Shown here piece after piece: positions 1-64,000 of a stretch of 64,000 nucleotides of DNA. Under the pieces are notes generated by a model. It had not been told where the DNA came from. It made no database searches and was given only the letters and a program-made list of their open reading frames with translations. The position numbers and the translations under genes are program-made. The number at the start of each line of letters is the position of its first letter. The stretch's first letter is position 1. The stretch is from a bacterium endosymbiont of Escarpia laminata (GTDB taxonomy: Bacteria; Pseudomonadota; Gammaproteobacteria; Chromatiales; Chromatiaceae): positions 1 to 64,000 of the forward strand of contig QGON01000070.1 in the NCBI GenBank assembly GCA_003660235.1, in the 5' to 3' direction.

Positions 1-387
1 ATGCGTACCAATATTCAAGTCCTGCACAACAAAATCTCGATAGCCTTTAAATCGTGAACCCGGTGGAACGGGCACATCAGGCTTAATCACTTTATCTTCA
101 TGAATCACCAGCTTCTGGGTCTTTTTCTTTTTGCGAGACCCTGGACGTTTTTTAGGGGGTGATTCTGATGAGGTATCGGGTTCGGTGTTTTTGTCCAGTT
201 TGCTACCTTTAAAGACGGGCCGTTTTTTCTCACCCTTAAGAATATTGACTTCATCTTTAAGCAAGGCTATTTCTTCATCCTGTTGCTGCACACGTTCAAT
301 TAACTGCTCAACCAGACCGAGTAACGCCTTAACAACAGGCGTTTGATCTTGTTCTGGAATGTCGGGTAGAGGAGGCAGCTTTTTCAC
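1..387 (-). CDS. Transposase N-terminal part (DDE / IS66-like coiled-coil N-terminus), truncated by window edge
   Basis: Minus-strand reading from GTG at 387: VKKLPPLPDIPEQDQTPVVKALLGLVEQLIERVQQQDEEIALLKDEVNILKGEKKRPVFKGSKLDKNTE...RFKGYRDFVVQDLNIGTH, open to the window edge; transposase-like N-terminal coiled coil. Confidence 0.6.
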   Translation of the reverse strand, partial: MKKLPPLPDIPEQDQTPVVKALLGLVEQLIERVQQQDEEIALLKDEVNILKGEKKRPVFKGSKLDKNTEPDTSSESPPKKRPGSRKKKKTQKLVIHEDKVIKPDVPVPPGSRFKGYRDFVVQDLNIGTH

Positions 388-575
388 GGACTTTTAAAGT
401 AATCACTGAATAAGCCTTATTCTACCACCGGTTTTGAAACTCAAATTTGACTTCGCAGGAGTCATTTTAAGGAGATAAAAAAAGCATTCCTCAAGCCTGT
501 ACGAAATAAGAATGAAAATGGCATAGTGCGCGCTACAAGATCAGCCATGACAGTTTCCAAACCAGAGTTGTGCCA

Positions 576-613
576 TGACAGGATTTTTAGTTTTTTGCCC
601 CAAAATCCTGTCA
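576..613. repeat. Perfect 12-bp inverted repeat (TGACAGGATTTT...AAAATCCTGTCA)
   Basis: 576-587 pairs with 602-613, 14-nt loop, intergenic. Confidence 0.7.
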
Positions 614-784
614 AGTGCTTTTTGTAATTATTTACTGCTTGCCACGGGTTTTTGAGAAGTTACAAAGCATGAAGGTAAGGGATTGATTAACCATGAATTT
701 TCTTCGTGTTCTTCGTGCGCTTCGTGGTAAAAACAATGTTTCCGGATGAACACTAAGTAGATCCTGAGCAGACACTAAACCCGC

Positions 785-1609
785 TCAAAAGTAAAACGAC
801 TCCAGTTGTTCGAAAGCATTGGTGGCAGGTGTGAATCCACTGCGCGGTTCTCCACCAGACTCACCTGATTCCAACACGGCCTCAAGGTAACCGAAGGCCC
901 GTTCGGCATAGAATCGCAACGGCACCCGTTGATCGTCCGCACTCAGCCAGATATAGGTTTTCTGACCGACATCATTCTCAGCAGCGTCATACGAGAAGAT
1001 CTGTAGCTTGAGCAGCGCACTCTCCTCCGCTTTTCCCTCAATCGGTTCCGATGTCACCACCACCCGGTAGTTTTTCAACTGCTTGCCGGTGAACACCGGC
1101 AGATCCAACACCTGCCCCGGCTGCAGATCCAAAACCCGCAACCGCTGCATCATCGAGAGATGATCAAACATTTCATCCCGGCCAATACCCTGTTGATGGG
1201 ACTCCTCAAGCACCGCCGGCCAGACCTGTAAGTCTGCAAATTTTTGCAGCAGTTCCAACGGTGGCCTCTTCCCGCCGTCCGAAGCAGTCGCTTTCACTTC
1301 ATATCTATGACCAACGCCCTCGTCGCGATCGAACCAGATCATCTCATTGCTGATCTCATCCGCCTGCAGGGACTCAGTCACCAGAAGTGCATTCTCCCCC
1401 TCGGGTTCATACCAGCTGCGGTATTGGTAGCGCACTGGAAAAAGCAGCTCCGCCTTACGGTAAGGCTCCGTGGTCACCTTGAGGGTAGCCACCTTCGCAA
1501 CACGTCCGGCAACCTTCACTGTCTCTCCGGCTATACGCAAATCAGCTCTGGCAATATCCAGATGGATAAAACCGGAAAATATCCCCTGATAGGAGATTTT
1601 GTAGGTCAA
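785..1609 (-). CDS. DUF3108-type protein, C-terminal frame; separated from its signal peptide by a poly-G frameshift (see findings)
   Basis: ORF MTYKISYQGIFSGFIHLDIARADLRI...; DUF3108-like pattern; signal peptide lies in the other frame upstream (1721 start). Confidence 0.6.
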   Translation of the reverse strand: MTYKISYQGIFSGFIHLDIARADLRIAGETVKVAGRVAKVATLKVTTEPYRKAELLFPVRYQYRSWYEPEGENALLVTESLQADEISNEMIWFDRDEGVGHRYEVKATASDGGKRPPLELLQKFADLQVWPAVLEESHQQGIGRDEMFDHLSMMQRLRVLDLQPGQVLDLPVFTGKQLKNYRVVVTSEPIEGKAEESALLKLQIFSYDAAENDVGQKTYIWLSADDQRVPLRFYAERAFGYLEAVLESGESGGEPRSGFTPATNAFEQLESFYF

Positions 1610-1613
1610 CTGT

Positions 1614-1721
1614 TCAGGTAATGATGCCCTGGCGGCTTGTATCTCCCCCCCCCCAGGCCAACCCGAAAGAGAATAAATAGAGACCCAAAAAAAGTTTCGC
1701 TCTCAAGACAACTCTGTTCAT
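1614..1721 (-). pseudogene. Signal-peptide fragment (MNRVVLRAKLFLGLYLFSFGLAWGGG) of the DUF3108-type gene, out of frame at a 10-G tract
   Basis: Hydrophobic leader immediately upstream of 785..1609; with 9 G the frames join as ...LAWGGEIQAARASLPEQLTYKISYQG. Confidence 0.6.
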
Positions 1722-1858
1722 AGCACACCTTTCACCCGATATTTTGCGCCAACCATACTTGCCATCATGCATAAATTGGCACGGTTCTCGCAGCTTAGGT
1801 GATAAAACCTGAATATAGACTGAATACGTCAAACTTTCGACGCTACAGGAGCTGAAAC

Positions 1859-2200
1859 ATGGTTAACCCCATCAATGGCGACAAACCGATTACCCTCACA
1901 ACCGAGTCTTCCCTGCACTCAAACCGTACTGCAACCAAAGGTCAGGAGGAAGCTGGAGAGACACCTGCAAGAGTCCAGGATACAGAGCCAACGGCGGCCG
2001 AAGTGCAGATTGATGGGGCACGCCAACTTTTTGAGCTGGAACAGAGCCGGCCGGAAGGCGCACCTGGAACACCTGAGCAGGCACGTTCACTGTTGGATCA
2101 GGTGCTGGAACGTTTGGGCACGATACCGCAAACGGCGATGCAGGCACAGACAGGCAATGCATCAGCAACCCTGGCAAACCTCCTGTTAGCCCCCCAATAA
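1859..2200 (+). CDS. Hypothetical protein (113 aa)
   Basis: ORF only. Confidence 0.45.
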   Translation: MVNPINGDKPITLTTESSLHSNRTATKGQEEAGETPARVQDTEPTAAEVQIDGARQLFELEQSRPEGAPGTPEQARSLLDQVLERLGTIPQTAMQAQTGNASATLANLLLAPQ

Positions 2201-2908
2201 CTGGTCTGTTCTATCCTCTTCGAGATCACCCTTCAGGCGGGTGATCTCGACCGCCGGGCCAATTACCACAAGCATATCCCCGGCATCCAGTTTATGGTCG
2301 ACGCCACTGGTGCTGAAGATAAGGCGGTCACTCATCTCAACATCCACCACGCCCATCAGAACCACATTATAGCGCCCTCCCAAATCCAGAATACTGAGAG
2401 GATTGCCTGAGAGACAGGAGTCCAATGGTATCTCGATCTCGGCAATGTCGAGGTGTTTGCCGAAGACTGTGTGTTCGAGCATATCGACGATCATCGGCCG
2501 GGTGATCAGTTCATGCACCTTACGCCCACTGATCTCGTAGGGATCTATGACTTTGCTGGCACCGGCCGCAAACAACTTCTGCCCGGACTGGGAAGACTCT
2601 GAGACACAGATGATCTTCAGATCGGGATCAAGGGCGCGGGCCGACAGGGTGAGAAAGACATTTTTCGCCTCTTCGGGAAACAGGCAGAAGATGACCTTGA
2701 CCCACTCCCCGATACCGACTTGGCGGAGCTTGTCATCGTCGGTGTAATCGAGCACCGCCGCATCGAAGCCCTTGGCCAACACCTCCGCCACCCGGTCCAG
2801 GTCGCTGCTGTACATATAGACCGGCAGTTTCCTGCCGATCAACTGCTCGGCAACCTCCTGTCCCATGGGACCACAACCGAAGATCAGGGAGTCACTGCGT
2901 CCCATCAA
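2186..2908 (-). CDS. TrkA-N/TrkA-C (RCK) NAD-binding potassium-channel regulatory protein
   Basis: Rossmann-like LIFGCGPMGQEVAEQL, RCK C-terminal pattern; ATG overlaps the stop of the upstream channel gene. Confidence 0.8.
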   Translation of the reverse strand: MMGRSDSLIFGCGPMGQEVAEQLIGRKLPVYMYSSDLDRVAEVLAKGFDAAVLDYTDDDKLRQVGIGEWVKVIFCLFPEEAKNVFLTLSARALDPDLKIICVSESSQSGQKLFAAGASKVIDPYEISGRKVHELITRPMIVDMLEHTVFGKHLDIAEIEIPLDSCLSGNPLSILDLGGRYNVVLMGVVDVEMSDRLIFSTSGVDHKLDAGDMLVVIGPAVEITRLKGDLEEDRTDQLLGG

Positions 2909-4500
2909 AGTGTCCCCCGTTCCAGACAGTCACGAAAATGGACCACGCTATATTCGTGGCCAAACATCACCACCAGATCCCCAGCCTGCAACTCAAAATC
3001 CGGGGTTGGATTGAAATGGAAACAACGGCCCTCGATCTCATAGGCGCCGGATGAAGCATCGATCGGGCAACCGCCCTCCCTTACCACGCCAAAGGGGATC
3101 AGCTTACGTTGACGAAAGCCGATATCAGCCATGCACCGCCCATCCAATACGGAACCGCTACGCACCCGCACCGCTTCTATCCCGACATCGTTCTGTCCGG
3201 TCAGCATGCCGTAAATCGCCTCAAAAGCGACCGGCTGACCCACATACTCCGCTGCAATCAATCCTACGATCTCATAGGGGGCAACCGTATGATCGGCCCC
3301 AGCCAAACGCAGTTTGGTCACATTCTCCCGGTGGTTGGCGCGGGAGATAATTTCAATCTCCGTATTCATCTGACGGGCTGAAAGGGTGATATAGACATTT
3401 GCCACATCATCACCTGTGAGACAGAGCAATCTTTTCGCCTGGGTTGCAATACCCAGACTCTCCAGCAGGGCACTGTCCGCCGCGTCGCCCAGAGCCGCCA
3501 GATACCCTTTCTGCTTGGCCAGGCGGACGTTGCTCTCCTGTGGGTCAACCAGCACAAACTGCCGCTGGTCGGCCGCAAGCTGATCAGCCACCACCTGCCC
3601 CACGCGACCGTAACCACAGATGATGAGATCGATATGTTTGCGCTCAACCTCGGAAAAAACCCGTTGCGCACGGATCTCGTGCATCTTCTCGCCAAAGGCG
3701 GAGACAATGATCGAGGTAAAAAACGAGATCACCCCCAGTCCGGCAATGATGAGGATAATCGTCACCACCCGACCTTCGGTAGTATGAGGCGTGATATCAC
3801 CATAACCCACAGTGGACATGGTCACCAATGCCCAGTAGATACTCTCAAAAAAGCTGCCGACACCTTTTCCATCCACGACATCCGTCTCGAAAAAGAAGAG
3901 TGCGGTGGCGGCCGTAAAGGTGATGAAGGCCATGAAGATGAACAGCGTGAAAAGCTCTATCCGCTTCTCATTCAGTACTTTGACGAATTCGCTGATACTG
4001 CGGGTATAGCGGAACAGCTTAAATAGCCGGAACAGTAAAAAGATGCGCAAAAAACGCAGGGGACGGTAGGTCGGGATGATAGCCAGCAGGTCGATGATCG
4101 CCAGGGGCTGCGTCATATATTCCCATTTTTTGGCCACCACTTCGCGTAGCGCCGGCCAGGCCCGGAAAGGCTGATTGATAAACTCAGCCCGTTCATAGTG
4201 GCTGAGAATCACCTTATGGCTGTCATTGTAAATCCAGAAGCGAAGCAAATATTCAATGATGAAAATAGTGACCGCAACCCACTCGAAGAGATCATCGAAT
4301 AGCCCCATATCATGGCGCACATCGTAGATCAGCACCCAGACGCTGGTCACCACCAGCAGGATCATGAAGACGTCAAAATAGGGACGGACCCGCGCCTTGG
4401 GATTCTCCAGCAGATCATAGAAAAATTTCTTGGCGCGCCGGTAGCGAACCGAGTCTTTCAACTTGTAACTGGTTTGGATCAGCCGGTGTGTGTTGTCCAT
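2905..4500 (-). CDS. Voltage-gated-type potassium channel with TVGYGD filter and C-terminal TrkA-N/RCK domain
   Basis: STVGYGDITPHTTEGR selectivity filter; multiple TM segments; IICGYGRVGQVVADQL RCK. Confidence 0.88.
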   Translation of the reverse strand: MDNTHRLIQTSYKLKDSVRYRRAKKFFYDLLENPKARVRPYFDVFMILLVVTSVWVLIYDVRHDMGLFDDLFEWVAVTIFIIEYLLRFWIYNDSHKVILSHYERAEFINQPFRAWPALREVVAKKWEYMTQPLAIIDLLAIIPTYRPLRFLRIFLLFRLFKLFRYTRSISEFVKVLNEKRIELFTLFIFMAFITFTAATALFFFETDVVDGKGVGSFFESIYWALVTMSTVGYGDITPHTTEGRVVTIILIIAGLGVISFFTSIIVSAFGEKMHEIRAQRVFSEVERKHIDLIICGYGRVGQVVADQLAADQRQFVLVDPQESNVRLAKQKGYLAALGDAADSALLESLGIATQAKRLLCLTGDDVANVYITLSARQMNTEIEIISRANHRENVTKLRLAGADHTVAPYEIVGLIAAEYVGQPVAFEAIYGMLTGQNDVGIEAVRVRSGSVLDGRCMADIGFRQRKLIPFGVVREGGCPIDASSGAYEIEGRCFHFNPTPDFELQAGDLVVMFGHEYSVVHFRDCLERGTL

Positions 4501-4578
4501 CTTATGCCGGTAGGGTGAAATGGATATCGGATAGCAGCGACATGATAACGCTTATCGGCAGAACCATGCGCTTCAACA

Positions 4579-4974
4579 CTATTCGACCCTGGATTCAGCG
4601 CCCGTCTCAATCCGCTCAACCGCAGCCACATTCACGGTGCGGCCATCCAGCGTTACGAATTCTCTGGCTTCCACATCGCCCCTCCGGGCCTCGTAACTGA
4701 CCGTATCCCCGGTCTGGGAATTGATGACACGGACGGTGACAACCCGATACTCATCCCGCCACTGCAGGTATAGGAAGACTCCACTCGCCAATATCATGAA
4801 TACAATCAGGCCATAGGCTGCCAGCCGTGGAGTACGATTCAATACCTTGTGTTGCTGTGCTGCGATCCGTTTGGGCTGTTCGGTTGCCGCCACTTCAGCA
4901 CGCCGCGAGCGCTGCCGTATCACCAACCAGGCGATGCCGATCACACCAAGGGTAAAGAGAATTTTTGTAATCAT
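4579..4974 (-). CDS. Hypothetical membrane protein
   Basis: ORF with two hydrophobic segments. Confidence 0.45.
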   Translation of the reverse strand: MITKILFTLGVIGIAWLVIRQRSRRAEVAATEQPKRIAAQQHKVLNRTPRLAAYGLIVFMILASGVFLYLQWRDEYRVVTVRVINSQTGDTVSYEARRGDVEAREFVTLDGRTVNVAAVERIETGAESRVE

Positions 4975-5065
4975 GGGGCGAAACAGTATCACGCCCACCA
5001 TTCATCTGGCTATTTACGCCATTAACAGGTTGCAGGGTCATCATCTAACGATTTAACATCGTCAT

Positions 5066-5713
5066 ATGCAACGATTCCTCCTTATCGCCATCTCAGTTTT
5101 CGCGCTTTTGCTCATCGCCTGCAGCGCACCGGAACCTCCAACCGTCAATCTCTACCGTGCGGTGCATGTTGGTGATATCGACCAGATAGAGCGAAACCTC
5201 TACTGGGAGGCTGATGTGAATGCCCCAGGCCCGGACGGCCGCTCCGCCCTTCACGTGGCGGCAGAGAAGGGCCGACTGGTGGTGATCAAGATACTGCTGC
5301 AGAACGGCGCTGCCATTGATCAGCTGGATGCCACGGGACAGACGCCCCTGGGGACTGCATTACTGGCAAGACGCACCCTGGCGGCTGCCTACCTGGCAAA
5401 ACAGGGTGCCCGTCTCGATGCCAATGATTTATTGTTGAAGACAGCCGCTGCGGGCAGCCTGGATCGCGATGTACTCAATTTTCTCATCAAACAGGGCGCT
5501 GACATCAATACGGCGGATGACAAAGGCAACAACGCACTGCATCTTGCAGCTTCGAAAAATCAGCGCATTGCCGCCAAACACCTTATCACCGGGGGCATAA
5601 ATCTGAACGCGGTCAATGCTGCCGGACAAACGCCGCTCGGAATTGCCCATCAGAGCGGGACGAAGGACATCGCCGATATGCTGAGAAAATTTGGTGTTGT
5701 CACCGCCCCATAG
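5066..5713 (+). CDS. Ankyrin-repeat lipoprotein
   Basis: Lipobox-like LLIACS; repeated GRSALHVAAEKGRLVVIKILLQNGA / GNNALHLAASKNQRIAAKHLI ankyrin units. Confidence 0.85.
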   Translation: MQRFLLIAISVFALLLIACSAPEPPTVNLYRAVHVGDIDQIERNLYWEADVNAPGPDGRSALHVAAEKGRLVVIKILLQNGAAIDQLDATGQTPLGTALLARRTLAAAYLAKQGARLDANDLLLKTAAAGSLDRDVLNFLIKQGADINTADDKGNNALHLAASKNQRIAAKHLITGGINLNAVNAAGQTPLGIAHQSGTKDIADMLRKFGVVTAP

Positions 5714-5811
5714 ATAAAGACTTCAGGGAGATAGCTCACGCCACATGAAATATCCCGGCAAGCCATGTATATTCCGCCAACCATACATAACCGATTCGAA
5801 GTGAAACAGCT

Positions 5812-6380
5812 ATGGCATCGACTCCCGAAGAACTGACCGTCAACTACACCGAAGACGGCATCGACATCGTCAAGGAACTGGACCAAGTGAGTCTTCGACC
5901 TCGTGATAGATTTTGGGACATCCCAGTCCCCAAAATCGACTCGGCCTTCGACAACCTGTTTGTGCCCCGGCCGTCCCGGTCACTGGCACTACGCGACAAC
6001 CTCGCAAGCTCGTTGCCGCTCCGTTGCCAGCTCCCGATGACTGGACGCCGCGCTCGGATGCCTACTTTGCTTCCCCTCTGGCGCAAGGCACGCCGGGTAA
6101 GCAGTGCGGCCTCGCGGCTACCGGGGACTACCAGCCTTCGCTTCGCTCTCCATGGCTGGCAGCGAAGGTGATACTCACCAAAGGCGCCTGGACCACCATC
6201 ATCTTCCGTTTCCAGGAGTGGAACCGGAGCAAAGAGGAGTATGGCCAGGAAAAATACACCATCCGCCGCTTTCAGAAGCGCAATGGCGAGTATCAGGCGA
6301 AATCCAAGTTCAACATCTCCAGCAAAGATCAGGCGAAGGCGATGATTAATGCCCTGCAGGGGTGGATCGGAGACGACTGA
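5812..6380 (+). pseudogene. Small conserved-type protein gene (95 aa when reconstructed) split by a ~281 bp insertion
   Basis: 5' part MASTPEELTVNYTEDGIDIVKELDQ (5812-5886) and 3' part VILTKGAWTTIIFRFQEWNRSKEEYGQEKYTIRRFQKRNGEYQAKSKFNISSKDQAKAMINALQGWIGDD (6168-6380) join in frame if 281 bp are removed. Confidence 0.65.
5891..6171. mobile_element. Candidate structured non-coding insertion element flanked by GTGA direct repeats
   Basis: GTGA at 5887-5890 and 6168-6171; internal hairpin 5909-5937 (GATTTTGGGAC/GTCCCCAAAATC), pseudoknot-capable stems CCAGCC(6131-6136)/GGCTGG(6154-6159) and CCTTCGCT(6135-6142)/AGCGAAGG(6161-6168). Confidence 0.5.
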
Positions 6381-6459
6381 GGAACTGCCTCCAGAAATCT
6401 CGAAAATAAACGCAGAGCACGCGGAGAAACCAAGAGGCAGGGCGTTATCACCTGACCTT

Positions 6460-6625
6460 GTTTATTCGGAGTAACTGCAAACTCGATATATTCGGTGAGC
6501 GTTTCCGAGTTTCACCAGACCTCCAGTACGAATACGTGGTGGCTACCATCGATGTTAAAGAGCAAAAACTCAAACTCATCCATGATCAACTTCAAGTGGA
6601 TGAATTTGATTACAAATCACGTTGA
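6460..6625 (+). pseudogene. Transposase/integrase C-terminal remnant
   Basis: Reading LDIFGERFRVSPDLQYEYVVATIDVKEQKLKLIHDQLQVDEFDYKSR* with no start; resembles a transposase C-terminal tail. Confidence 0.4.
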
Positions 6626-7770
6626 ACAAACACCTGGATGGGTTCTCTTATTTTTTGGATCTGATGGTAGTTGATAAGCTTTTCCACAATAGCGCCAGAG
6701 AGGTTATGTCCAGCGGTAAAGAGCAGCAGCCCATTTTCGGTTTCCACATTCGAGGCCAGTACATGACCCGCTCGCAACTCGCTGACGGATACCTCAGTGT
6801 AGGGTGGAATGCTGGACTCGTCTTCTCTGGATGAGATATGTCTGGCTACTGATTGCAGTACTCGCGGGTCATAAGTACCGCTGTTTTCCTGCATCCGTTC
6901 CAAGACCTTGTCGGTTGACAGCCCATCTTTCTCTTGCAGATCCTTCAGATTGTGTAGCACCTTCAGAATGCGGCTCTCTATAGGGATATCCTCCCCGGAC
7001 ACTGCATCGAGGGGCACACCAGAACCATCAAAGTTCTTGTCCTGATACAGGACGATTTTCGCCACCCTCTCAAGACGTGGAATATTGGCAAGCAGCTTAT
7101 GGCCAGTTTCCGGCAGATGGTCGATGATTTGCCGTTCCGCCTCAGACACCTGCTCACCCGAGCGTGTCTTTGCCAGTGTCTCGGGTGGCAGCGTGATGTA
7201 AGCGATATGGGAAAGCATGGCGGCTGCCTCCAACTCCCATGTGTTGAAGATCTGCATTGCATGCGCCACCCCAATGGCTGTCTCCCGCAAAGTGACGGCG
7301 CGATCCGATATCCTTGGCACTGCGATTGACAATATCTCAAGCAGCAGCTTGATAGAGCCGTTCAGAGTGCCTTCCAGGATCTCCCGCTCCGCATGAATCA
7401 GCTGGTATTGGTTCTGCGCCGCCTCAAGGGTACTAACCAGCAGTTCGTACGGCCAGGGTTTGGTCATAAAACGGAAAACATTTCCTTTGTTGACGGCATC
7501 AATGGCGGTCTGTTGGTCTGCATTGCCGGTGAGCATGAGGCGAACACTGTCCGGCGCCACCTCCTGCACCTTCTCGAGGAAGGCAATGCCATCCATTTCA
7601 GGCATCCGCATGTCGGCGACGACGACAGAGAATGGCCCCTCCTTCTGAATAATCTCCAACCCTTCCCGCCCACTGAGTGCTGTCGTAAGCTGAAACCGGT
7701 TACGCAACTGTCGCTGGTATGCGTTCAGGATATTGGGCTCGTCATCGACAAACAGGATTTTCTCACTCAT
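6610..7770 (-). CDS. Response regulator with degenerate HD-GYP-like output domain
   Basis: REC: ILFVDDEPNILNAYQRQLR...VVVADMRMPEMDG...MTKPWP; output contains YQDKNFDGSGVP (HD-GYP-like, catalytic residues altered). Confidence 0.75.
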   Translation of the reverse strand: MSEKILFVDDEPNILNAYQRQLRNRFQLTTALSGREGLEIIQKEGPFSVVVADMRMPEMDGIAFLEKVQEVAPDSVRLMLTGNADQQTAIDAVNKGNVFRFMTKPWPYELLVSTLEAAQNQYQLIHAEREILEGTLNGSIKLLLEILSIAVPRISDRAVTLRETAIGVAHAMQIFNTWELEAAAMLSHIAYITLPPETLAKTRSGEQVSEAERQIIDHLPETGHKLLANIPRLERVAKIVLYQDKNFDGSGVPLDAVSGEDIPIESRILKVLHNLKDLQEKDGLSTDKVLERMQENSGTYDPRVLQSVARHISSREDESSIPPYTEVSVSELRAGHVLASNVETENGLLLFTAGHNLSGAIVEKLINYHQIQKIREPIQVFVQRDL

Positions 7771-8639
7771 GCTTCATTCTCCTCTGGTTGCAGTCTCTCC
7801 CAGGTGTTCAGTCGATCCAATCCCCCGACCCGGGCCAGAAACTCACGGTCCACCTCCTTGGCCTCCTTGGGAAATATGCCCCCCGACAGTCCGGTCTGGT
7901 GGATCAGTACGTCGGCAACATGTACCGCACTCAGCGGACAAAAACAGTTGCCGCTGGAAAGTCCCGGCTGGTGATGAAAGGCGACTGCCTCCACAACAGA
8001 GTTGGGCAACGCCCAGAGCCCCAAGAGATATGCCCCTACCGCACCATGGGTGGTACCGTAAACCTCCTGTTCCGCCAGACATAGAGCCATATCCTGGTCT
8101 TTCGCCAGCGCCCTGACCTTTACATAATCTTCAGAAAAATTCTGTTCCAGGATCAGTATGCCGATATCGTGCAATATCCCAGCCAGGAAACAGTCGTCAG
8201 CCACCGCCTTGTCTGCCCCTTCAGCCTGCGCGATGCGCTGGGCCAGCCTGGCCACCACCAGACTATGATCCAGTAGAGACTCGATGGAGAAAATCGTGTC
8301 CTTGACCCGTTGTTGATCGAACTGGGAAAAGATACCGACCGAAAGCACGAGCGCCTTGAGAACATCAAGACCGAGCAATGTGGCTGCCTCTTTGCTGTCA
8401 GAGATATGTCGGCCAAGACCGAAGAAGGCGGAGTTTACCAGTTGCAGGATCTTTGCCGTCATGGCCGGATCCTTGCCGATAATCTCCCCTATTTCATAAA
8501 GTGAAGTCTCCGGGGAGCGCAGCTTGGTCATGATCTCCTGGTATGTCTTGGGGATACTGGGCAGACTCGTCATCCCGGTTACCAAGAAGTGAAGCTGCCC
8601 GTTACCCAGAAAGCGCTTGAGGGCAAAAGCGCGGTTCAA
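7767..8639 (-). CDS. HDOD-domain protein, C-terminal part of an REC-HDOD protein interrupted by an amber codon
   Basis: HDOD pattern LPSIPKTYQEIMTKLRSPETSLYEIGEIIGKDPAMTAKILQLVNSAFFG; same frame as the REC ORF upstream. Confidence 0.75.
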   Translation of the reverse strand: MNRAFALKRFLGNGQLHFLVTGMTSLPSIPKTYQEIMTKLRSPETSLYEIGEIIGKDPAMTAKILQLVNSAFFGLGRHISDSKEAATLLGLDVLKALVLSVGIFSQFDQQRVKDTIFSIESLLDHSLVVARLAQRIAQAEGADKAVADDCFLAGILHDIGILILEQNFSEDYVKVRALAKDQDMALCLAEQEVYGTTHGAVGAYLLGLWALPNSVVEAVAFHHQPGLSSGNCFCPLSAVHVADVLIHQTGLSGGIFPKEAKEVDREFLARVGGLDRLNTWERLQPEENEA

Positions 8640-8702
8640 AGTCTCTTTCAGGGTATCGACGTCACAGGGTTTCGTCAGGAATTGATGGGCAGTACCGGCG
8701 GA

Positions 8703-8981
8703 CTACATGATCAACTCCTCATCGGAATGACCGGAAAGAATGATGCGAACCAACTCTGGACGATCTGCTGCCAGTACACCCAGGAGTTCTGCTCCATTTA
8801 TTCCCGGCATCCGCATGTCTGTGACTATGGCATCGAAGTTTTTTTCATTGACCATCTTCAATGCCTCCGTGCCGCCATCCACAAACACCATCTCCCACTC
8901 CTTGCGCTGCCCCCGAAGCGACCGTTGCAAACCTTGTAGAACACTCCGTTCGTCATCCACAAACAAAATAGACTTTTTCAT
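8703..8981 (-). CDS. Response-regulator receiver domain ending at an in-frame TAG; continues as the HDOD ORF
   Basis: MKKSILFVDDERSVLQGLQRSLRGQ...VTDMRMPGINGAELL...ILSGHSDEELIM*; next in-frame SAGTAHQFLTKPCDVDTLKETLNRAF supplies the missing end of the REC domain. Confidence 0.8.
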   Translation of the reverse strand: MKKSILFVDDERSVLQGLQRSLRGQRKEWEMVFVDGGTEALKMVNEKNFDAIVTDMRMPGINGAELLGVLAADRPELVRIILSGHSDEELIM

Positions 8982-8993
8982 GGTTCTTCCCTT

Positions 8994-10982
8994 TTATGAG
9001 ACCACATTCTGCATAATCGGCAGGCGAATGGTGAAGGTGGTGCCTTTGCCCTCTTCACTCTCCACATCGATGGTGCCATCGTGCTTGTCCACGATTGCCG
9101 ACCAGGCAATCGTCAGCCCCTGGCCTGATCCCTTCCCCACCTCCTTGGTGGTAAAGAAGGGATCGAATATCCGTTTTTGAATCGCCTCCGGGATTCCTTT
9201 TCCGGTATCACTGACCCTGATCTCCGCCCACTCCCCGTCCTGCCGGGTGGTAATCCGGATCTCACCCTTCTCCCCACTCTCTCCCGCTACATCAGTAATC
9301 GCATGGGCCGCATTCACGATCAGATTCAGCATCACCTGGTTGAATTCACCGGCCAGCGCCGGCACCTGCGGCAGTGCGGGATCCAATGCAGTAATCAGCT
9401 CGGCACTGTATTTCCATTCGTTGCGTGAGACATCGATGGTAGTCTCGATCATCCTGTTGAGGTCCGTCGGTGTTTTCTCCGCCGTTCCTGGATGAGAGAA
9501 TTCCTTCATTGCCTGGACGATCCTGGCGATCCGTCCCAAACCCTCCAGGGATTGCTCGACGGCCTGGGGAATCTCCTCTTTCAGGTAGTCGATGTCGATC
9601 TCTTCTGCCAGCTCCTTCACCTCCTTGAGCTCTATCTGGGGGATAGGGCCATCGACTGCTGTCTCGACCAACCGATCATAGGCCACCAGCAAGCGGCCAT
9701 AGTCTGCAAAGGCTTCTCTTAGAAAGTGAGTGTTGTCGTTGACAAACTGGGTGGGGGTGTTGATCTCATGGGCAATACCGGCGGCAAGCTGTCCCACCGC
9801 TTCCAGTTTTTGGGCATGACGCAGTTGTACTTCCATGCTCTGGCGCTCTTCAAGGGACAACCTGTGTTCAATGTTGGAGCTGATATCCTGGCTGATAGCT
9901 TCGAGCAGAGAACCTTTTCCATATTCAAATAATTCCGATTCATCCGATGGACCTCCTGCCAGGTAGACGATGTCAATAGCTCCAACGGCCTCCCCATTGA
10001 TGATGATCGGAACAGACACTTTTTGCGGGCCGTCCTGATAGTGTTCTGTCTGATAGCATTCGTCATTAAAGGTGATTCTTGCGCAGGTCTCCCTCTCGTC
10101 CGACCATGAAGACAATACGGACATGAGGATGGCGTTAAAGACCTCCTCCAATGGACTAGCGGGATTGGCCAGGATTGACGAAACGAGATACAAGACCTGT
10201 AGTTCGTTAGCACGCTCGGACACACGCTGTTCCAGTGTCTCATTGAGTGCACTCAACTCAGCCTGGGTTTCTTGCCGGGCAGCCACCTCGTCCTGAAGTT
10301 GCTCCACATGTTCACTCAACTCATCGAGCAGGGCCTGGTTTTTAAACCGGTAGCCAAGCGACTCCCTGATGGTGTTGTGATAATTACGCGCAACCAGGAA
10401 CAATAAACTGGGATAGAGCAGCAGCAGGAGACCCAGACCGTCATAAGCCCCCTCTTTCTGAGCCAGCAGGATGCCGGCGATAGGCAGCAGAAGGGGAAAC
10501 AGGAAGGCGGCAAAAGTGGAGAGCCGGGGGGCGTTGGAAGAGATGGCTCCCGCGCCCATACCGGCCAGTGCGATAATCAGCAGCACCTGGTAGGCAACCG
10601 GCCATCCTGGACTCCATAAAGTGGCCACCGAGCCCCAGCAGATACCGGCGGAAAGTGCGCCTGCCGTATACAGCGTACCCCACCGACCAACGTTTATGCT
10701 GGTGACATCCACCCGTCGAAAAGCAGCAATCAGCAGCCCACGCAGGATGGTAACCAGCAGCAGCACGGAAAACCAGGCCAGCAGCCAGCCGTGATCCGCC
10801 GCCTGCCAGAGGAATCCCACCAGGATAAGGGCCACGATAAAGCTACCGCCAAGGGCCTCTGGTGCCTGCCGATACAACAGTCGGACCAGCTCAAGTTCGA
10901 TTTCCCGGGGTTTCCTGAGGTTGGCAGCAGCCCCCTGCTTAGCGTTACCAAACCCGCCAGACTGTTTATTTGCATCATTCAT
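8994..10982 (-). CDS. Membrane sensor histidine kinase
   Basis: N-terminal multi-TM, coiled coil, HisKA box AVGQLAAGIAHEINTPTQFVNDN, HATPase motifs DTGKGIPEAIQKRIFDPFFTTKEVGKGSGQGL. Confidence 0.88.
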   Translation of the reverse strand: MNDANKQSGGFGNAKQGAAANLRKPREIELELVRLLYRQAPEALGGSFIVALILVGFLWQAADHGWLLAWFSVLLLVTILRGLLIAAFRRVDVTSINVGRWGTLYTAGALSAGICWGSVATLWSPGWPVAYQVLLIIALAGMGAGAISSNAPRLSTFAAFLFPLLLPIAGILLAQKEGAYDGLGLLLLLYPSLLFLVARNYHNTIRESLGYRFKNQALLDELSEHVEQLQDEVAARQETQAELSALNETLEQRVSERANELQVLYLVSSILANPASPLEEVFNAILMSVLSSWSDERETCARITFNDECYQTEHYQDGPQKVSVPIIINGEAVGAIDIVYLAGGPSDESELFEYGKGSLLEAISQDISSNIEHRLSLEERQSMEVQLRHAQKLEAVGQLAAGIAHEINTPTQFVNDNTHFLREAFADYGRLLVAYDRLVETAVDGPIPQIELKEVKELAEEIDIDYLKEEIPQAVEQSLEGLGRIARIVQAMKEFSHPGTAEKTPTDLNRMIETTIDVSRNEWKYSAELITALDPALPQVPALAGEFNQVMLNLIVNAAHAITDVAGESGEKGEIRITTRQDGEWAEIRVSDTGKGIPEAIQKRIFDPFFTTKEVGKGSGQGLTIAWSAIVDKHDGTIDVESEEGKGTTFTIRLPIMQNVVS

Positions 10983-12834
10983 GGTGCAACTTTCCTTCGG
11001 GCTTCACTGGCAGCCGGATAATGAAGGTTGTGCCTTTGCCCTCTTCGCTCTCTACATCGATGGCGCCGCCGTGCTTGTCCACGATTACCGACCAGGCGAC
11101 CGACAGCCCCTGGCCTGTTCCCTTTCCCACCTCTTTGGTGGTAAAGAAGGGATCGAATATCCGTTTTTGAATCGCCTTCGGAACCCCTTTCCCCGTATCG
11201 CTAATGGTGATCTCCGCCCACTCCCCATCCCGCCGGGTGGTAATCCGGATCTCACCCATCTCTCCACTCTCTCCCACTACATCACCAATCGCATGGGCCG
11301 CGTTCACGATCAGGTTCAACATCACCTGGTTGAATTCACCGACCAGCACCGGCACCTGCGGCAGTGCGGGATCCAACTCCGTAATCAGCTCAGCACTGTA
11401 CTTCCATTCGCTGCGGGAGACATCGATGGCGGTCTCGATCGCCCGATTGAGGTCGGTCGGTGTCTTCTCCTCCGTTCCCGGGTGGGAGAACTCCTTCATC
11501 GCCCGCACGATTCGGGTAATCCGCTCCAATCCCTCCAGAGACTGTTCGACGGCTTGTGGAATCTCCTCTTTCAGGTAGTCGAGGTCGATCTCTTCCGCCA
11601 GTGTCCTGACTTCATCCACCAGCGCCTCCGGAACGGTTCCGCTGACTGCTGCATCGGTCAGCCGGTCATAAGCCGTGAGGAGTCGACCGTAGCCTGTAAA
11701 GGCCTCTTGGAGAAAACGCGTGTTATCGCTGACGAACTGGGTCGGCGTATTGATCTCATGGGCTATGCCTGCGGCAAGCTGCCCCACTGCCTCCAGTTTC
11801 TGGGCATGGCGCAACTGGACCTCCATCATTTGTCGCTCCTGCTCGGCCGTCTTCTGTTCGGTGATGTCCCAGAAGATGACGAGAATGCCGGTGGATTTGC
11901 CTTGTTCGTCTTTCAGAGGCGTCTTGACGGTGTGGATGTAGCGTTCTTCACCATCCTTGATGTAGCGCTCATCCAGCTCCTTGATCTTTCCCGACTCCAT
12001 GACGCTCTTATCATCAGTCCGGTATTGTTCTGCCAGCTCTACCGGGTGAAAGTCATAGTCGCTCCTTCCCACCAACGTTGCCGGCGTGATCCCGAGATCA
12101 GCGGCATATTGCCGGTTGCAGGAGACGTAGACCGAGTTGGTGTCCTTGTAAAAGATCCGTTGCGGGAGATTGTCAACCAGCGTCCGGTAGGTATTTCTGC
12201 TTTTGCGCAGGTCCTTCTCCAACTGTTTGCGCTCAGTGATATCCCTGAATGTGACCACGGCCCCTACGGTTTTATCCTCTTCCCGGATTGGTGTGCTGAC
12301 AAATTCCACTTGGAAGCCAGTGCCGTCTTTCCTCCAGAAGAACTCGCCCTCCACTCTGTGGACCTTCCCGTCCCGGTACGTGGCGCAGATGGGACACTCC
12401 TCGACAGGATAAGGGCTGCCATCCCGCTTGGTATGGTGAAAGATTTCATGCTGAGCCCGGCCGATCAGGTCCTTTGGTTTGTGGCCAACCATCCTGGCTG
12501 CGGTGGCATTGATAAAGGTCGTACGCCCCTGTCTATCCACCCCGAAGATCCCTTCACCAGCCGCATTCAAAAGCAGTGCGTTTTGCCGACCAATCTGTGC
12601 CAGTTCCTGTTCGGCCTGATCACGCGCCCTGATATAGGGCTTGATCACCCAATAACTCATGATGGGTGAGACAATCAGGACCAAAACGAAGGCATCGATG
12701 GCTGCTTCCATGCCCGGGGAGGGAATTGGACCCAATACGGACAGGCCCAGCATGATTATGCCTTCAACAAGGAAGACGATGATGGCGATTCGCAGTACTA
12801 GTTGGATATTATTCATGAGTGTCCGTACCCTCAA
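10975..12834 (-). CDS. PAS-domain sensor histidine kinase
   Basis: Two PAS segments, HisKA AVGQLAAGIAHEINTPTQFVSDN, HATPase; kinase half strongly similar to the adjacent kinase. Confidence 0.88.
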   Translation of the reverse strand: MRVRTLMNNIQLVLRIAIIVFLVEGIIMLGLSVLGPIPSPGMEAAIDAFVLVLIVSPIMSYWVIKPYIRARDQAEQELAQIGRQNALLLNAAGEGIFGVDRQGRTTFINATAARMVGHKPKDLIGRAQHEIFHHTKRDGSPYPVEECPICATYRDGKVHRVEGEFFWRKDGTGFQVEFVSTPIREEDKTVGAVVTFRDITERKQLEKDLRKSRNTYRTLVDNLPQRIFYKDTNSVYVSCNRQYAADLGITPATLVGRSDYDFHPVELAEQYRTDDKSVMESGKIKELDERYIKDGEERYIHTVKTPLKDEQGKSTGILVIFWDITEQKTAEQERQMMEVQLRHAQKLEAVGQLAAGIAHEINTPTQFVSDNTRFLQEAFTGYGRLLTAYDRLTDAAVSGTVPEALVDEVRTLAEEIDLDYLKEEIPQAVEQSLEGLERITRIVRAMKEFSHPGTEEKTPTDLNRAIETAIDVSRSEWKYSAELITELDPALPQVPVLVGEFNQVMLNLIVNAAHAIGDVVGESGEMGEIRITTRRDGEWAEITISDTGKGVPKAIQKRIFDPFFTTKEVGKGTGQGLSVAWSVIVDKHGGAIDVESEEGKGTTFIIRLPVKPEGKLHHE

Positions 12835-12845
12835 ATGAAGGATTT

Positions 12846-12915
12846 ATTTCTTTTCCTTCATCCTAGTGAGGCGATGGGTTCCGGCGTCATCCACAAACAG
12901 AACAGGATTTTTCAT
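12846..12915 (-). pseudogene. Response-regulator N-terminal remnant (MKNPVLFVDDAGTHRL...)
   Basis: 23-codon ORF beginning like a receiver domain (VLFVDD), then terminated. Confidence 0.4.
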
Positions 12916-13341
12916 GGCGCGCCAGGCATGGTGCGTAGCGCCTTGACTAGCTCCCTTCCTTTCCGATAAAAAATTTCATTGATGTATGGATGCTATCGTC
13001 AGATAGTGAAGAATCTTTAGGACATCGCGAACAATTGATTTTTCCTCTCTCCTGAAGAATTTCGATGCATTCACTGCCAGCCGTGAAAGATTAAAAGCCG
13101 AGGCTGGCCCCCTCCTGGATCAACAACTGGAGAGAGACGAAGGGCAAGTGGAATTGAAATCTGAAGGCGTCACGCTGAAACAGACGCTGAATGAAGAAGG
13201 TGAATAATTGAGACACTCACAAAGAGCCGAAAAAGAAGTCCGACGGTCAGTGAAATACAGTGAAAGGACAGGAAATCCAGCCTTACGACACCGATAATCG
13301 AACCCTCGTAACCTCTTTAGGGAAATTCTGATTAATTGGGT

Positions 13342-13376
13342 CATTGTCATCTCTCCCTACGGTCGAGATGACAATG
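13342..13376. repeat. Perfect 12-bp inverted repeat (CATTGTCATCTC...GAGATGACAATG)
   Basis: 13342-13353 pairs with 13365-13376; downstream of sbcB; no long T-run. Confidence 0.7.
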
Positions 13377-13438
13377 AATCAGAGGCTCCTAAGCAAACCG
13401 CCTGTCCAAAGTTGACTTACTCTTCACCCATTCACCGA

Positions 13439-14872
13439 TTAACCTGCCAGCTTCTCCGCCCAGGCCAGCAGTTCAGGGATGATTCTGCGCTTCTCCGGCG
13501 GCAGGGATTCGTCCATTTCCATCTCATCCAGACACGCCAGGTAGTCATCCATCGGCAACCCTGCCCCCTCACCCGGCTCAAACAGCCGGGCCTGCCGATA
13601 CTCCTCCCAGCGCCCCCGTTCTTCCTCTGAGAGTGTCTCCGGCCAGTTGCGGGCACGGTAACGAAACAACATCTCCGGTAGCCGCTGATCATCAAAGACC
13701 TGGGAGAAACTGCTCAGATCGCCAGGGACTGTAGCCTTGATCTGTTCCATGCGGCGACGATCATCCGCACTGAAAAAACCACCACCATAGAGATTCTGAT
13801 CGGGATCCGACACCTTTTCAAAGGTGGTCATTTGATGGATGCGGCCGAGCTTTTCCTTCAAACCATCCGCCGCCAGCAAGGTTTGCCTATGCTGCTCACC
13901 CTGTCTGACATCGACCTGCCAGCGTTCGGCAGCCTCTTCTGAGAGGGTATTCACCGGCACCACCACCGGACACTTATTGAGATGCACCGTCTTCAGGGGC
14001 ATCCTCTCCACCCCCTCAGGCAGATCTGCCGCCGGGGTAAAGAGGCGCTGGTGGATCTCATCCTCACTCAGGGTGAGCAGTGGCGTCGGGTCATAACGAA
14101 GATCGAAAACAATCACACCATTGGAGTTGGTGGGATGAGCTGCCAGGGGCATTACCATCGCGATGCAACCGTGCTCGGAAGGATACATCGATGAGACATG
14201 CAGCACCGGCTTGCGTGCCTGCAGATTCAACAACTCCCCCACTGCCTGTTTCTTGCGTAGCCGGAAGATATAGTCGTAAAGCCGCGGCTGTTTCTCCTTC
14301 ACCAGCCGGGCCATGGCAATGGTGGCATGCACATCCGAGAGCGCATCGTGAGCCGATTGATGGGAGATACCATTGGCGGCGGTCAAGTGCTCCAGACGAA
14401 AACTGGGTTTGCCGTCCGGGTGCCGGGGCCATTCGATCCCTTCAGGACGCAGTGCATGGGTCAACCTGACCATGTCGATGATGTCCCAGCGGGAATTGCC
14501 ATTCTGCCACTCACGGGCATAGGGATCGATAAAGTTACGGTAGAACCCGTAACGGGTGACTTCGTCATCGAAACGGATCGTGTTGTACCCCACCCCACAA
14601 GTGCCGGGGCGGGCCATCTCCTGGTGAATGCGTCCCATGAATTCTGCTTCGACCAGCCCCTCTGCCAATGCCTTCTGCGGGGTGATACCGGTCACCATGC
14701 AGGCCTCCGGCTGGGGCAGCATGTCATCGGCGGGTTTGCAGTAGATGACCAGCGGCTCCCCCACCGGGTTCAGATCCTCATCCGTGCGCAGCCCGGCAAA
14801 CTGGGCAGCCCGGTCCCAACGGGGAGTTGCGCCCCAGGTCTCATAGTCGTGCCAGTAGAAGGAGAATGTCAT
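13439..14872 (-). CDS. sbcB: Exodeoxyribonuclease I
   Basis: FYWHDYETWGATPRWDRAAQFAGLRTDEDLNPVGEP, VGYNTIRFDDEVTRYGFYRNFIDPYAREW, SAHDALSDVHATIAMARLVKEKQP: ExoI motifs. Confidence 0.95.
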   Translation of the reverse strand: MTFSFYWHDYETWGATPRWDRAAQFAGLRTDEDLNPVGEPLVIYCKPADDMLPQPEACMVTGITPQKALAEGLVEAEFMGRIHQEMARPGTCGVGYNTIRFDDEVTRYGFYRNFIDPYAREWQNGNSRWDIIDMVRLTHALRPEGIEWPRHPDGKPSFRLEHLTAANGISHQSAHDALSDVHATIAMARLVKEKQPRLYDYIFRLRKKQAVGELLNLQARKPVLHVSSMYPSEHGCIAMVMPLAAHPTNSNGVIVFDLRYDPTPLLTLSEDEIHQRLFTPAADLPEGVERMPLKTVHLNKCPVVVPVNTLSEEAAERWQVDVRQGEQHRQTLLAADGLKEKLGRIHQMTTFEKVSDPDQNLYGGGFFSADDRRRMEQIKATVPGDLSSFSQVFDDQRLPEMLFRYRARNWPETLSEEERGRWEEYRQARLFEPGEGAGLPMDDYLACLDEMEMDESLPPEKRRIIPELLAWAEKLAG

Positions 14873-15032
14873 GGGGGGTAGTGCCCTATCAATGTAATTA
14901 TTACGGGTTCAGCCGCTCATCCCAAGCAAAGCCCAGGGAGAAAAAAGGAAAAGATTATCTGACCCTAAGTTCACTTAATCAACACAAAAATCATCTCTTT
15001 CGAATAAATGCATTAGCAAACCCTGTTTTGCT

Positions 15033-15059
15033 TAAAGGTTTTAAAGGAAGGGCCGATAG
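15033..15059 (+). promoter_or_regulatory. Putative sigma28 (FliA) promoter TAAAGGTT-N11-GCCGATAG
   Basis: Near-consensus TAAAGTTT-N11-GCCGATAA, upstream of the binding-protein gene at 15169. Confidence 0.75.
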
Positions 15060-15168
15060 ATATGTTCAGTAGCGGGTTTCGGACCAAGGATGACCCACTT
15101 TCTGGCTTGGGTATTGACTTAATTTGTTAACCCTATACCCGGTTTTTCAAGGATTTACAGGAGCTGTA

Positions 15169-16344
15169 ATGAACACACCATTTCTTTCTCATTTTCGTAA
15201 AACTGCCATTTCTCTGCTGATCACTTGCACATTTGGCTTTTCTGCTGCTCAGGCGGCTGAGATCAAGGTGGGCATGTCAACCGCCCTGAGTGGCCCTGCC
15301 CAAGCCTTGGGTCAGGACATGAAACAAGGCATTGAAGCATATTTCAACCAAGTCAATAAAAAAGGAATCAATGGCAATACCCTGAAACTGGTTGCCCTGG
15401 ATGATGGCTATGAGCCTGCCAAGGCCGCCCCAAACATGCACAAACTTATCGATGACGAGAAGGTGGTAGCAGTGATGGGGAATGTTGGAACACCCACTGC
15501 GATCGTCAGCGTGCCGATCTCCAATGAGAAAAAGACGCTCTTGTTTGGCGCCTTCACAGGGGCTGGTGTTCTACGCCAATCCCCACCTGACCGCTACATC
15601 ATCAATTACCGGGCAAGCTATGCGGAAGAGACAGCGGCGATGATCGATGGTCTTCTCTCCTCTGGAATCAAAGCCGAAGAGATCGCCTTCTTTACCCAAA
15701 ATGACGGTTACGGTGATGCAGGTTACAAAGGCGCAATGAAGGCTCTGAAGACCAAAGGCGTTGCAAATCCTGAAAAACTGACACACGGCCGCTACACCCG
15801 TAACACGCTGAATGTGGAAGAGGGTCTGGGAACCATCCTTGATGCTGAGGTTGAGCCCAAGGCAATTATCATGGTGGGAGCCTATGGACCCTGCGCCAAG
15901 TTTATAAAAATGGCCAAGGAAGAGCTGCCGGACGCCAAGTTCCTGAATGTCTCATTTGTCGGCAGCACTGCGCTGGCCAAGGCACTGGGCGACAAGGGTG
16001 ACGGCGTCATCGTGACTCAGGTGGTACCGCACTTCAATACCGACCATGCCACAGTGAAAGAGTATCGTGATGCTCTCAAAGCCTATGATGCCAATGCCAA
16101 GCCTGGTTTTGTTTCACTGGAGGGTTATCTGGTAGCCAAGCTGTTTGCTGAAGGTCTAAAAAATGCCGGTTCCAACCCCAACAGAGAGAGCATCGTAGAT
16201 GGGCTGGAGTCTCTGAACGCTCCTAACATTGATATCGGCAGCAAGGTTAGTTTCAGCAAGACAGAGCATCAAGCAAGCCACAAATTGTGGCCGACCATGA
16301 TCAAGCAGGGACAGTTTGTCTCCTTCAACTGGTCTGAAATCTGA
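15169..16344 (+). CDS. Periplasmic ligand-binding protein (ABC/LIV-type, Peripla_BP family)
   Basis: Signal peptide SLLITCTFGFSAAQA; EIKVGMSTALSGPAQALGQDMKQGIEAYFNQVN...VAVMGNVGTPTA. Confidence 0.85.
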   Translation: MNTPFLSHFRKTAISLLITCTFGFSAAQAAEIKVGMSTALSGPAQALGQDMKQGIEAYFNQVNKKGINGNTLKLVALDDGYEPAKAAPNMHKLIDDEKVVAVMGNVGTPTAIVSVPISNEKKTLLFGAFTGAGVLRQSPPDRYIINYRASYAEETAAMIDGLLSSGIKAEEIAFFTQNDGYGDAGYKGAMKALKTKGVANPEKLTHGRYTRNTLNVEEGLGTILDAEVEPKAIIMVGAYGPCAKFIKMAKEELPDAKFLNVSFVGSTALAKALGDKGDGVIVTQVVPHFNTDHATVKEYRDALKAYDANAKPGFVSLEGYLVAKLFAEGLKNAGSNPNRESIVDGLESLNAPNIDIGSKVSFSKTEHQASHKLWPTMIKQGQFVSFNWSEI

Positions 16345-16417
16345 ACCTGAAGCGGGAGAGGTGTGATGGCCACCCCTCCCGCAACTGTTTTGGGTTGCTC
16401 GCTGCATTAAGGAAATA

Positions 16418-18586
16418 ATGATGAAAAAAATCAACATCACAATCAAAGGGCTTTTAGTTGTCTGGGTGCTTATTGCTGTAACAACTGTTTTGATTCTGGT
16501 TCTTACCTCTTTGGACTCCTACCAAAGCGTTTCTAAAAACCAGCAGATAGTAACCGATAAAGCCAAACCACTTCAGGTGGCCAACAACGAGATTAAAAGT
16601 GCCGTTACAGGTGTTATTGGGCGTCAGTTAAGGGTTATCAGCACCGATTCCTCAGAGAAGTTGGCGGGCCTGAAGGATCGTGATGCGTTGGAATCGAGGT
16701 TCACTTCTGCAATGCGCAACGCACGGCAGGCTGCAGGGGACGATAGCAGTGTAATAGAGCCTCTCACTGCACTTGAAGAAGCGTATAAAGTTTTTCTAAG
16801 CGCAGACACCGTTCTATTTGAAAAAAAGAGAACCCTCCTGCAAATCAATAACGAACAGAAAGACTACGCTGAAAAGATGGATTCTTCGATTCAGAATATC
16901 CAAAAGGTTGCCGAAGGCATCGCGGGAAAGATTAACTTCTCCAATAAACGGGCCAAACGGCGTATTCGCAAACTCTACAAAAAGATACAGGATTTACAGG
17001 ATATAGAGGACGTGGAAGAGTCGGAAGCGAAAATTGCATTCCAGTTTCGTGACCAGGTTGGCGAGCAACTATTGAGTCGTTCAGCCGACCTGCAGCAGGT
17101 GAGCGCAGGCATCCGAACCGGAGTCGCCGTTATGGGTAGCTTGGGGCGGCAATTTATGTTGGAGAGCAGTCCCGACATCCTGACCAGCATCAAAGAGAAT
17201 CAACTTACCCAGTTAATCCAGTCAACCAAAGCATCCATTTCCAAGATTGATGAAGGATCAAGAGATGACCCGGAACTCAATACTCAGATAAAGCGTTTGA
17301 ACAGTGATTTCCAACAATTGGTCAATACCCTCATCAACGAAGAAAACTCTATTCTTACGTCACGTAAAAAGGGCCTGAAGGTTACCGCCGAGATGCAGTC
17401 CGCAAGCACTGACGTGCAATCTGCGACAGCGTCAATGGAACAGGCCATCAATGTGGTGGTTCAAGCTGTAGACAAGATTCAGGCAGGTGTTGACGAACAG
17501 GGACATCGGGTAATCAGTGATAGCCGCACCATCTTATTGATAACGGCATCAGTGGCTCTGGTTGTTATAATTTTTATCAGCTTTATTGTCCTGCGCCGGG
17601 TCAATCGTCCGCTGGCAATGGCCACGAAAGCCATGCGTGATTTTGCTCAGGGCAACATTTCAAATCGCATGAATTACAAAGGTAGAGATGAGTTTGCCGC
17701 ATTGGCCCATGACTTTAATGCACTGGCAGAAAACATTTGCGGCCTCATCGAGGATATACATAGATCGAGTAACGAACTCTCATCCGGCGCTGAAAATCTT
17801 TCGTCCATCTCGACCCAGACCAATCTCGGGATAGAGAGGCAGCAGAGTGAAACCACACAGGTGGCCACTGCCATGAATGAGATGGCAGCAACAGCACAGG
17901 AAATGGCGAAAAATGCCAACCATGCAGAACAGGCGGCTCAACAGGCCAATGCTGAGGCAGTCAAAGGGCATGTCGTTGTCAGCGAGGCCGTCAGCGCTAC
18001 AAACGACCTCGCGAGTGAGGTGCAAAATGTATCAACTGCCATCCATAAACTGGAAGATGAGAGTGACTCAATCAGTACTGTGTTGGATGTCATTCGCAGC
18101 ATCGCGGAACAGACTAATCTATTGGCGCTAAATGCCGCTATTGAAGCGGCTCGAGCAGGCGAACAGGGACGTGGATTTGCCGTTGTTGCTGATGAGGTGC
18201 GCACCTTGGCAGGACGAACACAGGACTCAACCCAAGAGATTCAGCAAATCATTGAACGGGTCCAACAAGGCGCTAAAGCGGCTGTCGATGCCATGGAGAA
18301 AGGCAGGGAAAAGGCTACTAATAGTGTGGAAAAAGTTGAAAAAGCAGGAGAAACACTGGGTGAAATTATCCAGGCGGTGGGACAGATCAAAGAGATGAAC
18401 GTCCAGATTGCCACTGCCGTGGAACAACAGGGTGCTGTCGTGGAAGAGATCAACCAGAACGTGGTCTCCATCAATGCACTCGCTTCTCAAACAGCAGATG
18501 GGGCAAAACTCACGGCTACAGCCAGTATGGAGCAAGCTGGCCTGGCGGCTAATTTAAAGAAAATGGCAGCCAAATTTTCCACGTAA
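16418..18586 (+). CDS. Methyl-accepting chemotaxis protein
   Basis: Long periplasmic helical region, HAMP, hairpin tip [40 protein letters not shown]. Confidence 0.95.
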
Positions 18587-18660
18587 CATCCGCTTAAAAC
18601 GGTTAATCCCGACAGCCTCCTGACTGGAAACAATGACCCGCTGAAATACGGTCGATCATA

Positions 18661-18695
18661 AAAAAACCACCCCGGCTGACAGCGGGGTGGTTTTT
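18661..18695. terminator. Bidirectional rho-independent terminator
   Basis: AAAAAACCACCCCGGCTGACAGCGGGGTGGTTTTT between convergent MCP and rplS. Confidence 0.88.
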
Positions 18696-18724
18696 CAACG
18701 CACGGAAAAAGATAGAGGTCAGAT

Positions 18725-19069
18725 CTAGATCTTTTCCTTGATACGGGCAGCCCTACCGGTAAGACCACGCAGATAGTAGAGTTTGGCCCGCCGCACGTCA
18801 CCACGACGGGTAACCTTGATCTCGGCAACCAGCGGGCTGTAGGTCTGGAATACTCGTTCCACACCTTCGCCATGGGAGATCTTGCGTACGGTAAAGGCGG
18901 AGTCGAGACCGCGATTACGCTTGGCGATCACCACGCCTTCGAAGGCCTGCAGACGCTCACGTTCGCCCTCTTTGATCTTCACCTGCACGACCACGGTATC
19001 TCCGGGGCCAAAATCCGGTATCTCACGACCCATCTGCTCAGCGTTGAGTTCCGCGATGATATTACTCAT
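18725..19069 (-). CDS. rplS: 50S ribosomal protein L19
   Basis: [38 protein letters not shown]; downstream of trmD. Confidence 0.97.
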
Positions 19070-19072
19070 GGT

Positions 19073-19834
19073 CTATTGCTCCTGTTCTTGCTCGGCATCT
19101 CCCGACGCGAGACCTATTTCATCTAAAATTGTCTGTTCTTCTGCCGTCATCTGACGGCCTTTCAGCAGATCGGGACGGCGTTCCCGGGTTCGCTTCAGCG
19201 CCTGTTCAAGCCGCCAGTGGCGAATCGCCTCATGGTTGCCGCCCTGTAAAACCGGGGGGACACCCACGCCGTCTATCTGCTCAGGACGGGTATAGTGTGG
19301 ACAATCCAGCAACCCATCCATAAAAGAATCCTGTTCTGCCGAGTCCGCAGCGCCCAGTACCCCAGGCAGCAGGCGGATCACCGCGTCCATCAAAACCATC
19401 GCCGCCAGCTCACCGCCGCTCAGCACATAGTCTCCGATGGACCACTCCTCATCCACGTAGCGATCAATCACCCGCTCATCGATACCTTCGTAACGGCCGG
19501 CGATGAGGATAAGCCGTTGGCCGCTAGTCGCCAGGCTGCGTGCCGCATCCTGGTCAAATCTTTTGCCCTGGGGACTCAGGTAGATCACCTTTGCCCCAGG
19601 CGACGCCTTCCGGGCATCTTCGACAGCCGCCTGCAGCGGTGCGTATTTCATCACCATGCCGGGACCACCGCCGTAGGGCCGGTCGTCCACCGTGCGGTGT
19701 ACATCCGTGGTGTAGTCCCGTGGATTCCAGAGCTTCAGCTCAGCCAGCCCCCGTTCCAGGGCCCGTCCTACAACCCCCTGCGCTTTCAGGGCATCGAACA
19801 TCGGCGGCATCAGACTGATAACGTCGAAACGCAT
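19073..19834 (-). CDS. trmD: tRNA (guanine37-N1)-methyltransferase
   Basis: [16 protein letters not shown]...[15 protein letters not shown]...[13 protein letters not shown]...DYVLSGGE. Confidence 0.97.
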
Positions 19835-19844
19835 CCGGTCCAGC

Positions 19845-20348
19845 CTAGAAATCCGGGTCCCAGTCCACGACCATCAGGCCGTCTTCCAGATCCACACTGC
19901 GGATCGCCTCACCCCAGGTATAGGGAATCAGGCGTTCACGGTCACCCTTGACCACTACTACATCATTGGCACCGGTCTCGAACAGGTGAGACACCTTGCC
20001 CAGTCCAACGCCTTCGACGGTCTCAACCCGCAAACCCTGCAGATCGGACCAGTAAAACTCATTTTTTGCCAGCTTCGGCAACTGATCGCGGCGGATAGCG
20101 ATATCGCACTCCATCAACTCCGCTGCCTGATCACGGTCGTCGCAACCCTCTATAGACGCTACGACACCTTTGCCCTGCCGATGTCCTTCCAGGACCTTTC
20201 TCTCTTCCCAGCCGGTTTTACGCTGCAGATACCAGGGGGAGTACTTGAGTATCCCTTCCCGTGGCATGGTGTGAGAGTAGACTTTGAACCAGCCCCTAAC
20301 CCCGAAAAACCCGGAGATCCTGCCCATAGTCACCATCTCTTCGGACAT
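19845..20348 (-). CDS. rimM: Ribosome maturation factor RimM
   Basis: [20 protein letters not shown]...; rpsP-rimM-trmD-rplS context. Confidence 0.95.
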
Positions 20349-20391
20349 TTGGAATCTCAGTCCGTGGTGATTAGCGGACAGTCAGCCGGGA

Positions 20392-20643
20392 TCAGGCTGC
20401 CTGCTTGGCGGCTTCCTTCAGCAGAGAGACGACACGGTCGCTAGTCTGGGCGCCTTTGGAGACCCAGTGATCGATGCGATCACGCTCAACACGCAGACGC
20501 TCTTCGCCGCCGGTGGCACCGGGATTGAAGAAGCCGAGACGCTCAATGTAGCGACCGTCACGGGCATTACGGCTGTCAGTCACCACGATGTGGTAAAAAG
20601 GCCGTTTCTTGGCGCCGGTTCTGGAAAGACGAATGGTTACCAT
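20392..20643 (-). CDS. rpsP: 30S ribosomal protein S16
   Basis: [41 protein letters not shown]. Confidence 0.97.
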
Positions 20644-20739
20644 GCTTGTACCCTTGAAAATTCTTTAAGCACCGGCAAACCCACCGGCGGGAAACGCGCA
20701 ATTATAACTGAATAATTCAGAAAGTGAAGCTTGGATTGA

Positions 20740-20767
20740 GGTTAAAGGTTAAAGGTTAAAGGTTAAA
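20740..20767 (+). repeat. Heptamer tandem array (GGTTAAA)x4
   Basis: Direct reading. Confidence 0.95.
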
Positions 20768-20906
20768 GGAATAAAAAGTCCGGAATTTCATCCGAAATCC
20801 GCCCATGCCGACACATTTGGGGGCTCCGTTGTCACCTTAAATAGATGCAGGCCTGATCAAACGCAGCGGATCAGGCATACAGGGTTCTAGAGAACATAAA
20901 GGGTTG

Positions 20907-20936
20907 CCGGTTCCGCTGCGCTTGAACCGGCCTACA
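20907..20936. repeat. REP-like palindrome GCCGGTTCC-N-GAACCGGC (second copy near 46342-46374)
   Basis: GCCGGTTCCGCTGCGCTTGAACCGGCCTAC here; GCCGGTTCCCCTACGCTTGAACCGGCCTAC at ~46343. Confidence 0.75.
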
Positions 20937-20989
20937 AATTTCCCATCATAGCAACGACGAGGTTTGACCTATCCGGTGGCACGGCCACC

Positions 20990-21003
20990 TTTGACCTTTG
21001 ACC
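20990..21003 (-). repeat. Inverted heptamer array (TTTGACC)x2
   Basis: CCTTTGACCTTTGACCT, complement of AGGTCAA repeats. Confidence 0.85.
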
Positions 21004-21013
21004 TATTTTTCAA

Positions 21014-21463
21014 TCACCTGCACTGGCAATAGATATATCTTCGCCCCCGCCGGCGCACCATGCGAACCGAGCAGCGGCCCGGACAGCGTCCCCGGATACA
21101 GAAAAACTTTGGCGTCCAGCGCCCTCCGCCCGTCATAAACAAACGGCAGGGGGAACCACGACGGTCAAACCGGACCCAGATCTCAATACCGCTTTCGGTC
21201 CACATATAGCTAAACTCAGCATTTGCTTTGCGACGCCGTTTGCCTGCCACCGTGGGTTCGAGCATCACTCCACCCTTTTCCAGTCGGTGCACTGCCAGAA
21301 ACCCCCCCTTCTTCGGTAGTTTCCGGCCCTTTGGAATTTCCTTACGAACCGACCGCCACTGCTCCCTGGTAAGGTGAATTAACTGCGGAGCAGGGTGAAA
21401 TTCAGAAATATTGACAACAGATGGTGCGAGTTCCCGGCACCGATTCGATATTGAATCAGCCAT
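21014..21463 (-). CDS. Hypothetical protein, basic, Cys-rich C-terminus
   Basis: 149-aa ORF; C-terminal FFCIRGRCPGRCSVRMVRRRGRRYIYCQCR. Confidence 0.5.
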   Translation of the reverse strand: MADSISNRCRELAPSVVNISEFHPAPQLIHLTREQWRSVRKEIPKGRKLPKKGGFLAVHRLEKGGVMLEPTVAGKRRRKANAEFSYMWTESGIEIWVRFDRRGSPCRLFMTGGGRWTPKFFCIRGRCPGRCSVRMVRRRGRRYIYCQCR

Positions 21464-21642
21464 CTCTCCTCCTCCAGAGGCACCGCGATGGCTAGCGTCC
21501 GAGGCACCCCCGCAAATAGTCGGCGAATAACCTACTGCCGTTGTATGAATAACTATAGACCGGGATCAACGACGTCCGACCAATAATATCCAATTACATC
21601 TTTGTGGTTTATCGCATTCCCATGCCTGCAAGGGAATGAATC

Positions 21643-21691
21643 AGGTGACAGGTGACAGGTGACAGGTGACAGGTGACAGGTGACAGGTGAC
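21643..21691 (+). repeat. Heptamer tandem array (AGGTGAC)x7
   Basis: Seven exact consecutive copies. Confidence 0.97.
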
Positions 21692-21783
21692 AGCAGGATT
21701 ATTGCGGGAGCATAATTAGGGCCAAGTAGAAATTATCATATTTTTCACTCCTCCCCTGCTGGGAGGGAAATCAAAACGATCCT

Positions 21784-21811
21784 GATACCTGTCACCTGGA
21801 ACCTGTTACCT
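21784..21811 (-). repeat. Inverted degenerate heptamer array (NNNACCT)x4: GATACCT GTCACCT GGAACCT GTTACCT
   Basis: Direct reading; last unit abuts the ffh stop. Confidence 0.85.
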
Positions 21812-23204
21812 AAAAAGGAAACCCGCCTCCGCCACCGCCCGGCATCCCGCCCCCTGGCATTCCGGGAAACTTGCCGCCGAGGCTCCGCAGCATTTTCTTC
21901 ATGCCGCCACCCTTCATTTTTTTCATCATCTTCTGCATCTGGGCAAACTGCTTCAGCAGCTTGTTCACTTCCTGCACCTGGGTACCGGAACCGGCAGCAA
22001 TTCGCCGCTTGCGGGATCCCTTGAGGATCGCCGGAAAACGCCGCTCATGGGGTGTCATTGAATTGATGATGGCAATGAGGCGGCCGATTTCTTTGTCGTT
22101 CACCTGATTTTTCACATGATCCGGTAGCTGGCCCACTCCCGGCAGCTTGTCCAGCAGGCCGCTCATGCCGCCCATCTGGTTCATCTGGTTCATCTGCTCC
22201 TTGAAGTCCTCAAGATCGAAACCTTTGCCTTTCTTCAGCTTGGCGGCCAACTTGGCGGCCTTGTCCTGGTCGATCTTACGGGTAACCTCCTCCACCAGAC
22301 TGAGCACATCCCCCATACCGAGGATGCGGGAGGCGATGCGGTCGGGATGAAATGGCTCCAGGGCGTCGGTCTTCTCTCCCATACCGATAAACTTGATCGG
22401 CTTGCCGGTGATCTGGCGAATGGAGAGTGCGGCGCCACCTCTGGCGTCACCATCCGCCTTGGTCAGGATCACACCGGTCAGCGGCAGAGCCTCGTTGAAG
22501 GCCTTCGCTGTATTGGCGGCGTCCTGACCGGTCATGCTGTCGACCACAAACAGGGTCTCGACAGGGCTCAGGGTCGCGTGGAGCGCCTTGATCTCCCCCA
22601 TCATCATCTCATCGACATGCAATCGGCCCGCAGTATCGACGATCAGCACATCGGCAAAGGCCTGCCTGGCCCGTGTCAGCGCATCCTTCGCTATGTCGAC
22701 CGGCTTCTGCTCTGGAGAACTGGGAATAAACTCCGCCTCAACCTCTCGGGAGAGGGTCTGCAACTGCTCGATAGCGGCCGGACGATAGACGTCGCAACTC
22801 ACCACCATGACCTTCTTCTTGCCATTCAACTGCAACCAGCGCGAAAGCTTGGCGACGCTGGTGGTCTTACCCGAGCCCTGCAGGCCCGCCATCAGGATGA
22901 CAGCGGGCGGCTGTGCTGACAGATCGAGGCTCTCGTTGGCCTCGCCCATCACCTGGACCAGTTCTTCGTTGACGATCTTGATCAGCGCCTGACCGGGGGT
23001 GAGACTCTTCATCACCGCCTCACCGGTCGCCTTCGCCTTCACCTGCTCGACAAAAGCCCGCACCACCGGCAGTGCAACATCGGCCTCAAGCAGCGCCATG
23101 CGCACTTCGCGCATGGTGTCCTTGATGTTCTCTTCGGTGAGCCGCCCCTGCCCCCGCAGATTGGTCAGTACACGGCCAAGGCGTTCTGTCAGGTTATCAA
23201 ACAT
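21810..23204 (-). CDS. ffh: Signal recognition particle protein Ffh
   Basis: MFDNLTERLGRVLTNLRGQGRLTEENI; GLQGSGKTTSVAKL; Met-rich C-terminus. Confidence 0.98.
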   Translation of the reverse strand: MFDNLTERLGRVLTNLRGQGRLTEENIKDTMREVRMALLEADVALPVVRAFVEQVKAKATGEAVMKSLTPGQALIKIVNEELVQVMGEANESLDLSAQPPAVILMAGLQGSGKTTSVAKLSRWLQLNGKKKVMVVSCDVYRPAAIEQLQTLSREVEAEFIPSSPEQKPVDIAKDALTRARQAFADVLIVDTAGRLHVDEMMMGEIKALHATLSPVETLFVVDSMTGQDAANTAKAFNEALPLTGVILTKADGDARGGAALSIRQITGKPIKFIGMGEKTDALEPFHPDRIASRILGMGDVLSLVEEVTRKIDQDKAAKLAAKLKKGKGFDLEDFKEQMNQMNQMGGMSGLLDKLPGVGQLPDHVKNQVNDKEIGRLIAIINSMTPHERRFPAILKGSRKRRIAAGSGTQVQEVNKLLKQFAQMQKMMKKMKGGGMKKMLRSLGGKFPGMPGGGMPGGGGGGFPF

Positions 23205-23429
23205 GCTTTTCGGCGGATCGCCCGCTCCAGATTGATTGAATCGAATTGATCATTATATATCAGCCAACACTTTGTTGCGCCGATGCATTGAATTTGCCCT
23301 GCGCCATGAGCCAAAATCAATTCAAAAGCCGTGGCAAGTATGCGATTATCGCTGCTGTTTCAATAAACAACCCCGCCGCATGCCGGTGAGGTATTAAACC
23401 CAAAGAGATTAAAGTGCAGGGTTGGAATC

Positions 23430-24227
23430 TTGTTTGAGTTGTTAGCCATTGCCGCCTATCTGGGAGCCGGCCTCTGTTTTGCGCTGCGGCTGTTTCGCGG
23501 CGAAACCGGCAAACATTTGCCGCGGCCGCTCGGCCTGCTGCTGGGATTCATCGGCACTACACTGCACGGCGCACTCCTCTACCAGAGCATCGCAACCGAC
23601 ACCGGCATCAACCTGGGTGTCTTCAGCGCCACCTCACTGATCGCCTGGACCATTGTCCTGCTATTGCTAATCTCCAGCTTGAGTAAGCCGGTGGAAAACC
23701 TTGGCATCCTGCTGCTGCCGCTGGCAGCGCTGTCAATCCTGTTGGAATCCCGTTTTAGTTCGGTACGGTTATTGAGCGAAACAGCCTCCCAAGGCCTTAC
23801 GCTCCATGTTTTGGTCTCTATCCTTGCCTACAGCCTGTTCACTCTGGCCAGCGTGCAGGCGCTGCTGCTGGCTATTCAGGATCACCACCTGCACCATCGC
23901 CATCCCGGCGGTTTCATTCGCGCCCTGCCTCCCCTGCAGACGATGGAGAGTCTGTTGTTCGAGATGATCAGCGTAGGTTTTGTCCTGCTGACGCTGGCCC
24001 TGATCTCGGGTTTTATATTCCTGGAGGATATGTTCGCCCAGCATCTGGTGCATAAATCGATCCTATCCATTGTGGCCTGGATCGTCTTCGGCACGTTGAT
24101 CTGGGGACGTTTTCGATTTGGCTGGCGCGGTCAGAAGGCAATCATCTGGACGCTGAGCGGGTTCGTGGTATTGATGCTGGCCTATTTCGGCAGCAAGGTG
24201 GTGATCGAGCTGATTCTTGCGGCTTGA
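23430..24227 (+). CDS. Inner-membrane cytochrome c assembly (CcsA/YpjD-like) protein
   Basis: Polytopic; conserved position divergent from ffh; HVLVSILAYSLFTLASVQALLLAIQ. Confidence 0.8.
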   Translation: MFELLAIAAYLGAGLCFALRLFRGETGKHLPRPLGLLLGFIGTTLHGALLYQSIATDTGINLGVFSATSLIAWTIVLLLLISSLSKPVENLGILLLPLAALSILLESRFSSVRLLSETASQGLTLHVLVSILAYSLFTLASVQALLLAIQDHHLHHRHPGGFIRALPPLQTMESLLFEMISVGFVLLTLALISGFIFLEDMFAQHLVHKSILSIVAWIVFGTLIWGRFRFGWRGQKAIIWTLSGFVVLMLAYFGSKVVIELILAA

Positions 24228-24267
24228 ACATCCGGACGGCGATCAAATCATCCGCAACAGGATGCAA

Positions 24268-24576
24268 TCAACCTTGCCGATAGGCCCTGCTGGCAACCCG
24301 GCCTTTTTTGAACTTTGCCAACTGCTCCACTAAACGGGGACGTTCCTGATTGGCCAACTGCGTTATCTGCTGGTCGATTTCCTGGATCTCTTTGATCAAC
24401 GATATCTGATTTTCCGCGCCCTGAGGTGAGAGGGTACCAAGACTCTCTCTGAGCAGTTCAGCACGCCCGGCTTCCAGATTCCGGGCTTCCTCCCACTCAC
24501 CGGCACGGGCAGACTCAAGCAGACCCCGGCTCAGCACCAGCGCTGCCTTGAGTTTCTGTTCAGGGTTACCTGTCAT
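24268..24576 (-). CDS. FliT-like flagellar protein (putative)
   Basis: Short helical ORF directly downstream of fliS. Confidence 0.45.
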   Translation of the reverse strand: MTGNPEQKLKAALVLSRGLLESARAGEWEEARNLEAGRAELLRESLGTLSPQGAENQISLIKEIQEIDQQITQLANQERPRLVEQLAKFKKGRVASRAYRQG

Positions 24577-24586
24577 CGGTAGAATG

Positions 24587-25021
24587 CTAGGCAGCGGAAT
24601 CTGCTTTATCAGAGAATTGGGGCATCCTTTTCACATCTTCCGGGATCACATCCCAGGCGGACTTGATCTCCAGCAACAACCCACTGACCTCATCAAGGAT
24701 CGCCTGATCATTGATTAGGTTGGATTCTGTCAGACGGCGCACCATATATTCATACAGGTTATCGAGGTTGGCGGCTATCTCACCACCCGCCTTTAGATCC
24801 AGACTGCCTCGCAGTCCGTTGATGATGGATATCGCCCAAGTGATGTGCCTGCCTTTGGGTTCGGGTTCGCCACGATCCATATGACCCTTGGCGATGGCTA
24901 TCTTATCCAGCGCGCCTTCCATCAACATCTGCACCAAACGGTGAGGCGTTGCGTAATCCACTTCGGACCCTGTCGCCACGCTACCGTACTGCTGTGCCCC
25001 GCGCCTGTGATTCAAGCTCAT
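24587..25021 (-). CDS. fliS: Flagellar export chaperone FliS
   Basis: ATPHRLVQMLMEGALDKIAIAKGHM; between fliD and fliT-like gene. Confidence 0.9.
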   Translation of the reverse strand: MSLNHRRGAQQYGSVATGSEVDYATPHRLVQMLMEGALDKIAIAKGHMDRGEPEPKGRHITWAISIINGLRGSLDLKAGGEIAANLDNLYEYMVRRLTESNLINDQAILDEVSGLLLEIKSAWDVIPEDVKRMPQFSDKADSAA

Positions 25022-25121
25022 TATAAAATCCTCGAACTGTTTTTTGCTTTTGAACAGTATATTTATCGGTAGGATGCATGGATTCTTGATCTGTTTCCGC
25101 CATTCATCCAATAAAAAATCA

Positions 25122-26474
25122 CTAATTGTTATTTCGATACGAGGCCAGGTCCTGCAACCCCTGCAGCTGCTGTGTCAGGAAGTCGCTGGTCGCAGACAGC
25201 CTTACCATCAGTGTATCCAGCCCTGCAAACTGCGCCCGAAAACGTGCCTCAGTCTTGGCCAGACGAAACTCCAGAGACTCCCGCTGATCCTGCACACTCT
25301 TCACCCTGGCATCCAGACCGTCCTCGCGGGCATCGATCAGCCCGTCGGGATCGAGCAAATTCTCAACCAGGGCATCGAGTCGGAACGCCAGCCCCTGATC
25401 ATCGTCAGAAAAGAGTTTGGTGACCGAAGAAAAATCGCTTTCCAGAGCCTCAGTCAAGACAGCGGTATCCAGCTGAAGGCTGCCATCTCTCTGAAATGAG
25501 ATACCGATACTGGAAGCATACTTGAACGCTCCCTCGACATCCGACTTTGAACCCAGCACTGAGGATATCTGCTGCTCCATCATGCGCAGGGTTCCGTCGC
25601 CGGAGAGTTCACCGCTGCCAAGGGTGGAAAGCGTATCCCGCAGGCTATTGTATGCGTCAACGAAACTCTGCACTGTCGTCTGCACAGCACCCAAGTCCTT
25701 ATCGACATTCAGCGCCACTGCATCAACACTGGTAGCCAACAGTTCCAGGGTCACCCCCTGAATTGCATCGGAGATGCTGTTGCTGCTGCGAGTAATGGTA
25801 TAGGAGTTATCCACCAGCAGTTGTGCATCTGCAGCAGCCCGCGTCTGCACCATGCTCAGTGGATCGGCAATGGGGTTGTTACCACTATCGGCAAAGGAGA
25901 CCGACATGGCATTCTCCACACCGGTTTCATCACTGGTCAGAGTGAGATAGAAACTGCCACTATTTTCCTGGATGATTCCTGCGCTGATACCGGTATTGTC
26001 GGTGGCCTCATTGATCGCCTGCTCGATCTGGCTCAGGGTCTTACCACCGATATCCACGTTAAACGACTGGGTGCCGACAGCCAATGTCATGGTGTCACCG
26101 GCATTACCGATCGTCGTGGTATCACTATCTGCAAACGACGCAGAGCCCATCTTGTGGGACTCAGCCAAGGCTTGAACGATGATGTCGTAACTGCCGGCGG
26201 CGGCATCATTGTCGGCATTGACAGTAAAGACCGCCTCATCCGCGCTGCTCGCGCTGAAGAGACCTATGCCTGAAAAACCGTTGAGTTTGTCCACGGTACT
26301 CTGAAACGAAGCCAGAGAGCCACGCAGCGCGCCGTAGGCGCTGATCTGGGTCAGAAAACCCGCCTCTTTTGACTGAAGATTCTGTATAGGAATCTGCTCC
26401 AGAGCCATCAACTGATCAACGATGGAGTTGACGTCGAGTCCGGAACCTATGCCTGGTGCGGAAATGGTTGGCAC
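25122..26474 (-). CDS. fliD: Flagellar hook-associated protein 2 (filament cap)
   Basis: APGIGSGLDVNSIVDQLMALEQIPIQNLQSKEA. Confidence 0.95.
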   Translation of the reverse strand: MPTISAPGIGSGLDVNSIVDQLMALEQIPIQNLQSKEAGFLTQISAYGALRGSLASFQSTVDKLNGFSGIGLFSASSADEAVFTVNADNDAAAGSYDIIVQALAESHKMGSASFADSDTTTIGNAGDTMTLAVGTQSFNVDIGGKTLSQIEQAINEATDNTGISAGIIQENSGSFYLTLTSDETGVENAMSVSFADSGNNPIADPLSMVQTRAAADAQLLVDNSYTITRSSNSISDAIQGVTLELLATSVDAVALNVDKDLGAVQTTVQSFVDAYNSLRDTLSTLGSGELSGDGTLRMMEQQISSVLGSKSDVEGAFKYASSIGISFQRDGSLQLDTAVLTEALESDFSSVTKLFSDDDQGLAFRLDALVENLLDPDGLIDAREDGLDARVKSVQDQRESLEFRLAKTEARFRAQFAGLDTLMVRLSATSDFLTQQLQGLQDLASYRNNN

Positions 26475-26651
26475 GTTTGCCTCCCGTCAGCTTGGCTGGC
26501 TCAAGCGCAACATCAAGCAGAAGCCAGCACAAACTTCAGTGAACACTCAGCCGAGAACCAAACTCACTGGAGGATCACTCCTGTCTGTCCGGTTTTCGAC
26601 ACTCTATGAGAAACATGCAATCTCCATGCCTGAATCTTCAGAACATGGACA

Positions 26652-27116
26652 TCATGCACTTGTTTCCATCAGTAGTCCTACCGATTGCTCACGACCTGCC
26701 TTTCCATCAACTTTGGCATTGGCGACATCGATTGCTTCCTGCATGTGTTCGGCCAATGCCAATACCTCTTCCGAGGGTATCTGGCGAATCAGATCACCGG
26801 ATTTTCTATCGATTACCCGAACCACTGTTCTGCCACTGTCTTCGTCCAGGTCGAACTGCAACTCACGCTGCAACACTTGGGCAAAATCCTGCATCTGGCT
26901 GACAGCACCTTTAAGGACTTCTGCCGGAACATCAGCAGACCGCTCATCAACTGTTTTTTGTTGCAGAGCGGTCACCGGTTCGTTTCCGGAGATTGAGCCA
27001 ACGACCTTCAAAGGTTGGGGAGTAACACTTTCCGTAGTACGACGTACATCTTTAGCAGAATCCTTAGTCGATAAAGCTCCTACTGTGATTGTCATGTCCG
27101 TAGCCATGGCCTTCAC
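26652..27116 (-). CDS. flaG: FlaG-family protein
   Basis: LQRELQFDLDEDSGRTVVRVIDRKSGDLIRQIPSEEVLALAEHM. Confidence 0.9.
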   Translation of the reverse strand: MKAMATDMTITVGALSTKDSAKDVRRTTESVTPQPLKVVGSISGNEPVTALQQKTVDERSADVPAEVLKGAVSQMQDFAQVLQRELQFDLDEDSGRTVVRVIDRKSGDLIRQIPSEEVLALAEHMQEAIDVANAKVDGKAGREQSVGLLMETSA

Positions 27117-27187
27117 CTCACATTTAAACCTTTTAGTTCAGCCGGCGCCCGGTATCAAAATCGTGCGCCGACTGGAGCTTGTTACCG

Positions 27188-28693
27188 TTACTGCAGGAGA
27201 GACAGAACCATCTGCGGCTGGGAGTTAGCCTGGGACAGCATTGCCACACCGGCCTGCTGCAGGATCTGCGTGCGGGTCATGTTAGCGGTCTCCGCAGCAA
27301 AATCGGCGTCCTGAACCCGTGAACGGGCGGCGGATACATTTTCGCTGATATTGGAGAGATTGGAGATGGTGGAGCTCAGACGATTCTGAATGGCACCAAG
27401 ATCGGCACGCTGGTCAGAAATGAAGCTCAGGGCCTGATCGATAACATCCAGTGCACTATTGGCGCCAGTCTGGGAACCAATATCGATATCTGCAATACTA
27501 CTCAAAGTACCGGATGTTGCAGCGGCCACCATGATATCGGTACCCGTCGTCGACACCTGGAATGACTTGGATGAGCTCAACTCAACCTTACCACCCACAA
27601 CAATGGAGTCAGTCACGCCACCCGCACCGGTTGAATCAGAGTCAGCAAGCGCGACACCTCCGACTGTGACAGCGCTGGCAGTATCCGCTCCATCATTATT
27701 TGTAGCATCGGCAACAACAATGTCGTGACCAGTGGTATTGGTTAAAGAGATACCATCACCAGCAGCATTCAGGGTTGCACTGATGCCGGTGGAGGCGTTT
27801 TCAGCGTTGATAGCATCCCGCAGGGCAGCCAGGTCAGTACTGGCCGTTACCAATGCACTAATACTAACGGCTGACCCTACAGCTGCCTGACTCTCATCCT
27901 GGGAAGAAAGGGTGAAAGAGATTGTGCCGGTTGACGTTGCCTTCAACTCAACGGTGTTACTGGCGGTTGCCTTCACACCCGTTGAATCCTGCACACCATT
28001 GATTTGAGAAGCGATCTTGGCCGCCGTGGTATCCAGGGCAGTGGAGAGTGTTGAAGTACCCAAGCTACCGGTCACTGCAAATGCACCATCCGCAGCAACA
28101 TTGTTACCGCCGGTTCCGTCCGCCGTTGCTGTCAGTGCGCCACCGATGTGATCTTCTGTGGCAGTACCATCAGCCTTATAGGCACCCATGGTAGTGGCAG
28201 AGGTATTACCGATAGTGACAGAAATAGTCTGGTCAGCATTTGCACCTACGTGGAACTTGGCTGCGGTAAAAGTACCATCCAGGATGTTCTTTCCATTAAA
28301 GGTCGTGGTGCTGGAAATACGATTCAGCTCTTGTGCCAGCTGAGCCACTTCCTTTTGCATATTGGACCGGTCAGACGCACTGTTGGAGTCATTGGCAGAC
28401 TGTACGGCCAATTCACGCATCCGCTGCAGGATGTTTGTGGACTCCTGCATTGCGCCTTCAGCGGTCTGCGAGATAGAGATTGCATCATTTGCATTTCGCA
28501 TTGCCTGATTCAGACCACGGATCTGGGTGGTCATACGATCGGTAATGCCGAGGCCTGCCGCGTCGTCTTTCGCGCTGTTGATGCGCAGACCGGACGAGAG
28601 CCGTTCCATAGAGGTTGAGAGAGAGTTCTGGGTGCTAGTCAGGTTGCGCTGTGCATTCAGTGAACTGACATTTGTATTGATGACCATTGCCAT
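27188..28693 (-). CDS. fliC: Flagellin
   Basis: [48 protein letters not shown]... and C-terminal [26 protein letters not shown]. Confidence 0.97.
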
Positions 28694-28990
28694 GATTGCT
28701 TCTCCTTTCCGCCCGGCGATGTCTTGCATCGAGCCTGGGCGTTAGGTTGATATTTAGCGGATATACTGTCGAACCGACTGTATTTACCGCTTCCGGTTTC
28801 TGTAACGGCAGCGGAAAAGGGAACTTGAGGGATTTCTTAAAAATAATCCAGCTACTTTAAGATGCCAGAAAAATAGATATAACTTATTGTTTTTTAACGA
28901 ATAGATTTGTAATCACGCACCTACTGAACAACCAATCCAGCCGTCAGCGTGAGAATATCCTTCTCACATGAGTGAGTCCGCTGCACCCGG

Positions 28991-29857
28991 TCAGCCGTTG
29001 AAAAGCGTCTTTGCCAGCTCCTGAGTTCTCTCAAACTGCCGATCGATCTGCAGGACAACCTTTTCAGCAGCCGGAACCGTGATCCCCAACCTCTCCAGAC
29101 GGCTATCCGTGGCAGACCAGGGCGTCTCCTGTTGCACAGCGGTCACCAGAGAAACTGCCACTCCTACCAGAGTGGCGGTTTCCCAGTAGCCACCTTGGAG
29201 GTCTGACTCAGGATAGTGGGCCATCGCCGTTACAAGTTGCTCAGGAAGACGCCAGCTACCCCCCAAATATCCGCCGGCATAAACATCGTCGAAACCAATC
29301 AACCCGGAGAGGGCCTGACTTAGTGAGACGGAATCGCTCTCCTCGACAATCGTATAGGCCTGATCCACCTCATCCGGCAGTTGATCCGTCAACCAAAGCA
29401 GTCCCAGACTGTGCAGCAGACCAGCGGTACGGGCTGCAGAAGATTCAACATCATCCACCGATGAAGCCACCGGCGCCAACCAGGATGCAGCGTCAGCGGT
29501 CATGAGCGCGCGGGTCCAAAAAGATTCTGTATTGAATCCGGGGCAACGGCTCGGATCGAAAGGAGAGGCGACGGCCAAGGCGATACTGGTACTTCTGACC
29601 ACAGCAAAACCCAGCCTGGAACAGGCCTTATCCAACGCAGTAATGGTGTTCACCGGGGAAGACCAGGCCGAGTTGGCCAGCGCGATAAGACGTCCTGCAA
29701 TAGTGGGAAAGCGTTCAATGATCTGCGCAAGTTCAGAGAACCCGATATTTTCGTCGGTCAACGCTTTCAACAAATAAGACGCGCCAGGCGGCAAAACAGG
29801 GACTTGCCTGCGACTCAACCTATCGAAGATGGAGATTTCAGCGCTCTCTATCGCCAT
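28991..29857 (-). CDS. HDOD-domain protein
   Basis: PVLPPGASYLLKALTDENIGFSELAQIIERFPTIAGRLIALANSAW; LLHSLGLLWL. Confidence 0.8.
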   Translation of the reverse strand: MAIESAEISIFDRLSRRQVPVLPPGASYLLKALTDENIGFSELAQIIERFPTIAGRLIALANSAWSSPVNTITALDKACSRLGFAVVRSTSIALAVASPFDPSRCPGFNTESFWTRALMTADAASWLAPVASSVDDVESSAARTAGLLHSLGLLWLTDQLPDEVDQAYTIVEESDSVSLSQALSGLIGFDDVYAGGYLGGSWRLPEQLVTAMAHYPESDLQGGYWETATLVGVAVSLVTAVQQETPWSATDSRLERLGITVPAAEKVVLQIDRQFERTQELAKTLFNG

Positions 29858-29859
29858 TG

Positions 29860-32800
29860 TTATTGATTCGCTATGGGAAATGGAAGAGCAGCCACCGCTT
29901 CGTCTCTCTCTTCCGGCAGGAAGTGCTTTTGTGCCAGTGCCGGAATCTCTTCCGGAGGGACAGGCCGGCTGAAAAAATAACCCTGAATGGTATCGCAGCC
30001 GATTCCACTCAGCACCTTCACCTGCTCTTCCGTCTCGACGCCTTCCGCGATGACACTGTGACCAAGCGCGCGGGCCACCCCAACGATGGTGCCCAGCAGG
30101 ATAGAGGACTCAGGATCCTTCAGCATGTCGGTAATGAACAGACGATCTATCTTGAGACAGGTGATCGGTAGATATTTAAGCGAGGCCAGGGAGGAGTAAC
30201 CCGTGCCAAAGTCATCAATGGCGATTTTCAGACCCATCTCCCGTATGTTTTTGAACACAGACAGGTTCTCGCCCGTGGTCTGCACCACGCTTTCGGTGAC
30301 CTCCAGTTCAAGATTCTCGGCCTGCCAACCCGTCTCCAGCAGAATCTGTTCAACGGTAGTCACAATACCCGGATCCTGGATATGGGTCGGAGAGATATTC
30401 ACCGACATCTGAAATAGAGGCAGCCCCATATCCTGCCAGGCTGTAGCCTGCTTGCAGGCAGTGCTCAGCGCCCACTCTCCCAACGTCTTGATCAAACCGA
30501 TGCGTTCCGCAACGTTGATAAATTCCGCTGGAGAGATCATACCCTTGGTGGGATGTTGCCACCGTGCCAGTGCTTCGACCCCAACCAAACGGCCACTTTG
30601 CACATTGATCTGGGGTTGGTAATAGAGCTCCAGTTCACTCCGTTCAAGCGCCAGACGCAGATCCTGCTCAATCTGCAAACGGTGCTCGGCCTGAGTGGTC
30701 AACTCGGGCTGGTAGAATGTGTAGCGATGTTTGCCCTCCTCCTTGGCAGCATACATGGCGCTGTCAGCAGCCTTTAGCAGGGCCTGCAGATTTTCACCAT
30801 CCTGCGGGAAGTGGGCAATACCGATACTGCATCTTGGCCGGATCTGCTGCAAACCCAGATCCACCGGCTTGTTGGTCTCCTGCAAACAGCGACTGGCAAC
30901 GTCTGCGGCGTCATACTCATCATTGACATGGTCCACCAGGATGCAGAATTCATCGCCACTCAGGCGGGCCACGAAATCAGCACCCCGCAAAACTTTTTGC
31001 AGACGCTGGGCAATGACCTTGAGCAGCTGATCGCCCACATCATGACCCAGACTGTCATTCACATCCTTAAAGCCATCAAGATCCAGATACAACAGGGCAA
31101 AGCGTTCCTTGCGCCGATGCGCTGCCTTGATAACGTCTTCCAGATGTTTGTAGAAATAGGCCCGGCTTGCCAAACCGGTCAGTTCGTCGGAATAAGCCAG
31201 CTGACGGATACGCCTTTCAGATACTCTCTGTTGGGTGATGTCCTGAACCGTTCCCAGCACCACACCGTCCGCATCCGGTGCAAGATCCAGTTCCTGATGT
31301 ACGATTACTGACTTGTTGCTTTCGGTGAGCAATCGGTAATCCGAAGGATGCAGTGGCGCACCATCCACCACGGATGTGATGTTATCGCGGATAAAAGCTC
31401 GGTCATCCGGATGTATTCGATCCAGATAGCCGCCCAGCTTTTTACAGCAAGCAACCTGGGAAGCCCCCAGCATTTTGGCCAGCTGCTTTGAAATCACCAG
31501 CTCATCCCGCTTTGCATCCCACCGCCAATACCCCAGGGCGGCCATACGTTGTGCACTGGCCAGTTGCTCCTGGCTTTCATGCAGGGCCTTGGAGTCTTGA
31601 GCAGCCCTGAGTTGAAAGCGTATCCGGTGACTCAAAACATTGTAGTTGACCGGCTTGGTGATAAAACCGTCCGCACCGGACTGGAAGGCCTGATTGACGG
31701 TTTCCATATCCTCCAGCCCAGTGACCATGAGGATGGGGATAGTTCTAAATTCCCGCCTTTTCCTCAGGCGCCGACAGACTTCAAAGCCATCCATGCCTTC
31801 CATAAGGGCATCGAGCAGGATGATATCCGGTATTTTTTTTGCTGCCCGCTCAAGACACTCTTTTCCGCTCTCCGCCTCATCAACCTCAAAACCGACTGCA
31901 CTCAATGCCTCACGGGTGGTAATGCGGAAATTTGAATCATCATCCACCAGTAAAATACGCTCTCCGCTCTGGCGGACCGGGATATCAATGGCGAGGGTTT
32001 TTTTGGATGACTCAATTTCAGTGCGCAGTGCGTCGAGAATAGTGGGCAACAAGGCTTCAATGTTATCCACCAAATTGGGCGCAGGTGACAAATCCTTTTC
32101 GGCTGCCGAGGTCTCGAGTTGTTGGCAGTGCCGGGAAAAAACCATTGCCCCCAAATTGGCACTACTCGATTTCAGGCTGTGGACAATCCCCCTGAGGCTC
32201 TCCGCATCATTATCATCAAGTGCCTGGCGAAGCTTGGCAACATCGTCAGGAGCCTGTTTTAGAAAGTGATTGACCGATTTCCCCAACACATCCCTTCCGC
32301 TCATCTCGCCCAACTGGCGCAGCTGCGCCAAGGGGGCGGGATCGAGAATAGGAGAGTCAGAGACTTTCCCGGACAGAGATGTCTCGCCGGTTTCCGCTTG
32401 CTCCGTAACTTCAACCTTAAGCCATTTTTTCAACAACTCCGACAAACGTTTCTGACTGAAAGGTTTGCTCAGATAGTCATTCATACCGGCAGTTTCACAC
32501 TGTTCCTGTATGCCTTTCTGTACATCCGCAGTGAGTGCCACAATCGTAACCGGCTTTTGCCCTTTCTCCTGTTCGATGAGACGAATCTGACTGGTGGCGC
32601 TGAAGCCATCCATCTCCGGCATGTGGCAGTCCATCAGGATCAGATCATAGGTGTTTTGGGTAGCAGCTTCGACAGCTTCAAGACCATTCCCGGCAAGATC
32701 CATCTCACAGCCCAGTGCCATCAACATGCTGATGGCCACCTCCTGGTTCACCAGATTATCCTCAGCCAGGAGAATCTTCCCTTTCAGTTTTTCAGTCGCC

Positions 32801-34770
32801 TGACCTGCGTCGGCAACGGCAGCGACTTGTTCACCCATAACCTCCCGCAGGCACAGCAGCAATTGCTGTTGGCGTACAGGTTTCTGTAGATGGCGGGCAA
32901 TACCACACGCCTGGGCAATCGACGATTCCGCATCGAATTCAGTCGAGCTGAGCATCACCAGATGTGGCGCAGGTATGGACGAGTCATTGCGGATGGAGCG
33001 CGCCAGTTCAAGGCCATCCATCTCCGGCATGTGCCAGTCGAGCAGCACAATCTGGTAGGGGTCACCTCCATCGGCGGCCTGACGCAACCGTTCAAGCGCC
33101 TGTCTCCCGGAATCAACACTGCCGTTCCTCATGCCCCAGGCGATGACCTGGTTGTGGAGAATCTCCCGGTTGGTAACATGGTCGTCAACGATAAGGACAC
33201 GGACACCTTCCAGGATATCGTGGTTCGGCGCTTGAGGCCGTTCCTCTATTGCGGCCTCAAGTTCTATTTTGAAACTGAAATGTGCACCCTCCCCCGGAAT
33301 ACTCTCAAGTTCGATCGCGCCACCCATGAGCTTGACCAGACGACTGGCGATAGCCAGACCCAGGCCCGTACCACCAAACCGCCGAGTTGTGGAGCTGTCA
33401 GCCTGGCTGAAGGCATTGAAGACATCACCCTGCTGCGAAATGGGGATACCGGGGCCGGTATCAGAGACTTCGAAGGCTATCTGCATGCTGTTGACATGCC
33501 GTTCGCTGGTTCTTACCCAAAGACGCACCTCACCCCGTTTGGTGAACTTCACGGCATTTCCCAGCAGGTTAACCAGAATCTGCCGTAATCGCACGGCATC
33601 GCCCCGAACCCATCGGGGCAAATCAGGCGGCAGATTGGGAATCAGTTCGAGCCCCTTGCGATGGGCCTGGTTGGCCACCAGCTCCAGGGTGTCTTCCAAC
33701 AGCGTTCGAAGATCGAAATCCTCTTTATTGAGTTGAAGTTTATCTGCCTCGATCTTGGAGAAATCGAGGATGTCATTGATAACCCCCAGCAGAGACTCTG
33801 CAGAACGATGAGCGGAATCCGCCAGACGGTGAGCACGCACGTCCAAACCGGTATCCAGCAACAGTTCCGTCATGCCCAGCACGCCGTTCATGGGGGTGCG
33901 AATTTCATGACTCATGGTGGCAAGAAATTCGCTCTTGGCCCGACTGGCAGCTTCCGCGCCCTCCTTGGCCTCCTGCAGACTTGCCGTGCGCTCAGAGACC
34001 TTCTGCTCCAGCCCCTCCCGGTAGGAGGATAGCTTTTTATCACGTCCTTCAATCTGCCCCAACATAGTGTTGAAGCGTTCGATGAGTGTGCCAATCTCAT
34101 CATTGTCGCCAGGCTGCAGACGCAGACTGAAATTCTTCTGATCTGCGACATCCTGCATGCCGTTGACTAGATTATTGATAGGACCCGAGATGCGGCGCTG
34201 CATGGAGTACGAGAGAAGATATACCCCCAGCATAATGCCGACCAACAACAGCCCTGAAATCAGCAGATAATCGATGATCTGGTCATATAGGGGGTCCAGA
34301 CTCGCCTCGATGAACAGATGGCCAATCACCTCGCCATCCAGGGTGACGGGTTTCAGCAGATCCAGATCGTCCCCGGCAAAACGGTACTCAATTCTTTTCG
34401 ACTGACCCAACTCGCTAAACCAGGCCTTGTCTTCATTTTCGATACGGGCTTGTACCCCGGAATCTTGCGGATAAGCGGCAAACATTTGCCAGTTATCCTG
34501 ATAGAGAATCGCGCCATTAACATCCGCTTGGTTTTTCAGTGATAACAGAAGCTTTTGCGCTGTCTTCGGATCATCGAAAGTGAGTGCGGCAGTGGAGTTG
34601 GTACTGATGAAGTCCGCCAGTACCGAAACACGCTCAACCAAAGCCTCACGATAGGAGACAACCTCCAGGACAATATGGCTGACAGAGACAATCAACAGCG
34701 CGACGCCGCTGATCAACAGGATCATCCGTCTTATCTTTTGTGCGATGTTGATGTTACTGAGAAAATCCAT
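29860..34770 (-). CDS. Giant hybrid sensor kinase / phosphorelay / c-di-GMP protein (sensor-HAMP-HisKA-HATPase-REC-REC-Hpt-REC-PAS-GGDEF-EAL)
   Basis: [14 protein letters not shown]; two RECs; [12 protein letters not shown] (Hpt); third [34 protein letters not shown] with I-site; [11 protein letters not shown] and [10 protein letters not shown] (EAL). Confidence 0.93.
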
Positions 34771-34778
34771 TGTTCTGC

Positions 34779-35363
34779 TTAATTTTCCGGTGAATCCAAA
34801 ACCGTAGCCAAATCCAAAAGAGGGGCTGCAATCTTCAGGCCTGACCTTCTGGCGCTCTCAAGGTTGATCAGGAAACCAATGCGTTTTTTGCCACGGGTGA
34901 ACTCGATGATGCCGCCCTGTTCTGCAAAACCTTCTGTGTCACCCAAGGTCAATATCGGCCGGCCTTTCAATTTCTGAAGGATGGCACCCATAAAGGGCCG
35001 CTTGGATTTGCTGATAAAAACCACCTGACAGCTGTCACCAATGGACTCGGACTGGGTAAAACGGCGAATCCGCACTGTCCGACCGGCAGCCTTACGCTGC
35101 TCCAGGGCATCAAGAGCCGAGCCGAAGACGTCCTCACCCAGTACACAGATACCAAAACGCCCGGACTTGTCAGCGCCCGAGGAGGCGGGCCATTCAACGA
35201 ATTTACTCAGCTTGTAGACCAGCGCGGCCTTGAGCTTGTATTCCGCGTCGGGGGAGGCGGCGATAAGCTGCAGCGGCAACAGCACCATCAACAACCACAG
35301 ACAGCACAGTCTGAGCCTTGGCAGCCATTGGGGTGCAACTTGTGAGGGTAATTCAAGCATCAT
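34779..35363 (-). CDS. YfiR-family (DUF4154) periplasmic protein
   Basis: Signal peptide; [19 protein letters not shown]...[18 protein letters not shown]...[16 protein letters not shown]. Confidence 0.88.
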
Positions 35364-35398
35364 GCTTTAGAACTATTCGGCTTCCAATCCGGCGCTAT

Positions 35399-37447
35399 TC
35401 AGAAATCGAAACGAATCATACCGTAGACTGAGCGTTCAACTTCGGTCTGTGTGGCAAAAGTCTCTCCCACAAATTCCGCATGATGATTCTGCAGCAGGTT
35501 CTGTCCAACCAGAGAGAGTTCCAGATCCTCCCAGGGCCGCCAGGCCAAGCGGGTATTCAGGCTGGTGTAACTCGGTATCAGTATCGGTATTTGTGCAGAG
35601 GAAAAACTGCTTGCCGCAAGCTCATCCACGTAGTAAGCCCAGAGATCCAACGACCACTCATTGGACAAATCCATGGCGGAGCGAACCGAGAGCTGATGTT
35701 TGGGACTGGATCCCTCCACGACAGGGCCAGTGACGATGTCGGTGCTATCACTGGCCGTCTCTTGCTCCACCTCGATGTAACTGTAGTTTGCCTGTAAGCG
35801 CCACCATTCGAGCAGATGCCAGTCCATCGCCAGCTCAAGACCACGGCTTGTTGCCTCCTGCTTGTTATCGAAAACTCTCTCTGTGAGAGCCACAGATTCA
35901 AAAGTTCCAAGGTTGTTGTATTGGTTGTAAAAAAGCGCAAGATCCAAGGAGAGGCGTTCAGCCGGTTGCACCCGATAGCCCAGCTCGATCGCAGTCAGCT
36001 CTTCTGCCTCAAAATCCTCATTTCCATGGATCGTAAGGATTAATGGCGGAATCGGCGGAGGTCCTATCGGGATAATTCGGGGCACGATGCTTGAGCTATC
36101 CTCCACCCGGGAAGGCGTGCGCACTGCGCGTGAAACAGAAGTCCAAAGGGTGTGGCCCTCCTTGGGTAACCAGAGCAGGCGGGCGCTGGGTTGAATCTCC
36201 AAGCCGGTATAGTCGTTATGCTCAAACTTGGAACCCAGGGTCAGGCGCAGGGTATCTGGCGCCAGTTCAATCTCATCCTGCACGAAAGTGCTAAAAAGAT
36301 CGGAGGTCTGTTCATCCGGCAACAGCGAAATTGGAAAGGTGTTGTCGAACTTATCCTTGATGCGACGGAAACCCAGCCCCCATACGATGTCATGCCCTTC
36401 CAGAGGATTGAACTGGTGCTGAAAATCAATATCCAGGGTATCGTGACGCTGTCCCAGAATCGCCTCTTTGCGCTCATTGTGGTCGTAATAGACCTGCAGC
36501 GTGGTAGATGAGTATTCAGATAAACGCTGTTCCCACCGCCCCAGCAGATTCCAGCCGGAAGCCTCAATGTTATCCGCCACATTCGAATCGCTGTAGGGAG
36601 GACTGTTGGCTGGGTCTGAGGGATCCTGGGTGACGCCCTGAAGAATCTGATTCTCATCCGTCTCGTAGATATCCCCCTGCAGGGTCCATTGGTTTGATGC
36701 ATTCAAAACACCATCCACCCGGAAACCGGCACGCAAGGAGTTCCAGTCATCTCCGGCCTGTTCATCCAGCGATGGAGCGAAGCTGCTGTCCCGATCATTG
36801 TATTTAAGATAAATCCTGCCGAAGGTCTGCTCGCCCAACTCCGCGCCGTAACGCAGACTGGTAAAGGCTTTCTCCTCGTTGCCGGCGCCCGCCACCACAA
36901 GTCCACCCTGGGTCTCAGAGGCCTGTTTGGTGATGATATTGATCACGCCATTGACCGCGTTGGCGCCCCAGACCGTGGCGCCTGGGCCACGAATCACCTC
37001 GATACGGTCGATATCTTCCAACACAGTGTCCTGAACCTCCCAGTAGACGCCGGAGTAGGAAGGGGCATAGACACTGCGTCCGTCAATCAATACCAGCAGC
37101 TTGTTGGCGAACTGGGCATTGAATCCACGACTGGAGATTGCCCATTTGTTGCTGTCCATCTTCGTCACCTGGATACCCGGCGCCAGACGCAATGCCTCGG
37201 GAATACTGGTAACGCCGGATCGACGGATGTCATCCTGGGTAATCACGTATGCCGCAGCGGCTACCTCATTGAGCCGCTGTTTCTTTTTGGAAACAGAGGT
37301 CACCTCCATTGACAGCAGATCCTCCAGTCCCAGATCCAGGTAATCATCCACCGATTCTTCAGCTAAAACCGGCGTGGAGAGCAGCGCCGCTGAGATAAGG
37401 GCGATTAGGCACAATGGGGATTTGCAATAAATCATCGTCGTTTTCAT
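35399..37447 (-). CDS. TonB-dependent receptor
   Basis: DLLSMEVTSVSKKKQRLNEVAAAAYVITQDDIRRSG, plug RIEVIRGPGATVWGANAVNGVINIITK; C-terminal barrel ends in F. Confidence 0.92.
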   Translation of the reverse strand: MKTTMIYCKSPLCLIALISAALLSTPVLAEESVDDYLDLGLEDLLSMEVTSVSKKKQRLNEVAAAAYVITQDDIRRSGVTSIPEALRLAPGIQVTKMDSNKWAISSRGFNAQFANKLLVLIDGRSVYAPSYSGVYWEVQDTVLEDIDRIEVIRGPGATVWGANAVNGVINIITKQASETQGGLVVAGAGNEEKAFTSLRYGAELGEQTFGRIYLKYNDRDSSFAPSLDEQAGDDWNSLRAGFRVDGVLNASNQWTLQGDIYETDENQILQGVTQDPSDPANSPPYSDSNVADNIEASGWNLLGRWEQRLSEYSSTTLQVYYDHNERKEAILGQRHDTLDIDFQHQFNPLEGHDIVWGLGFRRIKDKFDNTFPISLLPDEQTSDLFSTFVQDEIELAPDTLRLTLGSKFEHNDYTGLEIQPSARLLWLPKEGHTLWTSVSRAVRTPSRVEDSSSIVPRIIPIGPPPIPPLILTIHGNEDFEAEELTAIELGYRVQPAERLSLDLALFYNQYNNLGTFESVALTERVFDNKQEATSRGLELAMDWHLLEWWRLQANYSYIEVEQETASDSTDIVTGPVVEGSSPKHQLSVRSAMDLSNEWSLDLWAYYVDELAASSFSSAQIPILIPSYTSLNTRLAWRPWEDLELSLVGQNLLQNHHAEFVGETFATQTEVERSVYGMIRFDF

Positions 37448-37473
37448 TACACTTTTTCCAGCGTTGAGCGCAT

Positions 37474-39507
37474 TCAGAAATTCACGCGAACCAGCCCGTA
37501 GGCCGAGCGTTCCACCTCGGTTTGAATCAGGAGATATTCTCCAGTGAACTCCGGGTGATGGTTGTCCAGCAGATTTTGCCCGACCAGTGAGAGTTCCAGG
37601 TTTTTCTGTGGACGCCATGCGAGCCGGGCATTCAGGCTGGTGTATTCCTCGACTGGGATATCCACTGTAGAAGCGGGGCTTTTGAGCTCGTCCACATAGT
37701 AGGCCCAGAGATCCAACGACACGTTGTTGCTCAGATCCATCATGGAACGCAGCGAGAACTGGTGTTTTGGGCTGCCACCGCTACCTAAGATGCCGCCGGC
37801 AAAGTCGGAGACTTCGATAAAACTGTAGTTGGACTGCAATCGCCACCATTCCAGCGCTCGCCAGTCCACGACCAACTCCATGCCATAGCTGTGGGCCGAG
37901 ATGTTGTTGTCATACTGGAGATCGGCGAGAGGATTCAACGGATCTAAGCTTTGGAAGTTCTGGATGTTGTCGTAGTCGTTGTAAAACAGCGCCAGATCGA
38001 AGGAGAGATTCTCCCTGGGCTGGATTCGATAGCCGGTCTCATAAGCCAGGAGCACTTCCGATTCGAAGGCCTCGTTGCCTATCGTGTGGATCTCAGCAGG
38101 GGGGAATGGGGGCGGAAGCGGCACAATGAAGGCAATGTTCATTGAGCCATATTCAACACTGGAGGGGGTTCTTACCGCTCGGGAGACCGACCCCCACAGG
38201 GTAGTGCGATCATCAGGCAGCCAGGCCATGCGGGCGTTGGGCTGTACTTCATAGCCGGTGAAATCGTTATGTTCAAACTTGGACCCCAGAGTCAGGCGCA
38301 GGGTTTGCGGCAGCAGTTCGATCTCATCCTGCACAAAGGCACTGTAGAGATTCAAACTGTTGGGATAGATAGCGACCATGTAGGTGTTGTCGAACGCCTC
38401 TTCGATATGGCGATAGCCCAGACCCCAGATGATATCGTGGCTCTCAAATGCCCTGAACTGATGCTGGAAGTCCAGGTCGAGGGTATCGTGGCTCTGTTTG
38501 ATAAACCCCTCTGAGCGTTCGGTATGGTCGTAATAGAGCTGTAGTGCGGTGCTGGCCTGTTCGGAGAGTTGGTGGTTCCATTTACCCATCAGGTTCCAGC
38601 CGGAAGAGTCGACCTTGTCCGGTCTGTTCGCCGCCAGAAAGGTGGGGGCGAACACGGCATTGGCAGGGTCGCTGGGGTCCATCCAGAAATTAACCTTCTG
38701 ATTCTCATCGGCATCGTAGAGATCCCCCTGAAGGCTCCAGCTGTCGATCTCAGTGAGCTGGCCATCAACGCGAAAACCACCCCGCAGGCTTTTCCAGTCA
38801 TCCCCGGCGTCACCGTACAGATCGGAAGCATAGGATTGGTCCCGATCATTGTATTTGAGGTAGAAACGGGCATGGGTATCCGACGCCACTTCAGCGCCAT
38901 AACGCAGGCTGGCGAAAGACTTCTCCTCATTTCCCGCACCGGCCACCAGCAAGCCGCCATGGGTCTCTCCCGCATGCCTGGTAATGATATTGATCACACC
39001 ATTGACCGCATTGGCGCCCCACACCGCCGCACCGGGACCACGAATCACCTCAATGCGATCGATATCTTCCAGCAGGGTGTCCTGGGCATCCCAGTAAACC
39101 CCGGAAAAAGTTGGCGAGTAAACCGATCGGCCATCGATCATCACCAACAGTTTGTTGGCGAATTGACCGGTGAACCCACGACTGCTGATGGCCCATTTAT
39201 TGGCGTCGATCCGGCCCACCTGGATACCCGGCGCCAGTCTTAGCGCCTCGGGAATACTGGTGACGCCGGAGCGGCGGATATCCTCTTTTGAAATGACAAA
39301 AACCGCTGCGGCCACCTCGTTGAGTCGCTGTCTTTTCTTGGAGACCGAGGTGACCTCCATGGACAGCAGATCTTCCAGATCCAGTTCCAAATAGGACTCC
39401 AGCGATTCTTCAGCTGAGATCGCACCGGATAGCAGAACGGATGATAAAAGAGTGGACAGGAGCAGTTGGCGTTCGCCACAAAACATCGACATTTTCAAAA
39501 CACTCAT
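37474..39507 (-). CDS. TonB-dependent receptor (paralogue of 35399..37447)
   Basis: Same plug motif; C-terminal ...ERSAYGLVRVNF. Confidence 0.92.
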   Translation of the reverse strand: MSVLKMSMFCGERQLLLSTLLSSVLLSGAISAEESLESYLELDLEDLLSMEVTSVSKKRQRLNEVAAAVFVISKEDIRRSGVTSIPEALRLAPGIQVGRIDANKWAISSRGFTGQFANKLLVMIDGRSVYSPTFSGVYWDAQDTLLEDIDRIEVIRGPGAAVWGANAVNGVINIITRHAGETHGGLLVAGAGNEEKSFASLRYGAEVASDTHARFYLKYNDRDQSYASDLYGDAGDDWKSLRGGFRVDGQLTEIDSWSLQGDLYDADENQKVNFWMDPSDPANAVFAPTFLAANRPDKVDSSGWNLMGKWNHQLSEQASTALQLYYDHTERSEGFIKQSHDTLDLDFQHQFRAFESHDIIWGLGYRHIEEAFDNTYMVAIYPNSLNLYSAFVQDEIELLPQTLRLTLGSKFEHNDFTGYEVQPNARMAWLPDDRTTLWGSVSRAVRTPSSVEYGSMNIAFIVPLPPPFPPAEIHTIGNEAFESEVLLAYETGYRIQPRENLSFDLALFYNDYDNIQNFQSLDPLNPLADLQYDNNISAHSYGMELVVDWRALEWWRLQSNYSFIEVSDFAGGILGSGGSPKHQFSLRSMMDLSNNVSLDLWAYYVDELKSPASTVDIPVEEYTSLNARLAWRPQKNLELSLVGQNLLDNHHPEFTGEYLLIQTEVERSAYGLVRVNF

Positions 39508-39666
39508 TGCGGAGTTCTTTTCCAGCAGGCCTGAACAGGCGTAACTGATTGCTCAGGGCATCAATCACCTTGTTCTATCGGCTGAGTGCAGAATTTCTTT
39601 ACAAACAAGCTACCCCGCTACAAACAGGCGAAGTTGTTTATGTTGGTGCGCATAGCGCACCAAACG

Positions 39667-40584
39667 CTATAGGTAGTTGAACAGAGACAATCCCTGGAGC
39701 TTGACGAAGGATTGCTGGGCCGCCTGCAATACCAGCAACTGTTGCTGATAGCGGCTCAGGGCTTCGGCCATATCCAGATCCTCCACCTCAGACTGCGCAG
39801 TCTTCATGGTTAACAGGAAATCCTCATTGACCGTGGACTGCTCAGCTATCGCGTTCAGTCGCGTACCGGCTGATGCGCGAAAATTTGTGGTGTGCACCAA
39901 CCCGACCTGAACATCGTCCAACAATGCAGTATTGGGCGCATCCGCCTCCAGCCCGGCGGCGATCTGGTGCACTGTCTCGAACAGATTGCGCTTGACCGGG
40001 AGAGGGGGTGCGGTGCTCGTATCGAGGTTCATGAAAACATCGAAACCGTTGTCCCTGTCCTGAATCCGGCGATCGGCGGCTATCTGCAACTGGCGCGATC
40101 CCATATCACCACTGTAAACAAAAGTCCCATCGACCGGATTGCTGAAAGGGGGCTGATCTGCAGCGTAACCTGCAAAGATATACTCGCCGTTGCTGTCCTT
40201 GGTGTTGGCCAGAGAGAGCAGTCCCTCGTTGAGTTGACGGACCTCTGCGGCGATATCCCGGCGCTGATCGCCGGTAAGTGTGTCGGTCTGGCCCTGGATC
40301 GCCAGTTCGTGAACCCGGTGCAGGATATTCCCCACGCTTGCCAACGCCGTCTCTTCCAACTCAAGACGGGCACGGGCACGGTCTGCATTGTCCTGGTATT
40401 GATCAACCCGGCTGATAGAGCTCTTCAGATCTAGCAGATACGCAGAGCCGGCAGGATCGTCTTTGGGACTGAGGATACGTTTTCCGGATGAGATCTGATC
40501 CTGGGTATGACTCAGTTTAGTCTGCTGCTCCAGCATGCTGCTGATGCCTTTTTCAAACAGCATGTTGGTGGAGATGCGTAACAT
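39667..40584 (-). CDS. flgL: Flagellar hook-associated protein 3
   Basis: MLRISTNMLFEKGISSMLEQQTKLSHTQDQISSGKRILSPKDDPAGSAYLLDL. Confidence 0.95.
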   Translation of the reverse strand: MLRISTNMLFEKGISSMLEQQTKLSHTQDQISSGKRILSPKDDPAGSAYLLDLKSSISRVDQYQDNADRARARLELEETALASVGNILHRVHELAIQGQTDTLTGDQRRDIAAEVRQLNEGLLSLANTKDSNGEYIFAGYAADQPPFSNPVDGTFVYSGDMGSRQLQIAADRRIQDRDNGFDVFMNLDTSTAPPLPVKRNLFETVHQIAAGLEADAPNTALLDDVQVGLVHTTNFRASAGTRLNAIAEQSTVNEDFLLTMKTAQSEVEDLDMAEALSRYQQQLLVLQAAQQSFVKLQGLSLFNYL

Positions 40585-40589
40585 ATCAA

Positions 40590-42584
40590 TTACCTCCTGA
40601 CTGCGCTGAGCAGGGTATCGAAAAGGCTGGAGGCCACAGATATCACCTGAGCCGATGCCTGATAGGCCTGCTGGAACTGCACCAGCTTGGCCGCCTCTTC
40701 ATCGAGATTGACCCCGGACATTTCATCCAGCGCCGCCTTGCTTCGCTCCAGCAATCCCTCCTGGGCAGCCAGATTCATCTCAGCGTGGTGTGTTTTTGCC
40801 CCCAGGTCGGAGACCATCTGGGAATAGGCCTCCCCGAAGGTTGCGGTGCCGCCAAACAGGGTATCCATCCCCTGAAGACCCGCCATCGTCAATGCATTGC
40901 GATTGTCACTCTTACCGTTGGTGTTGTTGCCTACAGTGAACTGATCCCCCACTACCGGCGTACCGGAGATGGAAAAGGAGATGCCGCCAAAGGCATCGAA
41001 TTGGCCAACCTTGGCCGTCACCGGAAAAGACTTGCCGGTACTTTCGGTGGCCGGGTCATAGAGGATGTAATCATTGGGTGCGCCCACTGGCCCGTTGGCA
41101 ACGGTAAAACCTGGATTGCCCGCACCATCCGCATCAGCGACAAAAGTAAACTGCATCGCTGCACCGTAAGGCAGTCCATTCGTATTCGAAACCACCGGCT
41201 GGCTCATCACCGCATCACCACTGTTGGCAGGGTTGCCGTTGGCATCGGTAAGCGGCCGGCTCGACAGGCGGCTGGCGGCTGCCAGTTTATCCGTATCGTG
41301 AAGCAACAGATCAAAACCGTCCGCGCCGTCGCGGGTGGGACGTATCTGAAAACTGTCACCTACCGCAACACCTGCCGAATCAATGCTCAACGAGAATCCA
41401 TCCTGTGCATAGGTAAAGGGCGAAGCGCCTCCGGTGTTGATGCTGAACGTCTGATTATCGGATTGGCGCGTCAGAGTGTAGGTATTCAGCGCCGTGTATT
41501 GCAGCGTGTAATCGCTGGCAGTCAGATCTCCCACATTGGTATAGGTGGCGGTCACCGCACCACCCGCATTGTTGGCGTTGGGCAGAATATCGACGCTGCC
41601 CAGGGAAAATATGTCGGCACCGGCCAATCCATCCAGATCAAGCCCCAGCGCGTGCTGGCTGTTCAATTCGTCTGCGATACCCAGTGCAACAAGCCCCAGA
41701 TGATTCTGGGCCGGGTCAAGAATGTCGTCGCGAAAACCGAGCAGACCACCCAGTTGACCGCCGGTAATATGGTCGGTAACCACTTGGGTACCGTAAACAG
41801 TGGTAAACGCCAGATCCCGCTGGTCCGGGTCACCATTGTTGTTCTGGGTTGACAGCGTCGCCGCCTGAGTATCCATCACCAGCGCCTGTCCCTTGCCGAT
41901 AAAGACATTCATGGAACCGTTACGCTGTTCGAGTACCTGTATGTCGACCAGTTTAGATAACTCATCGAGCATCTGATCACGCTGATCCAGCAGATCATTC
42001 GGCAGCGCTGAGAGTCCACTGTTGGAGGCGTTTGCCACCTGCACATTGAGTTCTGCGATGGATGTAGCCAGGCGATTGACCTCATCGACCGCAAAATCGA
42101 GTTGATCGTTCAGGCGGCTGCGCACCGCTTCGATCTCGCCATCGATATAGTGAAACCGATCCACCAGTGATTCAGCTTCCGCCAATACCAGTTGGCGTGC
42201 CGGGACTGCTGAAGGATCATCAGCCAGCCCCTGGACGGCATTAAAAAAGTCCTGCATGGCCGGTCCCATACCGAGTGCCGAATCGGCCACCAGATTGTCC
42301 AGTCGCAGGGCGGAGTTGTAGTAGACATCGAGTTCTTCAGTGGCGGACTGACTGCGCCTGACCGAAGTGGAGAGAAAGTTGTCGTACTGACGGTCGATAC
42401 CGGCCAGCTGGACACCTGAACCGTTCCACCCGGTTGTGTTATAGCCGGTATTACGGGTCGCAAAGTCCACCTGCTGACGGCTGTAGCCCTCAGTGTTGAC
42501 GTTGGCGATGTTGTGGCCAACGGTATTCAACGCCTGCTGATTACTCAGCAGGGCAGAAACACCAATCGACAGAATACCGCTCAT
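40590..42584 (-). CDS. flgK: Flagellar hook-associated protein 1
   Basis: ILSIGVSALLSNQQALNTVGHNIANVNTEGYSRQQVDF. Confidence 0.96.
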   Translation of the reverse strand: MSGILSIGVSALLSNQQALNTVGHNIANVNTEGYSRQQVDFATRNTGYNTTGWNGSGVQLAGIDRQYDNFLSTSVRRSQSATEELDVYYNSALRLDNLVADSALGMGPAMQDFFNAVQGLADDPSAVPARQLVLAEAESLVDRFHYIDGEIEAVRSRLNDQLDFAVDEVNRLATSIAELNVQVANASNSGLSALPNDLLDQRDQMLDELSKLVDIQVLEQRNGSMNVFIGKGQALVMDTQAATLSTQNNNGDPDQRDLAFTTVYGTQVVTDHITGGQLGGLLGFRDDILDPAQNHLGLVALGIADELNSQHALGLDLDGLAGADIFSLGSVDILPNANNAGGAVTATYTNVGDLTASDYTLQYTALNTYTLTRQSDNQTFSINTGGASPFTYAQDGFSLSIDSAGVAVGDSFQIRPTRDGADGFDLLLHDTDKLAAASRLSSRPLTDANGNPANSGDAVMSQPVVSNTNGLPYGAAMQFTFVADADGAGNPGFTVANGPVGAPNDYILYDPATESTGKSFPVTAKVGQFDAFGGISFSISGTPVVGDQFTVGNNTNGKSDNRNALTMAGLQGMDTLFGGTATFGEAYSQMVSDLGAKTHHAEMNLAAQEGLLERSKAALDEMSGVNLDEEAAKLVQFQQAYQASAQVISVASSLFDTLLSAVRR

Positions 42585-42633
42585 CTCATTAACCTCTCAT
42601 CCGCCGGAATTCCGCACGGAAACACTCGAAACC

Positions 42634-43578
42634 TTATATCGGCTTGTGAACTGACTCCTTGAGTCCCGCCACCGCCTGCTTCATCTCGCTACCCTGCATC
42701 ACCCGCATGATCTTCTCGGCATAAGCCGGATCTGTGGCATAACCCGCCTGCTGCAGCGCACCGAAATAGGCTTGGCTATCGTGGGTATTCCCCAACGCCT
42801 CCGCATAACGGGGGCTTTCCCGCAGAAAGGCCACATAATCCTGAAAACTCTCATCAAAGGAGTCATAGGCACGAAATGACTCGCGGCGTTTTACCGCTAC
42901 GCCATCGACATACTCCAGGGTCTCGACCCTGACCCGGTCACCGTCCCAGCGCTGATCCGCCTTGATACCAAAAAGATTGTGGCTGCTGCGGCCATCGCCA
43001 GCCTGCATCACATGACCTCCCCAGCCCGACTCCAATGCCGCCTGGGCCAGCAGGGCCTGCGGCGCCAGCCCCAGTGAGGCCGCTGCATCCGCCGCCGGTT
43101 GCCACAAACCCTGCACGAAGGTTTCTGGAGAATCGATATCGCTGGCAATTTCCGGGGTTGCTGGGGTCTGCTGCAACTCAACCGGCGACGGGGCAAGGGA
43201 CTTCAGCTGCTGCAAAGGTACTGCAGCCACGGTCGTCCTGTTGCGATAGAGATCGAGGCCGAAAGCGGCCTCTCCCTGCGCCTGCGCCGGGGCGCCTAAC
43301 TGCCGCTTGAGCATTTTACCGATCCCCAGCCCACCACTCTCTGCCATATGCACCGAGAGTTGCTGGTCATACATCTCCTGATAAAATTTAGTGCGCTCAC
43401 TGTCGAACAGCCCATCGCCAAAGCTGGCCTGCCGCATCTGCTTCACCATCATCTGCACAAACAGGGATTCAAACTGACTCGCCACTTTGTCCAGAGAGCC
43501 AGCCTGGTCCTGCCGGGCCTGATGTTTCAGATCAGCCAATCCCTGAAAATCGGTGTAGATGCTGGGGTTCACCTGCAT
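42634..43578 (-). CDS. flgJ: Flagellar rod assembly protein / peptidoglycan hydrolase FlgJ
   Basis: ASQFESLFVQMMVKQMRQAS; muramidase ALLAQAALESGWGGHVM..SSHNLFGIKA. Confidence 0.95.
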   Translation of the reverse strand: MQVNPSIYTDFQGLADLKHQARQDQAGSLDKVASQFESLFVQMMVKQMRQASFGDGLFDSERTKFYQEMYDQQLSVHMAESGGLGIGKMLKRQLGAPAQAQGEAAFGLDLYRNRTTVAAVPLQQLKSLAPSPVELQQTPATPEIASDIDSPETFVQGLWQPAADAAASLGLAPQALLAQAALESGWGGHVMQAGDGRSSHNLFGIKADQRWDGDRVRVETLEYVDGVAVKRRESFRAYDSFDESFQDYVAFLRESPRYAEALGNTHDSQAYFGALQQAGYATDPAYAEKIMRVMQGSEMKQAVAGLKESVHKPI

Positions 43579-43580
43579 GA

Positions 43581-44705
43581 TCAGATCACGATCAGTTCTG
43601 CGCGCAAGGCCCCAGCCTCTTTCAGCGCTTCAAGGATGGCCACCAGATCACTGGGGGCCGCCCCCACTTCATTGACCGCGCGCACCACCTCATCCAGAGA
43701 GACGCCGGGATCGAAGAGAAACATATGATTGGCCTCTTCCGTCACCCCCACATCACTTTGGGGGACTACCGCAGTCTGTCCCCCAGAGAAGGCACCGGGT
43801 TGGGAGACCTCGGCATTCTCGCTGATACTGACCACCAGGTTGCCGTGGGAGACGGCTGCGGGATAGACCCGTACCTGACTGTTGATCACCACGGTGCCTG
43901 TGCGGGAGTTGATGATGACCTTTGCCGGTGCACTGCCCGGTCTCACCTGCAACTCCTCCAGCATGGCGATAAAACTCACCTTCTGTCCGGGATCCATAGG
44001 GGCATTGACCCGGATCGAGGTGGCATCCAAAGGTTTTGCGGTACCGGGACCTATAGCCAGATTGATCGATTGCGCCACCCGCATCGCGGTGGTGAAATCA
44101 CCGTCATTGAGATTGAGGGTGATGCTGCGTCCCTTACCGAAATGGTTCACCACCTCGCGCTCCACCGTGGCGCCATTGGGGATACGCCCGGCACTGGGAA
44201 TATTCACCGTGACTTTCGAGCCATCCTGTCCGGAAGCGGTCAGTCCCCCCACCACCAGGTTGCCCTGTGCCAATGCATAGTTGCGGCCATCCGCACCTTT
44301 CAGCGGCGTCATCAACAGGGTACCGCCACGCAGACTCTGGGCATTACCCAGGGATGAGACCGTGATGTCGATCTCCTGACCGATCTTGCTGAAAGGAGGC
44401 AGATTGCCGTGCACGATAACTGCCGCCACATTCTTGGGTTTGATCTTGACCCCCGGCGGGATCTGCACCCCGAACTGGCTCAACATATTGCGCAGACTGT
44501 TGAGGGTATAGGGCGAATCGGTATCCTTGTCACCAGTACCATTCAATCCCACCACCAGGCCGTAGCCAATCAGCTGATTGAGGCGTACTCCCGAGATGGA
44601 GGTGAGATCCTTGATTCGTTCGGCAGCCACTGGAGTGGCAAGCAACCATGCCGCTGCTATCAACAACAGGGCTCCATTGCGAAATAAAGTGCTTTGCAGG
44701 GTCAT
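43581..44705 (-). CDS. flgI: Flagellar P-ring protein
   Basis: [32 protein letters not shown]. Confidence 0.96.
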
Positions 44706-44722
44706 TTTACTCACCACATCGA

Positions 44723-45448
44723 TTAGAAGGGCATTAGTGCGCTATTGAAGAAACGCGCCAGCCAGCCCATGGAACTGGTATCCGCGAGGGCGCCGTCACC
44801 CACGTAGATAATGGTCGGGTCGGCTATGCGGGTCGACTCGACAGTATTCTCCGGCGTGATATCCATCGGGCGCACGATGCCGGAGAGGCGGATATATTCG
44901 TTTCCCTGATTGATGCCAATGCGTTTTTCGCCCCGGATCATCAGGTTGCGATTGGGCAACACCTCGACCACGGTCACTGTGATATTGCCGGTCAACGCAT
45001 TACTTTGGGATGAACTGCCCTCTCCCTTGAAGTCGTTGGCGGAAGAGGTACCGAAAGCCAATGAATTGTTATCATTGCTGGCCAACGGGATGATGCCCGG
45101 CGCGCTGAACTGCACTGTGGAGCCGAGGATCGTGGGATTGCCTATCTCATTCTTCGTACTCTTCTTGGCGTTGGTCTTGGCCGATTTATTGGCGGAGGTG
45201 GTTTCTGACAGCGTCACCGTCAAGAGATCACCGACCCGGCGCGCGCGCAAATCCTCAAACCATGAAACCTCATGGCCATTTTGAAAGATGGAGCCGTTAC
45301 CCTGGGACACAGGCGGCGGCGCCACCGGTCGCACCGGCGCATAGTTGATATCCCGCACCGGCCCTTGGGTCTGGCAACCGGAAAGCAGTAACAGACCCAG
45401 CAACAGTGGCATCAATCGAAAGAGAAGCACTTTCATCGTCTCACTCAC
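44723..45448 (-). CDS. flgH: Flagellar L-ring lipoprotein
   Basis: LLLLSGCQT lipobox; [40 protein letters not shown]. Confidence 0.96.
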
Positions 45449-45450
45449 CC

Positions 45451-46236
45451 TTAAAGCTGGTTGCTCACATAGGCCAGCATTTCATCAGTCGTGGAGATCG
45501 CCTTGGAGTTCATCTCGTAGGCCCGCTGGGTCTCGATCATGTTCACCAGCTCCTCCACCACATTGACATTGGAACTCTCCAGCGCACCCTGAATGAGGGT
45601 GCCGGTACTGTCGGTGCCGGGTACAGCAGTATTGACGCCGCCACTGGCGTTCGATTCACGGAACAGGTTGTCACCGATGGGCGCCAGACCCTGAGGATTG
45701 GCGAAGTAGGCCAGTTCAATCTGCCCGATCTGGGTCGGGGTGGTATTGCCTGACTGAAGTGCGGAAACCACGCCGTCGGAGCCCACCGTAATGCTGGTGG
45801 CATCAGTCGGCACAGTCATCGCCGGCTGCAGTTCATAACCGTTCGTGGTCACCACCACACCATCCGCAGTGAGGCTGAAGGTACCGTCCCTGCTGTAGAC
45901 GATGCTGCCGTCGGGATGCAGAACCTGGAAATAACCCTTGCCCTGAACAGCCATATCCAGCGAATTGCCGGTCTGCACGATATTACCCTGGCTGTGCTGT
46001 TTCTGGGTCGCCACAACTCTGACGCCGGTGCCGACCATCAGGCCGGAAGGCAGTTCGGTGGTCTCGGATGACTGGGCGCCCACCTGGCGAATATTTTGGT
46101 AGATCAGGTCATTGAAGACCGCTCGATCCCGCTTGTAGCCGGTGGTATTGACGTTGGCCAGATTGTGGGAGATCACAGACATATTCGTCTGCTGTGCATC
46201 CAGGCCGGTTTTTGCTATCCAGAGTGAGGGATACAT
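45451..46236 (-). CDS. flgG: Flagellar distal rod protein
   Basis: [43 protein letters not shown]. Confidence 0.96.
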
Positions 46237-46280
46237 GGTTGGTTCCTCGCTTCCCGTAAATTCAGTTTCAATCTGAAATA

Positions 46281-46296
46281 TGCAATTTCCTCGCCA
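46281..46296 (-). promoter_or_regulatory. Putative sigma54 promoter upstream of flgG (TGGCGAGGAAATTGCA)
   Basis: GG-N10-GC spacing on the minus strand, ~45 nt upstream of flgG. Confidence 0.6.
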
Positions 46297-46387
46297 ACTT
46301 CGTCGTATCAGGAAGAAAAGACAATGTTCGCAGGAGAAGCCGTGCCGGTTCCCCTACGCTTGAACCGGCCTACGTCTCCTTATCAAA

Positions 46388-46431
46388 ACAAAAAAGGCGC
46401 GGCGGTATGACATCTAATACCGTGGCGCCTC
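46388..46431 (-). terminator. Rho-independent terminator downstream of flgF
   Basis: Minus-strand AGGCGCCACGGTAT...ATACCGCCGCGCCTTTTTTG hairpin with T-run. Confidence 0.7.
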
Positions 46432-46448
46432 AGATTATTGTAGTGGGA

Positions 46449-47189
46449 TCAACTCATGCGCAGTAACGCAGAACTGGCGCTGTCCATCTCCTCGGCTGTC
46501 TTCATCATCTTGACCTGCATCTCGAACTTACGCCCCAGTTCGATCATGTTTACCAGCGCGTCGGCCACGTTGACGTTGCCGCTTTCGATACCACCGGAGA
46601 CCAGCTCAATGTTTGCGTCAGGCGGCAATTCCGTCGGTTCCCGCAGATGCAACAAGCCATCTTCACCCTTTATCAGATCTTCGGATGGCGAACTCACCAG
46701 CTTGATTCGGTCCACGATCGCCAGGGCCTCGGGAGTCGAACCTTCCGGCAGGATGGTAATAGTACCGTCGTTGCCGATCTCGATCTTTTCGTGGGGCGGC
46801 AAGGCAATCGGCCCGCCATTGCCGATCACCGGCAAATCTTCGCCGTTTGTGAGAATGCCGTTGGCATCAACCTTCAGATCACCACGCCGGGTATAGGCTT
46901 CAGTGCCATCCGGCGCCTGCACTGCGATATAGCCTTCACCCTTTATCGCCACATCCATGTCGTTGCCGGTAGACTGGATGCTGCCTCTGGTAAAGTCGAT
47001 AGCAGATCGCTCATCCATGGCGTAGACACGGGTTGGATGACCGGGACCAAACACCGGCATACTGCGGAACTGATTCAGATCCGCCATGAATCCCGGCGTA
47101 TTGACGTTGGCCAGATTGTGGGAGTTGCTGGCTTGAGCCAGCAGGGTCTCCTTGGCCCCACTCATGGCGACAAACAACATACGGTCCAT
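46449..47189 (-). CDS. flgF: Flagellar proximal rod protein
   Basis: [44 protein letters not shown]. Confidence 0.95.
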   Translation of the reverse strand: MDRMLFVAMSGAKETLLAQASNSHNLANVNTPGFMADLNQFRSMPVFGPGHPTRVYAMDERSAIDFTRGSIQSTGNDMDVAIKGEGYIAVQAPDGTEAYTRRGDLKVDANGILTNGEDLPVIGNGGPIALPPHEKIEIGNDGTITILPEGSTPEALAIVDRIKLVSSPSEDLIKGEDGLLHLREPTELPPDANIELVSGGIESGNVNVADALVNMIELGRKFEMQVKMMKTAEEMDSASSALLRMS

Positions 47190-47201
47190 GATCTACTCCT
47201 G

Positions 47202-48473
47202 TTATCGGATATTGATCACTGTCTGGGTGATCGCATCCGCCGTGGTGATCACCTGCGCGTTGGCCTGGAAATTACGTTGCGCGGTAATCAGGTTGACCAA
47301 CTGCTGGGCAATATCCACATTCGAGTTCTCCAATGCACCGGACTGGATAACACCGATACCGGCAGAGCCAGCCTCACCCAACTGCGCATCGCCTGAGGCA
47401 AAGGATTCCACCCAACTGGTATCACCAACCTGCCGCAGTCCCTGCTCGTTATTGAAGTGGGCCAGCGCCACCTTGCCCAAAGCCTCTGAGCGGCCGTTGG
47501 TAAAGCGGGCAAAAACCACGCCATTGGCGTCTACATCCACCCCACTCAGGGTGCCCGAGGTGAAGCCGTTCTGGGTCAGTTCGTTCACTGCAAAGCCGGC
47601 ACCAAACTGGGTGGCGTTACTGTAATCGAAGGTCATACCGGCAATCGGCGCCGCACCCACCGCTGGGGTGAATGTACTCATGGTCACCTGCCCGGTGGCG
47701 CCTACATCCCCGGCACCGGATATCAGCAGGCCACTGGTATCAAAACGGAGATCCGCCTCAGGACTGCCATCCAATGCCGGAACATTGACATTGTCTACGA
47801 AGGTATAGGCACTCCACTGGTTGGGGTTTGCCGCCTCCCTTACGTAATACATGGACATCGTATGGGATGCACCCAGGGAGTCGTAGATGGTGGTTGCAGT
47901 GGAGTGGTTGTAACTACCTGCGAGCGGCGGAAAGACTGCCGCATTGAAGGGCGTACCCGGAACCGGCTCCGCAGCATCCAGGTTAACCGTGGAGATCACG
48001 GCGCTGGTAGCTCCCGGATCACCGGAAACCACCGGCAGATTCAGATCAGTGGTGGTGCCGGTATTGAACAGCGTCCCGGCAGGATCCACCGGGGGAAAAA
48101 CCTGCAGCCTGGCTTGCGTATGGTTCACCACATAGCCGTCGCGATCCACGCTGAATGAGCCCGCCCGGGTGAAACTCCGGTCACCGTTTTCACTCTGCGT
48201 GACAAAGAAACCTTCACCGTTAAGGGCGAGGTCCAGATTATTAGCGGTGAAATCGATACTGCCCTGCCCAAACTGCTGGGCCACACCTGACACACGCACA
48301 CCGCTACCGGACACAGTGCTGCTGACGTCAGTGAGAGAGTTGGCGTAGATATCGGCAAACTCGGCACGCGACTCCTTGAAACCTATCGTACTGGCGTTGG
48401 CGATATTGTTGCCGGTCACCTCCAGGTCAGTGGAGGCGGCATCCAGTCCACTCAATGCAATTCGAAATGCCAT
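47202..48473 (-). CDS. flgE: Flagellar hook protein
   Basis: MAFRIALSGLDAASTDLEVTGNNIANASTIGFKESRAEFADIYA. Confidence 0.96.
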   Translation of the reverse strand: MAFRIALSGLDAASTDLEVTGNNIANASTIGFKESRAEFADIYANSLTDVSSTVSGSGVRVSGVAQQFGQGSIDFTANNLDLALNGEGFFVTQSENGDRSFTRAGSFSVDRDGYVVNHTQARLQVFPPVDPAGTLFNTGTTTDLNLPVVSGDPGATSAVISTVNLDAAEPVPGTPFNAAVFPPLAGSYNHSTATTIYDSLGASHTMSMYYVREAANPNQWSAYTFVDNVNVPALDGSPEADLRFDTSGLLISGAGDVGATGQVTMSTFTPAVGAAPIAGMTFDYSNATQFGAGFAVNELTQNGFTSGTLSGVDVDANGVVFARFTNGRSEALGKVALAHFNNEQGLRQVGDTSWVESFASGDAQLGEAGSAGIGVIQSGALENSNVDIAQQLVNLITAQRNFQANAQVITTADAITQTVINIR

Positions 48474-48511
48474 GGTGTTTCTCCTTTATATAAAAAATTT
48501 TTTGTAACTGC

Positions 48512-49183
48512 TCAGAAGATCTGGGCGACATTGTTCATGGATATCTGCCCAAGACCCTGGATATTCAGGCCAAGACCGTCGGCGCCCCCAAGATTGACAC
48601 TATCGACCCTGGCGTTGAGGTAGACATAGGGGGAGAGCTCTGCATCATCCACCGTGGCATGGGCGGTAATCTCGTAGACGCCTTCCGGCATGTAGTTTCC
48701 TCTATCGTCATAGCCATCCCAGCTGAAGTTGATCTGCCCCGCCGACTGAGATCCAAGCTCAATCTCCCGCACAAGTGCGCCGGAGGCATCGGTCACCCGT
48801 ACCGTAAGATCAGCGGCTGAAGAGGGTAGCTCAGTGACACCCTTGACGCTGCCGCCATTGGAGAGCCAGCCGCTGTTGGTGGCGACGAGTACCTCATGCC
48901 CCACCAGGTTGGCCGCCTGCAATGCCTGACCTGAAGTCAGATCTGCACTCAGCCCCGTGAAGGCGCTGTTCAGATCCTTGATGCCGGAGACAGTAGAGAA
49001 CTGCGATATCTGCGTTGCCAGCTGCGAGTTATCCATCGGTTTGGTGGGATCCTGATGATTGAGCTCGGTAATCATCAGGTTGAGAAAATCGTCCATCCCC
49101 AGCTCATTGCTGTTGTTGGCCGACTCCTGGGTTGTCAATCCCAGACCAGAGTAGATATCATTGTTGGTTGAGATCGTAGTCAT
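48512..49183 (-). CDS. flgD: Flagellar hook capping protein
   Basis: LGMDDFLNLMITELNHQDPTKPMDNSQLATQISQFSTVSGI. Confidence 0.95.
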   Translation of the reverse strand: MTTISTNNDIYSGLGLTTQESANNSNELGMDDFLNLMITELNHQDPTKPMDNSQLATQISQFSTVSGIKDLNSAFTGLSADLTSGQALQAANLVGHEVLVATNSGWLSNGGSVKGVTELPSSAADLTVRVTDASGALVREIELGSQSAGQINFSWDGYDDRGNYMPEGVYEITAHATVDDAELSPYVYLNARVDSVNLGGADGLGLNIQGLGQISMNNVAQIF

Positions 49184-49193
49184 CGTAAACTCC

Positions 49194-49607
49194 TTACTGG
49201 CCCATGCGGATTGTGGCGATGAGCATCTGCTTGGCGGCGCTGGCCACCTCGACATTGCTCTGGTAGGAACGGGAAGCGGAGATCATATTCGCCATCTCCT
49301 CCACCATATTGACGTTGGGACGGTAGATATAACCCTCCTCATCGGCCATGGAGTGGTTCGGCGCATACTCCTTTATCAAGGGCGCCTTACTCTCGACCAC
49401 CCCGGCCATCCTCACGCCAACCGCCGGGTTTTCACCACCCATCTCATCAAATACCGCTTTGAAAACCGGCTGACGGGCCTTATAGGTTTCACCGATACTG
49501 CTGCTGACGCTATCGGCATTGGCCATGTTGCTGGCCACCAGATTCAGCCGCAGACTCTGTGCACTCATGCCTGATGCGGCGGTATCAAAAACCTTGAACA
49601 TGGACAT
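49194..49607 (-). CDS. flgC: Flagellar proximal rod protein FlgC
   Basis: FDTAASGMSAQSLRLNLVASNMANADSVSSS; YRPNVNMVEEMANMISASRSYQSNVE. Confidence 0.95.
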   Translation of the reverse strand: MSMFKVFDTAASGMSAQSLRLNLVASNMANADSVSSSIGETYKARQPVFKAVFDEMGGENPAVGVRMAGVVESKAPLIKEYAPNHSMADEEGYIYRPNVNMVEEMANMISASRSYQSNVEVASAAKQMLIATIRMGQ

Positions 49608-49609
49608 GA

Positions 49610-49999
49610 CTATTCACCTCTAATGGCTGACCGCAGGCCACTCACCTTGCCGTTGAGAAAACGCAGACTCGCCTGGTACTCCACTGAATTTGTAGCAAAC
49701 GCGGCATGCTCCTGCTCCGTGTCCACTGTATTGCCATCCAGAGAAGGCTGAGTGGGGGAACGATAGAGCATCTGCGTCGGCGGAATCAGACCGTTATCTG
49801 TCTGAATGTGCCTGGCGTTGGTGGTCTGCATACGCACCGGCCCCTGCATCTCACCTGCCAGCACCTTGTGGAAATCGAAATCCCGCGCTTTAAAACCGGG
49901 GGTGTCGGCATTCGCCAGATTGCTGGCGATCACCTCGGCACGGCGGGCACGCAACTGCAGGGCCTGTGGATGGATCCCCAATGCGTCGTCGAAATTCAT
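49610..49999 (-). CDS. flgB: Flagellar proximal rod protein FlgB
   Basis: LQLRARRAEVIASNLANADTPGFKARDFDFHKVL. Confidence 0.94.
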   Translation of the reverse strand: MNFDDALGIHPQALQLRARRAEVIASNLANADTPGFKARDFDFHKVLAGEMQGPVRMQTTNARHIQTDNGLIPPTQMLYRSPTQPSLDGNTVDTEQEHAAFATNSVEYQASLRFLNGKVSGLRSAIRGE

Positions 50000-50034
50000 G
50001 AGCGGCTCCGTAGAAAACTGTTCACTACGAAAAA

Positions 50035-50050
50035 TGCAGGGATCGTGCCA
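50035..50050 (-). promoter_or_regulatory. Putative sigma54 promoter upstream of flgB (TGGCACGATCCCTGCA)
   Basis: TGGCACG-N4-CTGCA, GG-N10-GC spacing, 36 nt upstream of flgB ATG. Confidence 0.75.
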
Positions 50051-50079
50051 AGTTTCTTCTTGGTCGCACAATTGCTCAA

Positions 50080-50107
50080 CGTAGGAGCGGCGAGGCGCCG
50101 CTCCTAC
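50080..50107. repeat. REP-like palindrome GTAGGAGCGGCGAGGCGCCGCTCCTAC
   Basis: Perfectly self-complementary arms; degenerate relatives near 53928 and 62815. Confidence 0.8.
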
Positions 50108-50187
50108 GAAACCATAAGCAGGATTACGTTGAAAATAGGAAAAGCGGCAAACATCCGCCGCCGGGCGGCAAGGGTTGCCGGAATGGT

Positions 50188-51033
50188 TCAGTTCGATTTC
50201 AAGCGGTAGGCAATAGCGCCACCAACCATCTGCATCTCAAAACGATCGGTAATCTGTGCAAGGGATTCAGTAGAGCCCAGAAAGAGATAGCCACCGGGAT
50301 TGAGGGACTGCGACATGCGCTCCACAATCTTTTTCTTGAGGTCTGAGGAGAAATAGATCAGCACATTGCGGCAAAAAATAGTGTCGAATCGTCCCAGTGA
50401 CGCATAATTGCCGTTGAGATTGAACTCCCTGAACCTGACACGTTGACGAATCTCCGGCTTGACCTCCAGACAACTGTTGTTTTCTCTGGGTATAAAATAG
50501 CGTTGTTGCTGCTGAGCATCCAGTCCCCGGTTGATGGACAAACCGCAGTAGATGCCCTGCCGTGCCTCTTCGAGCACTCTGCTGGAGATGTCTGTCGCCA
50601 GGATCTCGACCCCCCTATTACGGCGGCCAGGAGACTGTTTCCAGTAGTCCTCCACCGCCATGCTGAGAGTATAGGGTTCCTGTCCACTGGAACAGGCAGC
50701 GGACCAGATTTTGACCGGACTGCCGCCCTTTTGATCGAGTTCAGGTAATATTTTTTCGCGCAGCATGCTGAAATGCCCCTGATCACGAAACCAGAAGGTC
50801 TCGTTGGTGGTCATCGCATCGATCACCCGAACTCTCAGTCCTCTCTGGCCAGGCACCTTGAGCTGTTTGAGCAGCCCGCCCAGGGAGTCCACCTCAAACT
50901 CCGCCATCAAGCCATTCAGGCGGCTGGCAACCAGATACTCTTTGCCGTCACCCAGCAAAATACCGCAGGCCTCTTGCAGAAAGGCCAGATAGTCACGAGA
51001 GTCGATAGACGCTTTCAATGCGATATCCCGCAT
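50188..51033 (-). CDS. cheR: Chemotaxis protein methyltransferase
   Basis: MTTNETFWFRDQGHFSMLREKILPEL...WSAACSSGQEPYTLSMAVED...FDTIFCRNVLIYF. Confidence 0.95.
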   Translation of the reverse strand: MRDIALKASIDSRDYLAFLQEACGILLGDGKEYLVASRLNGLMAEFEVDSLGGLLKQLKVPGQRGLRVRVIDAMTTNETFWFRDQGHFSMLREKILPELDQKGGSPVKIWSAACSSGQEPYTLSMAVEDYWKQSPGRRNRGVEILATDISSRVLEEARQGIYCGLSINRGLDAQQQQRYFIPRENNSCLEVKPEIRQRVRFREFNLNGNYASLGRFDTIFCRNVLIYFSSDLKKKIVERMSQSLNPGGYLFLGSTESLAQITDRFEMQMVGGAIAYRLKSN

Positions 51034-51036
51034 CCT

Positions 51037-51969
51037 TCAATCCGTTTTTGCTTCTTTTAAAGCCTGGAGACGTTCACCAACCATCGCCATCAACTCATCA
51101 GGTACAAATTTAGCCAGAAAATGGTCTGCACCGACACGTTGCACCATCGACTCGTTGAATACCCCACTCAGAGAGGAGTGCAGCACAACATGAAGCGCGG
51201 CCAGCTTCGGATCCTGCCTGATTGCCGTCACCAGCGCATATCCGTCCATCTTCGGCATCTCGATATCTGAGATAACCATCGCCAGACGGTCGGTAATCTC
51301 TCCCGCTTCCCCTGACCAAATCTGCAACTGCTGCAGTGCCTCTCTGCCATCATTCTTGAACACACACTCGATGCCGATCTGATCCAATACCCGCTTGATC
51401 TGCTTGCGCGCCACCACCGAATCATCCACTACCAGGATCTGCTTCTGCAGATCAAATCCGGAGTTTTCCACCTTACCACTGGCCTCCTCCTCAATCTGGA
51501 GAACCTCACTCAGTACTTTTTCCACATCGATGATTTCAACCAATTCATCATCCACCCGGGTGACGGCGGTCATGTAGCTTCCCCTGCCAAGACCCACTGG
51601 CGGAGGCAGGATATCCTCCCAGTTCATATTCACAATCCGATCAACGGAACCGACCAGAAAACCGAGCTGACGGCGATTATATTCCGTCATGATCACATAA
51701 TACTCTTTCGGATCGCCCATCATCGGGCCGCCGATAGCATGCGCGAGATCCATCACTGGGATATTCGCACCCCGCAGGTTTGCCACCCCTCGAATGACAG
51801 GATTCGCGCCAGGCACTTCAGTCAGCGGCGGGCAATGCACAACTTCTTTAATCTTGAAGACGTTGATGCCAAAACGTTGACGCCCACGCAGGCGAAACAT
51901 CAACATTTCCAGCCGATTCTGCCCCGCCATCTGGGTTCTGAGGTCGACACCATCCAGTACACCCGTCAT
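51037..51969 (-). CDS. cheV: Chemotaxis protein CheV (CheW-REC)
   Basis: CheW-like FRLRGRQRFGINVFKIKEVVHCPPLTEVPGANPVIRGVANLRG plus REC LVVDDSVVARKQIKRVL. Confidence 0.93.
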   Translation of the reverse strand: MTGVLDGVDLRTQMAGQNRLEMLMFRLRGRQRFGINVFKIKEVVHCPPLTEVPGANPVIRGVANLRGANIPVMDLAHAIGGPMMGDPKEYYVIMTEYNRRQLGFLVGSVDRIVNMNWEDILPPPVGLGRGSYMTAVTRVDDELVEIIDVEKVLSEVLQIEEEASGKVENSGFDLQKQILVVDDSVVARKQIKRVLDQIGIECVFKNDGREALQQLQIWSGEAGEITDRLAMVISDIEMPKMDGYALVTAIRQDPKLAALHVVLHSSLSGVFNESMVQRVGADHFLAKFVPDELMAMVGERLQALKEAKTD

Positions 51970-52121
51970 GTTACCTCCTGAATCAAACTCTCGGGAATTT
52001 CGTGATTATCTGTCTATCTAGAGTGGCGGCTGCGGCAACAATATCTTTAGTTTGGCAGGTCAAACCAGTAACAGGTTGGTTTCATAGGCTTGAAGAGGCC
52101 TATATCCCCCTTTGTTAATTC

Positions 52122-52137
52122 CGGCACGGTTGTTGCT
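52122..52137 (+). promoter_or_regulatory. Putative sigma54 promoter upstream of flgA (CGGCACGGTTGTTGCT)
   Basis: One mismatch to TGGCACG-N4-TTGCT; GG-N10-GC spacing; 39 nt upstream of flgA. Confidence 0.75.
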
Positions 52138-52175
52138 GAATTTTTATTTGGAACAGCAAACAACCCGGACTTAAG

Positions 52176-52910
52176 ATGAAAACAATACCCAGCGACAATA
52201 TCTTTAGATGGAGCACGTTGACGCTACTGACCATCCTGCTCTGGAGCATCAGCCAGGCAAGCCTTGCGTCCATGGATCCAAAGCAGCAATCACATGCATC
52301 CATTCAGGAAGCCGTGCGCACTTTTTTACTGCATCAGACTACAGACCTACCGCAAAAGATCACCATCGAAGTGGCAAGGCTGGACCACCGTTTAAGGCTT
52401 TCCCTCTGCGCTGAAGACCTGGAAACCTTCAATCCACCAAGTGCAAAAAAACGGGGTAAAACCACGGTTGGAGTACGCTGCGCCAAACCAAACCCCTGGA
52501 CGCTCTACGTCTCAGCCAACATTGGTGTCACCGGCAGAATAGTGGCGGCAAAAAGGGATATGGCCCGGGGCCAGGCCATCACCCTCGACGACGTGGTGCT
52601 GGTGGAGAGAGATCTCAACCACCAGCTGCGCGGACACTTCGATTCTCTGGATCAGGTGGTAGGCAGAACACTCAAACGCGCCATTCGCCGCGACCGGGTT
52701 GTCACACCCAATCTGCTGGTTGTAAAAAAGACGGTAAGACGGGGTGAGGAGGTCACAATCCTGGCCGGAAGCGGATCCATCCAGGTGCGGGTAAAAGGAA
52801 GAGCGCTGTCCAATGGCAATCCCGGTGACCTGATCAAGGTGCAGAATCTTGCTTCGAAAAAAAAGCTGGAGGTTCGTATCCTCTCCGCCGGACTCGTTAA
52901 GGCCGATTGA
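52176..52910 (+). CDS. flgA: Flagellar P-ring assembly chaperone FlgA
   Basis: SAF region AAKRDMARGQAITLDDVVLVERDLN...VGRTLKRAIRRDRVVTPNLL. Confidence 0.93.
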   Translation: MKTIPSDNIFRWSTLTLLTILLWSISQASLASMDPKQQSHASIQEAVRTFLLHQTTDLPQKITIEVARLDHRLRLSLCAEDLETFNPPSAKKRGKTTVGVRCAKPNPWTLYVSANIGVTGRIVAAKRDMARGQAITLDDVVLVERDLNHQLRGHFDSLDQVVGRTLKRAIRRDRVVTPNLLVVKKTVRRGEEVTILAGSGSIQVRVKGRALSNGNPGDLIKVQNLASKKKLEVRILSAGLVKAD

Positions 52911-52961
52911 CACCTGATGACTTTAATTCCCGCCCAACGGGATTAAACAACAAATCATTGC

Positions 52962-52988
52962 TAAAGTATTCAGGAAACCTGCCGCTGA
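52962..52988 (+). promoter_or_regulatory. Putative sigma28 promoter upstream of flgM (TAAAGTAT-N11-GCCGCTGA)
   Basis: Matches TAAAGTTT-N11-GCCGATAA with correct spacing. Confidence 0.65.
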
Positions 52989-53090
52989 GGTTTCTAGGGA
53001 AACACCGAACGGAGACTGGTGATAACACAGTGGTGTCACACCAACATCTGCTCGGCATTTCTCCAGTAATGGTCTAACCAAAGGTGAATC

Positions 53091-53399
53091 ATGGCAATCG
53101 AGATCAACAGTCTATCCAGAGGCGCACTGCAAAGCGCAGTCAAGAGTACTTCTGCCAACCAGACATCGCCCTCCACAGCAAGCGCTACCCGGGGTGCAGC
53201 CACCGCCCAGGGCGATAGCGTCAGTCTGACCCGGTCGGCAACCCAGCTACAGTCACTGGAGCATGAAATTTCTCAGATGCCGGTGGTCGATGCTCAACGA
53301 GTGGAGAGTGTCCAGCGCGCTATGGCAACCGGCAGCTTTATTATCGATCCTGAAAATTCGGCCGAGAATCTGCTATTCATGGAGCGCGCACTTCCGTAA
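53091..53399 (+). CDS. flgM: Anti-sigma28 factor FlgM
   Basis: GDSVSLTRSATQLQSLEHEISQMPVVDAQRVESVQRAMATGSFIIDPENSAENLLFMERAL. Confidence 0.93.
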   Translation: MAIEINSLSRGALQSAVKSTSANQTSPSTASATRGAATAQGDSVSLTRSATQLQSLEHEISQMPVVDAQRVESVQRAMATGSFIIDPENSAENLLFMERALP

Positions 53400-53417
53400 C
53401 CCGGGGGTGAAATCAAG

Positions 53418-53903
53418 GTGAACAATCCCACCAGCCTCCAGGAGGATTTTACTGCACTCCTGCAGTCGGAGATCGATGAGAGTCGGCGTCTGCTGGATAT
53501 ATTGCTGCGGGAGCACAAGCTGTTGCAGGGGGCAACCTCCGCCCCCCTTGAACAACTCACTGCCGAGAAACAGCAGCAGATGGCAGTGCTGGAAACTGCC
53601 GTAGTAAAACATAATCGATTGTTGCTGCATCTTGATCTGCAGCCCAACCGGGAGGGGAGTGAACAGTTATTGCAACAACTTCCCGAAGCTGATTCGGCTC
53701 GTCAGCTGTGGCAGGAGTTTGAACAATTGATTGAAACCTGCCAGAAACAGAATGAGATCAACGGCGATATCCTCAGCCTCAACCAACGGCAGGTCAGCCA
53801 GGCCATCGATATCCTGCGCGGTGTCACCACGGGCCAGAAGACCTACGGTCCATCAGGGGAGTCACGCTCGGACAACCACTCAAACTCTTTTGGCAAAGCC
53901 TGA
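53418..53903 (+). CDS. flgN: Flagellar chaperone FlgN
   Basis: Position after flgM; helical ORF. Confidence 0.85.
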   Translation: MNNPTSLQEDFTALLQSEIDESRRLLDILLREHKLLQGATSAPLEQLTAEKQQQMAVLETAVVKHNRLLLHLDLQPNREGSEQLLQQLPEADSARQLWQEFEQLIETCQKQNEINGDILSLNQRQVSQAIDILRGVTTGQKTYGPSGESRSDNHSNSFGKA

Positions 53904-53942
53904 TCTGATCGGACTCTATTATTCGCAGGAGAGGCGCCGCTT

Positions 53943-54581
53943 CTACTCAATTTCTATATCCAACTCCCGCAGCCGGGGCAGGTCTTCAGGACGGTCAAGA
54001 TCCCAAAGCACGGGTAGTTCTTCCCACTGCCAGCCAAGCTCATCCAGACACTGCCGGGTCGCTTCTGCTACTGTCTCACTACCCCAGGATATGCCCTGGA
54101 ACAGGCATTCAGCGGTGCGTCGCAGTCCCAACAGAACGTAGCCCCCATCCTCTGCCGGAATCAGCACCGCATCTGAACCACGTCTGAGCGACTGCAGTGC
54201 CTGGTCCATTATCCCGGAGGTCAAGGCCGGACAATCGACGCCAATCAACACTACATACTCACGCTGCTGTAACGCCTGAGCAGCGGCACAGGCCATCCGT
54301 GCGCCAAGATCCTCACCCTGCTGTTGATGGAGAGGGATATCGAATTCACTGTGGAATCGCTGCAGTCGAGGATGCCCGGTATCAGGGGCGCACCAGAGTT
54401 CGATTGGGGCGACCTGATCCTCAGATAAATTATTGACCAAACGCTCCAACAGACGCAGATAGAGAGCCGTGGCGCCCTCCTCCCCCAAGGCTGGAATCAG
54501 ACGGGTCTTAACCTCTCCAGGCCGGGGCGCCTTGGCAAACAACAGAATCCCCCCATCGGGGTGCAGGTACTCCGGCACCAT
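53943..54581 (-). CDS. TIGR04282-type (DUF2064) arsenosugar biosynthesis glycosyltransferase
   Basis: LLFAKAPRPGEVKTRLIPALGEEGATALYLRLLERL; VLIGVDCPALT; adjacent to arsS. Confidence 0.88.
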   Translation of the reverse strand: MVPEYLHPDGGILLFAKAPRPGEVKTRLIPALGEEGATALYLRLLERLVNNLSEDQVAPIELWCAPDTGHPRLQRFHSEFDIPLHQQQGEDLGARMACAAAQALQQREYVVLIGVDCPALTSGIMDQALQSLRRGSDAVLIPAEDGGYVLLGLRRTAECLFQGISWGSETVAEATRQCLDELGWQWEELPVLWDLDRPEDLPRLRELDIEIE

Positions 54582-55544
54582 TTAATCCAGGGCGCCACCA
54601 CAACTACTGCCCTGTCCGGCGGTACAGCCGTAACAGTGCTCGGCCACCTGAATCGGCCAACCATCGATATCGTGGTTGATCAGGTCACGCAACCTGGGAC
54701 GTTTCACCTCGCCGCTCTCCAGCTGCATGTCGAGCATCTGGTTAAAGTCGCAGTCGTAGACACGGCCCTGCCAGTCGACACTGATCAGATGACGGCACAT
54801 GACCGACTCAATATTGGCAGGCTGGTGGGCGTCCCGAAGCAGTTGCAGGTAGCTCTGAAACTCTCCCTTCGATTGCAACAGACTGCCGAAACGGTTGATC
54901 GGCATGTTGGTGATGGTGAGCAACTGATTGAAAATAATATTGAAACGCTCGACCAACTGTCGCTTGTAGTCAGTCTCCAGGGGGCCTTGAGGGGGGGGCA
55001 ACGAGGCTCCCTGCGGGTTGTAGACCAGATTGAGCGGCAGGCTATTGCCGGTCATGCCGTAACCAAGCCCATTCAGCCGCTGCAATGCACGAATGCTGGC
55101 GTCATAGGAACCCTTGCCGCGCTGGGCATCGACATTCTCCTGCAGGTAGCAGGGCAGTGAGGCAACCACTTCGACCCGATGGTAAGCAAGAAACTCTGCC
55201 AGCCACTCTTGTCCCTCCTCTTCCAGAATCGTCAGATTACAACGGTCGATCACATGCACACCCATCTCCGTCGCCGCTTCCACCAGATAACGGAAGTTGG
55301 GGTTCAGCTCAGGGGCGCCGCCGGTCAGGTCCAGCGCCTTCATCCGGTGCTTCCGCAGGAAGGCCAGAACATCTTCAACCGTCTCGCGGGACATCTCTTC
55401 CGTACGATTGGGGCCCGCATTCACATGGCAGTGGACGCAGGAGAGGTTGCAGCGCAGGCCAAGATTGACCTGCAGGGTCTCCAGACGGCCTCGCTGCAGC
55501 GAGGGAAAACTGGTGGGCTTAAGAAGATGGGCGGTATCGAGCAT
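54582..55544 (-). CDS. arsS: Arsenosugar biosynthesis radical SAM protein ArsS
   Basis: LRCNLSCVHCHVNAGPNRTEEM radical-SAM CxxxCxxC; C-terminal HCYGCTAGQGSSCGGALD (Cys form). Confidence 0.92.
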   Translation of the reverse strand: MLDTAHLLKPTSFPSLQRGRLETLQVNLGLRCNLSCVHCHVNAGPNRTEEMSRETVEDVLAFLRKHRMKALDLTGGAPELNPNFRYLVEAATEMGVHVIDRCNLTILEEEGQEWLAEFLAYHRVEVVASLPCYLQENVDAQRGKGSYDASIRALQRLNGLGYGMTGNSLPLNLVYNPQGASLPPPQGPLETDYKRQLVERFNIIFNQLLTITNMPINRFGSLLQSKGEFQSYLQLLRDAHQPANIESVMCRHLISVDWQGRVYDCDFNQMLDMQLESGEVKRPRLRDLINHDIDGWPIQVAEHCYGCTAGQGSSCGGALD

Positions 55545-55662
55545 CGGTTCGTCGTTTAATCGGCTGGTGGAGGTGGAATTGCATCAGGGCAGCAATGATA
55601 CAGCAACCCTTTCATATGTACGCATTTCAACGACTCGTGGATTCAATCTGCATATGCGTCAG

Positions 55663-55701
55663 TCTCCCCTCTCCCCTCGGGAGAGGGTTGGGGTGAGGGG
55701 A
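55663..55701. repeat. REP-like hairpin CCCTCTCCCCTCGGGAGAGGGTTGGGGTGAGGGG
   Basis: Self-complementary arms, intergenic. Confidence 0.6.
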
Positions 55702-55868
55702 TCAGATTATAAACGATGTTTTAGGCATATTGATCACGTCAAAAATGACAGGATCCTGTAGAAAATGCCGACAAAACCCGCACTCCATCACAATAAAGCG
55801 GGAACCTATATCACACTAACGAATCAGAATACTTGAAAGTGTTTTAGTAAATGCTAATATACTAACCC

Positions 55869-56141
55869 ATGAGCAACAATTATGAGGATTATGTCATGTT
55901 ACCTATCTTATTTGGCCTGATAGCCGCCACCATCTTCGGGCTTTTCGCCGTAATGACCTATGGCGTGGAGAACATTATCTACTACCCTTGGGTGGAAATC
56001 GTCTTCTGGACCTTGATCGCAACGGGGGCAAGTGTCACCGCTCTCGGTGAATTCAACCAGTGTTTACCCTGCAGACTCAAGGAACAATTCAAGGCCCAAT
56101 GGCTTGAGACACTCTGCCGGAAAACACCTTGCGCTGGGTGA
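55869..56141 (+). CDS. Hypothetical small membrane protein
   Basis: Two hydrophobic segments. Confidence 0.5.
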   Translation: MSNNYEDYVMLPILFGLIAATIFGLFAVMTYGVENIIYYPWVEIVFWTLIATGASVTALGEFNQCLPCRLKEQFKAQWLETLCRKTPCAG

Positions 56142-56339
56142 CGCAAAAATGACCAACCTTCACGAGGCGGAGTCGCCCAGACTCCGCCGCCGTCACCTGA
56201 TCCACTGCATTTAATAAAACCAAGCTGCGAACACACCCTTTATAGATGTAGCGGGGATCAGGCGCAGCGGATCCACCACCCAAGCCGGGACAAAGCCGAA
56301 TGGTCATAACCTTCTGGCGACTGTATAATTCACCGCCCA

Positions 56340-56416
56340 GTCCCAGTAGCTCAGTAGGATAGAGCGCCTCCCTCCTAAGGAGGAAGTCAGGGGTTCGAAT
56401 CCTCTCTGGGACGCCA
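56340..56416 (+). tRNA. tRNA-Arg (anticodon CCT)
   Basis: Acceptor GTCCCAG/CTGGGAC, anticodon arm CCTCC-CTCCTAA-GGAGG, T arm GGGGTTCGAATCCTC, encoded CCA. Confidence 0.95.
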
Positions 56417-56508
56417 TATTTATCAAGCATTCTTAGCTTGAACACCCCTCCAAAGAATTCCTCATTGGCACACTCCTGGCACAGTGAGGTTTTTCTATAG
56501 AGGACGCA

Positions 56509-56631
56509 CCACTCCTTTGCTTCTGCATAGTACCGAGCACGTTTTTCATGGTGCTCGGGGCTAGCACCCTGGGCCTGGTCCTCGGTGGAGACCCGAATTC
56601 AGATTCCTACGCGCTTGTGGCTATTTTCCAT
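56509..56631 (-). pseudogene. Serine recombinase N-terminal remnant
   Basis: MENSHKRVGI*IRVSTEDQAQGASPEHHEKRARYYAEAKEW then homology stops at a GGACGCACCAC motif; contains an in-frame TGA. Confidence 0.8.
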
Positions 56632-56746
56632 TTCGCTGCTACGTCAGAAGATGTCAGGGTATATGTATAGACTTGCGCATCCATTATGTCAATGCTAAGC
56701 TCAATTGAAGGCGCAATACCACGAAGAAGATTCTGGAGCTGTTCGC

Positions 56747-58024
56747 ATGGCAAAAACTAATCAATTTCCTCGTCTTGTACGATCCACTCCTGATCCGCTC
56801 GGGCTTTTTATTCGTTCTGAATACAATGATCAGAGAGCGCTGTTGGATTTCCTGCATACACAAAAAGTTGGGTTCAATGGCGTTGTTTTTAACGCAGTTC
56901 ACGTTGAAAGCCAGAATGAGCTTCTTGAGCATGTTTTAGATAGAAAAATCGACGCAATACTTGACCCAAAGACCCAGGAGATGGGGGCGATAGGTCGCTA
57001 TACTGAAAAACTCGGAGCGCTTCCGTGGGGTGCAAACCGACCACACACCCCAAACGATTTCTCACATATTGCCACCAAGCACAGACTCGTTGCCTCTCTG
57101 ACGGACTACTGTCTGGAGAAAGGGTTTACTCAGATACTCGCGCCGACGCACTATCTCAAAGACGTGGAAGACGAGTGGCTCCAGATCGATCTTGATCTAA
57201 CGAGAAGATTGTGGAATCGCCTAGACAAAAGTGGAGGAGACAAGGTTGATCTTATCTACTCTCTCACTATCCCTTACAAAACCCTGCGAGATCATAAGCA
57301 ACGGCGCATGCTCGTAAATCAGCTCAAAACTGTTCCTATGGATATGTTGTGGCTGAAAATTGACCACCTTGGCGCAGACGCAACAGCACCGAAGACGATC
57401 AACTACATCTCATGCGCAGCAGATTTCCACGAGTTAGGAATTCCAATTGTTGCTGATTACATAGGCGGTTTCCCAGCACTCGCGCTTCTTGCTTTTGGAG
57501 CGGTTGGCGGCATCGCGCATGGTATTACAAACCGAGAGCGGTTTTCTGCATCAGATTGGCACAAGCCAAGTGACAATCGGGGAAGAGCGCCACAGCGCCG
57601 TATCTATGTTCCTCAGCTAGATCTCATGATCCCTCGGCAACAGGCAGAAAAACTCTTCGAATCATTCCCAAAGGCGCGCAGCCTGTTTGGCTGTCAAGAT
57701 AAGAAATGTTGCCAGCGCGGAACAACCGATATGGTAGACAAGCCCGCGCATCATTTTCTCTATCAGCGAACACAGAAAGTAGCGGGATTAAACCAGATTC
57801 CAGAGCAATTACGAGCCCCACATTTTCTTGAACGCGATCTTCGGCCCTCGACAGATCAAATCCTGAAAGCGACAAAGACAGATTGGGGGGATGAAGCATT
57901 TAATATGAAGCTTCAAAAACAGCGCGTACGCATTGATACACTACGCGTAGCATTAGGCGAGCACGAACAGAAACACCGCATGCGCTCATATTCACCTCAC
58001 CCGCAAATTCGCGCTACGCGATAA
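56747..58024 (+). CDS. Uncharacterised protein of island cassette, possibly TIM-barrel with Cys/His metal site
   Basis: GIPIVADYIGGFPALALLAFGAVGGIAHGITNRERF; CQDKKCC...HH; co-directional with the Xre-RES pair. Confidence 0.7.
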   Translation: MAKTNQFPRLVRSTPDPLGLFIRSEYNDQRALLDFLHTQKVGFNGVVFNAVHVESQNELLEHVLDRKIDAILDPKTQEMGAIGRYTEKLGALPWGANRPHTPNDFSHIATKHRLVASLTDYCLEKGFTQILAPTHYLKDVEDEWLQIDLDLTRRLWNRLDKSGGDKVDLIYSLTIPYKTLRDHKQRRMLVNQLKTVPMDMLWLKIDHLGADATAPKTINYISCAADFHELGIPIVADYIGGFPALALLAFGAVGGIAHGITNRERFSASDWHKPSDNRGRAPQRRIYVPQLDLMIPRQQAEKLFESFPKARSLFGCQDKKCCQRGTTDMVDKPAHHFLYQRTQKVAGLNQIPEQLRAPHFLERDLRPSTDQILKATKTDWGDEAFNMKLQKQRVRIDTLRVALGEHEQKHRMRSYSPHPQIRATR

Positions 58025-58070
58025 GCTCGTTCGTAAAATATTACGGCTAAATATCTAATGAAGAGAAACC

Positions 58071-58412
58071 ATGACTGAAAACGCTGTTTCACGAAAATTG
58101 GGAATCATTCAGGAGAAGGGAGCGATGCTTTCAGCCGATATTGCGTCCATTATTGGCGTGCGCCCGGAAACCGTTTCTCGCTGGAATCAAGGTAAGGCGT
58201 ACCCGCAGCGAGATAAAGAGCATATTCTGCTTGAGTTAGAGTATGTCGTTGATCTTCTGTCTGATTTTTATGAACCTGGCGAGGCACGTTTGTGGCTTTT
58301 TTCTCGTCAAAAGCTGCTGGACGGACAAAGACCGTCAGATCTGATCCACATGGGAGATACTGATCAAGTATTAGCTGTTATAAATCAGTTGCGCGATGGT
58401 GTGTATCTCTAA
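58071..58412 (+). CDS. MbcA/ParS/Xre-type antitoxin
   Basis: HTH IASIIGVRPETVSRWNQGKAYP; C-terminal ARLWLFSRQKLLDGQRPSDLIHMGDTDQVLAVINQL. Confidence 0.85.
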   Translation: MTENAVSRKLGIIQEKGAMLSADIASIIGVRPETVSRWNQGKAYPQRDKEHILLELEYVVDLLSDFYEPGEARLWLFSRQKLLDGQRPSDLIHMGDTDQVLAVINQLRDGVYL

Positions 58413-58430
58413 CTCAGAGAGGAGTCCTGT

Positions 58431-58988
58431 TTGTCCTATGATCCGCAGTTAACGGACCTCCTCAGCGAGCTTCCTACACAAACATTTAGTGGAGACGTAT
58501 TCCGGGCGACGCCGAGAAGTGTCGATCCACTTGCCCCTTCGTATAACGGGGGGCGATGGGCAAGCACGAATAGTTGCCGGGTGCTGTACACGAGTCTTGA
58601 ACGCGATGGCGCGCTCGCTGAAGTTGCGTTTCATTGGTCACAGTTTACCCCTCCACCTTCAAAGCCAGTGACACTGCACAGACTGGGAGTTGAGACTGAA
58701 CGAACGCTTCGTCTCATATATGCTGACCTCGAACAGCTTGATGTAGAAGAGTCTCTTTACCATACAACAAACTACGAACGAACTCAGAGCATCGGAGAAG
58801 CAGTCGAATTTCTTGGCTTCGATGGACTTATGGTTCCCTCGGCAAGATGGGACTGTGAACACTTAGTGATATTTCCTAATCAGTTGTCTGACACTGATAT
58901 TCAGCTCGTTGTATTAGAAAAAGAAATTGTGGATTGGAAGGACTGGATAAAAGATAAAAGCTATAAAGTAGGCATTAACGGAGCATGA
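58431..58988 (+). CDS. RES-domain toxin
   Basis: TFSGDVFRATPRSVDPLAPSYNGGRWASTNSCRVLYTSLERDGALAEVAFH; TTG start; 18 bp after the antitoxin. Confidence 0.88.
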   Translation: MSYDPQLTDLLSELPTQTFSGDVFRATPRSVDPLAPSYNGGRWASTNSCRVLYTSLERDGALAEVAFHWSQFTPPPSKPVTLHRLGVETERTLRLIYADLEQLDVEESLYHTTNYERTQSIGEAVEFLGFDGLMVPSARWDCEHLVIFPNQLSDTDIQLVVLEKEIVDWKDWIKDKSYKVGINGA

Positions 58989-59007
58989 CTGCCCTATACT
59001 GCGTATT

Positions 59008-59052
59008 CCGGCGAAGATGAACACCGATTCCGGCCGAACGTGAACACCTGAT
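59008..59052. repeat. IS21-type terminal direct repeats
   Basis: TTCCGGCGAAGATGAACACCGA / TTCCGGCCGAACGTGAACACCTGA in tandem, next to an IstB fragment. Confidence 0.6.
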
Positions 59053-59102
59053 TTCTCAACGCATCACGTAGTTGGTTTTTTAGCTTAAGTGTTCGCCTTC
59101 AG

Positions 59103-59225
59103 TCAACTGCCCCAGGATTTTTCGCATGGATTCCTCCCTTGAGCTGAAGGCAGTGTGCGTTGTGCATCAGCCGATCCAGAATGGCATCGGCCAGGGTGTT
59201 GTCACCAATGCTGGTGTACCACTGA
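59103..59225 (-). pseudogene. IstB (IS21 ATP-binding) C-terminal remnant
   Basis: ...WYTSIGDNTLADAILDRLMHNAHCLQLKGGIHAKNPGAVD*. Confidence 0.75.
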
Positions 59226-59288
59226 TCAGTGGGTATTCAAGAATAGGGGACGCACCACGTTTTTAGTGGTCGTCCCCTAGTGTGAAGT

Positions 59289-61394
59289 TCAACCTCCAGA
59301 AGTGTCCGCTGGCGCTTCCTGTTCGAACGTTTTTAGCTCCGGTGTCAGGTCTTTTGCACCTGTGCCAGGCATCATCTCGAAACCAAGATCAAAATGCACC
59401 AGCATGGTCTTCAACTGATCGAAGACTTCTCGATTGCCTTTCAATTTGGCTTTACCTGACTTGATCTGTGCATCGAATGAAACGGCACCCATCATAGTTT
59501 TTTCAAGATCGGTACGGTTGATGGTGATGCTAAGGTCGGCATCGTTTGCCTGATATCCGACAATATTAGTCAGTGTACCGTTGCTCAACTCCAGCACAAA
59601 TTTCTCGTTGTTATCCGGTGTCAGCAGATTGATCTTGAAGTACTTTCCGTCAGCCTTCTCGCTGTCGAGGCGCACACCGAGAAAATCCAGCCATAGTTCA
59701 GTGCTCATCGCGCGAATCATATCTGGACCAGAGGTTTTTGGCGAAGCGCCTGAAGGAATACCGTTACGCAGTTCGTAGGCTGCCGCGAGGAAGCTGTTAC
59801 GCACACTAGGACTTTCCTGTTGATAACCGATCTGCTCAAACACATCTGCCAGCAGATCTTTCGCCGGCTGATTTTTTGGCTCGGCATAAACCAGCTTGTT
59901 GAGTATTTCCTGTGCATGGCGATACTTGCCCTGGTTGAAGAGTTCCTCTCCCTTGGTCATTATTTTCTTCGAGCCACCCATCATTTCCACATAAAGTGGA
60001 GCTGAATCTTCAGGTGATAACGGAATCAGTGTACTGGGGTTACCGTCCCAGTAGCCGAGATAACGATTCACTACCGCACGGCTGTTGTGTTCAACCGAGC
60101 CATGGTAACTACGTGCTGACCACTGATTTTGCAGGCTAGTTGGTACTTTATAAACATTGTGGATCTGGTTAACAGTTACACCCTGGTTGGCCAAGTGTAA
60201 TACGCCATTGTTAAGGTTAGCGTAGGTATCTCGCTGCGTACGCATTACTTCTTGAACGCGATCATTGCCCCAGCGCGGCCAGCTGTGTGAAGCGAACATC
60301 AGCTCAGCTTTGTCACCGAACAGGTAAAGTGCCTTGTTGATCTGCTTGGACCATTCCAGCGCATCTCGCACCAATGCACCGCGCAGGGTGTAAATATTGT
60401 GTATGGTACCGGTAATATTTTCCGCTGCCCAAAAAGCCTTCATCTCAGGGAACCAGGTATTCATCTCTGCCGGTGCTTCGGTACCCGGGGTGTTCTGGAA
60501 TACCATTTTCACTCCGTCGATTGTCAGCTCTTCGATATCCTTTTCAATGATGACATTGGGTGCGATAAGACCGAGATTACCAGCTGCTGTGTTTTTACCA
60601 ATGGATTGATCGACGTGACCGAAAGGACTTCTTGGCAACAACACGCCATACTGATAGAACATACGTCGATTCATGGCGTTGCCCGCATAGATATTCTCAG
60701 ACACTGCGTGATCCATGAAGCCGACCGGGGCTATAATTTTGACCTTGCCGCTCTTCACATCTGCCTCATCCACCACGCCGCGCACACCACCGAAGTGATC
60801 AGCATGGGAGTGCGAATAGACCACGGCCACCACTGGCCCTTGACCGAGTTGCTCGTTGATGAATTTTAACGCTGCGGCTGCGGTTTCTTTAGCAGTCAGC
60901 GGATCAAATACGATCCAGCCGGTGTCACTTTTAATAAAACTGATATTGGCTAGATCATAGCCACGTACCTGGTAGATTTTGCCGGGCAAAACCTCATACA
61001 GCCCGTAGGCCATGTTCAGAATCGCCTGTCGCTGTAGCGAGGGGTGAATGCTGTCAAAGTCCTTACCCTGTAGCAGATAGTCATAGCTGCCGATATCCCA
61101 AGCCACATGACCTGCCTCAGCCATGATTTGCTTATAGGTGGGCGCTGCGATGAAGCCTTTTTTGGCTTCTTCGAAATCACGCTTATCTTCAAAGGGCATA
61201 CTTTTACGCAGCCCGTTCTGCAACTCAATGGTGAACTTCGAGGGCAGCTTGCCTTTGGCATCAAAATGCTTGCCCCGCATAGCACCAGGGTCAGTTTTCG
61301 CGTCGCCACCTCCGGCTGCCCACGCTGCACCGCCTATTAAGATGCTAATCACAGCAATTGGTATATACATGCCAATGAGGTTCTTGATTGTCAT
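59289..61394 (-). CDS. Linear primary-alkylsulfatase (SdsA/YjcS-like metallo-beta-lactamase fold)
   Basis: SHSHADHFGGVRGVVDEADV; LYLFGDKAELMFASHSWPRWGNDRV; C-terminal SCP2-like domain. Confidence 0.93.
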   Translation of the reverse strand: MTIKNLIGMYIPIAVISILIGGAAWAAGGGDAKTDPGAMRGKHFDAKGKLPSKFTIELQNGLRKSMPFEDKRDFEEAKKGFIAAPTYKQIMAEAGHVAWDIGSYDYLLQGKDFDSIHPSLQRQAILNMAYGLYEVLPGKIYQVRGYDLANISFIKSDTGWIVFDPLTAKETAAAALKFINEQLGQGPVVAVVYSHSHADHFGGVRGVVDEADVKSGKVKIIAPVGFMDHAVSENIYAGNAMNRRMFYQYGVLLPRSPFGHVDQSIGKNTAAGNLGLIAPNVIIEKDIEELTIDGVKMVFQNTPGTEAPAEMNTWFPEMKAFWAAENITGTIHNIYTLRGALVRDALEWSKQINKALYLFGDKAELMFASHSWPRWGNDRVQEVMRTQRDTYANLNNGVLHLANQGVTVNQIHNVYKVPTSLQNQWSARSYHGSVEHNSRAVVNRYLGYWDGNPSTLIPLSPEDSAPLYVEMMGGSKKIMTKGEELFNQGKYRHAQEILNKLVYAEPKNQPAKDLLADVFEQIGYQQESPSVRNSFLAAAYELRNGIPSGASPKTSGPDMIRAMSTELWLDFLGVRLDSEKADGKYFKINLLTPDNNEKFVLELSNGTLTNIVGYQANDADLSITINRTDLEKTMMGAVSFDAQIKSGKAKLKGNREVFDQLKTMLVHFDLGFEMMPGTGAKDLTPELKTFEQEAPADTSGG

Positions 61395-61416
61395 AGTTTT
61401 TTCCTGTTCGTATGTT

Positions 61417-61500
61417 GGGGAACAATGGGGGACGCACCACGTTTTCCGCTAAGGGAACAATGTGGGGAACAATGGGGGACGCACCACGTTTTCCGCTAAG
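61417..61500. repeat. Tandem 37-bp repeat GGGGAACAATGGGGGACGCACCACGTTTTCCGCTAAG
   Basis: Identical copies at 61417-61453 and 61464-61500; related core at 59249-59285 and 56502-56512. Confidence 0.92.
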
Positions 61501-61506
61501 AGTCGC

Positions 61507-61954
61507 TCACCGCTTGATTAGTGACGGATCGCTAAGGAGGATAATCTCATTGAGTTCATCGTCAGTAAAAAGATCTCGCAGTTCCTCGTTCCAATCGAAG
61601 GTCAGCCGCTTGGCGGTTTGACGAGAAAAACGCCCTGCAGGCCAACCAGTGAAAATCGTAGCCTTCGATGCCAGGGGACCTCTTCTTCTGGTCGTAATAC
61701 TCCATGATCCCAGACAATGGCACAACCTTTGCCGGCAGAATTAGCCTGCTGTATTGGTTTCCACTCAACAACCTCCCGGTATTCCAGGCAGACATCGAGC
61801 GCGCCTTTTCCATCGACTCCATTTCTTTGAACGGAATCAGGGCCAGGTCCACCACCGTCCGATACTGAGGGTAAACCTCGTCTGGCTCACCGCCCATGAT
61901 CTCGTTCGGCTTTCCACCCCTGATCAAGAAATCCAGTGCGAAGCTTAGACGCAA
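61507..61954 (-). pseudogene. Frameshifted uncharacterised gene fragment
   Basis: Two overlapping frames; the tail RQTAKRLTFDWNEELRDLFTDDELNEIILLSDPSLIKR looks protein-like but is out of frame with the upstream part. Confidence 0.4.
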
Positions 61955-62352
61955 GGTCTTCAGGTTTGCGCCGTAGAAGCTGAGGGTGCATCACGGTGGG
62001 ACTTTCGCAACCCCACCATCGAGTTTGATCCCGCCATGGCCCCCAAGGTAGATTGCCATTCTTGGCGTTTCGCTCTCCCTCTCGTCGCGAACGACCCTCA
62101 TTCAGCCTAAACCACACGATCATCCCTCAAGATACAAGTATAGGCAGCATAAACACTCTTTTCCCAAGCTCATTGAGCATCCCCTTTGTTGCCCCCTTAG
62201 AACCACGAACAGTGGCTTCCTTTGGGTACAAAACATGGGTACACTAAGGATCACTTAACCGGCGTATCGGCTTTATAATTCAACGAGTTACAGGGTTTTA
62301 CACCCTTCCTCTCTGGGACGCCATTTCTGAAAATTCCATAAGGCGATTTTCG

Positions 62353-62805
62353 ATGACAAAAAAACGCATCAAAGCCCTCATCCTGTCAGTCCTGCTGCTG
62401 ATGCTCTCCCACCCGGTCCAATCCGCCACGCTTGATGGGCGGGTCTTTGCCGTTCAGAGTGGCAACCAGATCACCATCTCCATGGAGAGCGGTAAATTCC
62501 GGAACGTCATTCTCATGGGTGTCGCTGTGCCTGATACAGGCTCCAGCGCAGGCAGAAACGCCAAACGACAGCTGCACTCACTGCTTGCAGGTCAGGTCGT
62601 GACCATCGAGTACCGAACCCTGACCCCGCGCGGCGTGATCATTGGAACTGTTTATCGCGGTGGGGCGGACATGAACCTGCGTTTGATTCAGTCGGGGTTG
62701 GCGCGCGCAAAGAGTGAGAGGGGACTGGATCGCGAGATGCTCGACCGCTACCGGACTGCAGAGCAACAGGCCAGACAACGGCGTCTGGGACTCTGGCAGC
62801 ACTGA
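62353..62805 (+). CDS. Secreted SNase-like (thermonuclease-family) protein
   Basis: Signal peptide; AGRNAKRQLHSLLAGQVVTIEYRT...NLRLIQSGLARAK...AEQQARQRRLGLWQH. Confidence 0.85.
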   Translation: MTKKRIKALILSVLLLMLSHPVQSATLDGRVFAVQSGNQITISMESGKFRNVILMGVAVPDTGSSAGRNAKRQLHSLLAGQVVTIEYRTLTPRGVIIGTVYRGGADMNLRLIQSGLARAKSERGLDREMLDRYRTAEQQARQRRLGLWQH

Positions 62806-62853
62806 ATTTTAGCGTAGGAGTGGCGCTTCGCAGCAAGCTGCGGGGAACTAAAC

Positions 62854-63060
62854 TTATTTCTCACTTCCTCTAAGCCGCCCAAGGGTCTCGGACAGCGCGA
62901 CTTCAAGGGCTTTGTAAGCTTTCAGCTGGGCGGCCTGATAGTGTGTCGCCGGTGTTCCCACCAACTCCAGCCTCGCCTCAAAATAGGCGACATCAGCTTC
63001 CAGGGAGACCGGATTCAGGTCGATCCAGGATGATCTCTTTTTAGACTTCTTTTTCGCCAT
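62854..63060 (-). CDS. Hypothetical small protein
   Basis: 68-aa ORF. Confidence 0.45.
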   Translation of the reverse strand: MAKKKSKKRSSWIDLNPVSLEADVAYFEARLELVGTPATHYQAAQLKAYKALEVALSETLGRLRGSEK

Positions 63061-63188
63061 ATCTCTTCATTCAGCCGTCGCCGTCGACCAACCCTGTCGA
63101 ATCTGATCCCTGTGCTAACATCCTATAACAATACAGAAGAAAACCAACACGACTTTGTGAAAATTTCTAACACTCTTTCGGTATAAGC

Positions 63189-64000
63189 ATGCCTGCGCTG
63201 CTGGATCTTTTAAAATCCTCCTCCGCCTACTACGGCGGCAATGCCGCATTTATTGAAGAACTCTACGAACGTTTTCTGCAGGATCCGAACAGTGTGCCGG
63301 AGGATTGGCGGCACCACTTTGATCTGTTGAAACAGTCATCCTCAGGTGAGGTGGCACACCGGCCCATCCAGGCGCATTTTCTGAGACTGGCCAGGGAGCG
63401 GCCCCTGGCAGGAAGATCCTCTCAGACATGTCTCTCCCCCGCCGCCGCTGAACAACAGGCCGCGGTGCTGCGTCTGATCAACGGTTACCGCGTGCGCGGC
63501 CATCAGAATGCCAATCTGGATCCTCTGCAACTGCGGGATCCGGTGTATGTGCCAGACCTGGATCCTGCCTTCCTCCAACTCGACAACATCGGAGACGAAA
63601 TCGTCTTCAACACAGGTTCCCTCGCCGCCCCTGAACGTTTGCCTTTCCGTAAAATCATCGACCTGCTGCAGCGGGTTTACTGCGGCAGCATCGGCGCTGA
63701 ATATATGCACATGACCGATACGCTACAGAAGCGGTGGATTCAGGAGCGCATCGAAAACCTCAACCATCAGTCATCCATACAGATCGATGACAAACTTTGG
63801 CTTTTGACGCTGCTGACTGCGGCTGAAGGGATCGAAAAGTATCTGCACTCCCGCTACGTCGGACAGAAAAGATTCTCCCTGGAGGGTGGCGAGAGTTTGA
63901 TCCCACTGCTGGACGAGCTGATCCAGCACGCCGGAAAAAATGGTGTTGGGGAGATGGTTATCGGCATGGCCCACCGTGGCCGCCTCAACGTTCTGACCAA
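63189..64000 (+). CDS. sucA: 2-oxoglutarate dehydrogenase E1, 5' part (runs off window)
   Basis: MPALLDLLKSSSAYYGGNAAFIEELYERFLQDPNSVPEDWR...NGYRVRGHQNANLDPL...GMAHRGRLNVL. Confidence 0.95.
   Translation, partial: MPALLDLLKSSSAYYGGNAAFIEELYERFLQDPNSVPEDWRHHFDLLKQSSSGEVAHRPIQAHFLRLARERPLAGRSSQTCLSPAAAEQQAAVLRLINGYRVRGHQNANLDPLQLRDPVYVPDLDPAFLQLDNIGDEIVFNTGSLAAPERLPFRKIIDLLQRVYCGSIGAEYMHMTDTLQKRWIQERIENLNHQSSIQIDDKLWLLTLLTAAEGIEKYLHSRYVGQKRFSLEGGESLIPLLDELIQHAGKNGVGEMVIGMAHRGRLNVLT

Follow-up and report, generated by a model that had tools for sequence, protein, structure and literature searches.

What lies within the small conserved gene at positions 5812 to 6380 of the window, the 64,000-nucleotide stretch of an Escarpia laminata endosymbiont genome analysed here, and how could it have arrived there? 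An earlier reading of this DNA from the letters alone (the sequence-only reading) had proposed that a 281-bp insertion splits a conserved gene of 95 amino acids. This is borne out, in that deletion of 281 bp restores the frame. The boundaries proposed at that time, 5887-6167, are shifted by our alignment of 47 copies with their flanks, which places the element 3 bp further left, at 5884-6164.

The interrupted gene and its insertion

The features of the locus are the following.

5812..5883, + strand: 5' part of the interrupted 95-aa gene (MASTPEELTVNYTEDGIDIVKELD)
5884..6164, + strand: mobile element, 281 bp, CAAGTGAGTC...GGCTGGCAGCG, from the alignment of 47 copies with flanks
5884..5887, + strand: left terminal tetranucleotide CAAG; the bottom (putatively active) strand reads C-T-T-G before the cut
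5909..5937, + strand: left-end hairpin GATTTTGGGAC..GTCCCCAAAATC (helix 7), whose sequence varies while pairing is kept
5966..5970, + strand: 5' arm of the long-range helix closing the central domain (CCCCG)
6122..6126, + strand: 3' arm of the same long-range helix (CGGGG)
6127..6163, - strand: right-end hairpin (helix 1), a 10-bp bottom-strand helix of 6127-6136 with 6154-6163
6165..6168, + strand: target tetranucleotide NNNG, here AAGG, in host DNA; the G at 6168 is invariant among copies
6165..6380, + strand: 3' part of the interrupted 95-aa gene (KVILTKGAW...WIGDD, then stop), from empty sites in relatives

Given at greater length from its start, the element at window 5884-6164 reads CAAGTGAGTCTTCGACC...GGCTGGCAGCG in the aligned copies and flanks. 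The restored protein is ...KELDKVILTKG rather than the ...KELDQVILTKG first suggested: the empty site of this gene in three relatives is GAACTGGATAAGGTGATACTC, which translates as ...KELDKVILTKGAW... The GTGA seen at both junctions is a chance match, the left one lying inside the element (CAAGTGAG) and the right one in host DNA, and it is not a flanking repeat in other copies; there is no target duplication, and the repeat is a coincidence particular to this locus. Similarly, the pseudoknot stem AGCGAAGG/CCTTCGCT drawn at the 3' end relies on host bases 6165-6168, and since these differ from site to site, the stem does not belong to the element. The hairpin at 5909-5937 is present as described, and no convincing ORF is seen in the 281 bp.

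A sequence search of the element's own genome (G000; 4.25 Mb, 71 contigs) for the further copies that the sequence-only reading had called for returned 47 by pattern-search count, with differing flanks. These are spread throughout the genome; 46 are identical over 281 bp and the other has a single substitution (identity at least 99.6%). We joined the flanks of 12 copies and searched three close relatives; each site (12/12) is empty in at least one of them, the matches being continuous over ~200 bp and mostly of 92-98% identity. At the three loci where junctions were read in relatives, nothing is duplicated and nothing is lost, and insertion adds exactly 281 bp. The interrupted genes include lpxC (L057, G000:C43, near 165000) and a menD-like gene (L053, G000:C33, near 130900), both intact in relatives. 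Searching G000 itself with joined flanks recovered only the two 100-bp halves per site, lpxC and the menD-like gene included, and no intact second allele of the 12 interrupted sites was seen there among the 40 of 163 candidates scored, with paralogues outside the scope.

The insertion is a copy of a gene-less mobile element of ~280 bp whose amplification was recent and massive and which is active or recently active; an ordinary rearrangement is excluded as its origin. The suspicion of a short, structured, non-autonomous mobile element is upheld by the 47 copies, the empty sites in relatives and a fold conserved family-wide, whereas an isolated rearrangement, one of the cases named as refuting it, is contradicted by near-identical copies and conserved structure alike. 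A conventional DDE-type miniature inverted-repeat element would also be short, high-copy and represented by identical copies; this reading is already contradicted by the missing target duplication (12/12 empty-site comparisons and the 3 sequenced junctions), terminal inverted repeats are absent and a strand bias is present, leaving it a practically negligible probability.

Inside the left-end hairpin of older G000 copies sits an IS110-like element (L108, C70; L109, C39) or a group II intron (L247, C3), which suggests that this hairpin is a preferred target of such elements. Some old or rare copies lack the left part. We considered 5'-truncated copies as products of target-primed reverse transcription and dropped the idea; a later deletion explains the clearest recent case, L162, better, and the flanks of this best-looking truncated copy do not make one continuous gene.

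Target site and replication strand

Alignment of the G000 copies shows no information in the 25 bases to the left of the element, a flank that is thus unconstrained. On the right, the base at +4 is G at 46/46 sites, with A at +1 in 25 and at +5 in 27 of the 46. The same G occupies +4 in the Lamellibrachia anaximandri symbiont (70/70 copies), in another MAG (15/15), in others (23/24) and in the distant genome G061 (37/38), whose copies never have G at +5. Insertion is clean and takes place directly on the 5' side of NNNG; the +1 position favours A, and +5 tends not to be G. The left terminal tetranucleotide is NNNG as well in nearly all members, taking the forms CAAG, CGGG, CCGG, CCAG, CTAG and TAAG by family with G in fourth place throughout; the exception, CAAA in G038, is apparently decayed. 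Because this tetranucleotide also ends in G, both cut sites follow the same rule, and on the bottom strand both element ends read C-N-N-N before the cut. One target position of four is strict; the fixed 4-5 nt target that IS200/IS605 elements have 5' of their left end and keep in the flank is not seen here.

The copies are also unevenly placed with respect to replication, the direction of which we took from GC skew, an indirect measure, and not from mapped origins. The top strand lies on the negative-skew side for 38/47 copies in G000 (38:9, p=2.5e-5) and for 33/39 in G061 (33:6, p=1.4e-5), as it does for 40/59 (40:19) and 11/13 in two further genomes; in a mixed group of other species the figure is 13/21 and the bias is not significant. 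On contig C11 of G000, six minus-orientation copies sit at positive skew and two plus-orientation copies at negative skew. G is usually enriched on the leading strand, whose polarity the lagging-strand template shares. A bottom strand moving as single-stranded DNA by way of the lagging-strand template would be expected on the G-rich strand, and it is observed there. As read from skew, insertion occurs preferentially on one replication strand, one defined strand lying on the lagging-strand template. Orientation relative to the interrupted genes is approximately balanced, so transcription does not explain the strand bias.

A fold conserved across the family

Twenty-two family members have in common a seven-helix fold consisting of the 10-bp right-end hairpin, the left-end hairpin and a central domain closed by the long-range CCCCG/CGGGG helix, so that a subterminal hairpin is present at each end. 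Within the 22-member alignment, 94.4% of 869 cells are paired and 24 pairs are changed on both sides. Cells with changes on both sides number 133 versus 45 in shuffles, and the covariation score is 0.422 versus 0.162, with none of 500 shuffles coming near the former. Sliding the partners by 1-3 columns lowers pairing to 37-46%. The 35 G061 copies left out when the structure was derived served as a held-out test, and these are 94.4% paired, compared with 35-52% when slid.

The two strands are not equivalent in this respect. Folding against shuffles gives z -3.0 for the bottom strand and z -0.83 for the top, and G-U cells number 145 on the bottom strand versus 41 on the top; because the bottom strand folds better and holds more G-U pairs, it is probably the functional one. 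The mRNA of both lpxC and the window gene carries the top strand, with the weaker fold.

This asymmetry bears on the proposal that the insertion is a self-excising RNA, namely a self-splicing intron removed from mRNA such that the interrupted genes stay functional. Since lpxC is normally essential, a copy within it would be accommodated by splicing, as would the failure to see an intact allele for 12 interrupted sites. Against this, genes are interrupted about as often in one orientation of the element as in the other, the better-conserved fold is on the strand antisense to the mRNA in lpxC and the window gene, and there is no Rfam intron match. We consider splicing highly improbable.

Candidate enzymes, mechanism and distribution

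The sequence-only reading left the class of the insertion unclear. That caution holds in part, as no mobilising enzyme was found, while its nature as a mobile element can be stated more firmly. In the sequence examined, no transposase of any kind carries the element ends. A search for Y1 proteins (PF01797) found none in G023, a genome with many copies; G000 and most relatives do have Y1 genes, none seen with element ends. RVT_1 had no match at all in G023, and group II-like reverse transcriptases are present in G000, G003, G004 and G005. Neither IscB (PF14239) nor TnpB (PF07282) was found in G000, G004, G005 or G023. No Y2 (IS91) transposase was found in G000, and the IS91 matches in G023 (L342, L349) were rejected as mobilisers, being transposase genes interrupted by the element. 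RAYT was not found in G023; elsewhere few RAYT loci are close to a copy, and no cognate RAYT flanked by the repeat was seen. We judge adjacency in G038 and G004 coincidental, a tRNA gene intervening in the former and dense copies making proximity or interruption expected in the latter. None of these candidates (RAYT, reverse transcriptase, IS91, IscB, TnpB, Y1) tracks the element's occurrence. The Rfam check proposed earlier gave no match to any model, introns included, at the gathering threshold and at E<5; 13 loci with family members also gave nothing, whereas the HEARO model (RF02033) did find the IscB control loci of G010. A search of G000, and of the surroundings of end-only matches in relatives, for a longer and autonomous version with the same ends turned up only copies of fixed length, copies that are degraded, and copies into which IS110 or a group II intron has inserted.

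Four further observations concern the same genomes. At G000:C22:161993 (L234) a reverse transcriptase is fused to an apparent Cas1. Short contigs of the same assembly (C40-C64; e.g. L253, L258, L261) bear reverse-transcriptase ORFs of 600-1300 aa that resemble animal non-LTR retrotransposons and are probably tubeworm host contamination. The relative G010 (L292-L321) has an unusually heavy load of RNA-guided nucleases, with 37 IscB (PF14239) and 24 TnpB matches. A separate 30-bp REP-like hairpin repeat (GCCGGTTCCGCTACGCTTGAACCGGC), found in the right flank of L022 and at dozens of places in G000, G001, G002 and G005, reaches high copy number within the same genus.

Based on exact insertion, end hairpins, four-base cut sites, one apparently active strand and the lagging-strand bias, we propose an IS200/IS605-like mechanism: with slightly better than even confidence, we take the element to be a non-autonomous single-strand transposon moved in trans by a probably HUH-type enzyme. 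The element would move as single-stranded DNA in the IS200/IS605 manner, the bottom strand being active. Cleavage of this strand would fall behind C-N-N-N where target and right end meet (5'-(T)CNNN/CGCTG..., the slash marking the cut) and behind C-T-T-G at the other end (...CACTTG/), and the cut strand would enter the lagging-strand template at a CNNN/ site of a replication fork. Because the element encodes no enzyme, an HUH-type (Y1-like) transposase acting in trans would be the most likely agent.

Elements of the IS200/IS605 group have 4-nt cleavage sites and subterminal hairpins and use the lagging-strand template (PMC6006769, PMC8266576). Our element resembles them and their gene-less derivatives (e.g. 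PATEs of haloarchaea) in its clean insertion without target duplication, its hairpins near both ends with a 4-nt cleavage site on each side, its one probable active strand with a lagging-strand-template preference, and the movement of gene-less copies in trans, which for this element is proposed. It differs from them in its one strict target base, the lack of a linked Y1 gene, the failure to find TnpB in its hosts and the retention of ~200 internal nt in a conserved fold. Although it appears to work like IS200/IS605, we do not file it as a member, because it lacks the fixed 4-5 base target and no linked Y1 gene was found. REP-associated HUH enzymes (RAYT) cut at relaxed dinucleotides, CT or CA (PMC8266576), and ISPpu9 inserts into REPs (PMC8450116). 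Like REP/REPIN sequences (RAYT = TnpA-REP), the element is a high-copy hairpin repeat of gammaproteobacteria with relaxed cleavage sites and no duplication, and IS110 elements and introns insert into its hairpins; unlike these 20-60 nt hairpins, it is ~280 nt long with one long-range fold, has no GTAG-hairpin unit in REP orientation, is often inside genes and occurs in G023, where no RAYT was found.

Several points weigh against the single-strand transposon. No transposase in the sequence examined bears the element ends, and copy-rich G023 yielded no Y1 protein (PF01797). In known Y1 elements a guide reads 2-5 bases of the target, compared with one strict base here. Known non-autonomous relatives conserve mainly their ends, whereas ~200 nt of internal structure is kept in this family, pointing to a role for an RNA or for the folded strand as a whole. 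The strand bias, moreover, is not significant in the mixed group (13/21), and skew gives replication direction only indirectly. Non-autonomous DNA elements do not usually have an internal fold of this kind, which leaves an RNA-based mechanism a minor share of our confidence.

One such mechanism is a retroelement whose bottom-strand transcript is the mobile species, joining single-stranded DNA of the lagging-strand template in the way of group II introns or being copied there by a host reverse transcriptase in trans, with the conserved fold as the RNA recognised by that enzyme or as a ribozyme. The conserved internal bottom-strand structure with its many G-U pairs, the absence of target duplication and the group II-like reverse transcriptases of G000, G003, G004 and G005 agree with such a route, which also predicts the same lagging-strand bias. 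Ectopic retrotransposition of group II introns similarly combines structured RNA, no target duplication and a lagging-strand preference, features that the element has or appears to have; the element differs in its ~280 nt, its occurrence in both gene orientations, and the lack of an Rfam intron match and of an exon-pairing target. G023, however, has zero RVT_1 matches, and the target lacks the base-pairing consensus that group II introns need. Retrotransposition commonly leaves truncated copies, yet 47/47 recent copies are full length, the best recent truncated copy (L162) being best explained by a later deletion. We judge this retroelement unlikely. Also doubtful is an RNA-dependent new class in which a conserved ~280-nt bottom-strand RNA would be the essential component, serving as template, as guide or as ribozyme when the element inserts into single-stranded DNA at the fork, with a protein partner outside IscB, TnpB, RAYT, group II reverse transcriptase and IS91.

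The fold could alternatively be an omega-like guide RNA, with flanking host DNA as the guide and the conserved flank base as the TAM of an RNA-guided, copy-retaining nuclease (IscB/HEARO, TnpB). The layout fits, with one free flank, a short motif opposite, structured RNA between and the strand as in the TnpB type. HEARO, the IscB omega-RNA (RF02033), is likewise a stand-alone structured element; its size is comparable, its flank has a short motif, and it causes no duplication. The present element differs in having no Rfam match, no shared sequence, the opposite conserved strand and no IscB found in its hosts. Neither IscB nor TnpB was found in G000, G004, G005 or G023, the Rfam HEARO model matches the G010 IscB loci yet no family member, and those loci have no significant similarity to the element family. 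We therefore regard a guide-RNA element as improbable.

Relatives of the element are found in symbionts of tubeworms, in purple sulphur bacteria and in further Gammaproteobacteria, the named matches being endosymbionts of the tubeworms Lamellibrachia barhami and L. anaximandri, Thiocapsa, Thiorhodococcus, Thiobaca, Thiohalocapsa, Sedimenticola and uncultured Chromatiales. Of 291 sampled gammaproteobacterial genomes, 23 have the right-end hairpin core. A distant version reaches about 349 copies, roughly 3% of the genome, in G061 (L483-L502), a genome that belongs to another family and is complete as one contig of 3.45 Mb. The plasmid and phage collections searched gave no match, and the family was found neither in Rfam nor in the literature searched; it is apparently widespread and undescribed.

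Here, then, is a gene-less element whose copy number per genome runs from 47 to about 349, whose target has one strict base and whose seven-helix fold is kept across bacterial families. It breaks genes, lpxC among them, in deep-sea tubeworm symbionts and points to an enzyme with very relaxed target choice. Its copies provide a natural, high-copy record of apparent single-strand insertion at replication forks.
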